Source: Planctomycetota bacterium
Lineage (GTDB): Bacteria; Planctomycetota; Phycisphaerae; Sedimentisphaerales; Anaerobacaceae
DNA length: 39,857 nt
NCBI GenBank assembly: GCA_020350405.1
Contig: CP070715.1
Location: 2,591,841 to 2,631,697 of the forward strand
Reading direction: 5' to 3'
In this document: in pieces, positions 1 through 39,857 of the stretch
Layout of the letters: every line of letters starts with the position of its first letter
How positions within the stretch are numbered: the stretch's first letter is position 1
Notes under the pieces: generated by a model
What the model saw: only the letters and a program-made list of their open reading frames with translations
Database searches by the model: none
What the model was told of the DNA's origin: nothing
Translations under genes and position numbers: made by a program

Positions 1-2
1 AT

Positions 3-3000
3 TTGACGATAAACGAGGCCGGCACAGGCAATATAGAGTTTGCCAGCACGGTCGACAGCGAAGAAGGCAGCAATCACACACTAACGGTAAACAGCGGCGC
101 TGGCGCGACGATCTTCGGAGATGCCGTTGGCAGCGATGCTTTGGACGGGTTGTCTGACGATGAAGGTCTGGGTGCTGTTACGACGAACGCTGCCGGCACC
201 ACCCAGATAAACGGCGGTTCAGTTACGACCACCGGCGACCAGACATATAACGACCCAGTAACCCTTGGCGATAACACAACACTGAATGGCACGAATGTAA
301 CATTTGCCCAGACTTTGGACAGTGATTCAGGTAACTACCGGGGTCTCTACGTTTGGGCCGGCGGCGTTACGAAGTTTAACGGCGCAGTTGGCGCGACCGA
401 CCCTCTTTATTGGCTTTCGACTGATTTCTACGGTTCGACTCAGATTAATGGCGGTTCGGTTACGACCTCCTGGCTACAGCAATACGTTGACCCTGTAACT
501 TTGGGGGCAGATACAACGCTGAACAGCCAGGATGTGCAGTTTTTGAACACATTAAACAGCGACAGCACCAGCACTCCCCGGACCCTCTTGGTTAATTCCT
601 ACATGGAGACGCTATTCGGTTCAACTGTTGGTGGTATAGCTGCGCTTGCATCTCTGACGACTGACGCACCGGGCAGCACTCAGATAAACGGTGGTTTGGT
701 TACGACCACCGGCGACCAGACATATAACGACCCAGTGACTCTTGGTGCGGCTACGACACTGAACGGCACTAATGTGACGTTTGCAAATACGTTGAACAGT
801 GATTCGGTTGCTGCCAGGTCTCTTCTGGTCAACGCCAGCGGCGTGACGAAGTTCCAGGGTCAGGTCGGTGGCATAGACGCCCTTGCGTCTCTGACGACTG
901 ACGCACCGGGCAGCACCCAGATAAACGGTGGTTTGGTTACGACCACCGGCGAACAGGCCTATGGCGACCCGGTAACGCTCGGCGCAGATACAATACTTAC
1001 CGGCGGTAGCGGCAGTCATATAGGTTTCGCCAGTACGGTTGACAGCCAGAGCGGCTCCAATTACAACCTGACGGTATATACACCAGGCGTGACGATGTTC
1101 CTGGGTGAGGTCGGTGGCATAGATGCCCTTGCATCTCTGACGACTGACGCACCGGGCAGCACTCAGATAAACGGTGGTTTGGTTACGACCACGGGCGACC
1201 AGACTTATAACGACCCAGTGACTCTTGGTGCGGCTACGACCCTTAACGGCACTAATGTGACGTTCGCGCAGACTCTGGACAGTGATGATGTTGTTACGGC
1301 GAGGTCTCTTGTGGTTAACGCCAGCGGCGTTACGCAGTTCCAAGGTGAGGTTGGTGGTATAGCTGCCCTTGCATCTCTGACGACTGATGCTCCGGGCAGC
1401 ACTGAGCTTTCAACGAACGTAACCACGACAGGTGCTCAGACTTATAATGATGATGTTGACCTGATGGGCGACGTTATTGCCGAGTCAACCGGCGACGATG
1501 ATATTACGTTTGCGAAGACGGTAGACGGCGGTCATAATCTGACAGTCAATACCAGCGGCAATACGAGGTTCGGCGGTAACGTTGGTTCTGAGACAACTCT
1601 CGTGACTCTGACGACTGATGCCGGAGGGAGAACGTTTGTCGGCGGCGACGTGACGACAACATCAGGTATAACGTTCGGTGACAATGTTTTCGCGGACGGG
1701 ACCGGTTCTCCGCTGGACCAGCAATTGAAGGTTGAGAACGGCCCGCTTACTGCAGAGGGCTTTGTATGGAAAGTGACACCCGGTGACCTTTACCTCTACG
1801 GTAATACCGAGCCCGGTACGGACGCGATAAGCCTGAATAATAATCGCGATTCGGGGTGCCCGCTTTTGGCGTGTTTGCCGGCTGCAAGCACCTGCCTGGG
1901 CAATCTTGAGCTGCTCGCGCCCAATGGTGACATACAAATCAGCGGTGATTTGACAACATTCGGACTTTGTTGTGGCGGAGAGCCGGGACCGAGGGTAACG
2001 CAAAATGGCGGTGATGACGGCTGCGCCTGGTATGACAGGCCTACGGGCGGCGTCTCGGTTATCGCTCAAGACGGCAAGATTTATACTGCCGCTGATAGCC
2101 CGGACCCGGAGGCGGGTGACTATATGCTTAATATCGGCATAGTTGGCAATTCGGACGATGTGAGCCACAGAGTGCGTGTAAACGGCAACGGTGAGAACCA
2201 TGCCGAAGGGCTTGGTGTTGACCTGCCCTGGCTGGACGAAGGCGAAGAAGGCAAAGCAGCCATTGTGGTATTAAGCCGAGAGGATTTGGTCTTTGGTCCG
2301 GATACACAGCTGATAGCCAAAGGTAAATACGATGCTTCTTTTGTTGACGACCGTCCGGGAGTTGATTTCCTGGCTACACCGGACACCTCTATCGGCGGAG
2401 TTGTCAGAGACGAAGGTGATGCGATGGATGTCGCTATATATACCGGAAGCATGGGAACGGAAGAAGGACAAGGCAATGTTCACCTCGACGGCAGGGCAAT
2501 CGACGTTGAAGCCGGCGGGACAATGGTTGTCGATGCTTACGATACGGTAACCTTCGGTGACTTTGACACGTTTGACCTGAGCACCTTTGAAGGCTGTGCA
2601 GACATGGCGTGCGTCCTGATTAAGCTCGCATTGAGATTCCACGGGGATATAGAGGGTATAGACCGTGAAGCGCTTTGTAGTGCCTTCCATGATTACGCAG
2701 ACGGGTATGACGGTGAAAACCTGTTGGAAGACTTCCTCAACGACTACTTTGACGAAGGTGCCTTCTTCAACATCGACAGAATGGAGGTTTGCTCTCGCAT
2801 AACCGAATGGCTGTTCCAGGCGGTGAGTAATGGCAGGCTGCCGTTTGCGGGCGATGCCGCCGCCATAGCGGCCTTTGAGGACTTTATCGGCGGAGAGTAC
2901 GTACTGCGCGGCGCCGGCCTTGGCAACCCCGCCATCACTGACGGGAGGGCCTGGGTGCTTGAGGACCCGATTCTGCCTCCGCCTCTGTATGAAGAGGCAG

Positions 3001-3509
3001 GTCAACCGGCCGAAGAGCAGGAATTCGGAGAGGGCGGCTGTCCCGCTTTGATGAACTGGCTGGCCGGAGAACTTGGGATTGAAGAAGATGAGATTGACGT
3101 TTTTGTAGCCAATACGTTTGCCTATTCTTCGGACATCCAGCCGTGTGAAGCGTGTGCGAGGCTCAAAGAGGCATCTACAATTCTGGAGGATGCCGAGGGT
3201 ACCGGTGTGGCCGGTTTGGTACAGGTTGTTAATGAGTTCGTTGCAACGCCGGCACCTCCATCTGAGGAGCAGATGGCTTCGATTGCTACGGCATTCGCCG
3301 ACCATACTGATGATGGCACGTATTATGCCACAGCCGGAGAATGGATTGATGCTCTCGTAGAGTACGTTGGCATCCTGACCTTTGAGATGGGATACTCAGC
3401 AGAAGAGTCAACGGGGTATGCGAGCAAGTACATCGAGCCTGTGACCGATACGGGTAACGCAAGTCTCATCGCGTACGTTCAGGCTCGCTTAGCAGCGCTT
3501 GGTGGTTAA
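3..3509 (+). CDS. Giant extracellular beta-repeat (filamentous haemagglutinin-like) protein, 5' truncated
   Basis: The frame is open from the first base, so the gene begins upstream and only its last 1168 codons are seen. Residues about 59-560 are Thr/Gly/Asn/Asp-rich repeats of 78-82 residues built around TQINGG-VTTTG-QTYNDPVTLG and LLVN-SGVT-F-G-VGG, typical of beta-helical surface proteins. Residues about 600-830 form a Cys- and Gly-rich non-repetitive part. Residues 994-1168 are a separate alpha-rich domain beginning PLYEEAG and containing GGCPALMNW and DIQPC. The same domain ends most of the product of the next gene. There is no C-terminal membrane helix or autotransporter barrel. A strong terminator follows the stop. 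The role is probably a secreted adhesin or cell-surface structural protein, inferred from composition only. The secretion operon further downstream is a candidate exporter but nothing in the sequence proves that link. Confidence 0.75.
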   Translation: MTINEAGTGNIEFASTVDSEEGSNHTLTVNSGAGATIFGDAVGSDALDGLSDDEGLGAVTTNAAGTTQINGGSVTTTGDQTYNDPVTLGDNTTLNGTNVTFAQTLDSDSGNYRGLYVWAGGVTKFNGAVGATDPLYWLSTDFYGSTQINGGSVTTSWLQQYVDPVTLGADTTLNSQDVQFLNTLNSDSTSTPRTLLVNSYMETLFGSTVGGIAALASLTTDAPGSTQINGGLVTTTGDQTYNDPVTLGAATTLNGTNVTFANTLNSDSVAARSLLVNASGVTKFQGQVGGIDALASLTTDAPGSTQINGGLVTTTGEQAYGDPVTLGADTILTGGSGSHIGFASTVDSQSGSNYNLTVYTPGVTMFLGEVGGIDALASLTTDAPGSTQINGGLVTTTGDQTYNDPVTLGAATTLNGTNVTFAQTLDSDDVVTARSLVVNASGVTQFQGEVGGIAALASLTTDAPGSTELSTNVTTTGAQTYNDDVDLMGDVIAESTGDDDITFAKTVDGGHNLTVNTSGNTRFGGNVGSETTLVTLTTDAGGRTFVGGDVTTTSGITFGDNVFADGTGSPLDQQLKVENGPLTAEGFVWKVTPGDLYLYGNTEPGTDAISLNNNRDSGCPLLACLPAASTCLGNLELLAPNGDIQISGDLTTFGLCCGGEPGPRVTQNGGDDGCAWYDRPTGGVSVIAQDGKIYTAADSPDPEAGDYMLNIGIVGNSDDVSHRVRVNGNGENHAEGLGVDLPWLDEGEEGKAAIVVLSREDLVFGPDTQLIAKGKYDASFVDDRPGVDFLATPDTSIGGVVRDEGDAMDVAIYTGSMGTEEGQGNVHLDGRAIDVEAGGTMVVDAYDTVTFGDFDTFDLSTFEGCADMACVLIKLALRFHGDIEGIDREALCSAFHDYADGYDGENLLEDFLNDYFDEGAFFNIDRMEVCSRITEWLFQAVSNGRLPFAGDAAAIAAFEDFIGGEYVLRGAGLGNPAITDGRAWVLEDPILPPPLYEEAGQPAEEQEFGEGGCPALMNWLAGELGIEEDEIDVFVANTFAYSSDIQPCEACARLKEASTILEDAEGTGVAGLVQVVNEFVATPAPPSEEQMASIATAFADHTDDGTYYATAGEWIDALVEYVGILTFEMGYSAEESTGYASKYIEPVTDTGNASLIAYVQARLAALGG
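177..1700 (+). repeat. Tandem in-frame repeats, about 237-246 bp period
   Basis: Seven imperfect units begin near 177, 417, 651, 888, 1134, 1376 and 1611. The units starting at 651 and 1134 are nearly identical over about 125 bp, differing at only a handful of positions, while the first two and last two are clearly diverged. All units keep the reading frame. Confidence 0.85.
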
Positions 3510-3542
3510 TAGCTGTGACGCTTTAGCGCGATGGTTTATTAT

Positions 3543-3585
3543 GCTTGCCGCTGGGAACAAGCTTCTCAGCGGCAAGCTTTTTTAT
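3543..3585 (+). terminator. Rho-independent terminator
   Basis: A perfect 11-bp stem (GCTTGCCGCTG at 3543-3553 with CAGCGGCAAGC at 3567-3577) with a 13-nt loop is followed by TTTTTTAT. It lies 34 bp after the stop of the repeat protein and separates it from the next gene. Confidence 0.9.
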
Positions 3586-3843
3586 GTCCACAGCTTTTTC
3601 ATTTCTTAGCTTTTTTAGCCAGTGCCTGCCCAGATTGCCAGTGCCTGCGGCTTGGTAGCGTACGGTACTGTAATCCCAGCAGGTCATCTCAGACATACGG
3701 TTTTGTCGTGCAGGTCCGTCGTAACCGTTTCTGAGACAGGAATAATTTTCTGTGAAAAACCTCTAAGAAAGACATGGCTATCGGACCATAACCACAAATA
3801 CAGCTGAATCGGCCGCTTGGTGGCAAGGTGGGGACGTTTAGTA
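3586..3843 (+). other. Intergenic region without a recognisable gene
   Basis: Two short frames here (from 3531 and 3622) overlap the terminator, show no family features and lack convincing ribosome sites. A 12-bp direct repeat GCCAGTGCCTGC occurs at 3618-3629 and 3637-3648. Nothing else is seen. Confidence 0.6.
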
Positions 3844-3872
3844 TAGACATTCAGGTTCAAAATGGGTAGAAT
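3844..3872 (+). promoter_or_regulatory. Sigma-70-type promoter for the 3946 gene
   Basis: TAGACA (3844-3849) and TAGAAT (3867-3872) are each five of six matches to the -35 and -10 consensus, with a 17-bp spacer. Transcription would start near 3879, leaving a leader of about 67 nt. This makes the second exported protein independent of the terminated upstream gene. Confidence 0.6.
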
Positions 3873-3945
3873 AGTGTAATTAGATATGCACGGTTACTGG
3901 TGCTTCAAAAAGGGGTGTTTTTAGCATAATAAGGGGGTACGGACT

Positions 3946-5511
3946 ATGAACCTTTTAAGAAGGTTTTCCATAAGAGACTGTTTTCGGCAGGTCATGCTGT
4001 ATCTGGCGGTGTGCTGTCTGCTCGTGGTGTGCTGTATGGTTTTCAGCATATCACCTTCAGCTATACAGGCCGGGCCAAAGGGCAAAGGGCTGGCCCTGGG
4101 TCATGCTCATGGTAATCCGCATGCTAATCCCCAGCTTAATCCACACGGTAGCCTGAAGGGGGGAGGTGCTTCTCTTCTAAGTGGCGGCGGGCTTAACCCC
4201 GCAGGGATTCAGGTTGGCGCCGGTTCAGGGGCTAAGCAAGGTTTAGGTACTATCGGCACGACGAGCTTTAATACCGGTTCGGTAGCAAATCCAAAAGTGC
4301 ACGTTATATCAGGTGGTGGCAATCAGATGTTTTTCGGCAAGCCGAACAGCAACGTTATTGTTAAGATTGCGTCGCTGCCGCCCAACAGCTCGGCCATAAA
4401 TCAAGTGAAGAATAAATGTGCCGGTCATCCATCCGGCAAGGGGATCGCTCTTGCTGCCGGCGATATCTTTTCCAGCGCTATCGAAAACCTCAATACGTTG
4501 TCAGAGCCGCTGGTTGTACCGGACCCAATCGGCGCAAAAGGCGCCAACCCAGTCCACGGGGGCAGTCATGCCAACAAGGGTGACGGAAACCCGGGCGGCG
4601 GTAATGGTAAGGGCCACTGGGGCCAGGGCAATAGCGGTAATGGCGTAGGTAACATTTGGACAGGCAATCAAGGCCGTGGTGTAGGTGAAGGTATGGCCGG
4701 CGGGCGGAGACCCGAGCCGCCGGAACCACCCGAGCCGCCTGTGCCGCCCAAGAATAATGGGGAAATAAACACCGAGCCGGCACCTCTTTATAGAGAAGCG
4801 GGCCAAGCAGCCGAAGAGGAGGAATTCGAAGAAGGTGGATGCCCTGCATTGATGAATTGGTTTGTTAATGAACTTGAACTCGATGAAGAGAACCAGATTT
4901 CGATAGATAGTGCTTTTACTTATTCAACGGATATACAGCCGTGTGACCTCTCTGCAAGGCTGAAGGACGCAGCCGGAATTTTGGCAGAGCCAAATGGCGT
5001 TGCCGCCCTGGCAGAGGTTGTCAATGAGTTTGTCGCTCCGGAGGCACCAATCTCCGATGAACGGATGGCTATGATTGCGGCGGCACTGGCCGGCCACACC
5101 GATGACGGCACGCACTACGCCGAAGCCTCAAGATGGCTTGATGCGTTAGTGGAATACATCGGAATTCTAAACAACGAGATTGGCTGGCCCATAAGTCGCT
5201 GTGTAGCATTTGTTCTGGACAAGTACGGAAAACCAATAGAAGAAACCGGCGACGTGAATGTCATCGCTTATATCCGGGCACGCCTGACAGGGCTGATACC
5301 CTCTGACGGCAAAGTCCGCGGTAGCGGCGAAGCTCCCGCTTCCGAAAATCCACAGTCCTTGCATGCAAACGAGGGTACAGGGCCTTTCGGCACAGATGCG
5401 GCGATTGCACCTGCCTCTGCTATGCCCATCTACGTTTTCGGTGGTTTGGGAATCTTAGGCGCGGTGGGGGCCGTATTAGTGAGATTGGCCAGTCTGAAGA
5501 AGAATAGGTGA
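3946..5511 (+). CDS. Exported protein with His/Gly/Asn-rich segment and C-terminal membrane anchor
   Basis: This 521-residue protein starts at an ATG preceded by AAGGGGG. Residues 1-42 form a long signal peptide: a basic start (MNLLRRFSIR), a hydrophobic core and an Ala-x-Ala-like end near IQAG. Residues about 43-265 are low-complexity, rich in Gly, His, Asn and Lys, then comes a Pro-Glu spacer (PEPPEPPEPP). Residues 280 to about 457 are the same domain that ends the upstream giant protein (PLYREAG, GGCPALMNW, DIQPC, VVNEFVAP, GHTDDGTHYAE). A hydrophobic helix at about 490-512 is followed by a basic tail, LASLKKNR, which suggests a C-terminal membrane anchor or sorting tail. No PEP-CTERM or LPXTG motif is present. 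I do not recognise a named family. The shared domain and adjacency suggest it works with the repeat protein on the cell surface. Confidence 0.8.
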   Translation: MNLLRRFSIRDCFRQVMLYLAVCCLLVVCCMVFSISPSAIQAGPKGKGLALGHAHGNPHANPQLNPHGSLKGGGASLLSGGGLNPAGIQVGAGSGAKQGLGTIGTTSFNTGSVANPKVHVISGGGNQMFFGKPNSNVIVKIASLPPNSSAINQVKNKCAGHPSGKGIALAAGDIFSSAIENLNTLSEPLVVPDPIGAKGANPVHGGSHANKGDGNPGGGNGKGHWGQGNSGNGVGNIWTGNQGRGVGEGMAGGRRPEPPEPPEPPVPPKNNGEINTEPAPLYREAGQAAEEEEFEEGGCPALMNWFVNELELDEENQISIDSAFTYSTDIQPCDLSARLKDAAGILAEPNGVAALAEVVNEFVAPEAPISDERMAMIAAALAGHTDDGTHYAEASRWLDALVEYIGILNNEIGWPISRCVAFVLDKYGKPIEETGDVNVIAYIRARLTGLIPSDGKVRGSGEAPASENPQSLHANEGTGPFGTDAAIAPASAMPIYVFGGLGILGAVGAVLVRLASLKKNR

Positions 5512-5582
5512 TTGGTTGCCGACAGGTCCGCTCTGTTGGTCCGGTATGCTTTTGCTATGTCAGTAAAAGTGGATATTTTCTC

Positions 5583-6863
5583 TCACTTGATGGTTTTCGC
5601 GACTGGCTCATAAGCAATTTGAGTGCGCGAGCGTATTTTTTCCACGCGCTGCTCGAGTTCTGTCGCCTTTGCCACATTTCCCACCCTTTTATGCAGGTCG
5701 GCCAACGTCTCCAATACATCCGCCACGCTGGGGTGATTTCTGTCAAAAATGCGCTCCAGAGTCTTCAAAGCCCTTGTGCAGAGTTCCTGAGCTTGAGAGT
5801 ACCTACTCTGCTGCACATACAAGCTTGCGAGATTATTAAAGGCCATTGCCGTGCAATCATTATCCGGCCCGAGTGAGCTTTCGAGGACTTTCACTGCCTG
5901 CGTACAAGCCTGCTCGGCTCTTTGATATCTGCCCTGCGAAATATAGAGTGCCCCGAGCATACTCAATACTTTGCCGGTGAGCGGGTGGTCGGTTCCACGT
6001 TTGGCTTGCACTGCGGCCAGCGCTTTGTTAAGGAGCTTGCCAGCCTGGGCATAGTCGCTCTTTGCCCGGCAGATTATGGTCATTGTCAGCCAAGTGGGAG
6101 CTAAAAGATGGTGTTCGGGGCCGTAGATTTGTTCCTGCATAGCAAGAGCTCGATTAATCAAGACGTCGGCTTCAAAGTACCTGCCCTGCAGGGCGTACAG
6201 TCTGGCGACACCAGCAAGCACGCCTGCCGTGTAAAGGTGGTCCGGCCCATAGCTTTTGTTAATTAATTCAATTGCCTCGAGATAACAGCTTTCGGCTTCC
6301 GCATAATTACCTTGCGCGACCAGCAATTTGGCGGTATCTACCTGGAACGGCGCAATGATGGGGTCATCCTTCATGTAATTATGCTTCATGATGGCCAGGG
6401 CCCGGTCCAGAACAAGCTGAGCCCTTCGATATTTAGCCTGGTCTTGATAAGTCGAACCGAGGACCCGCAATGTGTACGCGACATAGGGATGGTCTTTATT
6501 GTAAACTTTTTCCTGCAGTTTCAAGCCTTGTTCACACATTTTTTCCGAGTCGGCAAGCTTGCCTTGATTTTTGTACAGGTAGCCCAGGTCGATGAGACAC
6601 AAACACAGTTCAGAGTCCGAGACGCCGGTTTTTCTTGCGAAGTCCAGTGCTCGTTCTGCAAGCGGCTGTGCCTTTTTGTAATCCCCACAGGCCATGTATA
6701 CCCTTGCCATTGCTCTTAGTGCCTGGCATGAGTAATCGCCTCTGACAGGGTTGGTTGTTCCCGCCGCGATATTCGGCCAAAATGGAGCTGAACCGCAGAT
6801 AACGAAGGCGAGAAGAATTACGATGCCGCACCGTCCGGGAAATTCGGTTCTTATTCGACGCAT
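5583..6863 (-). CDS. Exported tetratricopeptide-repeat protein (kinesin light chain-type TPR)
   Basis: The ATG at 6863 is preferred because AGGA lies 9 bases upstream; a GTG at 6881 in the same frame is less likely. The 426-residue product begins MRRIRTEFPG and then has one hydrophobic segment (IVILLAFVICG), a signal peptide or anchor. The rest is about nine TPR units of 42 residues with the pattern A-x3-Y-x2-A-x8-E and DHP linkers, the spacing seen in kinesin-light-chain-like bacterial TPR proteins. Such proteins are scaffolds for protein-protein contacts; no catalytic domain is present. It is convergent with the exported protein gene. The C-terminus ends in a basic stretch after the last TPR. 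Its partner cannot be told from the sequence. Confidence 0.85.
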   Translation of the reverse strand: MRRIRTEFPGRCGIVILLAFVICGSAPFWPNIAAGTTNPVRGDYSCQALRAMARVYMACGDYKKAQPLAERALDFARKTGVSDSELCLCLIDLGYLYKNQGKLADSEKMCEQGLKLQEKVYNKDHPYVAYTLRVLGSTYQDQAKYRRAQLVLDRALAIMKHNYMKDDPIIAPFQVDTAKLLVAQGNYAEAESCYLEAIELINKSYGPDHLYTAGVLAGVARLYALQGRYFEADVLINRALAMQEQIYGPEHHLLAPTWLTMTIICRAKSDYAQAGKLLNKALAAVQAKRGTDHPLTGKVLSMLGALYISQGRYQRAEQACTQAVKVLESSLGPDNDCTAMAFNNLASLYVQQSRYSQAQELCTRALKTLERIFDRNHPSVADVLETLADLHKRVGNVAKATELEQRVEKIRSRTQIAYEPVAKTIK

Positions 6864-7351
6864 TATAAAATTTCCTAACACTTACCTGTTGAAAAACATC
6901 ACCATTTAAGACCGCCGCTTCGGACCGACAGTAAAGCGGACGGGCTTTTGCGACTCCTGTGATAACCCTCCCTGCAACAGTCCACCCCGTTTTAGACACC
7001 GTTAACTTGGCGGTTGTAATAGGCATCCTCAGGTGGGATGAAGAGCCATACTCAATCCGTGCCAACAAGTCACACAATTTATGGTCGTAAAATTCCAGGC
7101 CCCACTTTAGTCGGAGTTTGGCCGTTTATCGGCCTTATGGCTGTTCGTGCGTTCGTCTCGAATGTAAGCAACTGTTACCCAATTCACAAAGCCGGTGATC
7201 TGAGGAAAAAATATGCTGTTGGCATTATCGGTCTAAATCGGATGACCTCGCGGAAGAATTTGCGGGAATGCTCTGGCGGTTAAGATTGCGCTGCGCAAGA
7301 CACTAGGGAGCCATCGATGGGACGGGTCGATGTTGGGAAGGGCTGCGGTTA
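6864..7351. other. Long intergenic region, no convincing gene
   Basis: About 490 bp. A plus-strand frame from 7038 to 7283 has no recognisable domain and no good ribosome site. A small hairpin (CATCGA/TCGATG, 7313-7333) lies just downstream of the thioredoxin gene, but no T-run follows on either strand. No clear promoter is seen. Confidence 0.5.
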
Positions 7352-8044
7352 TCAAAGTTTGACGCCGAGTTTCTTCCACGTTGCCAGGATATCTTTCTTG
7401 GAATAGAAGCCCACATGCCGGAACAATTCGGTGCCGTTCCTATCGAAAAAAATCTGAGTGGGAATCATTGTGACGCCGTATTTTCGGCCTGCGGCTCTAT
7501 CCTGCCACACATCAATATACCTTATGTGGAATTTATCTTTGTACTTGGCTTTTAACTCGTCGAGTATCGGCACCATCTGCCTGCAAGGCGGGCAGCCCTG
7601 CGAACCAAGCTCCAGCAGCATGGGGAGACCGGAATGGACACCGTCCTCAACGCCGGGCAAACTTTGACTCCACCTGCTGCCGGACCTTTCAAATTCAATC
7701 CTGTCGTGGTGTATTTTAATGACTTTTACATCTTCTATCATATCCTCTTCATGCACTATTTCGCCGTCAACTATGGCCAACGCACTGTCCTGAGAATAGA
7801 CTATCGCTGTTAGTGGTAAGTCTTTTTTTGATACCTCGGGTGCAGCAGCAGCCGGGCGAATGCCTTTTGCCGCTGGCCAAAAATAGTAGGCGGCGCAGCT
7901 GGCAAGGATAACGACCAGGCCCAATAGAAGAACCCGTGGTGACCTGTTACTGTTTTTCTTTCCTGGTGCTTGCCGCATTATGCCTGGTTCGTTCACTATT
8001 TGCTGTTCTGAGGCCCGTTGACTGTTTTGCTCAAAATCAATCAT
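7352..8044 (-). CDS. Membrane-anchored thioredoxin-fold protein
   Basis: The ATG at 8044 follows GGGAGG at a usable distance; an upstream in-frame TTG at 8077 is less likely. The 230-residue protein has a short N-terminal cytoplasmic part, one transmembrane helix (about residues 39-57, LLLGLVVILASCAAYYF) and a spacer of about 80 residues. It ends with a thioredoxin fold carrying a CPPC active site at C151-C154 (GSQGCPPCRQM) and a cis-Pro signature (MIPTQIFFD). A CPPC centre facing the periplasm suggests thiol-disulfide exchange, for example reduction of cytochrome or secreted-protein disulfides. Family knowledge supports oxidoreductase activity; the actual substrate is unknown. It stands alone between the TPR gene and a tRNA gene. 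The secreted proteins at the start of the window are Cys-containing and are possible clients, as an inference only. Confidence 0.88.
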   Translation of the reverse strand: MIDFEQNSQRASEQQIVNEPGIMRQAPGKKNSNRSPRVLLLGLVVILASCAAYYFWPAAKGIRPAAAAPEVSKKDLPLTAIVYSQDSALAIVDGEIVHEEDMIEDVKVIKIHHDRIEFERSGSRWSQSLPGVEDGVHSGLPMLLELGSQGCPPCRQMVPILDELKAKYKDKFHIRYIDVWQDRAAGRKYGVTMIPTQIFFDRNGTELFRHVGFYSKKDILATWKKLGVKL

Positions 8045-8209
8045 TTGCGCACGTGTCCTCCCACGTATATTTACCAAAAGTCACATATTGCTGGTTTTCG
8101 GCAATTCCTGACGTCGGCTTAACGGCAAGTGTTAAGCGGCGGGGCTTGGGGGGAAGATGTGTCGAGGCCGATTCCGATATAGAATCAGCAGCTTTTTGGC
8201 GGTTGGGAG

Positions 8210-8283
<74 letters not shown>

Positions 8284-8296
8284 GAGTACGTCGTCA

Positions 8297-8325
8297 ATCT
8301 TACAATTAGGGGGGTGCTATTGCAA
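8297..8325 (-). promoter_or_regulatory. Promoter of tRNA-Arg
   Basis: On the minus strand TTGCAA (8320-8325), a 17-bp spacer and TAAGAT (8297-8302) precede the tRNA 5' end by 13 bp, the right place for a short 5' leader. Confidence 0.6.
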
Positions 8326-8393
8326 GAAAATTAAGCACGGCTCGTGAGCTCAGGAGGAGAATACACGTTTTGAAGCTGGGCAAAAAGCCGGCC

Positions 8394-9662
8394 TCAGCCG
8401 GGGGGCTGCTGGGGTTGCTGCTGGTCTATGACTTTTGCCGGGAGGATGACTTTGAATGTGCTGCCTTTGCCTATTTCTGACTCGATTTGGATTTCGGCAC
8501 AGTGCTGTTCTATGATTTGTTTGGCTATTGCCAGGCCCAGACCTGTGCCGAGTTTATTTTTGGAGGACTCAAAAGGCTGGAATATTTTTTCCTTGGCCTC
8601 TTCGCTGATGCCGGGTCCGTTGTCGGTTACGCTAAGCTGGACTGCGCTTTGCTCCTTGAGGTACTTGGTCTCGACTGATACAACGCCGGTTTTTTCGTCT
8701 ACTATGTCGATGGCATTCAGTATAAGGTTCGCGGCCATTTCGTGTATGCGCTCGCCATCCAGCTCGATGAGGGGAATTTGCTGGTCGATGCGGATATGTA
8801 GCTTGGTCTTTTTTTGTTTTAGTTGAGAGTTAAGCGACTCGATGGCGCCTTGTATTACAGCGTTGAATTCGCACGGCCCCAGTTCGAGGTGTCTTTCTCT
8901 GCTGAAGTCGAGCATATCGAGCATGAATTTCTTAACCCTCTCGAGGTTGGGTTTTAATATGCCCCAACTGCGTTTGACGCGATGAATCTCATTGGTCCGC
9001 AGGCCGAAATCTATGACCTCCGCGGCCCCGGAGACCAGCTGTATGATGTTCTTAACGGAATGTGAAATCTTCAAGGACACCTGTCCCGCATTTATCAGTC
9101 GCTGATTTCTATCTCTTTGCTGCTGTGCCCGGACAGCTTCCAAGGCCAGCTGTGTGTACCGGGCTACAAATCCCATGAGCTCTAAATTTTCTTCGTTCCA
9201 GTTGCACTGTTGCTGTGAGCTGTCCAGGTACATTACGCCGGCTGCTGTATGGGCTGCGTTCACTGGTGCGCACATAACTGCTTTGATATTGAATCTCTGA
9301 AGATTGGGGTCTCCCGCAAAGTCCCTGTTATTCATTGCATCGTCGAGCAAGATGGCTTTGTTGGTTTGAAGAACCTTTTCTATCACGGTATTGCTGAACG
9401 TATCGGCTGGTTCGCTTTGCTTGTCTTTGTGAACACTGGTGAAGAGTTCTAACTGGTCGGTATCATCACTTTTTAAGAGGATATACCCGTTGTCTGCGGA
9501 GAAGCGATCGGTAATGACATGGAGTGCCGTCTTTAGAGATTGCTGCTGGTTATCAACCGTCAGGTTCGACAGCGACAGAGTTTGCAGAAACTGAAGTGTC
9601 GCGTCCGCAGTTTGTCCCCGGCGAGTGCAAGTGGTCGGTAAATTGGAGCGCTCCTGTTCCAT
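8394..9662 (-). CDS. GAF-domain sensor histidine kinase
   Basis: This 422-residue soluble kinase has a GAF domain at about residues 40-180, which would bind a small ligand or a redox or light cofactor. A dimerisation/phosphoacceptor region has H201 in KISHSVKNI. The HATPase_c domain has an N box at N316 (NLILNAID), a G1 box DNGPGI (347-352) and a G2 box GTGLGLAIAK (372 onward). The histidine box lacks the usual HE-RTPL form, so it belongs to a less common HisKA-like class. No transmembrane helix is present, so sensing is cytoplasmic. The C-terminus is Gln/Pro-rich. No response regulator is adjacent; the nearest receivers are at 21348 and 23274. It is divergent from the secretion operon, with about 300 bp between, so a link to secretion control is possible but unproven. 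Confidence 0.9.
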   Translation of the reverse strand: MEQERSNLPTTCTRRGQTADATLQFLQTLSLSNLTVDNQQQSLKTALHVITDRFSADNGYILLKSDDTDQLELFTSVHKDKQSEPADTFSNTVIEKVLQTNKAILLDDAMNNRDFAGDPNLQRFNIKAVMCAPVNAAHTAAGVMYLDSSQQQCNWNEENLELMGFVARYTQLALEAVRAQQQRDRNQRLINAGQVSLKISHSVKNIIQLVSGAAEVIDFGLRTNEIHRVKRSWGILKPNLERVKKFMLDMLDFSRERHLELGPCEFNAVIQGAIESLNSQLKQKKTKLHIRIDQQIPLIELDGERIHEMAANLILNAIDIVDEKTGVVSVETKYLKEQSAVQLSVTDNGPGISEEAKEKIFQPFESSKNKLGTGLGLAIAKQIIEQHCAEIQIESEIGKGSTFKVILPAKVIDQQQPQQPPG

Positions 9663-9970
9663 AGTGCTTACAGTCTGCTTAAGTTTAGGTTACCTTCGGC
9701 AACCAATCCTGCCAGCAAATTTGGGATCTCTGTTTATAGTAAAATATCGTGTCCTGATTGTTATCGAGTGTTTCAAGTGCGGACTTAACTGGTCTTTACC
9801 TTATTTTATGCCATTTGGGCACCGAAGACGGCTGTTTATGTATTATCGGCCTTTTTGCTTATGCGAGTCTTGTTCAAGGGGCTGCTTGTTTGCATCGGTT
9901 AAGTTAACTCGCCCAGATGCCGATACGAGTGCCAAAAATGCAGTTTGGCTTTTTGGGGACAGTTCCTTTA

Positions 9971-11671
9971 ATGCAGGATGATGATAATATACTCTCATTT
10001 CTTGCCAAGGAAAACATCCTCGGTGAGGATGTTCTGCAAGGTGTAGTCGAGAAGCGGCAAGATACCGGACGGAGCGTAATCGACATACTCAAAGGGGATG
10101 AGCTTGTCGGTGAAGATGCGCTTAACAAAATCATTTTGTTCAGTAGCGGAATCGAGTTTGTAACGCTTTCCCCGGAGATGGTAGATCCGATGGCGGCGCA
10201 GATGGTTTCTTACGAGACCGTCAACAAGCATAATCTGATTCCCGTCAGGAAGGACGGTAACAAACTTTACGTTGCGATGGCATCTCCTCTGAATTTAGCG
10301 GTTCGTGACCAGATTGAAGCGAAGACGGGCTGCCAGGTTGTGCCGCTTTATGCGACCGGCAGCGCGATAAGACAAACGATAATGTATCACTTCAATGTTG
10401 GCAACGTCACCCGGCAGGACATAGTTTCGCTGCGACTGAAGCAATCGCCGTCTGAGAGGTCACCTGAGGCCAGGGGAAAATTTAAATCGTCAAATGTTGC
10501 CGATGCCCCCGTTACAAGGCTTGTCTCTTCAATAATCAACGGTGCTATAGACGCCAGAGCCAGCGACATTCATATTGAGCCGCAGGAGTATGATGTCAGG
10601 GTGCGCTACAGGGTCGACGGTATTCTGCATGACGCGATAGAGATTCCCTCTTCAGTTCAGCAGGGAGTCATCTCGCATATTAAAATCCTTACGGATATGG
10701 ATATCTCAGAGCACAGGATGCCGCAGGATGGGCATCTGACTGTGCAGTTTCATGGTAAAGAATACGACTTGAGGGTATCGTCACTTCCGTCTGTGGGGGG
10801 AGAAAAGATAGTCATGAGAATTCTGGACAAGAGTGCAGGACTCTGGGCCTTTGACGATATAGTCACTTCAGGCGCCGATAACAAAAAACTCAAAGAGCTG
10901 ATAAGCAATCCGTACGGAATGATATTGCTAACCGGTCCCACGGGCAGCGGCAAAACCACTACGCTATATTCAGTTTTGCAGAGTTTAAACAGCCCGGAGA
11001 AAAATATTGTCACGGTTGAGGACCCCGTCGAGTATCGCCTGAACGGGGTCACGCAGGTTCAGGTAAATCCGGTTGCGGGGATGACCTTTGCCAACGGGCT
11101 GCGAAGTATAGTAAGGCAGGACCCCGACATTATTTTTGTGGGTGAAATTCGAGACCTTGAGACGGCAGAAATCGCGATAAGCGCGGCTCTGACGGGCCAT
11201 CTTGTTCTTAGCACGCTGCACACAAATGACGCCGTCGGCGCGGTGTCACGTCTGGTCAACCTTGGGATACAGCCATTTTTGGTTGCTTCCGCACTGTTGG
11301 GAGCTGTGGCCCAAAGGCTTGTGCGGACCTGCTGTGACAAGTGCAAAGAGACGTACGAACCGTCACAGGAAGAACTTAAGATTTTGCGGGACCTGCCAAA
11401 TAAGAACCAAGACATTAAACTTCGCCGCTGCAAGGGGTGTAACACCTGCTATCATACGGGTTATTACGGAAGAAAGGCCATCTATGAGATACTGAGCATC
11501 ACGCCTGAAATAAGGAGGATGATTGTTGCAGGCTGCGGTGACGATGAAATCAGGACACAGGCGGGCAAGGAAGGAATGAGGACTTTGAGGGAAAGCGGCG
11601 TGGAGGAAGTACTCGCCGGTGCCACGACGCTCGAGGAACTACCTCGCGTCGTGGATATGGAGCAGAGATAA
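9971..11671 (+). CDS. gspE: Type II secretion/type IV pilus assembly ATPase GspE (PilB-like)
   Basis: This hexameric cytoplasmic ATPase powers pseudopilus assembly. The 566-residue form starts at the ATG at 9971, whose MQDDDNILSFL start resembles family N-termini and which has GGGGA upstream; the frame stays open to an ATG at 9917. The N-terminal T2SSE_N-like domain covers about 1-150. Walker A is GPTGSGKT at 322-329, the Asp box region is RYRVDGILHD, Walker B is DPDIIFVGEIRD (E392) and the His box is GHLVLSTLHTNDA. A tetracysteine-type metal site is visible as C454, C455 and C458 plus C487, C490 and C493; this insert is typical of GspE. It is the first gene of the operon, and its stop overlaps the gspF start (TAATG). 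Length and motifs are complete. Confidence 0.96.
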   Translation: MQDDDNILSFLAKENILGEDVLQGVVEKRQDTGRSVIDILKGDELVGEDALNKIILFSSGIEFVTLSPEMVDPMAAQMVSYETVNKHNLIPVRKDGNKLYVAMASPLNLAVRDQIEAKTGCQVVPLYATGSAIRQTIMYHFNVGNVTRQDIVSLRLKQSPSERSPEARGKFKSSNVADAPVTRLVSSIINGAIDARASDIHIEPQEYDVRVRYRVDGILHDAIEIPSSVQQGVISHIKILTDMDISEHRMPQDGHLTVQFHGKEYDLRVSSLPSVGGEKIVMRILDKSAGLWAFDDIVTSGADNKKLKELISNPYGMILLTGPTGSGKTTTLYSVLQSLNSPEKNIVTVEDPVEYRLNGVTQVQVNPVAGMTFANGLRSIVRQDPDIIFVGEIRDLETAEIAISAALTGHLVLSTLHTNDAVGAVSRLVNLGIQPFLVASALLGAVAQRLVRTCCDKCKETYEPSQEELKILRDLPNKNQDIKLRRCKGCNTCYHTGYYGRKAIYEILSITPEIRRMIVAGCGDDEIRTQAGKEGMRTLRESGVEEVLAGATTLEELPRVVDMEQR

Positions 11672-12867
11672 TGGCGGTGTTTGAATACAAAGCAAGGGAT
11701 GAGGAGGGAAACATATTTTCGGGGGTGTACAACGACATTGATAGCCTTGCTGCGCTGCGGGAGGAGCTGGGAAGACTGGGCTACGCTCTTGTCAAAGCTC
11801 GCCGCAAAAAGGCCTTGCGCGGCGACAAGCGCAAGATTAAGCGGAGCGAGGTTGTCAGCTTTGCCCACCGATTCGCCGGTATGTGCTCTGCCGGGTTGTC
11901 GATAGACAGATGCTTACAGGTTTTGGAGGAACAAACGGAAAATCCGCCGCTAAGAGGCAGAATCGCCGATGTCAGACAGCATGTTGAGACCGGTTCAACC
12001 CTAAGGGAAGCTTTTGGCAAATACAAGGACGTATTTTCTGATTTCTTTCTGGGCATGGTTGAGGCGGGCGAGTCCGGAGGCAAACTGTCGCACACACTGG
12101 AGCTGGCCGCGGTCTATATGGAGAAACAGAATGATTTGCGGAGGCAGGTAAAATCAGCTTTCGCGTATCCGGTTGTCGTCGGCGTTATGTGCCTTCTGAT
12201 TGTAATCTACCTAATCATATTTGTTATTCCGGTATTTTCCAAGGTATACCAGCAGCTGCATGTTAACCTGCCCGGTCCGACACAGGCCCTGTTAAGTCTT
12301 AGTGTGTTGTTCAGGGAATGCTGGATGTTTCTTTTGGTTATGGCTTTTGGGTGTGTAATATTGGGGCGCAAACTTTCGAAGAATCCCAGAATATGTGTGA
12401 GGTGGGATGCTTTCAAGCTTGATATGCCCGTTTTCGGAAAACTCAACAAGATGTTGGTACTGTCACGTTTCATTCGAACTTTTGCAATGCTGGCTTCGGC
12501 AGGCGTTTCGTATATTGACTCCCTTGAGATTGCAGGCGTGGTCGCGAATAACCACACAGTCAAGAACATCGGCGCCAAGCTGCAGGAAAGACTCGAGACG
12601 GGAAGCACAGTTACCGAGGCGATGGGTGACCATGAGATTTTCCCGCCAATGGTTATACAGCTTGCCTCTGCGGGGGAGGAGGCGGGGGTGCTGCCTGAGA
12701 TGCTCAACAAAGGGGTGGATTTTCTGGACAAGGATATAGGCAGAAGCATCAACGCCTTGCTTGTGAAGCTTGAACCGACACTGACGCTTGTTATGGGTAC
12801 GGTAGTCGGCTTTATCCTGGTGGGCGTGTATCTGCCTCTATTTGACTATATGGCTCATCTGAAATGA
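11671..12867 (+). CDS. gspF: Inner-membrane platform protein GspF (PilC-like)
   Basis: The start ATG overlaps the gspE stop by one base, indicating translational coupling. The 398-residue product has two T2SSF domains (about 65-190 and 268-390), each with the family pattern FAHRFAGMCSAGLSI and FIRTFAMLASAGVSY. There are three membrane segments (around 170-190, 215-235 and 365-390) and the conserved AGE motifs (EAGESGGKL, SAGEEAGVLPEML). GspF anchors the ATPase to the membrane and organises pseudopilin addition. The length is normal for the family. A 4-base ATGA overlap at its stop could start a tiny downstream reading frame, described separately. Confidence 0.96.
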   Translation: MAVFEYKARDEEGNIFSGVYNDIDSLAALREELGRLGYALVKARRKKALRGDKRKIKRSEVVSFAHRFAGMCSAGLSIDRCLQVLEEQTENPPLRGRIADVRQHVETGSTLREAFGKYKDVFSDFFLGMVEAGESGGKLSHTLELAAVYMEKQNDLRRQVKSAFAYPVVVGVMCLLIVIYLIIFVIPVFSKVYQQLHVNLPGPTQALLSLSVLFRECWMFLLVMAFGCVILGRKLSKNPRICVRWDAFKLDMPVFGKLNKMLVLSRFIRTFAMLASAGVSYIDSLEIAGVVANNHTVKNIGAKLQERLETGSTVTEAMGDHEIFPPMVIQLASAGEEAGVLPEMLNKGVDFLDKDIGRSINALLVKLEPTLTLVMGTVVGFILVGVYLPLFDYMAHLK

Positions 12868-13266
12868 CTTCCGAAGGGCAGAAGCGTCATTTATCGGAAC
12901 TAAAGGACAAGAGCAAGTTAGCGCTGATTAAAGGATTTACCTTACGGCCATGGAAAATATTGACATTTTTTTTTGTTATTTTGAAAAATGGGGTATATTT
13001 TATGTATAGGGTGGGTAGTTAGGGTGCCAGTCGGAGATGTTCCAAGTGCGTTGTTTGAACTGCTTTTAAGAAAAACCAATGGGGACAGATGAGCAAAGTA
13101 GCTTATGTTGTCCCGCGCAGGGACTTTTCGGACTTTTGTTTAAGATGTGCAAAGGAAAGAATAAAAAGTACTTATCGGAACTAAAAAAAGAAAAGTGACT
13201 CGTTAATTATGTCGATAACTGGTTTTGGGTTTTGAGAATTTAACTCTTTATCGAGAGGAACTTAAG
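12868..13266 (+). other. Gap between gspF and gspG with two tiny reading frames sharing a 14-bp repeat
   Basis: About 400 bp. TTATCGGAACTAAA occurs exactly at 12891-12904 and 13172-13185. Both copies fall in the same phase of two small open frames. The first (12864-13022, 52 codons) has an ATGA overlap with the gspF stop and encodes HLSELK. The second (13079-13198, 39 codons) encodes YLSELKKEK at its end. Neither has a family match that I recognise or a good ribosome site, so they may be chance. The AT-rich stretch 12955-13010 could hold a promoter for gspG, but no well-spaced pair of boxes is obvious. Confidence 0.35.
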
Positions 13267-13584
13267 ATGGTGAGAAAAAAGAAAGGTTTCACGCTTGTTG
13301 AGCTGCTGATTGTGGTGTTGATTCTGGCGGCGCTGGCGGCGATTGCGGTCCCGAGAATAGGCGCGAGCGCGTCGAATGCCAAGCGAAAGGCCTGTGATAC
13401 AAACATTGATATTATGAATGGCCAGATCGAGCTGTACACAGCCAATGAGGGCTCGCCTCCTGCGGTGCTAGGGGACGTTACCAACGACCCAAACTATTTC
13501 CCGGATGGTGCTCCAGTGTGCCCCTTTGACGCCAGCGCGTATGTTCTGGGTGCCAACGGGCACGTTACGGCGCATGCCCACTAA
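13267..13584 (+). CDS. gspG: Major pseudopilin GspG-like protein
   Basis: The ATG at 13267 follows GAGAGG by 8 bases; upstream in-frame codons are not needed. This 105-residue prepilin has the leader MVRKKKG and the processing site G^FTLVELL with Glu at +5. A hydrophobic helix (IVVLILAALAAIAVP) and a small globular domain ending in PVCPFDASAYVLG follow, with the disulfide-type Cys pair usual for GspG-like pseudopilins. It forms the shaft of the pseudopilus. It is followed by an operon-internal terminator, which would allow the major subunit to be made in excess over the minor ones. The prepilin peptidase needed to process it is not in the window. Confidence 0.93.
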   Translation: MVRKKKGFTLVELLIVVLILAALAAIAVPRIGASASNAKRKACDTNIDIMNGQIELYTANEGSPPAVLGDVTNDPNYFPDGAPVCPFDASAYVLGANGHVTAHAH

Positions 13585-13692
13585 TAGAGGTGTTGGTTTT
13601 TATAGAGGCTGTGCGCAGTGTTTTTCGTAGAGACTGTGCAAAGTCCTTATCTGCAGGGAGGCGCGTGATTTTCGTGGAATGAAGTAAATCAA
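13585..13692 (+). repeat. Short imperfect repeats after gspG
   Basis: TAGAGGCTGTGCGCAGTG (13603-13620) and TAGAGACTGTGCAAAGTC (13628-13645) are 25 bp apart, with a weaker third copy starting TAGAGGTGTTGG at 13585. They lie between the gspG stop and the terminator. They may be 3'-UTR structure or simple duplication. Confidence 0.5.
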
Positions 13693-13727
13693 GGATGGTC
13701 ACTGCATTTTGGTGGCCATCCTTTTTG
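13693..13727 (+). terminator. Intra-operon Rho-independent terminator
   Basis: GGATGGTCAC (13693-13702) pairs with GTGGCCATCC (13712-13721), a 10-bp stem with one G-U pair, and TTTTTG follows. It sits between the major pseudopilin gene and the minor pseudopilin genes, only 22 bp before the next start. Confidence 0.8.
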
Positions 13728-13749
13728 TGTATTGAAGGCGGTAGCTACG

Positions 13750-14205
13750 ATGAGGCATAGAAGGGCATTTAGCTTAGCCGAGCTGGTTCTGATTGTTCTG
13801 ATTCTGGCTGTAATGGCAGTCGTTGCGGTGCCAAAGATGCAGTTTGCCACCTTGCGGCGGCAGAAGGCCGACGCGGCGGCGAGGAAGATTGCGACCGATT
13901 TGAAGCTGACCCGCCGACTGGCTGTCTGCAATGCTGCTGTAAACGTAGACGGTTACGGCCTGTGGATGCAAGGCGGCCCGCCGTATACGCAGTACAGGAT
14001 AAGGAACCTTGCAACAATGGAATCAATAGACTTACGGGACATTGACCCAGACGTTTCCTGCACGGGCGGCAGTAGGTTCGAGTTCGGGCCCTTGGGTAAT
14101 CTGTTGGCCGGAAGCGACAGCCTGCTGACAGTCTCGGCTGAGGGCACAAGTTTTACCATAACCGTCGTTTCCGCAACCGGTGCGGTAAAGTGTATTGATA
14201 ACTGA
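13750..14205 (+). CDS. gspH: Minor pseudopilin, GspH/FimT-like
   Basis: The ATG at 13750 has GAAGG upstream; a TTG at 13732 in frame is less likely and lies only 5 bp after the terminator T-run. The 151-residue product has the leader MRHRRA and the processing site A^FSLAELV with Glu at +5. It continues with a long hydrophobic helix and a globular domain (QKADAAARKIATDLKLTRRLAV) that resembles the GspH/FimT family. The Ala before the cleavage site, instead of the usual Gly, is tolerated in known prepilins. It probably belongs to the pseudopilus tip. The assignment to H rests on position and on the helix-following region, so it is tentative. Confidence 0.8.
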   Translation: MRHRRAFSLAELVLIVLILAVMAVVAVPKMQFATLRRQKADAAARKIATDLKLTRRLAVCNAAVNVDGYGLWMQGGPPYTQYRIRNLATMESIDLRDIDPDVSCTGGSRFEFGPLGNLLAGSDSLLTVSAEGTSFTITVVSATGAVKCIDN

Positions 14206-14207
14206 TT

Positions 14208-14612
14208 ATGGTTGCAAAAGCCGTAAAAAGCAAAGCGCATAAAGGATTTACCCTTACGGAGGTCCTGGTGGCGGCGATGCTGCTGACCCTCGTGATGGTT
14301 CCGATTCTTAAGGGCCTGACCAGTGCGCACTCGCTGGATATCAAGATTGAGCGCAGGATGCGGAGTTTGACACTCGCCGAAGCCAAACTCGAGGACATCA
14401 GAGGCAGGTCAATCTACAACTACGGTCTTGATTTTAATGACCCATCGTCGTCCATAGACGGTGCGTATCTTTGCAGGGTGGTTGATACGTCTGCCGGGGT
14501 GGATTTGCGGTCGATTTTGGTTTCCGTAGGCTATGACGAAAACGGCAACGGTGCGCTGGAGGGCGGTGAAGTGGAGGTCACTCTCAAGACGCTTGTCGCT
14601 AAAAGGTGGTAG
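14208..14612 (+). CDS. gspI: Minor pseudopilin, GspI/PilV-like
   Basis: It starts 2 bp after the previous stop. The 134-residue protein has a basic leader (MVAKAVKSKAHKG) and the processing site G^FTLTEVLVA with Glu at +5. The hydrophobic helix and the sequence LTLAEAKLEDIRG, which is like the AMTLAENKLEEL region of GspI/PilV proteins, follow. A Ca-binding-like Asp/Asn loop (YDENGNGALEGGE) lies near the C-terminus. The product would pair with the H-, J- and K-like proteins at the pseudopilus tip. Family membership is clear; the precise letter is inferred from order. Confidence 0.8.
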   Translation: MVAKAVKSKAHKGFTLTEVLVAAMLLTLVMVPILKGLTSAHSLDIKIERRMRSLTLAEAKLEDIRGRSIYNYGLDFNDPSSSIDGAYLCRVVDTSAGVDLRSILVSVGYDENGNGALEGGEVEVTLKTLVAKRW

Positions 14613-14710
14613 CGTTGTGGGGCGTGATGAATTTTGTTTTAGCTCTCTGTGATTTTTTGTGCTTAAAGGCGGACAGGGGTATTGGTGGTTGTGTAAGGAG
14701 AGAGCTTGCG

Positions 14711-16372
14711 GTGTATTGGCAAAAAAGAAACAGGGAACGGTTTGGGATGACGCTTGTTGAGATACTGGTGGCGATGGCTATCATAGTAATAGTTTTTGCC
14801 GCTATTGTGCCTCAGATACGGGCCATTCAGAACAGCTGGGGTTCAAAGAGGAAGACGGTTGAAGCCATCCAGAACGGCCGGGTGTTGATGGACCATGTTA
14901 CCTTTAATTTAACACAGGCCAACAAGGTAACAGCCGTAAGTGACTCTACCGAGATAACCGGCTACATCGAGTTCGAGGACAATGACAGCAATACGATGCG
15001 ATACGAAGTCGGCGCGGGCAATCTTGTCCAGTTCGGCCCTGTGGGCAGTCTTTCGGAATTAGCCGGGCCGGTAAGTCAACTGCAATTTGCCTGTTACGAT
15101 GCCTGCGACCTGGATACGCCTATAACAGACGTAAATCAGATTCGCAGCGTGAAGGTCCAATCGACATTTACCAACGCGGCTGCCTTGGGCAGGGACCAGG
15201 GCTTTACCGCCCAGGCATACCTGCGTACCAATGCGTTAGGTGCCGGTGCCGGTGAGACTGTAACGGAAGAGCCGGGCGCCGAGTTTGAATTCGATATAGG
15301 TAACGGGCAGAATCCCGTATTGTCCCGGATAGACGCCGGCCATCATCTCTGCGTTTACAAAGGATTCGGAGGAGCCGCCGGGAAGGGCCAGGCAGTGGTT
15401 TTAATCGTAGATACTGGTAACTGGACGATTAGTGCGGGACCGGCATTTACTTTCGACACAAAGGGCTGTGGGGGACCGGATCTGAAGCGTATCGACGCCA
15501 TAAATTATCTCTGTGTTTATCAAGGCGACAAACAGGATGGCTATGCCGTAATACTGACCGTCAATCCTGCCACGTGGACCGTTAGTATGGGAACACCTCT
15601 TGAGTTTGACACACAGGATTGCGGTGGCCCTCGTCTTAGTCAGATAGACTCAGATGATTATCTTTGTGTCTACAGTGGACGCGACGGCGACGGCTTTGCG
15701 GTTGTTTTAACGGTGGATACTGTGACAGGAACAGTCACCAACGGGGCGGCCTTTGAATTTGATACAGATGATTTTGGCTCTGGTACCGTTTCTAACATAG
15801 ACGGTGTTCATCATCTTTGTGCGTATGGGAAGATGAGTTCCGGCGGCTGGGCTGTTGTTCTTACCGCGGATGCCGTTACCAAGACCGTTACGCAGGAAGG
15901 AACAGCCTTTCAGTTTGACATCCAGCAGGCCATGCAGAATGAGCTGTACAGGATAGATGAGAATCACCACCTCTGCGGCTACAGGGGCTGGGGAGAATCA
16001 GGTCAGGCTTTCATAATGACCGTAGATACCAGTACGTGGGCCATCGGAAAAGGAGCCACGATACTATATGACACGTCTGCCAAACCTCAGAGTGAACACC
16101 CTGCTTTCGCATGGATAACCGGGGACGATTATCTGCTTGCATATACAGGTACTCTTCAAAGCGAAAGTGATATAGGTAAGGCCGTGGTGTTAACTGTGGA
16201 CACACAGACGGACTCCGTTACCACAGGCACCGGCCTTGTCCATGACGACAAGGAGGGAATGGCTCCTGATTTATCGAAGGTGGATGATTCGCATTTCCTC
16301 TGTGCTTACGAAGGCGAAAGGGACGACGGCTTCGCGACCATATTGACGATTGGTGCGCCGATACGGCCGTGA
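14711..16372 (+). CDS. GspJ-like pseudopilin fused to seven beta repeats (possible beta-propeller)
   Basis: The start is the GTG at 14711, 10 bases after AAGGAG; the open frame reaches back into the previous gene but that would bury the prepilin leader. The 553-residue product has the leader VYWQKRNRERFG and the site G^MTLVEILVAM. A helix and a GspJ/PulJ-like domain follow to about residue 185 (AIQNGRVLMDHVTFNLTQANKV). Residues 191-553 are seven consecutive repeats of about 51-58 residues with the pattern F-FDT-(loop)-L-ID--HHLCVY-G---G-AVVLTVD--T-TV--G. Repeats start at 15281, 15446, 15599, 15752, 15908, 16061 and 16235. Ordinary GspJ is about 200 residues, so the repeats are an added domain. 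Seven units of this size suggest a seven-bladed beta-propeller at the pseudopilus tip, as inference. Confidence 0.85.
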   Translation: MYWQKRNRERFGMTLVEILVAMAIIVIVFAAIVPQIRAIQNSWGSKRKTVEAIQNGRVLMDHVTFNLTQANKVTAVSDSTEITGYIEFEDNDSNTMRYEVGAGNLVQFGPVGSLSELAGPVSQLQFACYDACDLDTPITDVNQIRSVKVQSTFTNAAALGRDQGFTAQAYLRTNALGAGAGETVTEEPGAEFEFDIGNGQNPVLSRIDAGHHLCVYKGFGGAAGKGQAVVLIVDTGNWTISAGPAFTFDTKGCGGPDLKRIDAINYLCVYQGDKQDGYAVILTVNPATWTVSMGTPLEFDTQDCGGPRLSQIDSDDYLCVYSGRDGDGFAVVLTVDTVTGTVTNGAAFEFDTDDFGSGTVSNIDGVHHLCAYGKMSSGGWAVVLTADAVTKTVTQEGTAFQFDIQQAMQNELYRIDENHHLCGYRGWGESGQAFIMTVDTSTWAIGKGATILYDTSAKPQSEHPAFAWITGDDYLLAYTGTLQSESDIGKAVVLTVDTQTDSVTTGTGLVHDDKEGMAPDLSKVDDSHFLCAYEGERDDGFATILTIGAPIRP

Positions 16373-16692
16373 GATTTTCGGGAAGGCGGATGGTGTTTTT
16401 TAGGAGATTCATCGGCGGAACTTTCTTTGGGTTATGGGACGGGGGAGTCTGGGTGCTTTCGCCAGCGCGGTTTATATGTTTTGGGCCCGATAAGAGTAAG
16501 TTTAGCCGGCAGCGGGTCTGATTTTATGCGAAGTTCTTTTAAAAACCCGTTTAGCGCAAAATACTTGAGTTATTAGGCAACTCGGCCTCTATGGTGAACG
16601 ATATTATCAATATCGTAGCTGCCGGGATATGGTGATGATACAGGGGGAACCAGGTGGAGTATCGGAAAACTGATAGCAGGCGAGGAAAGCCG
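16373..16692 (+). other. Intergenic region with a 19-bp palindrome
   Basis: About 320 bp separate the J-like and K-like genes in an otherwise tight operon. ACGATATT-ATC-AATATCGT (16598-16616) is a perfect inverted repeat, an operator-like site, 76 bp before the next start. A 43-codon frame (16390-16521) has no recognisable feature. No terminator is seen. Confidence 0.5.
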
Positions 16693-17127
16693 ATGATAGA
16701 CCTGTTGCACAGGCTGGTATCGCGAAAAAAGGGTTCTGTGCTGGTAATGAGCGTATTCGTGATAGCGCTGGTGTCAGCGCTGGTGATAGGTATTTTACAG
16801 ATAAATATGTCTGAAATCCGGCTTACGCAGCACAGGGTTTACGCATCGCAGGCCAGGGCACTTGCTGAGGCGGGTCTTAATGCCGCCCTGGCCGAGATTC
16901 GCTGGGACCGTACCTGGACGAAAGGTTTTCAGAATAAGATAATGTCAGGCGAGGAGAAATTTGGCGGTGGAGATTATGACGTGGATGTCAACAGCGACAA
17001 TCTGACGATATCGGCAGCTGTTACTTCGTGGCAGGGCTATACTTCCACTATTGAGGCCCAAATCACGGTAAGTGACGGTAACAGCCCTTACATAATCAGA
17101 ATAGACAATCTGAAGGTCAACGAATAG
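16693..17127 (+). CDS. GspK/PilX-like minor pseudopilin, short
   Basis: The ATG at 16693 follows GAGG by 7 bases; a GTG at 16654 in frame is an alternative. The 144-residue protein has RKKG^SVLVMSVFVIALVSALVIG, the GspK/PilX N-terminal type that lacks Glu at +5. The family segment SEIRLTQHRVYASQARALAEAGLNAALAEI follows as a long helix. GspK proteins are usually around 300 residues, so this one has only a small globular part, closer to PilX. In secretion systems the K subunit caps the tip together with I and J. It stands 11 bp ahead of the PilM-PilN fusion gene. Confidence 0.8.
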   Translation: MIDLLHRLVSRKKGSVLVMSVFVIALVSALVIGILQINMSEIRLTQHRVYASQARALAEAGLNAALAEIRWDRTWTKGFQNKIMSGEEKFGGGDYDVDVNSDNLTISAAVTSWQGYTSTIEAQITVSDGNSPYIIRIDNLKVNE

Positions 17128-17138
17128 GCCGGATAAGT

Positions 17139-18713
17139 ATGGAACGATTACGAATACTTGCCAAGACATCGCTGGATGCGCTTAACAAAGCATCGCTGAA
17201 TGTGCTCAGCAGGACATCGGTGGGCGTGTATATCTTAGATGAAAGGATTGAGCTGGCGTTGCTCAGGCAGACCAAAGACGGCGTCACATTGGTCGAAGCG
17301 GCAAGTGAGTCCATCCCGCCGGGTGTGGTTAGTAACGGCAGCGTCAAAGACCCGGCCATACTGACAAAAGCGATTAAAACATTGAGTAATCGCTGCAAGA
17401 TAGGCGCAAAACGAACTGCAGTTTCGTTGTTTGCCCGACCCATGCTTACACAGATTATGGACCTGCCGGAGGATTTACCGTCCAATGTAGGGCAGTACGT
17501 GCGCAAAGAGGTAAAACACTGTGCGGTGCTACCTTCCCGAAACATATCGCTGGACTATTGCGGCGTGTCGTCTCTATCACAGCCGGCAGGGAAGCGAGTT
17601 TTTGTCGTTGCGGCGGAAAACGAAAAGGTCCTTACGCTGATTAAGGCGCTGAATGATGCGGGTTTAAATGTCGAGTCTGTTGAGCCGGCCGAGGTTGCCT
17701 GTGCCAGAGCGCTTTACGAGAAAAAGATAGCAGGAAGCTCCAATTCCAACGTCCTCATTGCCCTCGTGGATGGTGCCGATATAACCCTGAGCGTCTTTCA
17801 GAACCAGAATTTGGATTTTATCCGCAGGAGGAATGTCACCGAAGATGTCTGTCAATCCGAAGAAGGGCTTGTTCGTTTTATGGAGGAAATAGGCGCCATT
17901 ATCCAGTACTACGATGTGGAAATTGGTGAGAAATCGGACAGCTGGCGGTTGATTACGGTCCTGCGTCGCGGCTGCGAGCGCGCGGGTGAAATTGCCGATT
18001 TACTGCGAAGTAAATTTGGCAGTTTGGAGTTAGATGTAATTTCAGAGGCAGATGCAGGTGAGAATACGCCTGTCGTTACGGGTTCTGATGCGCCGGCGGC
18101 TTCGCTTGTCGCAACCGGTTTAGCTATGGGATTAATGAAGGTACCGCAGCCGAAGGTGAAAATAAATCTCATGCCCCCCGAAAGTGCTGATGTTAAGGCC
18201 GTAAAAAAGTACGCTTTGATAACGGCCAACATCGCCGCAGCGGTCCTGATTGTCATGATATTGGCTGTAGGAGTGTTAAGTGCAATCCTGAACAGGACGA
18301 ACGAGACAATTGTGCGGCTAAAGCAAGAAGAGCCGGTTATGGGCACGAGAGCCCTTTTGGTTGAGCAACAGAAGATATCTGAACAGGCAGAAGAGCTTCG
18401 CGAAAAGCTTAACAAGATAAACGAGATTCTGCATTCGGAGCACTGCGGCGAGTGGCACCAGATTCTTGAGGATATCAGGCGCAGAACTCCGCAGTCGCTT
18501 TGGATTACCAATCTGTCCGGCGAGGACAGCTCAAAGATAGTAATAAAGGGACGTTCAACTTCATACGAATCGGTCCATGTTTTCGTGGATATGCTTGGCG
18601 AAAGCGAGTACATGGCCTCCGCTGCTCTGGTCGAGGCGGAAAAGGACGAATCTGTCGAGGGATTAGTTTCATACTGGATTGACTGCTCCCTGACGACTTT
18701 TGAAGGCACATAA
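17139..18713 (+). CDS. PilM-PilN fusion (GspL-like) assembly protein
   Basis: This 524-residue protein joins two proteins that are separate in most type IV pilus systems. Residues about 25-335 are a PilM-like actin fold (SVGVYILDERIELALL, ALFARPM-like segment, LIALVDGADITLSVF). At about 341 the PilN hallmark INLMPPES appears. A transmembrane helix (about 355-380), a coiled coil (EEPVMGTRALLVEQQK) and a periplasmic ferredoxin-like PilN domain (ILEDIRRRTPQSLWITNL) follow. In type II systems GspL has the same overall plan, binding the GspE ATPase on the inside and GspM on the outside. The next gene, 3 bp away, is the PilO/GspM partner. The first 24 residues, with repeated SL/AL segments, are an unusual short extension. 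Confidence 0.88.
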   Translation: MERLRILAKTSLDALNKASLNVLSRTSVGVYILDERIELALLRQTKDGVTLVEAASESIPPGVVSNGSVKDPAILTKAIKTLSNRCKIGAKRTAVSLFARPMLTQIMDLPEDLPSNVGQYVRKEVKHCAVLPSRNISLDYCGVSSLSQPAGKRVFVVAAENEKVLTLIKALNDAGLNVESVEPAEVACARALYEKKIAGSSNSNVLIALVDGADITLSVFQNQNLDFIRRRNVTEDVCQSEEGLVRFMEEIGAIIQYYDVEIGEKSDSWRLITVLRRGCERAGEIADLLRSKFGSLELDVISEADAGENTPVVTGSDAPAASLVATGLAMGLMKVPQPKVKINLMPPESADVKAVKKYALITANIAAAVLIVMILAVGVLSAILNRTNETIVRLKQEEPVMGTRALLVEQQKISEQAEELREKLNKINEILHSEHCGEWHQILEDIRRRTPQSLWITNLSGEDSSKIVIKGRSTSYESVHVFVDMLGESEYMASAALVEAEKDESVEGLVSYWIDCSLTTFEGT

Positions 18714-18716
18714 CCT

Positions 18717-19319
18717 ATGTTGATGAATGCACTTGCAAAATCGAGTCGGTCATCAAGGATTGCGTTTTCGGCCGCGATAGTCATTATTGTGGCCGTAGCG
18801 GCATATAACTGGATGGTTGCGCCGCATACCAAATATTTACATGCCGCGCAGGAGTATGAGCTTATGATGGGGGACATGGCGAGAAAAAATAAAATCATCA
18901 AAACAAAGGAGGCGATAAAAAGGAAAGAGGTTGAGAATCTGCGGGCTGAACTGGCCGGTGTTCAGAGCGCGGTATTTACTCCTTATGAGGCGAGAAGATT
19001 CTTCAGTGATATTGAAGCTGTTTGTAATGCAGCCAGCTGCCTTGTTTATTCGATAAACTTTCTTTCGGGTAATTTGGCTGGTGTTGCGGCTTCCGTCGAG
19101 AGCGACAGCCAGATCGTCGAGAATAGCGCGGTTGTTAGTTTTGTGGGCTCTTATGGCAACATTATAAGTTTTCTCTCGAAAGTAACGAACCGACCCCAAA
19201 AGGTGGTTGTCCGTTCGCTCAAGATAACTGCCTTTGGTGAGAAACCCGATCCGTTGGAGTGTGAGATGGTGGTAACAATTTACACAGTTCGTGACAGGGA
19301 GATTTTCGCAAATGAATAA
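18717..19319 (+). CDS. PilO/GspM-like assembly protein
   Basis: It starts 3 bp after the PilM-PilN stop; a second ATG two codons later could also serve. The 200-residue protein has a short cytoplasmic tail and one transmembrane helix (about 17-33, AFSAAIVIIVAVAAYNW). A helical coiled-coil stretch (ARKNKIIKTKEAIKRKEVENL) and a ferredoxin-like domain ending in EMVVTIYTV follow, the PilO architecture. It would form the periplasmic collar with the PilN half of its neighbour. Sequence conservation in this family is low, so the call rests on topology, size and position. Its stop overlaps the secretin start. Confidence 0.75.
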   Translation: MLMNALAKSSRSSRIAFSAAIVIIVAVAAYNWMVAPHTKYLHAAQEYELMMGDMARKNKIIKTKEAIKRKEVENLRAELAGVQSAVFTPYEARRFFSDIEAVCNAASCLVYSINFLSGNLAGVAASVESDSQIVENSAVVSFVGSYGNIISFLSKVTNRPQKVVVRSLKITAFGEKPDPLECEMVVTIYTVRDREIFANE

Positions 19320-20577
19320 TTTGTTATGTCTGAAGATGCTGCTGTGTTGTGTACTTGCGACCACTTCATTCCAGCATGAGTATACACAGGCAGAACCCGG
19401 GGAAACAGAAAGCACGGCTCTGGAGGCGGTCGGACGTGAGAACCCGTTTGAGGAGGTGGGCTCTGAAAAGAGAAAATCGCTGTTTGAACGGGTATTTAGG
19501 TCTGAAAGGCCCGTAGAACCTGCCCCTGAGCTTTTTGTACAGACCGTTACGCTCAAGTTCCTTGACGCCAAGAACCTCAAAGCCGCACTTGAAAATATGC
19601 TGTCGGGGTACGGAACTATTGCGGTCGACGCGAAAAGTAACACGCTGATTATTTCGGATAATAAGGAAAATTTGGAAAGAATCATCAAACAGGTGCGAGA
19701 GGCAGACAGGACCCCTCGCCAGATTGTCGTAGAGGTAGTCATTGTCGACGTTCAGCTTGAAGATGATACTCAGATAGGGGTTAACTGGGACATACTTTCT
19801 GATGAGTTTTATGATATAAGTTACAGGCAGAATTTTACGGACAGGATGGGCTCGACAATTGATTCAGCCGCAAATATAGGAAATGCTACGGCGTTTAATA
19901 CCACCGGAATCGGCGGTGATTTTGCGCTTATCAGCGGCACCGTTCGGAATGTTGTGCACTTGCTGCAGCAGAAAACGAATCTTGAGATACTTGCCAGTCC
20001 GAAGGTTATGGTTGTAAGCGGCCGAAAAGCGGAGATAAGGGCAGTAGATGAAATACCTTTTAACGAGCTTATACAAACATCTGAAGGCGGCCAGTTGTCA
20101 GCAACTTCCTTTAAAGATGTCGGCGTTACCCTGAAGGTTACGGCGACACTGACAGAGGATAATGAAATCTTTTTGCAGGTGGATACCGAACAAAAGGTCG
20201 AGACGGGGGCCAGTGAAACAGGCGTGCCGGTGGTGGACGCAAGGATAGCCAACACTTCACTTTTGCTTGAGGACGGGCAAGTAGTCGCTATAGGAGGGCT
20301 TCGTCGAAGGGTAACAACCGAGAGTGTGGACCAGATTCCGTTCCTTGGAGACCTGCCAATTGTTGGATTTCTGTTCCGCAACACGAGAACTGTTGAAGTA
20401 AATTCGGAGCTGGTTGTGTTTTTATCGCCGCGTATCTATAAGGGTGAGCCTCTGACACAAGAGCAGATGAGCAAGTTTAATGAGCTTAAGGGCTATCCTC
20501 TGCTGCAAATACGCAGACCACGTAAGAAGGACTTACTTCCGCTGGTGGAAATGCTGGACGATGCTAACGATAAATGA
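19312..20577 (+). CDS. gspD: Secretin GspD/PilQ-like, short form
   Basis: The ATG at 19312 overlaps the end of the previous gene, with GGGAG 10 bases upstream. The 421-residue protein has a signal peptide (to about residue 27) and a linker. A single secretin N-type domain (about 72-150, VTLKFLDAKNLKAALENMLSG) and the secretin core with the signature VPVVDARIANTSLLLEDGQVVAIGG...IPFLGDLPIVGFLF...ELVVFLSPRI complete it. Classical GspD has N0 to N3 and about 650 residues, so this one lacks most of the periplasmic vestibule. The tail after the core is short and basic (RRPRKKD). It would form the outer-membrane gate of the system encoded upstream. No pilotin gene is seen. Confidence 0.92.
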   Translation: MNNLLCLKMLLCCVLATTSFQHEYTQAEPGETESTALEAVGRENPFEEVGSEKRKSLFERVFRSERPVEPAPELFVQTVTLKFLDAKNLKAALENMLSGYGTIAVDAKSNTLIISDNKENLERIIKQVREADRTPRQIVVEVVIVDVQLEDDTQIGVNWDILSDEFYDISYRQNFTDRMGSTIDSAANIGNATAFNTTGIGGDFALISGTVRNVVHLLQQKTNLEILASPKVMVVSGRKAEIRAVDEIPFNELIQTSEGGQLSATSFKDVGVTLKVTATLTEDNEIFLQVDTEQKVETGASETGVPVVDARIANTSLLLEDGQVVAIGGLRRRVTTESVDQIPFLGDLPIVGFLFRNTRTVEVNSELVVFLSPRIYKGEPLTQEQMSKFNELKGYPLLQIRRPRKKDLLPLVEMLDDANDK

Positions 20578-20620
20578 AACTGACGAGCGTCCGGCTGCGA
20601 ATCTGTGTATTTAGGTTATT

Positions 20621-20806
20621 TTAAGGTTGAGTTGGATTAACAACCTTTACCCAGGGGGGCCAGCTGTGTTTCTTCTCACCGCACTCGGGGCACCTCCAGC
20701 CATCGGGCAAATCTTCAAATAAAATTCCTTTTTTGGTCCCTTTGTCAGGACGTCCGACCTCCGGGTCATATATATAACCGCACCTGGGACATTTATACTT
20801 TTGCAT
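20621..20806 (-). CDS. Rubredoxin
   Basis: This 61-residue protein is read from the ATG at 20806; a TTG five codons upstream also lies in frame. Two Cys knuckles, CPRCGY and CPECGE, with the family segments YIYDPEVGRPDKGT and FEDLPDGWRCP define a rubredoxin with one iron bound by four Cys. The usual family length is about 52 residues; a short tail (KKHSWPPWVKVVNPTQP) is added. Rubredoxins carry single electrons, often to oxygen or peroxide reductases in anaerobes. No partner enzyme is adjacent. It is convergent with the secretin gene. Confidence 0.95.
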   Translation of the reverse strand: MQKYKCPRCGYIYDPEVGRPDKGTKKGILFEDLPDGWRCPECGEKKHSWPPWVKVVNPTQP

Positions 20807-20821
20807 AGGCCAAGTCTTCAA

Positions 20822-21347
20822 AAGCTATAGATGTTATCGTTAAGCAAGGTTAGACACCTCGTCAGCACATTCCTTATTTTGGGAGTAGAAATACATGGCC
20901 CGGAAAACCGGAAAACCACATTCACCACCATATGACGTTATTTTATCGGCGATGCCCCGTGTGTCAAGCATTTTAATTTTATTTTTTCATATTTGCCAAA
21001 AAATCTCGCAGGTCTGTCTTTTAAAGATGCGACATACGCAGCCTTTTTGCTTAAATCGCGCTTCGGATGTGTCGATAAATTTTATGTGTAGCTTGGATAA
21101 AGGCCTCCTAATTATAGGACGTTCGACGGGGCCGCAGATGTGTGGCCAGGCTCAGGGACAAGTTTTAAAATACTGTTAGGAGTTTAGCTTGTTGGAGAGG
21201 AGAACTTTTGGAGAATGGTGCTGCGGAGAAATATCCGGCATTGAGACAGGTGATTTTGTGAAAATACGCCAGGGGCCGCATTCGAGTTACGAATCCAAGC
21301 GGAGCTGCGTTTGTAATTAGGTAAGCGAGCTTGTCTGGAAATTTACT
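20822..21347. other. Intergenic region, nothing convincing
   Basis: About 525 bp. A plus-strand frame (20895-21179, 94 codons) has GGGAG upstream of its ATG but its product shows no domain, odd composition and no similarity that I recognise. No clear terminator or promoter was found. Confidence 0.5.
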
Positions 21348-22853
21348 ATGGCTTCCAAAGCGATTAATCTTTTGCTGGTTGATGATGATGTGGTTGACCG
21401 CCGGCTGATAACGAAGGCTTTGAGCCGGTTCTCCCCAAGTGTACAGTTTAACATACAAACCGCGGAGACTGTGTCCGAAGCGATAGAGCATCTGAACACC
21501 AGTAAGTACGACGTTGTACTGCTCGATTTAAATCTTCCGGATAGTGGCGGAATCGACACCGTTCAGAAGGTTTACAACACGGATTCAAATGTTGCCATTG
21601 TTGTATTGACTGGCCTGCCCGACGAGAAAATGGGCCTGCAAACGATAGAGAAAGGTGCCGGAGATTACCTTGTTAAAGGCAAGTTTTCTGATGATGCGTT
21701 GATGCGGGCAATTCGGTATGCGATAGAGCGCAAGCGGCCGGAGCAAAGACTTAAAAGAGCTGCACAGGAGTGGAGAACAACCTTTGACTCTATTACCGAC
21801 TTCATTTCGATTCTGGACAGAAAGGGCAATATCCTAAGAGTCAACAGGTCTTTGTCCGACGCGCTCGGAGTGGAACCCCAGCAACTTATTGGCAAGAGGT
21901 GCTACGAGGTATATCAATGCCCAAACCAGCATACTTCGTGTTGCCCTCATGCTAAAACGCTAAGAACGAAAAAACCAAGTTCAGCAGTATTCTTCCAAGA
22001 ACACATGGGGATCTACATTGAGGTAACTACCTCTCCCGTCTTCGATGAAAATGGCGAGATTCGGGGTTCCGTTCATATAGCCAAGGACATCACCGACCGC
22101 AAACGGGCTGAGCAGGAACGGAAGGAGCAGGAAAGACTAAAGAGCGAATTTGTTGCATCCGTATCTCATGAAATACGGACACCTTTGAGCATATTCAAAA
22201 ATATAGTCTCAAATGCCTTGGCGGGTGTAAAGGGCCATCTTAATCCGAAGCTGCGAGAAAGTCTGGAAATGGCTAACGGAACTATCGACAGGCTTGCAAG
22301 AATCATCAATGAGTTCCTCGATATATCCAAAATTGAGGCAGGGAAAATGAGGTTTCGTCTGGCTAAGTTCGACATTCGCTCAGCAATTTCCGAGACAGTC
22401 AGGGTTTTATCGCTTCTCGCGAATGAAAAAGACATTGAGCTAAAAACTTTTCTACCTGACCGTGAACTTGTTGTAAATGCTGACCGTGACAGAATTGAGC
22501 AGACGCTGATTAACCTCATTAGCAACGCTATAAAGTTCGCTCCCGATGGAGGCCACATTTTCGTGCGAGCAAAGTGGCTTGATGCGACGGTTGCGGTCGA
22601 GATTGAGGATGATGGCCGCGGCATTGAAGCCGGCGATATAGATAAAATTTTCGACCGCTTTGTCCAGATTGAAAAGCAGATTGGTCCGGGGGAGCAAGGT
22701 ACAGGCTTAGGCCTGTCGATTGCGAAGGAATTGGTCGAGATGCACGGCGGTAGAATCGAGGTCGAGAGTGAACTTGGCCGCGGCACGACATTTACAGTAT
22801 TGCTGCCGTTGGTCCCTCAAGAGAGCTACCTTGCAGCTTTTCTTGGACGATGA
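21348..22853 (+). CDS. Receiver-PAS-histidine kinase
   Basis: This 501-residue soluble protein has an N-terminal receiver domain (about 1-125) with acidic pair DDD at 12-14, phosphoacceptor D60 and the conserved Lys in YLVKG. A PAS domain at about 145-255 contains a Cys cluster CPNQHTSCCPH that could bind a metal or sense redox state. HisKA has H274 in SHEIRTPLS, and HATPase_c has NLISNAIKF, DDGRGI and GTGLGLSIAK. A receiver at the N-terminus suggests that an upstream kinase controls this kinase's output. No DNA-binding domain is present. The nearest partner is the small receiver at 23274, separated by 420 bp. Confidence 0.93.
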   Translation: MASKAINLLLVDDDVVDRRLITKALSRFSPSVQFNIQTAETVSEAIEHLNTSKYDVVLLDLNLPDSGGIDTVQKVYNTDSNVAIVVLTGLPDEKMGLQTIEKGAGDYLVKGKFSDDALMRAIRYAIERKRPEQRLKRAAQEWRTTFDSITDFISILDRKGNILRVNRSLSDALGVEPQQLIGKRCYEVYQCPNQHTSCCPHAKTLRTKKPSSAVFFQEHMGIYIEVTTSPVFDENGEIRGSVHIAKDITDRKRAEQERKEQERLKSEFVASVSHEIRTPLSIFKNIVSNALAGVKGHLNPKLRESLEMANGTIDRLARIINEFLDISKIEAGKMRFRLAKFDIRSAISETVRVLSLLANEKDIELKTFLPDRELVVNADRDRIEQTLINLISNAIKFAPDGGHIFVRAKWLDATVAVEIEDDGRGIEAGDIDKIFDRFVQIEKQIGPGEQGTGLGLSIAKELVEMHGGRIEVESELGRGTTFTVLLPLVPQESYLAAFLGR

Positions 22854-23273
22854 TGTGGCATCGAAGGGCGAGGGCGTGAAGAAGGAACAGCTCATTCATT
22901 TTGACGGAACAGGCTTGGAAGTAAGATGATTTTACAACGAGCGTGACTATGAGGTTGGCTTGATTTGGTATTTGAGCGGCTACTAATAGCGAAGCTATTA
23001 AGTTGGGCGCCAGTGCCTATTGATATGCGCCGCCGAGGCGCTAGTGCTGTGGCCGGTTATTTCGGCTGATTTTACCAGATGTACGGGAAATCGCAGAAAA
23101 GGGGGCGAGAAAAAACTTCAGTTGGAGGCCGATTTTACCGATGTTGGCAAGAGCCGACTGTGCGATTCGTGCGGGAGCAGAGGAATCGGAGAAGCTGGGC
23201 GCAGGGCCGAAAAAATAGCTGATTTTCGGAAAAGAGCGACCCAAAAGTTAAGCGATAGCATGGGAGAGCAGAT
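22854..23273 (+). other. Intergenic region with small repeats
   Basis: About 420 bp without a convincing gene; a frame starting at 23020 runs into the next gene in another phase. A 7-bp perfect hairpin TAATAGC-GAA-GCTATTA lies at 22984-23000. A direct repeat of GGC(T/C)GATTTTACC occurs at 23064 and 23127. Confidence 0.5.
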
Positions 23274-23693
23274 ATGTTTGATTTTATCGGACGAAAAAAG
23301 AGTACCAACAAGACTAAGATACTGATAGTCGATGATGAGCCTGACCTTGTGCAGACGCTTCAAGACAGGCTAGAGATGAATGGGTACAGCATCGTGACTG
23401 CCGGTAACGGCAGAGAAGGTTTGGAGAGGGCTGTAGAGGAAAAACCGGATATCATCCTGCTTGATGTGATTATGCCAATTATGGATGGGCTTCAGATGCT
23501 TGAGGCTTTAAGCAAGCATCCGGAGTGTAAGCAATGCGCAGTTATAATGTTGACCGCGCGAAGCCAACGGCAGGATATTGTACGGGCAAAGACTTGTGGT
23601 GTCGTGGATTATGTTGTTAAGCCCTTTGACTTGGGCGAGCTGATTGAGAAGATCGAAAATGTTCTTGAACACCATTCGGTTGCTGCCAAATAA
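23274..23693 (+). CDS. Single-domain response regulator (CheY-like)
   Basis: The ATG at 23274 has GGGAG 6 bases upstream. The 139-residue product is a lone receiver domain: acidic pair D20/D21, phosphoacceptor D64 in ILLDVIMPIMDG, Thr in MLTAR and Lys in VVKPFD. It has no output domain, so it would act by protein contact or as a phosphate relay. A basic N-terminal extension (MFDFIGRKKSTNKTK) precedes the fold. The receiver-kinase gene upstream is a likely partner by position only. Confidence 0.93.
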   Translation: MFDFIGRKKSTNKTKILIVDDEPDLVQTLQDRLEMNGYSIVTAGNGREGLERAVEEKPDIILLDVIMPIMDGLQMLEALSKHPECKQCAVIMLTARSQRQDIVRAKTCGVVDYVVKPFDLGELIEKIENVLEHHSVAAK

Positions 23694-23931
23694 GGGTGAG
23701 TATCTGCTTTCCACAACTATCTGGTGTTTTACGAATGTCTCGACACTCCTTATAGCTCCTACAATAGTTGGGGGAGCTTTCCAGTTAGCCTTGGCAGACC
23801 GTACTGCGAATTGAAGAGTGGTTCCGGTCCAATTCGTGCCTAATCTTGCCCCAGGAACTGACGGCTTGAGGAAATAAGCGTCAAATTATGCACTTTAGCG
23901 ATGTGCCTAATGCCCAATTTCACCAATCTTC

Positions 23932-23960
23932 TTGACCTGCCGCTGCGTTTAGTTTTTAAT
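23932..23960 (+). promoter_or_regulatory. Sigma-70-type promoter for the aminotransferase gene
   Basis: TTGACC (23932-23937), a 17-bp spacer and TTTAAT (23955-23960) give five of six matches in each box. The start point near 23967 leaves a leader of about 40 nt containing the AGGAGG ribosome site. Confidence 0.6.
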
Positions 23961-24006
23961 GTTGTTTTTGTGCAAAAGAACGCGAATTTTAGGAGGTACG
24001 AAAAGA

Positions 24007-25197
24007 ATGAAAATCAGCAGACGAGCTCAGGATGTTCCGCCCTCGGCAACTATAGCTGTCACTGCACGGGCGCAGGAACTAAAAGCACAGGGTGTGGACG
24101 TCATTGGTTTTGGCGCAGGAGCACCGGACTTTGACACGCCGGACTACATAAAAGATGCTGCCATTGCAGCTCTGAAGGCCGGCAAAACAAAATATACGGC
24201 AGCGGCGGGAATAATCGAGCTAAAAACTGTCATCGCCCAGAAGCTCCGCAGGGAAAACAGTCTGGAGTATACTCCGGAGCAAATCATCGTCAACATCGGT
24301 GGCAAGCACTCCCTCTACGAAGCGATGCAGGCGGTTCTCGACCCGGGCGATGAGGTTATCCTGCCAGCACCATACTGGGTGACGTATCCGGAAGCAATAA
24401 AGCTTGCCGGAGCAGTACCGGCAATAGTTCAAACTGACAAGGCCAACAGCTACAAAATGACAGACCAACAATTAAGAAATGCTATCACAGATAAAACTGC
24501 TATGGTAGTCATCAATTCACCCAACAATCCTGGCGGTTTCACCTATACACCAGATGAACTTTCGGGTCTTGCAAAAGTTCTCGAAGGGACGAACGTGATT
24601 GTGCTTTCGGATGAAATATACGAAAAGCTCATATATGGCAATACCAAGTTTGTCAGCTTTGCCTCACTGAGCGAAGATGCCTATAACAGGACCCTTACTC
24701 TCAATGGTTTCAGCAAGGCTTTCTCTATGACAGGCTGGCGTTTGGGCTATACGGCGGGGCCCGTGGAGGCAATAAAGGCTATGGGACGTCTACAGTCCCA
24801 TATGACTTCAAATCCAGTAACGTTCGGCCAATATGCGGCGATAGAGGCATTAGGAGAACCTGCCGCCGAGGCCATAGAGAATATGAGGGTAGAATTCGAG
24901 CGTCGAGGCAAGTATATGGCCGACCGTCTGAACAGCATCAAGGGTGTCGTCTGTACCGAGTCTACCGGAGCTTTTTACTGTTTTCCTGATGTTTCGAGCC
25001 ATTATGGCCGAACTATTAATGGTGCAGAAATCCGCGGCAGTATGGATTTCGCAAAGGCACTGCTGGAACAGGCCAAGGTTGCTCTTGTTCCAGGCCTTCC
25101 GTTTGGCTGTGATAATAACGTACGTTTAAGTTTTGCCTGCTCACTAGAACAAATTACCGAAGGATTGCATAGAATAGAAGAATGGCTGAAGCAATGA
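24007..25197 (+). CDS. aspC: Aspartate aminotransferase (class I, PLP)
   Basis: The ATG at 24007 follows AGGAGG by 10 bases. The 396-residue enzyme transfers the amino group between aspartate and 2-oxoglutarate, with PLP on K237 (NGFSKAFSMTGWRLGY). Other family residues are the substrate-binding segment FGAGAPDFDTP, the cofactor Asn in NSPNNPGG, Asp and Tyr in LSDEIYEKL, and the carboxylate-binding Arg in NNVRLSFA. The size and Lys position fit the thermophile/Bacillus-type subgroup rather than the E. coli type. The gene has its own promoter and stands before an ECF sigma module. A diverged copy of its last 76 bp occurs at 26821-26896. Confidence 0.92.
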   Translation: MKISRRAQDVPPSATIAVTARAQELKAQGVDVIGFGAGAPDFDTPDYIKDAAIAALKAGKTKYTAAAGIIELKTVIAQKLRRENSLEYTPEQIIVNIGGKHSLYEAMQAVLDPGDEVILPAPYWVTYPEAIKLAGAVPAIVQTDKANSYKMTDQQLRNAITDKTAMVVINSPNNPGGFTYTPDELSGLAKVLEGTNVIVLSDEIYEKLIYGNTKFVSFASLSEDAYNRTLTLNGFSKAFSMTGWRLGYTAGPVEAIKAMGRLQSHMTSNPVTFGQYAAIEALGEPAAEAIENMRVEFERRGKYMADRLNSIKGVVCTESTGAFYCFPDVSSHYGRTINGAEIRGSMDFAKALLEQAKVALVPGLPFGCDNNVRLSFACSLEQITEGLHRIEEWLKQ

Positions 25198-25283
25198 GAG
25201 CGAAAATGCTCTGGTTTATTCGCCAAGGCGTCGATTTTACTACGTTTCACCGTGCAGCTTTTTGGACTTTTTTATTTTATCAC

Positions 25284-25311
25284 CAACACCTCTAAATGGT
25301 AAAGCGTCTAA
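25284..25311 (+). promoter_or_regulatory. Possible ECF-type promoter upstream of the sigma factor gene
   Basis: CAACACC (25284-25290) and CGTCTAA (25305-25311), with 14 bp between, resemble the AAC-type -35 and CGTC-type -10 boxes used by ECF sigma factors. The site is 52 bp before the sigma gene, where autoregulation would act. Confidence 0.35.
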
Positions 25312-25363
25312 TTATGGCAGTTAGTCGAGGGGCGAAAGTCTATGGTCAGTTTTGGAGATGTGA

Positions 25364-25915
25364 GTGCGACATAGATCTCAGCGGCAGAATTTAAAGGATC
25401 TCCGTGAAGGACGGCGACAGGCATATGAGGCGGTAATATGTCAACACTACAAGGAAATTTACCGTTTTATGGCCTATTTGAGCGGGCATGCAGACCTGGC
25501 CGAGGACCTGACCCAAGAGACATTCGTCTCGGCCTGGGCCGGCATTGGAAATTACAAAGGTCGCGCATCTTTGGGAACATGGCTGCACCGGATTGCTTAC
25601 AATAAATTTATTGACTCAAGGCGTAAACTCGGACGCGATACTACTTTGCTGACTGAATTGAAAGGTGCGAAATGTGCTGCGCCGCAAACTTCGGACCCTT
25701 TTTATCAAGCCATGGCTGATGAACAGTCACGTTTTTTGTACAAAGCGATGCATCGGTTAGGCTCGTCTGAATATCTCGTGATCGTGTTGCACTACATTCA
25801 GGGTCTTAGCTTTCGCCAAATGGCTGAAGTATTAGACGAGCCCGCTGGTACCATTAAGTGGCGGACAAACCGAGCACTTAAAAGACTAAGGGCATCTTTA
25901 ACTGGTAGGGTATAA
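25364..25915 (+). CDS. ECF-subfamily RNA polymerase sigma factor
   Basis: The start is the GTG at 25364 with GGAG 6 bases upstream. The 183-residue protein has region 2 (HYKEIYRFMAYLSGHADLAEDLTQETFVSAW, binding core enzyme and the -10 box) and region 4 (LHYIQGLSFRQMAEVLDEPAGTIKWRTNRALKRLR, a helix-turn-helix for the -35 box). Regions 1.1 and 3 are absent, as expected for ECF factors. The gene is followed 2 bp later by a small membrane protein that is a likely anti-sigma factor. The signal and regulon are not visible. The putative ECF-like promoter upstream suggests autoregulation. Confidence 0.95.
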   Translation: MRHRSQRQNLKDLREGRRQAYEAVICQHYKEIYRFMAYLSGHADLAEDLTQETFVSAWAGIGNYKGRASLGTWLHRIAYNKFIDSRRKLGRDTTLLTELKGAKCAAPQTSDPFYQAMADEQSRFLYKAMHRLGSSEYLVIVLHYIQGLSFRQMAEVLDEPAGTIKWRTNRALKRLRASLTGRV

Positions 25916-25917
25916 TC

Positions 25918-26343
25918 ATGACAGAAAATAAAGAACACGATTGGGAAAATATAACATTGAAGTCACTGGAGGCGAAGTTGCGGTCTCTCTCGGAGCTGCA
26001 AGTTCCCCCGTCTCTTAGAGGGAAGCTTCTTGCCAGCATTCCTGAAAGACAGGCAAGAGTGGCGCCAGCACATCCTGTTCAATGGCGGCTTGGAGCTTGG
26101 GGTTTTGGGGCGGCGGCCGTTGTGGTCTTGATTTTGGCGTTAATGTTTTTGCCGAATTATGGTCCATCCGTGCCATCAAAAACGTTAATAATGGACCTAA
26201 ACGATAAGACGATAGACCTAAATGATAAACCGGCAGACCTAAACGAAGGTTTCACACACTACATAATGACGGACCAGAACAGTGCGCGTGCCATTGACGT
26301 TGGGCTGCGTCGTTTACGGTGGCCAACGGTCAAGTCAAAATGA
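25918..26343 (+). CDS. Putative anti-sigma factor, single-pass membrane protein
   Basis: It starts 2 bp after the sigma factor stop, so the two are co-transcribed and probably coupled. The 141-residue product has an N-terminal cytoplasmic part of about 60 residues (SLEAKLRSLSELQVPPSLRGKLLASIPER), which resembles the start of many planctomycete anti-sigma factors. One transmembrane helix (about 61-80, GAAAVVVLILALMFLP) and a short outer part with three tandem DLNDK-like heptads follow. The HxxxCxxC zinc motif of ZAS anti-sigma factors is missing. The role is inferred from position and topology. Its last bases overlap the next gene by ATGA. Confidence 0.6.
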   Translation: MTENKEHDWENITLKSLEAKLRSLSELQVPPSLRGKLLASIPERQARVAPAHPVQWRLGAWGFGAAAVVVLILALMFLPNYGPSVPSKTLIMDLNDKTIDLNDKPADLNEGFTHYIMTDQNSARAIDVGLRRLRWPTVKSK

Positions 26344-26813
26344 ATCTGGACAAAAAAATTGAACCGTGGTATGCTTTGCTAGCCCGAAGCCTTCATTCGA
26401 GGTTTTGTGGTGAATGTCAGTTGAAGAGAGAAAAGATGGGAAAGGAAGAAGGTATAGATGAAGGGGATACAGACTTACAGGCTGAAGAGACGAGAACTTC
26501 CTTACTGGCCATTATGTCTGTGGTGTTTGGGATATCAGGTCCTTTTCTGTTGGGGGCTATGTGGATAGTATCATTTTTATCATTTCACAATTTAATTATA
26601 TCAGGTCCCTACACAATAACGCTCTTTTCTTGCGGCCTAGCATGGATATTAGGGCTCGTATTAGGGATAAAATCGCTCACGCAGATAGAAAACAGCCAGG
26701 GGCAATTAGTGGGAAAGGTATATGCCATTGTGGGGATTTCCATATCTGCAGTTTGGATGCTTTTGATTTTAGCAGGTCTACTTTTGCCTGCTCTTTATTA
26801 CATCAACAGCTGA
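26340..26813 (+). CDS. Small membrane protein, DUF4190-like
   Basis: The ATG at 26340 overlaps the previous stop by 4 bases. The 157-residue protein has a basic N-terminus with CGEC (FCGECQLKR), an acidic linker (EEGIDEGDTDLQAEE) and three hydrophobic segments. It contains the pattern GLAWILGLVLGIKSL...GQLVGKVYAIVGISIS, which is characteristic of DUF4190 proteins. That family has no assigned function; members are often found with stress or envelope genes. An internal ATG at 26436 after GAGAG could give a shorter form without the Cys part. It forms the third gene of the sigma module. Confidence 0.75.
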   Translation: MNLDKKIEPWYALLARSLHSRFCGECQLKREKMGKEEGIDEGDTDLQAEETRTSLLAIMSVVFGISGPFLLGAMWIVSFLSFHNLIISGPYTITLFSCGLAWILGLVLGIKSLTQIENSQGQLVGKVYAIVGISISAVWMLLILAGLLLPALYYINS

Positions 26814-26820
26814 ATATTTG

Positions 26821-26896
26821 ACTTTCAAGTTTAGCCTGTTCGCTTGAACAAATTACTAAAGGATTTAATAGAATAGAGAAATGGCTGAAACAGTAG
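26821..26896 (+). pseudogene. Remnant of an aspartate aminotransferase 3' end
   Basis: This stretch aligns without gaps to aspC 25122-25197, with about 61 of 76 bases identical. Read in the aspC frame it encodes SLACSLEQITKGFNRIEKW-LKQ and stops at the same place. Eight codon differences (including the stop) are synonymous, which shows that it evolved as coding DNA. No other part of an aminotransferase precedes it. It contains the start codon of the next gene in another frame. Confidence 0.8.
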
Positions 26897-29800
26897 AAAC
26901 AAGAAGACGTATCGCTTTATCGGGCTGGCCGATGATATTTTTCTGGCTTGGAATGCTGATTTTCGCATTCCATGCCAGTACTCATATGGTTGGTGCCGGT
27001 GATACCTGGGTCGCGATGGCCTGTGGTCGGCATTTTATCAATCACGGCGTAGACACTGTGGAACCCTTCAGCGCCAATTCACACCGGGCCGGGCCGACAG
27101 AGCAAGATATAAAAAAATGGCCCCAGTGGGCTCAAAGGATTACGGAGGCGGTTGGTCTTGAGACAGTCAAATACTGGCATCCCACCGGCTGGGTCAATCA
27201 GAACTGGCTGACGCACGCTCTTTTTTACTGGCTGACCCACTTATCACCGTTCGCAGACGCCGAGACTTATTCATTTAACACTCTTGTTTACTGGAAGTTC
27301 GTTATTTACATAATCACAATTGTCTGTGTTTATTACACTGGTCGATTGTTAGGTGTCAATCCGGCTCTGTCGGCGGTTTTTGCCTGCTTTGCGCTGTTCG
27401 CAGGCCGCTCCTTCCTCGATATCCGTCCCGCAGGGTTCTCCAACCTTCTCGTGGCGGTTTTTGTCCTCGTACTTGTTCTTGCTACCTATCGGAATATATT
27501 GTACATCTGGCTCATAGTACCGGTCACGGTATTTTGGTGTAACGTCCACGGCGGATACATATACGTTTTCATAATTCTCATGCCTTTTATAAGACTATAC
27601 ATGCCGACCGCCTTACCGAAAAAATGGTCCGTTGCCTTAAATGTCGCAACCTATCTTGTTTTCTTACTTGTCCTTGCCAAGTTTCACAGTAAGCAGTTAA
27701 ATCCGGTTTTCTTAAAACTCTTTCTGTTGTTGGTTTTGGTGACCGCTTTAGATATTGTACAAATCCTCTCTAAGGACAAATTTGCTTCCATCGGCATGAG
27801 GGGTCTTTGTCATACCGTTGCCGCCAGTGTTGTGACTTTTTTAGCAGTGATTGTTTTCAATCCTTTCCATCTGACTAACCTGACCCACACTTTCATCATC
27901 AGCGTCAGCGAACACGCCAAGATGTGGCGTACAGTCAACGAATGGCATCCTGCTTTTGCATGGAGCAATCCTGTGGGCACGGGCTTTCCTTTTTTGGTTT
28001 TGTTTATTTTAAGTATCGGCTTGGTTTTTCTCTGGTTTTTCAGTCGCTTTTTCATGCCTAAGCTTTTGAAAGCGCCAAAGAACGAACTTGATACACAGAA
28101 AAAACTGTTCGAAATACTGTCAAAGATTTTCGGCTGCGCAGCCGCCGTCTTAATCTGTTGGGTCACATTTATTTCGTTTTCATTCATCCGGCCCAATGCA
28201 GCCGATTTGTTTATTTGCGCTGTATTCGTAGGTATTCTGTTGCTTAGTATCTACAAAAGCGTTCACTTTATCTATTTTTCGCTCTTGTTAGTACTGGTCG
28301 CCTTGTGGTCTGGGGACGCCGATGCCGGCTATACCGGTCGGTATATCTATCCGTTTTGTATATTGCCGGCATATCTCGTACTGCATATACTTGCCCCAAT
28401 GCTCTCAAAAACCGTCAAAATCAGGCCGACGAATATCATCTTTGTAACGGCCACGGCGATTACTGCGCTGTTATTGATGATGGTGCTGTTTAATCCTTTC
28501 AAATTCGATATGTCGGCGTGGGATGTTAGGCAACTTCTCACTTTGAACCGGCCGTGGCGTCCGAGGTATGAAGCCAACCTTTCTTTAAGATATACGCATT
28601 TATTCACGGTGCTTTATATTATAAACATCTCCTCGGTTACTATTTATTTAATGCTAAAACCCATGCGAAAGTTATTTGGCCATCCGCCAAATAGAACCGA
28701 AGAAGAATATCGAGATGATTCATATCAACTACCAAAAATTGATTTGGCCTTAATGGCTGTTGCCGCCCTTACTATCTATATGGCCTATCGCTCCCGCAGA
28801 TTTATTCCGATAGCAGCTATCGCAGCCTGCCCGCTTGTTGCGATGTTCATTGACCAGATGACTCGTACTATCTCGGCCGCACGCAACTTCCACAGCCGAA
28901 ACTCTCTTGCCGTCAGCCCGATGCCATACTACCTGCAAGTCTTTTTCTCTCTTGTCGCTGTCGCTGCAGTTGTATTCTTTGGCACATGGTGGGGACTTAA
29001 ATTTAAGCGTGTTTATCTGGACGAATGGCCGGCCGACCCGAAATTGAATTCTGTTTTTATCCGGATGACTGCCTCACACGCCAAGCCATTTTACGCCGGT
29101 AAGTTCATTAAAGACAACAGGTTAGAGGGGAAGATGCTTAATTACTGGACCGAAGGCGGCTTCATCGCATGGGCGCAGGAACCCGACCCGGACACAGGCC
29201 GCACTCCTCTGCAATTGTATATGGACGGCAGAGCACAGGCAGCCTATGAGCCAGAAGTCTATCAGGACTGGTCCAACATTATGGCGGGAGGACCGTCCGT
29301 CCAGATTGCAAAGATAAGAAGGCAGAAACTTGATTATGCAAAGGTGGGACGGTGGGTAGGCGATGAGCTAAAAAAGCGCGATGTCTGGGCGGCCTTAATG
29401 CCCCTGTCCGACCCAAAGGTTTATAATGGTCCTTTTGTAAAAGGGATTGAACGTAATGGTGATTGGCAGCTTGCCTTCTTTAATAACAAGCAGAAACTGT
29501 ATGTTGATAGGACCACCCCACAAGGCAAGGAACTTTTAGAAGGTATATTTAACGGCAAGACGCGCTATCCCGATGATTTCTCCAGAAACCTTATAATTGC
29601 CCATAATATGCTCTTCTTTGGTGTGGGAGAGGATACGAAGAAGCGTGGACTTGACTTTGCAATCAAAGCCTTTGAGTCAAACCCATCGCAAGCTCCGATG
29701 CGGGAAATAATATTTGCTTCGAAATTCGCCGAGTTAAGGCCCCGTATTAATGCTTTCTGTAAGAATTATTTTGATGACTTTGCAAAAAATAAGGACCTTT

Positions 29801-29973
29801 ACGCCAAGCAGGATGGCTACCTCCACAGAATCTGGGCCGTATTGATTGCCACCGACTATTTGCAGAAAGTCGCCAGGATGGAGAAAAACACCCAACTTGT
29901 GCAGTTCTATGAGGTCAGGAAGCAGCAGTACAACGAAGAACAAAAACCGCTGCGCAGAACAAAAAGATGGTAA
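26881..29973 (+). CDS. Large polytopic membrane protein, GT-C glycosyltransferase-like
   Basis: This 1030-residue protein begins at an ATG inside the aminotransferase remnant, with only a weak AGAG upstream. Residues about 15-700 hold 12 or more hydrophobic segments. The first outer loop has DTWVAMACGRHFINHG and further on WVNQNWLTHALFYW, the acidic and aromatic loop pattern of GT-C fold enzymes that take polyprenyl-linked sugars. After the last helix (about 685-705) comes a soluble domain of about 325 residues with FIKDNRLEGKMLNYWTEGGFIAW and LYMDGRAQAAY. That arrangement is often seen in large planctomycete membrane proteins of this type. The next gene, 3 bp on, is a DPM1-type GT2 enzyme, which would make the polyprenyl-phosphate sugar donor. 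The exact reaction is inferred, not shown. Confidence 0.75.
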   Translation: MAETVETRRRIALSGWPMIFFWLGMLIFAFHASTHMVGAGDTWVAMACGRHFINHGVDTVEPFSANSHRAGPTEQDIKKWPQWAQRITEAVGLETVKYWHPTGWVNQNWLTHALFYWLTHLSPFADAETYSFNTLVYWKFVIYIITIVCVYYTGRLLGVNPALSAVFACFALFAGRSFLDIRPAGFSNLLVAVFVLVLVLATYRNILYIWLIVPVTVFWCNVHGGYIYVFIILMPFIRLYMPTALPKKWSVALNVATYLVFLLVLAKFHSKQLNPVFLKLFLLLVLVTALDIVQILSKDKFASIGMRGLCHTVAASVVTFLAVIVFNPFHLTNLTHTFIISVSEHAKMWRTVNEWHPAFAWSNPVGTGFPFLVLFILSIGLVFLWFFSRFFMPKLLKAPKNELDTQKKLFEILSKIFGCAAAVLICWVTFISFSFIRPNAADLFICAVFVGILLLSIYKSVHFIYFSLLLVLVALWSGDADAGYTGRYIYPFCILPAYLVLHILAPMLSKTVKIRPTNIIFVTATAITALLLMMVLFNPFKFDMSAWDVRQLLTLNRPWRPRYEANLSLRYTHLFTVLYIINISSVTIYLMLKPMRKLFGHPPNRTEEEYRDDSYQLPKIDLALMAVAALTIYMAYRSRRFIPIAAIAACPLVAMFIDQMTRTISAARNFHSRNSLAVSPMPYYLQVFFSLVAVAAVVFFGTWWGLKFKRVYLDEWPADPKLNSVFIRMTASHAKPFYAGKFIKDNRLEGKMLNYWTEGGFIAWAQEPDPDTGRTPLQLYMDGRAQAAYEPEVYQDWSNIMAGGPSVQIAKIRRQKLDYAKVGRWVGDELKKRDVWAALMPLSDPKVYNGPFVKGIERNGDWQLAFFNNKQKLYVDRTTPQGKELLEGIFNGKTRYPDDFSRNLIIAHNMLFFGVGEDTKKRGLDFAIKAFESNPSQAPMREIIFASKFAELRPRINAFCKNYFDDFAKNKDLYAKQDGYLHRIWAVLIATDYLQKVARMEKNTQLVQFYEVRKQQYNEEQKPLRRTKRW

Positions 29974-29976
29974 AAT

Positions 29977-30726
29977 ATGATAAAGGATAACTTGCCAGAT
30001 GCCGGCGTTGATTCAAGGGGGCAAGTTGCTATTTCTGTCAGCATTTTCTTTCCCTGCTATAACGAACAAGACAATGTCGGCCACGTTGTGGAACAGGCAC
30101 TTGCCGTGCTAAAGAAGCTGAATGTGGACTTTGAAGTAATCATCGTTGACGACGGCAGTTCCGATGCTACCGGCCGAATCGCTGATGAAATCTCGCGCCG
30201 GGATGACAGTATAAAAGTGGTTCACCATCCCACTAATCTTGGTTATGGCGCTGCCCTGCAATCCGGCTTTAAAGCAGCTACCAAAGAACTTGTCTTTTAT
30301 ACTGATGGTGACGGTCAGTTCGATATCAACGAAATGCCACCTTTGCTGCCTCTGATGACGGAGTATGATGTTGTTAGTTGCTATCGACTGAACCGTCGGG
30401 ACCCCCTTATACGCAAGGTGAACGGCTGGTGCTGGACAAAATTGGTTTGTCTGCTGTTTGGTATGGAAATCCGAGATATTGACTGTGCTTTTAAGTTATA
30501 CAAAAGAGAAATTTTTGACAACATTAAGTTGACAAGCACCGGTGCTTTGATTGATACTGAAATCTTGGCGCGAGCTATCCGCAGGGGCTATCGCATCGCT
30601 CAGAAAGGTGTGCACCATTATCCACGAACCGCCGGCGCACAGACCGGCGCCAACTTAAGGGTAATATATCGCGCGTTCAAGGAGCTGTTTAGACTCCGCA
30701 GTCAAATCCGAAGCGAGAAATGGTAA
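29977..30726 (+). CDS. Family 2 glycosyltransferase, polyprenyl-phosphate sugar synthase type
   Basis: It starts 3 bp after the membrane protein, so the two are an operon. The 249-residue enzyme has a GT-A fold: FFPCYNEQDNVGHVV, VIIVDDGSSDATG (nucleotide-sugar binding), and the metal site YTDGDGQFD. The acceptor-side motif DIDCAFKLYKRE follows, in a single domain without C-terminal membrane helices. This matches the dolichol/undecaprenyl-phosphate mannose or glucose synthase group. The probable product is a lipid-linked sugar used by the neighbouring GT-C-like protein for envelope glycosylation. The sugar identity cannot be read from the sequence. Confidence 0.9.
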   Translation: MIKDNLPDAGVDSRGQVAISVSIFFPCYNEQDNVGHVVEQALAVLKKLNVDFEVIIVDDGSSDATGRIADEISRRDDSIKVVHHPTNLGYGAALQSGFKAATKELVFYTDGDGQFDINEMPPLLPLMTEYDVVSCYRLNRRDPLIRKVNGWCWTKLVCLLFGMEIRDIDCAFKLYKREIFDNIKLTSTGALIDTEILARAIRRGYRIAQKGVHHYPRTAGAQTGANLRVIYRAFKELFRLRSQIRSEKW

Positions 30727-30745
30727 TTCAGACTCAGTCTGAGAT

Positions 30746-32680
30746 ATGAATGAAGAAAAAGTGAATCTGTTTATCTACGGTTCGCTACGCGAGCGCGGAA
30801 TTTTCAAATCTGTCAGCGGTTTGGGATTCACGTTGAAACATTGGTTGACTGATGACCAGACTCTCCTAGCGGAACCTGCTTTACTTCCGGGCTACCGCAA
30901 GGTCAGTCCCGATAATGTTTATTTCTACGCGGTTGAGAGCCCCTCTTCGAGAATTGAGGGGGTTGTAATCTACGATGTTCCAGCCCGGGCGATGGCGGAA
31001 ATTGACAAATATGAGGGAAAGCGCTATGACAGGGAAGCGGTCAAAGTGAACACGGCCAGAGGTTTTGTCGAGGCTCAGGCGTATTTAGCAAGTCATGAGT
31101 CTATGAGAAAGCACTTTGGTGACCGGTTCCATGTTAATTTGATACACGAGCTTTGGCTGCGTAAACGAATTGCCAGATTTATTAGGAAGCATACGCGCCC
31201 CGGGGAGCAGACCGCGGATGCCGAATTGGAGCGCCAGGCCGACAGGGAGCTGCTTGGCACAACCGAGCGAGACCTGGTCATTAGCCATTACCGTACTGAC
31301 GCGGTAAGTGATTACTACCTTGAGCGCGAGCTTGACCGTCCCCGACAAAGCATAAAGCATTTGTATGGCGACCCCCAAGCTCGGCCTTTTATTGAGAATT
31401 ATTTGGCCCTTGTCATGAGACAGGTTTTGCTTAATCAACTCGAAGAGAAAATTCAATTCCGATACCGGTTTGGCCTTGACCACATGCGCACTTCGGAAAG
31501 GTACTTTGGTCGGTCTGTTAGTCTCCTTGCGGCTTTGCAGATAATAAATGCAAACAGTTCGGCCGTTGATGTGATTGTTGAGCGGTGCCTTGAAACAATG
31601 CCCTACGAGAAGAAAGACCTTATTGATTACGTCAAGTACGCGGTAGGGGCCGCGAGGAGCATTTTTGATGCTCGTGTTGTTGAGGCGCATTTGAATCGCA
31701 TTCGTTCCAGCCTTCAGCCTGGCCTGGTGCCGCTTGGAGCCGAGATAGAGTTGAGCGATCTCGGCTATGCAGCCGTTGAGCCGCAGAGGAGCTCCAAAAG
31801 GGCCTCGGACCCCATATATGATGATTTTCGTTATTTTCATGATTTTTGCATGGACGTTTTGTCGTGGAAGCTGGGAGGGTATATTGATGACCACTCCGGG
31901 TCGACGGACCAAGCGCGTCGACTTGGGTTCCTTGAGTTGGCGCCGGGCAGGCTGAACATTGCCGGGGAGCTGTCTCGCGCGGCAACCGCCGACCCATGGC
32001 TTCTTAATCAATTAATTCGTGAGATTGTTATCTTCTATAATGTAACGCCGCACAGTCTACACCTTTCCTTCCAGCTTCGCAGGAACCAAATCGGCAAGCA
32101 AAAAGTGCTGCCCTTACCGTTTGTCAAGTGTCTGCTTGTTCTCGGTGGTGGTCTGCAGCAGAAAGATACCGGCAGACTGTGGGTTTCCAGAATGGGCTAT
32201 GATGAGATAACACAGCGCGAATATGGCGAAGAGCTTGTCTTTGCAAGGACCAGCAAACGCAGATGGTATCTGGGCGGAGATGAAATCGCGGATAGGCCCC
32301 CGGCGCAGGCAACCACGTATGTCCAGCAGTATAAATTTATTCGTCTGCACAAAAGAGCCAATTATGAGCCCTTAATACTGTGCCTTAAAGGCCTGCAGTT
32401 GGCCTATAACCCGGCTGACTATCTAAGTACTGAGCAACTGAGAAGCAGCAAAAGGCTCCAGCAGCAGTATGAGGATTTGAAAAGGTGGGCTGCCGAACCC
32501 ACAGAAATTAGTCCGCAGACAATAAGCAGGTTTTTAAATACCGTCCAGACCGGCTTGATGAATGAAGGGCACCACCGTCCGGCCCATAAGTTGCACTATA
32601 TTGATTGGGCACTGAGCGCCATTGATGTACAGCTGCGCATGTTCAACAAACAAATCAGGAAATCACTCAGTAGGTCCTGA
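30746..32680 (+). CDS. Gamma-glutamylcyclotransferase (AIG2-like) domain fused to an amidoligase-like domain
   Basis: The 644-residue protein begins with a GGCT/AIG2 fold (about 1-120): FIYGSLRERG at 9-18, the EGVVIYDV strand, and the DKYEGKRYDRE segment with candidate catalytic Glu90. Residues about 125-320 are helical and basic. From about 325 the sequence has features of the glutamine-synthetase-fold carboxylate-amine ligases: an E-x-E strand GAEIEL at 331-336, a second acidic strand LELAPG at 396-401, and the His strand HSLHLSF at 436-442. Then come GGGLQQKDTG and further conserved-looking aromatic segments. A ligase joined to a cyclotransferase suggests making or editing gamma-glutamyl-type amide bonds. 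The ligase call is a motif-level inference. It follows the GT2 gene by 19 bp and its 3' end overlaps the convergent NUDIX gene by 18 bp. Confidence 0.7.
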   Translation: MNEEKVNLFIYGSLRERGIFKSVSGLGFTLKHWLTDDQTLLAEPALLPGYRKVSPDNVYFYAVESPSSRIEGVVIYDVPARAMAEIDKYEGKRYDREAVKVNTARGFVEAQAYLASHESMRKHFGDRFHVNLIHELWLRKRIARFIRKHTRPGEQTADAELERQADRELLGTTERDLVISHYRTDAVSDYYLERELDRPRQSIKHLYGDPQARPFIENYLALVMRQVLLNQLEEKIQFRYRFGLDHMRTSERYFGRSVSLLAALQIINANSSAVDVIVERCLETMPYEKKDLIDYVKYAVGAARSIFDARVVEAHLNRIRSSLQPGLVPLGAEIELSDLGYAAVEPQRSSKRASDPIYDDFRYFHDFCMDVLSWKLGGYIDDHSGSTDQARRLGFLELAPGRLNIAGELSRAATADPWLLNQLIREIVIFYNVTPHSLHLSFQLRRNQIGKQKVLPLPFVKCLLVLGGGLQQKDTGRLWVSRMGYDEITQREYGEELVFARTSKRRWYLGGDEIADRPPAQATTYVQQYKFIRLHKRANYEPLILCLKGLQLAYNPADYLSTEQLRSSKRLQQQYEDLKRWAAEPTEISPQTISRFLNTVQTGLMNEGHHRPAHKLHYIDWALSAIDVQLRMFNKQIRKSLSRS

Positions 32681-33172
32681 CGGCTTTGTCTTTCTTCTCT
32701 TTTGGTTCAACCGATAAATTTTTTTTCTTTTTAGGTTCTTTATCGCGAACTTGGCCACTTCGTCATGGTCAAATGCCATGTCCTCGGGCAATTTTTCGAT
32801 GTCGAACCATCGTGCATTTGCTGCATCATCGCCGGCTTTTATCTGGTTCAGCCCCTTTTTCACAATGCCTATGAATGCAATGGTGATTTGTCTGCCCCTC
32901 GGGTCACGACCAACGGTGCCGAAGGTGTGCATCTGTTCCAGAGACACATCTACCAGACCTGTCTCCTCTGCCAGTTCTCTGGCTGCGGCGTCTTCAAGTT
33001 CTTCGGCCATGCCCACAAATCCCCCTGGCACAGCCCATTTGCCTTTGAATGGGTCATTCCTCCGTTTGACCAATAGCAGTTTGGCTTTATTTCGGAAAAA
33101 GCCAAAGACGACGGCATCGACAGTGACCATCGGCCTCGGCCAATCATAAATATATTTGCTCTTCTTAGCCAT
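32663..33172 (-). CDS. NUDIX hydrolase
   Basis: The ATG at 33172 (MAKKSKYIYDW) follows AGGTGGG; an in-frame start at 33235 would overlap the divergent promoter region. The 169-residue enzyme has a complete Nudix box, G-x5-E-x7-REL-x-EETGL, in GGFVGMAEELEDAAARELAEETGL, where the glutamates bind the metal. The segment KGKWAVPGGF and a C-terminal WFDIEKLP strand fit the ADP-ribose/NAD-related or general nucleoside-diphosphate subgroup, but the substrate cannot be fixed. The tail is very basic (KRKKIYRLNQKRRKTK). Confidence 0.92.
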   Translation of the reverse strand: MAKKSKYIYDWPRPMVTVDAVVFGFFRNKAKLLLVKRRNDPFKGKWAVPGGFVGMAEELEDAAARELAEETGLVDVSLEQMHTFGTVGRDPRGRQITIAFIGIVKKGLNQIKAGDDAANARWFDIEKLPEDMAFDHDEVAKFAIKNLKRKKIYRLNQKRRKTKPSGPTE

Positions 33173-33216
33173 ATCAAATAAACCCACCTTTAGACGATTA
33201 ATGGCGAGTAATCGAT

Positions 33217-33245
33217 AATTTAGTAGGCCAGTCATCGATAATCAA
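33217..33245 (-). promoter_or_regulatory. Promoter of the NUDIX gene
   Basis: On the minus strand TTGATT (33240-33245), a 17-bp spacer and TAAATT (33217-33222). It lies in a 118-bp divergent region rich in ATCGATAAT and AATCAATAATCAA repeats. Confidence 0.5.
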
Positions 33246-33252
33246 TAATCAA

Positions 33253-33281
33253 TTGCTCAAAATCTCCATTTTGCTTACAAT
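33253..33281 (+). promoter_or_regulatory. Promoter of the GT9 gene, near-leaderless
   Basis: TTGCTC (33253-33258), a 17-bp spacer and TACAAT (33276-33281), the latter five of six. The expected start point, near 33288, is within a few bases of the ATG at 33291, and no Shine-Dalgarno sequence is present. Confidence 0.5.
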
Positions 33282-33290
33282 TGTCCCGTT

Positions 33291-34328
33291 ATGTCGGAAG
33301 ATTTCAAAAACATCCTTTTAATCAAGCCGAGCTCGCTGGGTGATGTGGTGCAGGCTTTGCCGGCACTTTCTGCCTTGCACAGGAGTTTTCCTGCCGCCAA
33401 GATTAGCTGGCTCATTCGACCGGAGTTTGCAGAACTTGTTGAAAATCATCCTCATTTGACCGAGACAATCCTTTTTGACCGCAAGTTCCTCGGTAAGGCC
33501 TGGTTCCATCCACACGCATTGTTTTGCCTGCTGTCACTTATTCGGCAACTTCGCCGTAGTCAATTCGATCTCGTAATCGACTTACAAGGTCTTTTCAGAA
33601 CCGCTTGCTTGGGCTGGCTCTCTGGCTGCAAAAAGCGCTTTGGAATGACCAACGCCAGAGAATTCGCTCATATCTTTTACACGCATAAAACCCGGCGGGA
33701 CCAGAATTCAATTCACGTGGTCGATTACTACTTGAAGATAGTGCGGGCTGTGGGTGCTTTCGAGATAGAAGTCCAATTTTTGTTGCCGGTTAGCTCCAAC
33801 GCTGCCGATTCGGTCAACAAGCTGCTGGAGAGTCATGACATCAAACCTGACAACTATGCGGTTTTTGTGCCGGCTTCTGCGCACAAGTCAAAGTGTTGGC
33901 CGGCTTGCAATTTTGCCTCTTTGGCAGAAAAGATGGCGGCAAAGTTTGGGCTTTCAATCATTTTAGTTGGTACAGAGCCTGAGAGGCTTATCACCGAAGA
34001 GATTGTATCGGCCTCAAATTTCAAGGTGACGAATTTTACGAGCTTGACGACTCTGCCCGAACTGGTGGCTTTGTTTAATGGAGCGAGGGTTGTGGTGAGC
34101 AATGATACCGGCCCGGGACATATAGCGGCAGCCCTGGGCGTACCACTGGTCATGATTTTTGGGCCGTCAAATCCGATAAGACTTTTTCCGTATGGCAGAG
34201 CCGAAACGCTGGTAGCTGTCGACCCTTTCGGACGCGGGCTAGGATTGCAGAGCACCGATCCCGCCCATGCGATAGAGGCTATAACCGTCGATGAGGTTTA
34301 CAGAAAGGTGTGTGAGCAGATAAGTTAG
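33291..34328 (+). CDS. Family 9 glycosyltransferase (heptosyltransferase-like)
   Basis: The 345-residue protein has the two-domain GT-B layout of ADP-heptose:LPS heptosyltransferases. The N-terminal part has ILLIKPSSLGDVVQALPAL and FDLVIDLQGLFRTA. The C-terminal donor-binding half has FVPASAHKSKCWP and VVSNDTGPGHIAAALGVPLVMIFGPSNP. The enzyme adds heptose or a related sugar to the lipopolysaccharide inner core at the cytoplasmic face. With the GT2/GT-C pair upstream it points to envelope polysaccharide synthesis. It is divergent from the NUDIX gene and convergent with ileS, whose stop is only 19 bp away. Confidence 0.93.
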   Translation: MSEDFKNILLIKPSSLGDVVQALPALSALHRSFPAAKISWLIRPEFAELVENHPHLTETILFDRKFLGKAWFHPHALFCLLSLIRQLRRSQFDLVIDLQGLFRTACLGWLSGCKKRFGMTNAREFAHIFYTHKTRRDQNSIHVVDYYLKIVRAVGAFEIEVQFLLPVSSNAADSVNKLLESHDIKPDNYAVFVPASAHKSKCWPACNFASLAEKMAAKFGLSIILVGTEPERLITEEIVSASNFKVTNFTSLTTLPELVALFNGARVVVSNDTGPGHIAAALGVPLVMIFGPSNPIRLFPYGRAETLVAVDPFGRGLGLQSTDPAHAIEAITVDEVYRKVCEQIS

Positions 34329-34347
34329 TGCGGCATACAGTTTTTTA

Positions 34348-37215
34348 CTATCTGCTATTGATTACTTCAATGCATCGCCCACATAAATCGGGATTCTCGC
34401 TGTTAGTTCCGACACTCGGCCAATAATTCCAGCATCGCTGACATTTTTGATAGCTGCTTTTCTCGGCTGCGACTATCGTTTGCTCCGCAGCTTTCTGAAT
34501 CTTTACTTCGCTGACAATACAAAGTGCCGCGAATTGCTCAAATCCAAACTCGTTTAGGATTGCTGCAGGTTCTTCATCTCCGCAGCGGATAGTCACGCTG
34601 GCTTCTTGGTTACTCGCAATCTTTTTCTCCTGCCTCAAACCTTCCAAAACCCGCAAAACCTCCTCACGCAGCCCCATTATCTTGTCCCACTTAGGTTCCT
34701 GGCCCTGCCAGTCAATCGACTCGTCGACCTTTGGCATCTTAGCTAAGTGTACGCCTTCAACGTCCTGCGACTTGAACTTCATCGCTGCCCACGCCTCTTG
34801 GGCTGTGTGCGCCAGAACCGGTGCAAGCATTCGGACCAGGCAGTCAAGTATCATGTACATCGCGGTTTGTCCGCTTCGCCGAGATAAGTTGTCTGTTGGG
34901 TCGCAGTACATCCTGTCCTTGAGTACATCCATATAGATGCTGCTCATCTCGACCGTACAAAAGTTGTAAATAAGCGAAAAAACTCTGTGAAAGATAAAGT
35001 TCTCGTAAGCCTTTGTTACGTTCGCAATCAGCTTCTGTAACCGCTGCATTGCCCACTTATCAATCTCGAACATTTCCTCGTAGGCTATCGCTTGCTCATT
35101 CGGGTCAAAATCATCGATGTTGCCCAGCAGATATCTGAGCGTGTTTCTGATTTTCCTGTAGGCGTCCTGCGTCCGTCCTATTAATTCGTCATTGCATCGT
35201 ATATCTTCCTGATAATTTACACTCGCCACCCACAGCCGTAAAATATCCGAACCGTACTTTGCTACCTCCTCTTGAGCATTAACGTAGTTGCCCAGCGATT
35301 TCGACTGCTTGATTCCCTTTTCATCAACAGTAAAACCATGGGTTAGAACGGCCTTGAAGGGCTCTTTTCCGGTTGCTCCCAGTGCCGGCAGGAGTGATAG
35401 TTGAAACCACCCGCGGTGCTGGTCTGAGCCTTCCAGATACAAGTCGACAGGCATGGGCCAGCCTGCTTCTTTCACACACACACAGTACCAGCTGCAGCCT
35501 GCCTCAAACCACACATCAAAGATGTTCTCTTCTTTTTCCAGGTCGCCAAAATCAAATCCTTCCGGCAGCTCAAAATCCTCACCCAAAATCTGCCGGGGTG
35601 AATCGGTAAACCAACTGTCGGAGCCTTTCTGCGCAATATGCCTGGATACGGCTAATACAGACTCTTTTGTAAGCAGGGCTTGGCCTTCTGAATCTACAAA
35701 CACCGGCAGCGGCAGACCCCAACTCCTCTGTCTGCTTATGCACCAGTCGGGCCTAAGTGCCAGCATCCCCTCAATCCGCTTTTGGCCCCACGCAGGAATC
35801 CATTTTACATTTCTGACCCGTTCCAGCGACAAGTCACGCAGGCTTTTTCCTATACCAAACAGTTCCTTGTCGACACTAATAAACCATTGTTCCGTAGCCC
35901 TGAATATGACCGGCATTTTGCTGCGCCAGCAGTGAGGATAGCTATGCACAATCTCGTCCTGCGCAAAAAGTAGTCCCTTTTCTTCCAGGTCCTTATTTAC
36001 GACAGCATCAACCTCCAGTACGTTTTTTCCCCGCAGCCAGTCCGGCACAGTATCATCATAACAACCGTTGTCCAGCACAGGCGAATAGACTTCCAGGTCA
36101 TACTGCATCCCTGATACAAAGTCCTCAAGACCGTGTCCCGGTGCAATATGGACAAGTCCCGTGCCGTCTTCAGTAGTAACGTATTCGGCGCAGATTACCA
36201 TATAGGCGTCCTTTTCCGTTGGATTGTTCCTTACAAATGGATGCTGATATCGGAGTCCTTCAAGCTCTTTGCCTCTGACTTTATTTTTGCCAACGGTATA
36301 TTGTCCTTGCTCTAAACCGCCCGCCGCAACCGCCGCCTCGACCCGCTCGGTCACCAATATTGAGACAAACTTGCTGCCGTTCTTTTCGTAGGTTATCGCC
36401 GTATAATCAAGATGAGGATGCACCGCTACTGCCAGATTAGCCGCAAGCGTCCAGGGTGTGGTCGTCCATATCATAAGGCATACCTTTGTGTCTTCAGAAT
36501 TGCCTTGCTCAACCAAACCGAGTTCAGCCAATCGTCCGATACTTTCTTTAGCAACAGGAAAATTGACGAAGATGCTCGGTGATGAAATGTCTTTGTATTC
36601 CAATTCCGCCTCGGCCAGGGCCGTCTCACATCCAACCGACCAGTGAATCGGCTTAAGTTGCTTGTAAACCAATCCCTTGTCCACCAGCTCGGCAAATACC
36701 TCTAAAATCCCGGCCTCGTACGCGGGCTTAAACGTCAGATAGGGGTTCTCAAAATCACCGAATACCCCCAATTCCTGAAACTGCCTGCTTTGCACCTTGA
36801 TGTATTTGCTCGCATATTTCTTACACGCCTGGCGGATGTCGAGCTTGGCTCTGCCTCGCATCTTATCACCCAGCTCTCCCACGACCTTCGATTCGATGGG
36901 CAGGCCGTGGCAGTCCCAGCCCGGTACGTACGGCGCATCAAGGCCCGTCATAGTCTTGTACTTAACAACAAAATCCTTGAGGACCTTGTTTATGACGGTC
37001 CCCATATGGATATCGCCGTTGGCATAAGGCGGCCCATCGTGAAGTATATATAATGGAGCACCCTTGCGGGCCTCTCTTATCCTGCCATAAATATTCTTCT
37101 TTGCCCATTCCTTGCGGAACTGCGGCTCACGCTGCACCAGGTTGGCCTTCATCGAAAAGCTCGTCTTCGGCAGATTCAATGTGTCACGATAACTTTTCGT
37201 TTCCTTTTCAGACAT
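34348..37215 (-). CDS. ileS: Isoleucine-tRNA ligase
   Basis: The start is the ATG at 37215 with GAGG 9 bases upstream. The 955-residue class I synthetase charges tRNA-Ile. It has the HIGH region as PPYANGDIHMG (about 59-69) and an editing (CP1) domain with TTTPWTLAAN and DGTGLVHIAPGHG. The KMSKS loop is in the form KQSKS (636-640, inside GIKQSKSLGN), the anticodon-binding helices follow, and a C-terminal zinc knuckle has CQRCW and CGRC. The C-terminal zinc site and length place it in the bacterial type-1 group. It is the last gene of the methyltransferase-ileS pair and also has a good promoter of its own. The Met-to-Gln change in KMSKS is unusual. A leader peptide region upstream of the pair is rich in Ile codons. 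Confidence 0.97.
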   Translation of the reverse strand: MSEKETKSYRDTLNLPKTSFSMKANLVQREPQFRKEWAKKNIYGRIREARKGAPLYILHDGPPYANGDIHMGTVINKVLKDFVVKYKTMTGLDAPYVPGWDCHGLPIESKVVGELGDKMRGRAKLDIRQACKKYASKYIKVQSRQFQELGVFGDFENPYLTFKPAYEAGILEVFAELVDKGLVYKQLKPIHWSVGCETALAEAELEYKDISSPSIFVNFPVAKESIGRLAELGLVEQGNSEDTKVCLMIWTTTPWTLAANLAVAVHPHLDYTAITYEKNGSKFVSILVTERVEAAVAAGGLEQGQYTVGKNKVRGKELEGLRYQHPFVRNNPTEKDAYMVICAEYVTTEDGTGLVHIAPGHGLEDFVSGMQYDLEVYSPVLDNGCYDDTVPDWLRGKNVLEVDAVVNKDLEEKGLLFAQDEIVHSYPHCWRSKMPVIFRATEQWFISVDKELFGIGKSLRDLSLERVRNVKWIPAWGQKRIEGMLALRPDWCISRQRSWGLPLPVFVDSEGQALLTKESVLAVSRHIAQKGSDSWFTDSPRQILGEDFELPEGFDFGDLEKEENIFDVWFEAGCSWYCVCVKEAGWPMPVDLYLEGSDQHRGWFQLSLLPALGATGKEPFKAVLTHGFTVDEKGIKQSKSLGNYVNAQEEVAKYGSDILRLWVASVNYQEDIRCNDELIGRTQDAYRKIRNTLRYLLGNIDDFDPNEQAIAYEEMFEIDKWAMQRLQKLIANVTKAYENFIFHRVFSLIYNFCTVEMSSIYMDVLKDRMYCDPTDNLSRRSGQTAMYMILDCLVRMLAPVLAHTAQEAWAAMKFKSQDVEGVHLAKMPKVDESIDWQGQEPKWDKIMGLREEVLRVLEGLRQEKKIASNQEASVTIRCGDEEPAAILNEFGFEQFAALCIVSEVKIQKAAEQTIVAAEKSSYQKCQRCWNYWPSVGTNSENPDLCGRCIEVINSR

Positions 37216-37249
37216 TTAATAAGTCCTCATAAATGCACCCAAATTCTGG

Positions 37250-37278
37250 ATGCTAAATGGCTTTGCAATTTCTGTCAA
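37250..37278 (-). promoter_or_regulatory. Promoter directly upstream of ileS
   Basis: On the minus strand TTGACA (37273-37278), a perfect -35 box, a 17-bp spacer and TAGCAT (37250-37255). It lies in the 112-bp gap between the methyltransferase and ileS genes, so ileS can be transcribed without the upstream leader. Confidence 0.65.
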
Positions 37279-37327
37279 TAGTTCAACGTATATTTATCCC
37301 ATTGTTATATCGTTCTACACTTGTGAC

Positions 37328-38083
37328 TTACTTGCAACCTACCGCGACCAGCCTGTTGGCTTTTTGGTCGTACGGCGAGCCGTCTAAACCGCCGTAAGTG
37401 TCTACTCGGCTGAATCCGCAACTGCTCATCAGCTCACAAAGCTCAACCGCAGAATAAAGCCTCGCGTACAATTTACGTTCGTATCTTTTCCCGTCCTTAA
37501 TCAGAATCCAGCGGCTTTCTATAAAGTGCCAGTTCTCACCGACTTTTCGTTCTTCCAGAAGGATAATGCCTTCTTCCTCTCTCCAGTCCCGTTCCTGGAA
37601 GATTCGTGCTAATACTTCTTTTCCCACAACGTCTATTAGTAATTTGCCGCCGTCTTTGAGCGATTTATATATATTTTCTAGGCATGTTCTTTCGTCGGCC
37701 GGCTCCTCGAAATATCCGAATGATGTGTACAAATTGAGCACGGCATCGAAAGAATCCGCCTGATAGAAGTCCCTTATATCCTCGTGTATAAACTGAATTT
37801 CCAGACCTTCACTATCTGCCTTTTTCTTCGCCTCCTGAAGGTAGCTCATAGTCCTGTCCACGCCCGTGACCTTGAATCCTCTGCGGGCCAGATCCAGACT
37901 ATGCCTGCCTACGCCACAGCACAAATCGCAAATAATTGAGTCCTGCTGCAACTTCAATAAGTTCATAAGCTGTTCCGCCTCCTGCGGTGCTGCCAGAATC
38001 GTCTTGTTGCTGAATATCACAGGAGCGAACGTTTCCCAGAAACTGTCCTGCTCGTGCCATGGCTTTTCTACTGTTTTTTGCAT
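37328..38083 (-). CDS. SAM-dependent methyltransferase (class I)
   Basis: The ATG at 38083 follows AAAGG by 7 bases; a TTG five codons upstream is less likely. The 251-residue protein has a Rossmann-type SAM fold: motif I ICDLCCGVGRHSLDLARRG, the acidic strand end TGVDRT, motif II-like EDIRDF and motif IV-like FDAVLNLYTSFGYF. KDGGKLLIDVVG is the post-motif strand. The C-terminal half (KRYERKLYARLYSAVELCELMSSCGF) forms the small substrate lid. The target is unknown; a tRNA or small-molecule role is equally possible. It lies 112 bp upstream of ileS on the same strand and 35 bp downstream of a terminator that belongs to an Ile-rich leader, which suggests shared control. Confidence 0.88.
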   Translation of the reverse strand: MQKTVEKPWHEQDSFWETFAPVIFSNKTILAAPQEAEQLMNLLKLQQDSIICDLCCGVGRHSLDLARRGFKVTGVDRTMSYLQEAKKKADSEGLEIQFIHEDIRDFYQADSFDAVLNLYTSFGYFEEPADERTCLENIYKSLKDGGKLLIDVVGKEVLARIFQERDWREEEGIILLEERKVGENWHFIESRWILIKDGKRYERKLYARLYSAVELCELMSSCGFSRVDTYGGLDGSPYDQKANRLVAVGCK

Positions 38084-38118
38084 ATCGGAACCTTTCAAAT
38101 AAAGCCTGAGAAATTGAT

Positions 38119-38155
38119 AAAAAAAAGCCTTCCAGAGTTAGCTGCTCTGGAAGGC
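38119..38155 (-). terminator. Leader terminator (attenuator) upstream of the methyltransferase-ileS pair
   Basis: On the minus strand GCCTTCCAGAG (38155-38145) pairs perfectly with CTCTGGAAGGC (38137-38127) around a 7-nt loop, followed by eight T (38126-38119). It is 25 bp after the leader peptide stop and 35 bp before the methyltransferase start, so it can only act on transcripts entering these genes. Confidence 0.9.
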
Positions 38156-38180
38156 CTTTAATTCAGTGAATATAGCTTTC

Positions 38181-38243
38181 TCAGGGCAGCTTGAGCTTGT
38201 CCGCAATAATCATTATAATCACGTTGTTTATGGTAATACTCAT
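38181..38243 (-). CDS. Putative isoleucine-rich leader peptide (attenuation)
   Basis: The frame from the ATG at 38243 encodes MSITINNVIIMIIADKLKLP and stops at TGA (38183-38181). Six Ile codons (four ATT, two ATA) fall within the first 13 positions, at 3, 5, 9, 10, 12 and 13. The codons end just before a segment (AGCTGCCCTG, 38191-38182) that overlaps the stop and can pair, nine of ten bases, with CAGAGCAGCT (38149-38140) in the 5' arm and loop of the following terminator. This is the plan of trp/ilv-type leader peptides. A TTG three codons upstream in frame could also start it and adds one more Ile codon. The Shine-Dalgarno site is weak. Function is inferred. Confidence 0.65.
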   Translation of the reverse strand: MSITINNVIIMIIADKLKLP

Positions 38244-38285
38244 AATATTCAAACCGACGCAATATAGTTAAATAGTCACCGACAG

Positions 38286-38314
38286 TATTTACTATAATAG
38301 TCGGCCAATGTCAA
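38286..38314 (-). promoter_or_regulatory. Promoter of the leader, methyltransferase and ileS, with overlapping palindrome
   Basis: On the minus strand TTGACA (38309-38314), a 17-bp spacer and TAAATA (38286-38291, a weak -10). Transcription from about 38279 gives a leader RNA of about 160 nt to the end of the T-run. CCGAC and GTCGG (38279-38304) form an inverted repeat across the -10 box, a possible operator. Confidence 0.5.
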
Positions 38315-38320
38315 GCCTTA

Positions 38321-38602
38321 ATTTAAAAAAATGTATAAGTCGGTCAGTTTTTGACCTATCAGTGCTGCAGTTACCTTGTTCGGTACAGTGCCGCACGTAC
38401 CGCCACTGTGATAAAGACCTATTCTGCCTCACTTTTCATAAATGCCCAACAGCTAGCCACTGATTAACCAGGCAACAAAAGCTTTTGCACTTGGCCTGAA
38501 AAAACCTATACTGTTGCCGGATATGTTGGGATACCTGTCAACAGGGTGTCGTCAGGGTTTGGCTGATGCGGGTCTTATCTCGCAGAGTAGTTAGGACAGG
38601 AA
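38321..38602. other. Divergent intergenic region with several hairpins
   Basis: No gene is seen. GGTCA-GTTTT-TGACC lies at 38342-38356. GGTAC/GTACC (38382-38401) and ACAGTG/CACTGT (38385-38409) interlock, so only one of the two can form. For the plus-strand gene, TTGCAC (38485-38490), a 16-bp spacer and TATACT (38507-38512) are a moderate promoter. Confidence 0.45.
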
Positions 38603-39857
38603 GTGGCTAAAAAGAAAAGAGTCTCACGCAGTTCAACCAACAAAGAGCCGGTCTCACGCAGCTCAGCTGGCAGGATAGAGGCGTTGGTTTTGACCTGTTT
38701 CTTTTTCTCCGGCGTTACGGGCCTGACCTACGAGATACTGTGGACAAGGATGATAGTCAAGGTCATCGGGGCGGCCCCATTTGCCATAAGTATCGTTCTG
38801 ACCGTCTTTATGGGTGGTTTGGGTCTGGGCAGCTACATTGCCAGTCGCACCATAGACCGCATCAAACAGCCGCTGAGATTGGTAAGGATTTACGGCATAC
38901 TGGAACTTGCCATAGGTGCTTACGGACTTGCAGTTCCGTTTCTGCTGAGGGCATTTACACCCCTTTACGCGGTTGTTTACAATCAGCTCTTCAGCCACTT
39001 TATGCTGTATAACTTTATTACCTTTATTGGCTGTGTTGTTCTATTGTGCATCCCTGTCATCTGTATGGGTGCGACACTGCCCATCTTATGTCGGTTTTAT
39101 GTTAGCAGCCTGTCGCACTTGGGCACGCACGCGGGCAGATTATACGGCTTGAATACCATTGGCGCGGCTTTGGGTGCTCTTCTGTGTGGATTTTGGTTTA
39201 TACACTATTTAAGCATGCCGGGCACATTGATTCTGGCGGTACTTATCAATGGCGTTATTGGGATATTGTGCCTGCGGGCCGGCTCTGGGACACGGCCAAG
39301 GAAGGCAGCTTCGGACTCAAAAACACCCTCCCAAGCAGATGTTGTCGGGACTTCTAAGGTTGCGCAATATCCGGGGGCCCTTACGGCTGCACTGGTAATC
39401 TTTGCCGTATCTGGCTTTTGCGCTATGGCCTACGAGGTGATATGGGCCAAGTTATTGGGTCTGATAGTCGGCCCTACCACATATTCATTTACTATTGTAC
39501 TTGTTACATTCATTTTGGGCCTGGCGTTAGGCAGTATGCTGTTCGGCTGGCTTGGTGATAAGACCGGCAAGCCCTTGTGGCTGTTGGTATCGACTCAGAT
39601 TGTAGCTGCTTTGATTGTATTGGGGGTAAGTCAGGTGATGGGCAACAGTCAGTTCTTTTTTGCGAAGTTGATTTTTACGTTCAGGGAGCGTTTTGCGCTT
39701 CTGAGTATATCGAAGGCGTTTATTTTATTTTGTCTTATGATTTTTCCCACGCTTTGTCTTGGCGCGACTTTTCCCTTGGTAGGTAAGATTTACACTCAGT
39801 CTGTATCTAAGGTGGGTAGATCCATCGGTGTTGCTTACGCAATCAATACAATCGGTG
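38603..39857 (+). CDS. Fused MFS/spermidine synthase-like membrane protein, 3' truncated
   Basis: The start is the GTG at 38603 with AGGA 6 bases upstream; the frame runs off the window after 418 codons. The visible part has a basic tail with a small repeat (VSRSSTNKEPVSRSS). Several transmembrane segments follow in two similar halves, each starting with the motif SG-(T/C)-x-(L/M)-x-YE-(I/V)-x-W (SGVTGLTYEILWTRM and SGFCAMAYEVIWAKL). GASLGS-like segments and YGLNTIGAALGALLCGF are also present. This is the membrane part of the fused MFS transporter/spermidine synthase proteins common in planctomycetes and deltaproteobacteria. The synthase-like domain expected at the C-terminus is beyond the end. 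Polyamine synthesis by these fusions is mostly unproven. Confidence 0.85.
   Translation, partial: MAKKKRVSRSSTNKEPVSRSSAGRIEALVLTCFFFSGVTGLTYEILWTRMIVKVIGAAPFAISIVLTVFMGGLGLGSYIASRTIDRIKQPLRLVRIYGILELAIGAYGLAVPFLLRAFTPLYAVVYNQLFSHFMLYNFITFIGCVVLLCIPVICMGATLPILCRFYVSSLSHLGTHAGRLYGLNTIGAALGALLCGFWFIHYLSMPGTLILAVLINGVIGILCLRAGSGTRPRKAASDSKTPSQADVVGTSKVAQYPGALTAALVIFAVSGFCAMAYEVIWAKLLGLIVGPTTYSFTIVLVTFILGLALGSMLFGWLGDKTGKPLWLLVSTQIVAALIVLGVSQVMGNSQFFFAKLIFTFRERFALLSISKAFILFCLMIFPTLCLGATFPLVGKIYTQSVSKVGRSIGVAYAINTIG

Follow-up and report, generated by a model that had tools for sequence, protein, structure and literature searches.

A pilin stem joined to a predicted seven-bladed beta-propeller in the J slot of a planctomycete pseudopilin operon

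INTRODUCTION

Modular pilins are already known, as described in parts of PMC8179133, and the propeller-headed pseudopilin presented here is a variant among them. In S. sanguinis, the vWA head of PilB binds host proteins and the lectin head of PilC binds glycans, according to those portions of PMC8179133 and PMC9934059 that are drawn on here. Within the planctomycetes, dextran-gold has been observed on the pili-like fibres of two other members of the phylum, and the receptor is not named in the relevant portion of that report (PMC5394234). Among open-licence PMC main texts, no paper was recognised that deals with a pseudopilin bearing a propeller or with modular pilins of planctomycetes; such proteins may sit in the dataset of PMC8179133.

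The window studied here is a stretch of 39,857 nucleotides from a Planctomycetota bacterium of the order Sedimentisphaerales (contig CP070715.1), and all positions are those of this stretch. It contains a pseudopilin gene whose stem, predicted propeller, operon position, head exchange and tail conservation were computed here. The reading that we favour, with a probability of roughly 0.6, is that the product is a modular minor pseudopilin whose propeller is displayed at the filament tip as a ligand-binding head, probably for glycans.

THE OPERON AND ITS MACHINE TYPE

The gene and its parts are listed here with the other genes of the operon (positions, strand, feature and basis of the assignment).

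9917-11671, +, assembly ATPase, GspE/PilB-like (family model matches)
11671-12867, +, inner-membrane platform, GspF/PilC-like (family model matches)
13225-13584, +, major pseudopilin, G-like (family model matches)
13732-14205, +, minor pseudopilin, H-like (weak match)
14208-14612, +, minor pseudopilin, I-like (by position)
14711-16372, +, modular J-slot pseudopilin, whole gene (GTG start, TGA stop)
14711-14746, +, class III signal peptide (leader of about 12 residues that ends RFG, then MTLVE; N_methyl above cut-off)
14732-15241, +, pilin stem, long helix then beta sheet, conserved in the order (alignment, model, stem search)
15257-16357, +, predicted seven-bladed beta-propeller head, residues 183-549 (AlphaFold2 model, fold matches, seven motifs)
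16361-16369, +, C-terminal tail Ile-Arg-Pro, i.e. hydrophobic-x-Pro (kept across unrelated heads)
16654-17127, +, minor pseudopilin, K/PilX-like, short at 157 aa (family model match)
17139-18713, +, PilM and PilN regions in one 524-aa protein (PilM_2 at 29-232, PilN at 441-517)
18717-19319, +, PilO/GspM-like (weak match)
19291-20577, +, secretin, 428 aa (family model matches)

The GspK match of the K-like protein spans residues 26-86 only. PilM and PilN are fused in one protein, which we take to be the GspL arrangement, and the PilO of the operon is presumably GspM-like. The curated cut-offs of the type II secretion system (T2SS) models are not reached (GspE 562 of 630 bits, GspD 193 of 351 bits) and the type IV pilus (T4P) models for E and D likewise score below theirs, which leaves the choice between T2SS and T4P undecided for this operon. 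No PilT was seen within the window operon; in the rest of the genome there are four PilT-level ATPases outside it, and the genome holds seven secretin regions including the one in the operon. With PilM and PilN in one protein and no PilT of its own, the operon looks as T2SS-like as T4P-like, and if it is a T2SS the filament may stay periplasmic.

Near the operon lie a TPR protein (5583-6881, -), a GAF histidine kinase (8394-9662, -) and two glycosyltransferases (29977-30726 and 33291-34328). The K proteins of the operon (e.g. that at 16654-17127) have a common C-terminal end, IRIDxLRINE or close variants of it.

THE PSEUDOPILIN AND ITS STEM

The frame at 14711-16372 translates into 553 residues with no internal stop; AAGGAG is found about 8 bases upstream of its GTG start, and the frame is open from 14606. 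The product consists of a pilin stem, from residue 1 to about 180, and then seven repeats. A prepilin site lies in its N-terminus, between RFG and MTLVE, and Pfam N_methyl (PF07963) passes its cut-off (23.3 bits against 21.2), which upholds the sequence-only reading of the first 185 residues as a pseudopilin with a prepilin cleavage site. The accompanying label, GspJ-like, stood in part: it agrees with the gene order, between I and K, but no gspJ or T2SSJ family model matches the product at E up to 1. Neither model is among the families matched by 25 stems at 0.01, and the GspJ identity of the product rests on operon position only.

A profile of the stem finds the family in 75 of the 161 genomes of the order at 1e-15; many of the 86 genomes without a match at that threshold are incomplete. 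In a sample of 392 genomes from across the phylum, most of the stem is matched only in the genome of the window and in three more genomes of its order, and 39 more genomes match mainly the N-terminal helix region. Removal of duplicates left 84 stem genes, around which the conserved operon order is E-F-G-H-I-J-K-PilMN-PilO-secretin. I stands directly before and K directly after the stem gene in 70 of the 84 (other J copies being skipped), which supports the placing of the protein as a minor pilin in the J position; a complete E-F-G-H-I accompanies 62 of these 70 genes and a complete K-MN-O-D 61. Of the other 14, seven are cut by a contig end and show one neighbour, three stand alone in CP070830, a genome of the window's genus, two are the chimeras, which share a 10.9-kb contig, and the last two lie outside the operon slot in genome G061. 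CP070830, a single contig scored only 59% complete, has three extra propeller pseudopilins (L039, L040 and L041) with no operon genes nearby, besides the operon copy.

THE PREDICTED PROPELLER

When the product is compared with itself beyond residue 185, the mean BLOSUM62 self-score is 0.51 at lag 51 and about -1 at most other lags. The motif ID..(Y)LC.Y occurs seven times, at residues 207, 261, 312, 363, 415, 469 and 524, with successive spacings of 54, 51, 51, 52, 54 and 55; seven head-to-tail repeats had been proposed, and these motifs recover them at 51-55 residues, slightly tighter than the 51-58 first given. Since the longest exact DNA repeat inside 14711-16372 is only 11 bases, these repeats are old and diverged. 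A cysteine (LC.Y) is seen in nearly every blade (15323-16330) of a protein that is expected outside the cytoplasm.

A single-sequence AlphaFold2 model of the product was discarded (mean pLDDT 35.3). With an input alignment of 25 related rows, 16 of them propeller-bearing, the model reached a mean pLDDT of 88.1 and a pTM of 0.68, with the propeller blocks mostly above 90: helix and sheet take up residues 3-170, the linker at 173-180 is of low confidence and the propeller runs from 183, whilst the last three residues fall below 50, so that the C-terminal tail has no confident placement. The head is thereby predicted to be a closed seven-bladed beta-propeller with four-stranded blades. Foldseek and VIA-align 2 group the modelled head with seven-bladed propellers, the top matches being the Photorhabdus PLL/PHL lectins (Z up to 29.8, rmsd 3.1, 317 aligned residues, 8% identity); WD40 proteins come next at Z of about 28, roughly 2 Z units or less below, so the lead of the lectins over unrelated propellers in these model comparisons is small, nearly a tie, and likeness of fold to lectins alone shows no function. 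At the level of the model and its fold matches, the closed propeller deduced from seven blades is borne out, and the predicted structure is a propeller and not a solenoid.

Blade number is nearly constant among relatives. In 14 sequences, including that of the window, a blade-by-blade alignment gives seven blades each, and among 19 propeller genes free of other domains, 18 extend 359-379 residues beyond the stem, which corresponds to seven blades. The remaining gene (L049/L067) has 312 residues, or six near-identical blades; because blades 2-5 share 88-93% DNA identity, an assembly collapse is possible. Two giant relatives, 1,185 and 1,192 residues long and in tandem in one genome (L042, G045 contig 318, 2212-5787 and 6909-10463), carry LamG and GDLL domains after the third blade and before the other four, one of these four in the second giant being missed by the motif scan yet plain in the sequence; in another genome of the same genus, a frame cut by a contig end runs from the last part of a GDLL domain through four blades to the tail. 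Three plus four blades around inserted domains is an arrangement that a closed seven-bladed ring permits. The wide variation in repeat number that would have spoken against a closed ring is thus not seen, as one gene of 19 has six blades and the chimeras keep seven (3+4).

RELATIVES OF THE PROPELLER

Against the sequences of the PDB, the whole protein found only N-terminal similarity to geopilin and an antibody chain, and the sole entry found by the propeller profile was an unrelated antibody chain, which leaves room for distant kinship. Pfam searches of the propellers returned Inhibitor_I36 (in 11 of 14 members), BT_3657-like_N and VirJ, which were put down to short repeated motifs. Inhibitor_I36 reached 1.7e-17 in one member; in the window's own propeller all three families score below their curated cut-offs, with no single stretch passing. 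Judged by sequence, the propeller appears to be without a convincing relative among solved chains or Pfam models, and none was found in phage and plasmid records. Outside the order, 391 other genomes of the phylum gave one weak propeller match (9e-9), to a different-looking repeat protein without the stem.

Within the order, the propeller is found in 19 of 161 genomes, from the three family groups f1, f3 and f7. It is private to the stem there: 23 of the 24 propeller frames carry it, and a contig end truncates the remaining one. A search for the same fusion in other planctomycetes had been suggested, and it has been answered by these 23 frames.

HEAD EXCHANGE IN THE J SLOT

The 84 stem genes fall into 15 head states, counted as follows (GDLL, YDYS, WGRN and VVGN are labels coined here for unnamed heads).

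Propeller 21, GDLL+LamG 13, LamG 9, DUF7305 8, YDYS 6, none 6
VVGN 5, GDLL 3, CBM96+DUF7305 3, LTD 3, WGRN 2, chimeras 2, singletons 3

Pfam matches in the 52 non-propeller heads include Laminin_G_3 (21), DUF7305 (10), Laminin_G_2 (7), CBM96 (3), LTD (3) and one each of CBM9, CBM3 and GH115_C, plus others. Among the J-slot heads of relatives that these matches assign to a known family, lectin-like and carbohydrate-binding ones are frequent; DUF7305 (10 of 52), LTD (3) and others without a named family are outside the recognised carbohydrate-binding families. In one clade (L172, L177, L087, L088 and L183) the VVGN head in the J slot has a sequence unlike the beta-rich heads.

On a tree of the E and F motor proteins, in which the window operon is represented only by its same-genus relative L038, at least 28 head swaps are needed among 58 operons, three operons without a readable head having been left out; shuffled labels need a mean of 42.1 and at least 36. 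The count was 31 with those three operons and compound labels kept, and 28 after cleaning. Collapsed forks entered the count as hard polytomies, and for this reason the values at raised thresholds are no minimum across every possible resolution. Fewer changes than in shuffled data, and yet many, indicate that heads are passed down but frequently altered. Scored simply as propeller or not, the heads give 11 changes on the motor tree, with a shuffled mean of 11.0, and since the 12 propeller operons are unclustered on it, gain and loss of the propeller are indistinguishable. In these 12, head distances correlate with stem distances at r 0.80, and with motor distances at r 0.57. We read this as an old propeller that has been displaced repeatedly; repeated transfer of stem and head together is a possible alternative.

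Tandem J genes with differing heads, namely LamG, GDLL and WGRN in L078 and propeller and LamG+GDLL in L072, point to exchange at close range. In L078 (7376-11153), three J genes with three head kinds stand in one operon. As far as their sequences tell, the J slot carries some ten unrelated exchangeable modules, and the propeller is one of them, not an isolated fusion.

THE C-TERMINAL TAIL

A hydrophobic-x-Pro end is found in each of the 21 propeller genes that can be read to the C-terminus, in 31 of 52 genes with other heads and in none of six head-less genes, and at least eight kinds of head bear it. It occurs in 11 of 551 neighbour genes other than K. K proteins, which have such an end in 12 of 67, were excluded from this background because their ends are mostly INP variants of their own IRIDxLRINE end; counting them as well would bring the background to 23 of 618. 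These tail counts exclude contig-cut and N-containing frames; 22 propeller rows are 21 distinct genes, as L131 duplicates L043, and of seven head-less rows one is a fragment. At this end of the genes, each of the four proline codons and each of the three stop codons occurs, so the tail is conserved in the protein and not in the DNA. Some clades lack it (VVGN, LTD and the DUF7305 clade of genus g38).

HOW THE HEAD MAY WORK

In the reading that we favour, prepilin peptidase would remove the leader, and the stem would join the I-J-K-type minor pilins that start the filament, leaving the propeller to project as a bulky head from the filament tip or close to it. As E and F lengthened the G filament, the head would be pushed towards or through the secretin, where it could be exposed outside the outer membrane. 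There it would bind a ligand, most likely a glycan or a glycan-covered surface, and through this binding the machine would capture a substrate or attach the cell. A glycan or surface ligand is favoured over exoprotein cargo because the J-slot heads of relatives are so often of lectin-like or carbohydrate-binding families. Over evolution the slot would be exchangeable, the head being replaced between a stem and a hydrophobic-x-Pro tail that are kept. A bolder proposal, which we hold tentatively and think doubtful, makes the J slot of the order a dedicated head-exchange socket: unrelated folds would be swapped between stem and tail, several heads could be held in tandem, and the tail might latch a partner in the tip complex or be read by the machine. 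If this is true, the cell retunes what its filament grips, probably polysaccharides.

The idea first raised from the sequence was that the head serves as a periplasmic cargo receptor or piston of a T2SS, recognising exoproteins and pushing them through the secretin. We think this less probable than a ligand-binding tip, perhaps one chance in four; as T2SS or T4P status is unsettled, it is nevertheless a serious rival. It would suit the T2SS-like make-up of the operon, in which a 524-aa protein unites PilM and PilN, the secretin is short and no PilT was seen, and a variable head could track variable cargo. That known-family heads in the slot are mostly lectin-like or carbohydrate-binding tells against it, not decisively, as secreted enzymes can carry such domains.

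A mainly structural head, acting as a cap or plug in the secretin or as an assembly primer with binding secondary, seems to us unlikely. The K-like protein is short (157 aa), which makes J the bulkiest tip candidate, and PilY1 and minor pilins prime T4aP in the account given in part of PMC7541494; a single mechanical role is ill-suited to the frequent replacement of the head by unrelated ones of about 150 to 800 residues, and to the head-less J genes (6 of 84). Even less credible is a chance fusion or an annotation or assembly artefact without function: the relatives are mostly metagenome bins, but the window's genome is a single contig and the propeller recurs as diverged intact frames in 19 of the order's 161 genomes, from three family groups.

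COMPARISON WITH KNOWN SYSTEMS

The T2SS minor pseudopilin GspJ resembles the protein in its operon position between I and K; the protein described here differs from it in matching neither J-family model and in its large C-terminal head. The PilC/PilY1 tip adhesins (PF05567 beta-propeller) offer a likeness of another kind, in that minor pilins present a propeller, which occurs in nature paired with variable modules, according to the pertinent part of PMC8179133; in the present protein, pilin and propeller form one covalent chain, and PF05567 is absent from the Pfam matches of the product at E up to 1. To the Photorhabdus PLL/PHL seven-bladed fucose lectins the modelled head is alike in fold (Z 29.8, rmsd 3.1 over 317 residues), and the comparison is by fold only, at 8% identity and with no PDB sequence-profile match; PLL and PHL are not pilins. 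The propeller and J-slot family is also a candidate for the kind of receptor behind the dextran-binding fibres of planctomycetes, from another group of the phylum.

The modular type IV pilins are alike in having a class III signal peptide, a small pilin stem, a short linker and a C-terminal module, in those parts of PMC8179133 and PMC9934059 that describe them, and in the exchange of modules across species, including a PF13385 lectin module, in the corresponding part of PMC8179133. A separate non-pilin module after the pilin module, by which such pilins are defined, is present in our model (linker 173-180, propeller from 183). The present case differs from that of S. sanguinis in belonging to a diderm planctomycete with a T2SS-like operon, in its seven-bladed propeller family without a convincing Pfam match, and in the repeated exchange of heads within one orthologous slot with a common hydrophobic-x-Pro tail. 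With many heads on a single orthologous filament subunit, the family lends itself to comparison, through which the relation of head to ligand and the role of both fixed ends can be tested.

Follow-up and report, generated by a model that had tools for sequence, protein, structure and literature searches.

A predicted isoleucine leader peptide attenuator 5' to ileS in Phycisphaerae (Planctomycetota)

Features of the ileS upstream region

The DNA analyzed here, referred to as the window, is a stretch of 39,857 nucleotides that forms a portion of a single-contig genome of 2.96 Mb; its relatives are Phycisphaerae, several of which carry the Sedimentisphaerales label. The promoters, leader, hairpin, methyltransferase gene and ileS described below are on the minus strand. 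The gene ileS (34348-37215) encodes isoleucyl-tRNA synthetase (Pfam tRNA-synt_1, Anticodon_1 and zf-FPG_IleRS) and is preceded by the first gene of the operon, which encodes a SAM-dependent class I methyltransferase (37328-38083; Pfam Methyltransf_25, 4.9e-19). The methyltransferase gave only generic family matches, and it reached no NCBIfam cut-off. The identities that a sequence-only reading of this DNA had assigned to the two genes were upheld by these Pfam matches. Two putative promoters were found. The first, P1 (38286-38314), is sigma-70-like, with TTGACA at 38314-38309, a 17-nt spacer and a -10-like TAAATA at 38291-38286. The second, P2 (37250-37278), lies between the methyltransferase gene and ileS, has the form TTGACA-17-TAGCAT and has similar counterparts in relatives.

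Downstream of P1 is a short open reading frame (38181-38243; ATG to TGA, 20 codons and a stop) with the predicted product MSITINNVIIMIIADKLKLP. Six isoleucine codons fall within its first 13 codons, at codons 3, 5, 9, 10, 12 and 13 (38205-38237). The frame is followed by a hairpin with a 7-nt loop (38127-38155), whose arms, GCCTTCCAGAG at 38155-38145 and CTCTGGAAGGC at 38137-38127, form a perfect 11-bp stem, and then by a run of eight T residues in the DNA (38119-38126), giving a candidate intrinsic terminator. The sequence-only reading had described this same order, a promoter, a 20-codon frame and a perfect 11-bp hairpin with eight U ahead of the methyltransferase gene and ileS, and direct re-reading of the minus strand found both the features and their coordinates to be correct. 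P1 is kept in relatives as CTTGACATnGGCCGA...TAAnTAC, the block being present 5' to the element in loci L033, L035, L036, L038, L039, L093, L096, L098 and L102. The gene 5' to the element (38603-39856) is divergently oriented, so the hairpin does not terminate transcription of an upstream gene. At the start of this divergent gene, the 60 bases from 38641 to 38700 have a second copy, 85% identical, at G000:C1:322884-322943.

Distribution of the element and its linkage to ileS

Covariance models of the element were built from 24 homologous sites (model 1) and from 57 sites (model 2). Among 89 genomes of the family, the 24-site model had hits at E < 1e-10 in 44, and in 60 when E values up to 0.1 were accepted. 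In a sample of 397 genomes from the class, those with a match to the 57-site model were 46 from the same order plus one other. Outside the class there were only weak matches, none of them with ileS; three of these at the phylum level, L243 to L245, have no adjacent ileS and look like chance. By these matches, the element is spread through the order, but patchily. Since about half of the family genomes have no strong match, this type of control would seem to be dispensable. An alignment-free scan for an Ile-rich short frame followed by a terminator was also run on 105 regions 5' to ileS; 45 regions had such a combination on the ileS strand, which is far beyond chance, as the opposite strand gave 3 and shuffled sequence 1.

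For comparative work we used a set of 57 distinct elements, all from the same order (Phycisphaerae, Planctomycetota) and mostly from metagenome assemblies. Both the element and ileS could be placed in 53 loci, and in every one of these ileS is downstream of the element on the same strand. It is the next gene in 32 of the 53, at 59-337 nt 3' to the terminator; the remaining 21 have a longer gap, and most of these hold at least one interposed gene, the families of which vary (methyltransferases, GNAT acetyltransferases, an esterase). The leader is intact both in L039, where the methyltransferase between it and ileS is reduced to a shortened remnant, and in L013, where no frame as long as 100 codons is left between the leader and ileS. 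Because the interposed gene varies or decays while the leader persists, ileS is likely to be the constant target.

A near-consensus P2-like promoter, TTGACA-17-TAnnnT, stands directly before ileS in 118 of the 150 loci listed, some of which are redundant and which include the window. It lies about 55-80 nt 5' to ileS and is conserved across the order independently of the attenuator. The attenuated transcript would therefore supplement a basal one, and P2 may carry most ileS transcription. The earlier proposal that the synthetase gene is read through antitermination thus needs a correction, as this would not be the only route into the gene.

The arrangement also allows for an attenuator that is real and sensitive to isoleucine but acts mainly on the interposed methyltransferase, GNAT or esterase gene, with ileS a bystander driven by P2. 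P2 directly adjoins ileS, most of the 21 gapped loci contain genes for small-molecule modification, and similar leaders elsewhere head methyltransferase, GNAT and EamA genes; moreover, two Ile leaders stand in tandem in L145, and each of them heads a methyltransferase gene. Against this stand the 32 loci with nothing between the terminator and ileS, and the change of the interposed gene from genome to genome, down to the remnant in L039 and its lack in L013. We consider this explanation unlikely, though it is the strongest of the alternatives. In L145 the two leader-terminators occupy 507-613 and 1502-1628, and the order is first leader, homologue of the window methyltransferase, second leader, a different methyltransferase and then ileS.

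The leader frame and the alternative RNA folds

Conservation of isoleucine codons in related genomes had been suggested as a check on the small frame, and the Ile run was found to be kept in nearly all of the 57 elements. The last 22 codons of the frame contain a mean of 5.9 Ile codons; the antisense strand has 0.72, and the two alternative frames have 0.61 and 0.16. At codons -8 to -12 relative to the stop, Ile is present in 63-84% of the elements. ATT, ATC and ATA are all in use across the conserved positions, such that the run is kept through synonymous changes, and the start at codon -20 is conserved along with it. In diverged members of the set (L022, L023, L017, L016 and L160) the RNA is altered and the Ile run is kept; the endings KAITGIAIIIAIIIGGPG, NETSRIAIIIAIIIGVTP and AIILIINIIIIINLSSL, each followed by the stop, are examples of a retained run in diverged RNA. 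The spacing is similarly constrained. The last Ile codon is exactly 24 nt 5' to the stop in 43 of the 57 elements, the stop is 28-30 nt 5' to the hairpin in 49, and 40 of the frames end in Pro-stop. When several stops fell within the allowed interval, the choice of stop favoured Ile; most loci offered only one long frame. No clear Shine-Dalgarno sequence was found at the leader start codon. On these codon patterns, the leader frame appears to be under coding selection for isoleucine. The sequence-only reading had singled out loss of the frame or of its Ile codons from a region keeping the hairpin as the outcome that would count against it; frame, Ile codons, stop and both folds are co-conserved in the 57 elements, and the weak cases are a few GC-rich relatives with the hairpin and two Ile codons each (L047, L149 and L066).

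A short, Ile-rich frame with a strongly conserved C-terminal KLKLP might instead encode a small hydrophobic peptide, toxin-like or regulatory, that acts in trans. The hydrophobic stretch varies, however, and spans no more than 5-9 residues, and the KLP ending is accounted for by the overlapping strand of the antiterminator described below. The frame also has a fixed position before ileS, and the run turns aromatic before an aromatic-pathway gene. A peptide acting in trans is, for these reasons, very improbable.

The terminator is supported by covariation: in an alignment of 57 sequences, 96.7% of cells are paired, and there are 33 two-sided changes versus a shuffled mean of 10.3. A competing fold had been proposed earlier, in which nine of the ten bases at 38191-38182 pair with 38149-38140, and this pairing is exact as claimed. 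The full antiterminator is longer. It comprises 15 bp, AGCUGC.CUG.GAA.GCU (38191-38174) with GGC.UUC.CAG.GCAGCU (38156-38140), arranged as the helices AGCUGC/GCAGCU, CUG/CAG, GAA/UUC and GCU/GGC, with an energy of -21.0 kcal/mol as against -7.4 +- 2.4 for shuffled strands. The terminator, at -19.2 kcal/mol, is of comparable stability. The 5' strand, segment 2 (AGCUGCCCUGAGAAAGCU, 38174-38191), includes the leader stop; the 3' strand, segment 3 (38140-38156), also provides the 5' arm of the terminator and most of its loop. The extension of the full antiterminator past the stop explains the conserved GAGAAAGC/GG found 3' to it.

In the first covariation test, with 24 close sequences, no two-sided changes were seen in the antiterminator; the 57-sequence set showed them. 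In that set 86% of its cells are paired and two-sided changes occur at 7 pairs, a number reached by 3 of 500 shuffles; the two-sided cells number 23 versus 13.9 expected, and none of 500 shuffles reached 23. Averaged over elements, segment 2 pairs with its own segment 3 at -19.4 kcal/mol and with mismatched segments at -17.7 kcal/mol, a preference equalled in 0 of 20,000 permutations. Because shared ancestry inflates the shuffle and permutation results, they are taken as support and not as exact probabilities. The compensatory changes for which both alternative stems were to be searched are thus present in the terminator and in the antiterminator among the 57 elements, and the two structures are best described, from these alignments, as mutually exclusive, covarying folds.

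The fate of a third proposed stem was different. A CUCA/UGAG stem had been suggested to hide segment 2 when no ribosome is present, but it is missing from the many elements with the KMKLP version of the ending, which have ATGA for CTCA, and is not conserved; nor was any conserved 1:2 protector hairpin found across the elements. Such a protector (1:2) hairpin gives termination without translation and is classic in trp, though not universal.

The perfect hairpin with its U run and the weak translation signals would also suit an ordinary constitutive terminator next to which the small frame is incidental. There is no upstream gene on the minus strand for it to serve, and this explanation is contradicted by the co-conserved frame, the identity of the Ile codons, the spacing and the second, exclusive fold, as well as by the scan, in which about 1 of 105 regions was expected by chance and 45 were observed; we find it hardly credible. 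Least probable of all is a T-box or other tRNA- or ligand-binding riboswitch. In its favour is the standing of ileS as a classic T-box gene in Firmicutes that is T-box-controlled also in Actinobacteria (PMC1262725, PMC2494555), but the span from the P1 start site to the terminator is too short for stem I or a T-box sequence, and in the window neither a T-box nor any other riboswitch scored above threshold. Twenty related ileS loci without the element gave no Rfam match whatever. The known Rfam leader families were rejected, with scores below the gathering thresholds for His_leader (26.1 of 49 bits), which is the best sub-threshold match of the element, and for Phe_leader (17.9 of 55).

Proposed mechanism, known attenuators and related leaders

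The earlier reading of the region as a leader-peptide attenuator gains support from the conserved frame, Ile codons, stop position and alternative folds of the 57 elements. We would give a probability of about 0.88 to a ribosome-mediated transcription attenuator with charged tRNA-Ile as its signal and transcription into ileS as the step under control. The observed frame, Ile conservation, spacing, exclusive covarying folds and linkage to ileS are the features from which we infer leader translation, stalling, termination and the response to isoleucine. RNA polymerase would start at P1, with a ribosome following into the leader. With ample Ile-tRNA, the ribosome would reach the UGA, for which Pro is often the last sense codon, and occupy segment 2; segment 3 would then be free, the terminator would form and the transcript would end. 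With scarce Ile-tRNA, the ribosome would stall on the Ile run, and because the last codon of the run is 24 nt from the stop, segment 2 would remain just outside its cover and could pair with the newly made segment 3 before the 3' arm of the terminator exists, and the polymerase would continue. P2 would give ileS its basal supply, to which the attenuated P1 transcript would add; in the window, the methyltransferase gene sits between the attenuator and ileS.

Folding with and without a ribosome footprint, another check put forward earlier, bears out part of this scheme. With a modelled ribosome on the last Ile codon the nascent antiterminator forms in 51 of 57 elements, and with a ribosome on a middle Ile codon it forms in 55; with the ribosome at the stop it is blocked in all 57. 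Without a ribosome, it forms in 54 of 57. Thus, a ribosome at the Ile codons frees the antiterminator and one at the stop blocks it, as envisaged, but segment 2 of the ribosome-free RNA is not hidden. Since the protector stem is missing with the KMKLP ending, the prediction for an untranslated leader is read-through instead of termination. For the full-length RNA at equilibrium, the terminator is favoured in every ribosome state; the switch would therefore depend on co-transcriptional kinetics.

Leader-peptide attenuators are known for trp, his, ilv and pheST, the last of these in E. coli. The sequence-level features of this class are all present here except the protector hairpin. The trp, his, ilv, leu, thr and pheA attenuators of Proteobacteria are alike in the run of cognate codons, masking by the ribosome and competition between terminator and antiterminator; the element described here differs in its synthetase target, its occurrence in Planctomycetota, the lack of a conserved protector hairpin and the lack of any sequence relationship. 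Closer in target are pheST, the predicted leader-peptide attenuators of trpS and leuS in Streptomyces (PMC1262725) and the leaders of hisS paralogues in Bacillus (PMC2965389), in which, too, a terminator follows a leader peptide enriched in the amino acid that the synthetase handles; here, in contrast, the gene is ileS, the phylum is different and there is an extra promoter past the attenuator. The T-boxes that Firmicutes and Actinobacteria have before ileS (PMC1262725, PMC2494555) are alike in gene and in signal, the charging of tRNA-Ile, but a T-box reads uncharged tRNA directly without a leader frame, whereas the Planctomycetota element has one. According to a 2010 survey, leader-peptide attenuation had been shown earlier only in Proteobacteria and Actinobacteria, to which the survey added Firmicutes (PMC2965389). 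The open-access papers searched yielded neither an ileS leader peptide nor a planctomycete attenuator, although an earlier mention is possible in Lopatovskaya 2010, a source represented here by its citation in PMC4833913. As far as the searched open-access literature shows, this would be a known mechanism with a new target, ileS, in a new phylum. The attenuator would constitute a third route of ileS control, besides transcriptional and translational T-boxes, and the Ile leader is a compact module amenable to reporter testing.

In classical attenuation a ribosome must follow RNA polymerase closely. Conservation of an attenuator would therefore argue, on genetic grounds, that transcription and translation are coupled in this lineage. 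The planctomycete nucleoid is condensed and membrane-bordered, and some authors propose a nucleus-like body (PMC5287468, PMC3440768).

Leaders of the same layout were also encountered away from ileS. In two genomes, aromatic codon runs (VFYFGYWFWFYY..P and LFYFWFYF..P, each before the stop) precede an aldolase gene. These leaders, which end in NGVFYFGYWFWFYYEPTKP and GLFYFWFYFSGRSAP before the stop and are followed by a terminator, are found on the minus strand of L171 (478-601 of the reverse complement) and in L281, and lie 5' to paralogues of a class I aldolase-like gene. By inspection of its sequence, we presume that this aldolase resembles ADTH synthase and is connected with aromatic biosynthesis. 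A Met-rich leader (MNMSLGMGMGSTGTKGARMLL before the stop) with a strong antiterminator occurs in L242, at about 1460-1570, before a homologue of the window methyltransferase and with no ileS nearby. In 15 relatives, the regions 5' to pheS and ilvC gave no leaders; in some loci, pheS follows the gene for ribosomal protein L20.

It was weak model matches that yielded these leaders, and others of this layout near asd, dapF, glnA and GNAT, methyltransferase and EamA genes. A second class of leaders, in L169, L170, L173, L175, L176, L179 and L180, has no obvious amino-acid run; several end in KEAAP, KEAIP or KEPVP before the stop, the antiterminators are strong where computed, and the genes that follow encode a methyltransferase, EamA transporter, GNAT protein or aminotransferase. 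In most of the non-Ile leaders, pairing between the terminator arm and the region of the stop far exceeds shuffled values; L172 is weak in this respect. Recurrence of the layout with other codon runs supports an attenuation mechanism, as judged by sequence comparison. We see about even chances that the stop, antiterminator and terminator layout is a reusable module and marks an unrecognised attenuation regulon in the order, one that would need a coupled ribosome and RNA polymerase. Under this regulon reading, the proposed assignments are Ile with ileS, Phe/Tyr/Trp with the aldolase, and the Met-rich leader with the methyltransferase, with others near asd, dapF, glnA and the GNAT, methyltransferase and EamA genes. 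Among the latter, leaders ending in IKENSP before the stop precede GNAT genes in L159, L162 and L168, followed by glnA in L162 and L168, and leaders ending in PTP or SLP precede a PhzF-like gene and asd in L172 and L178.
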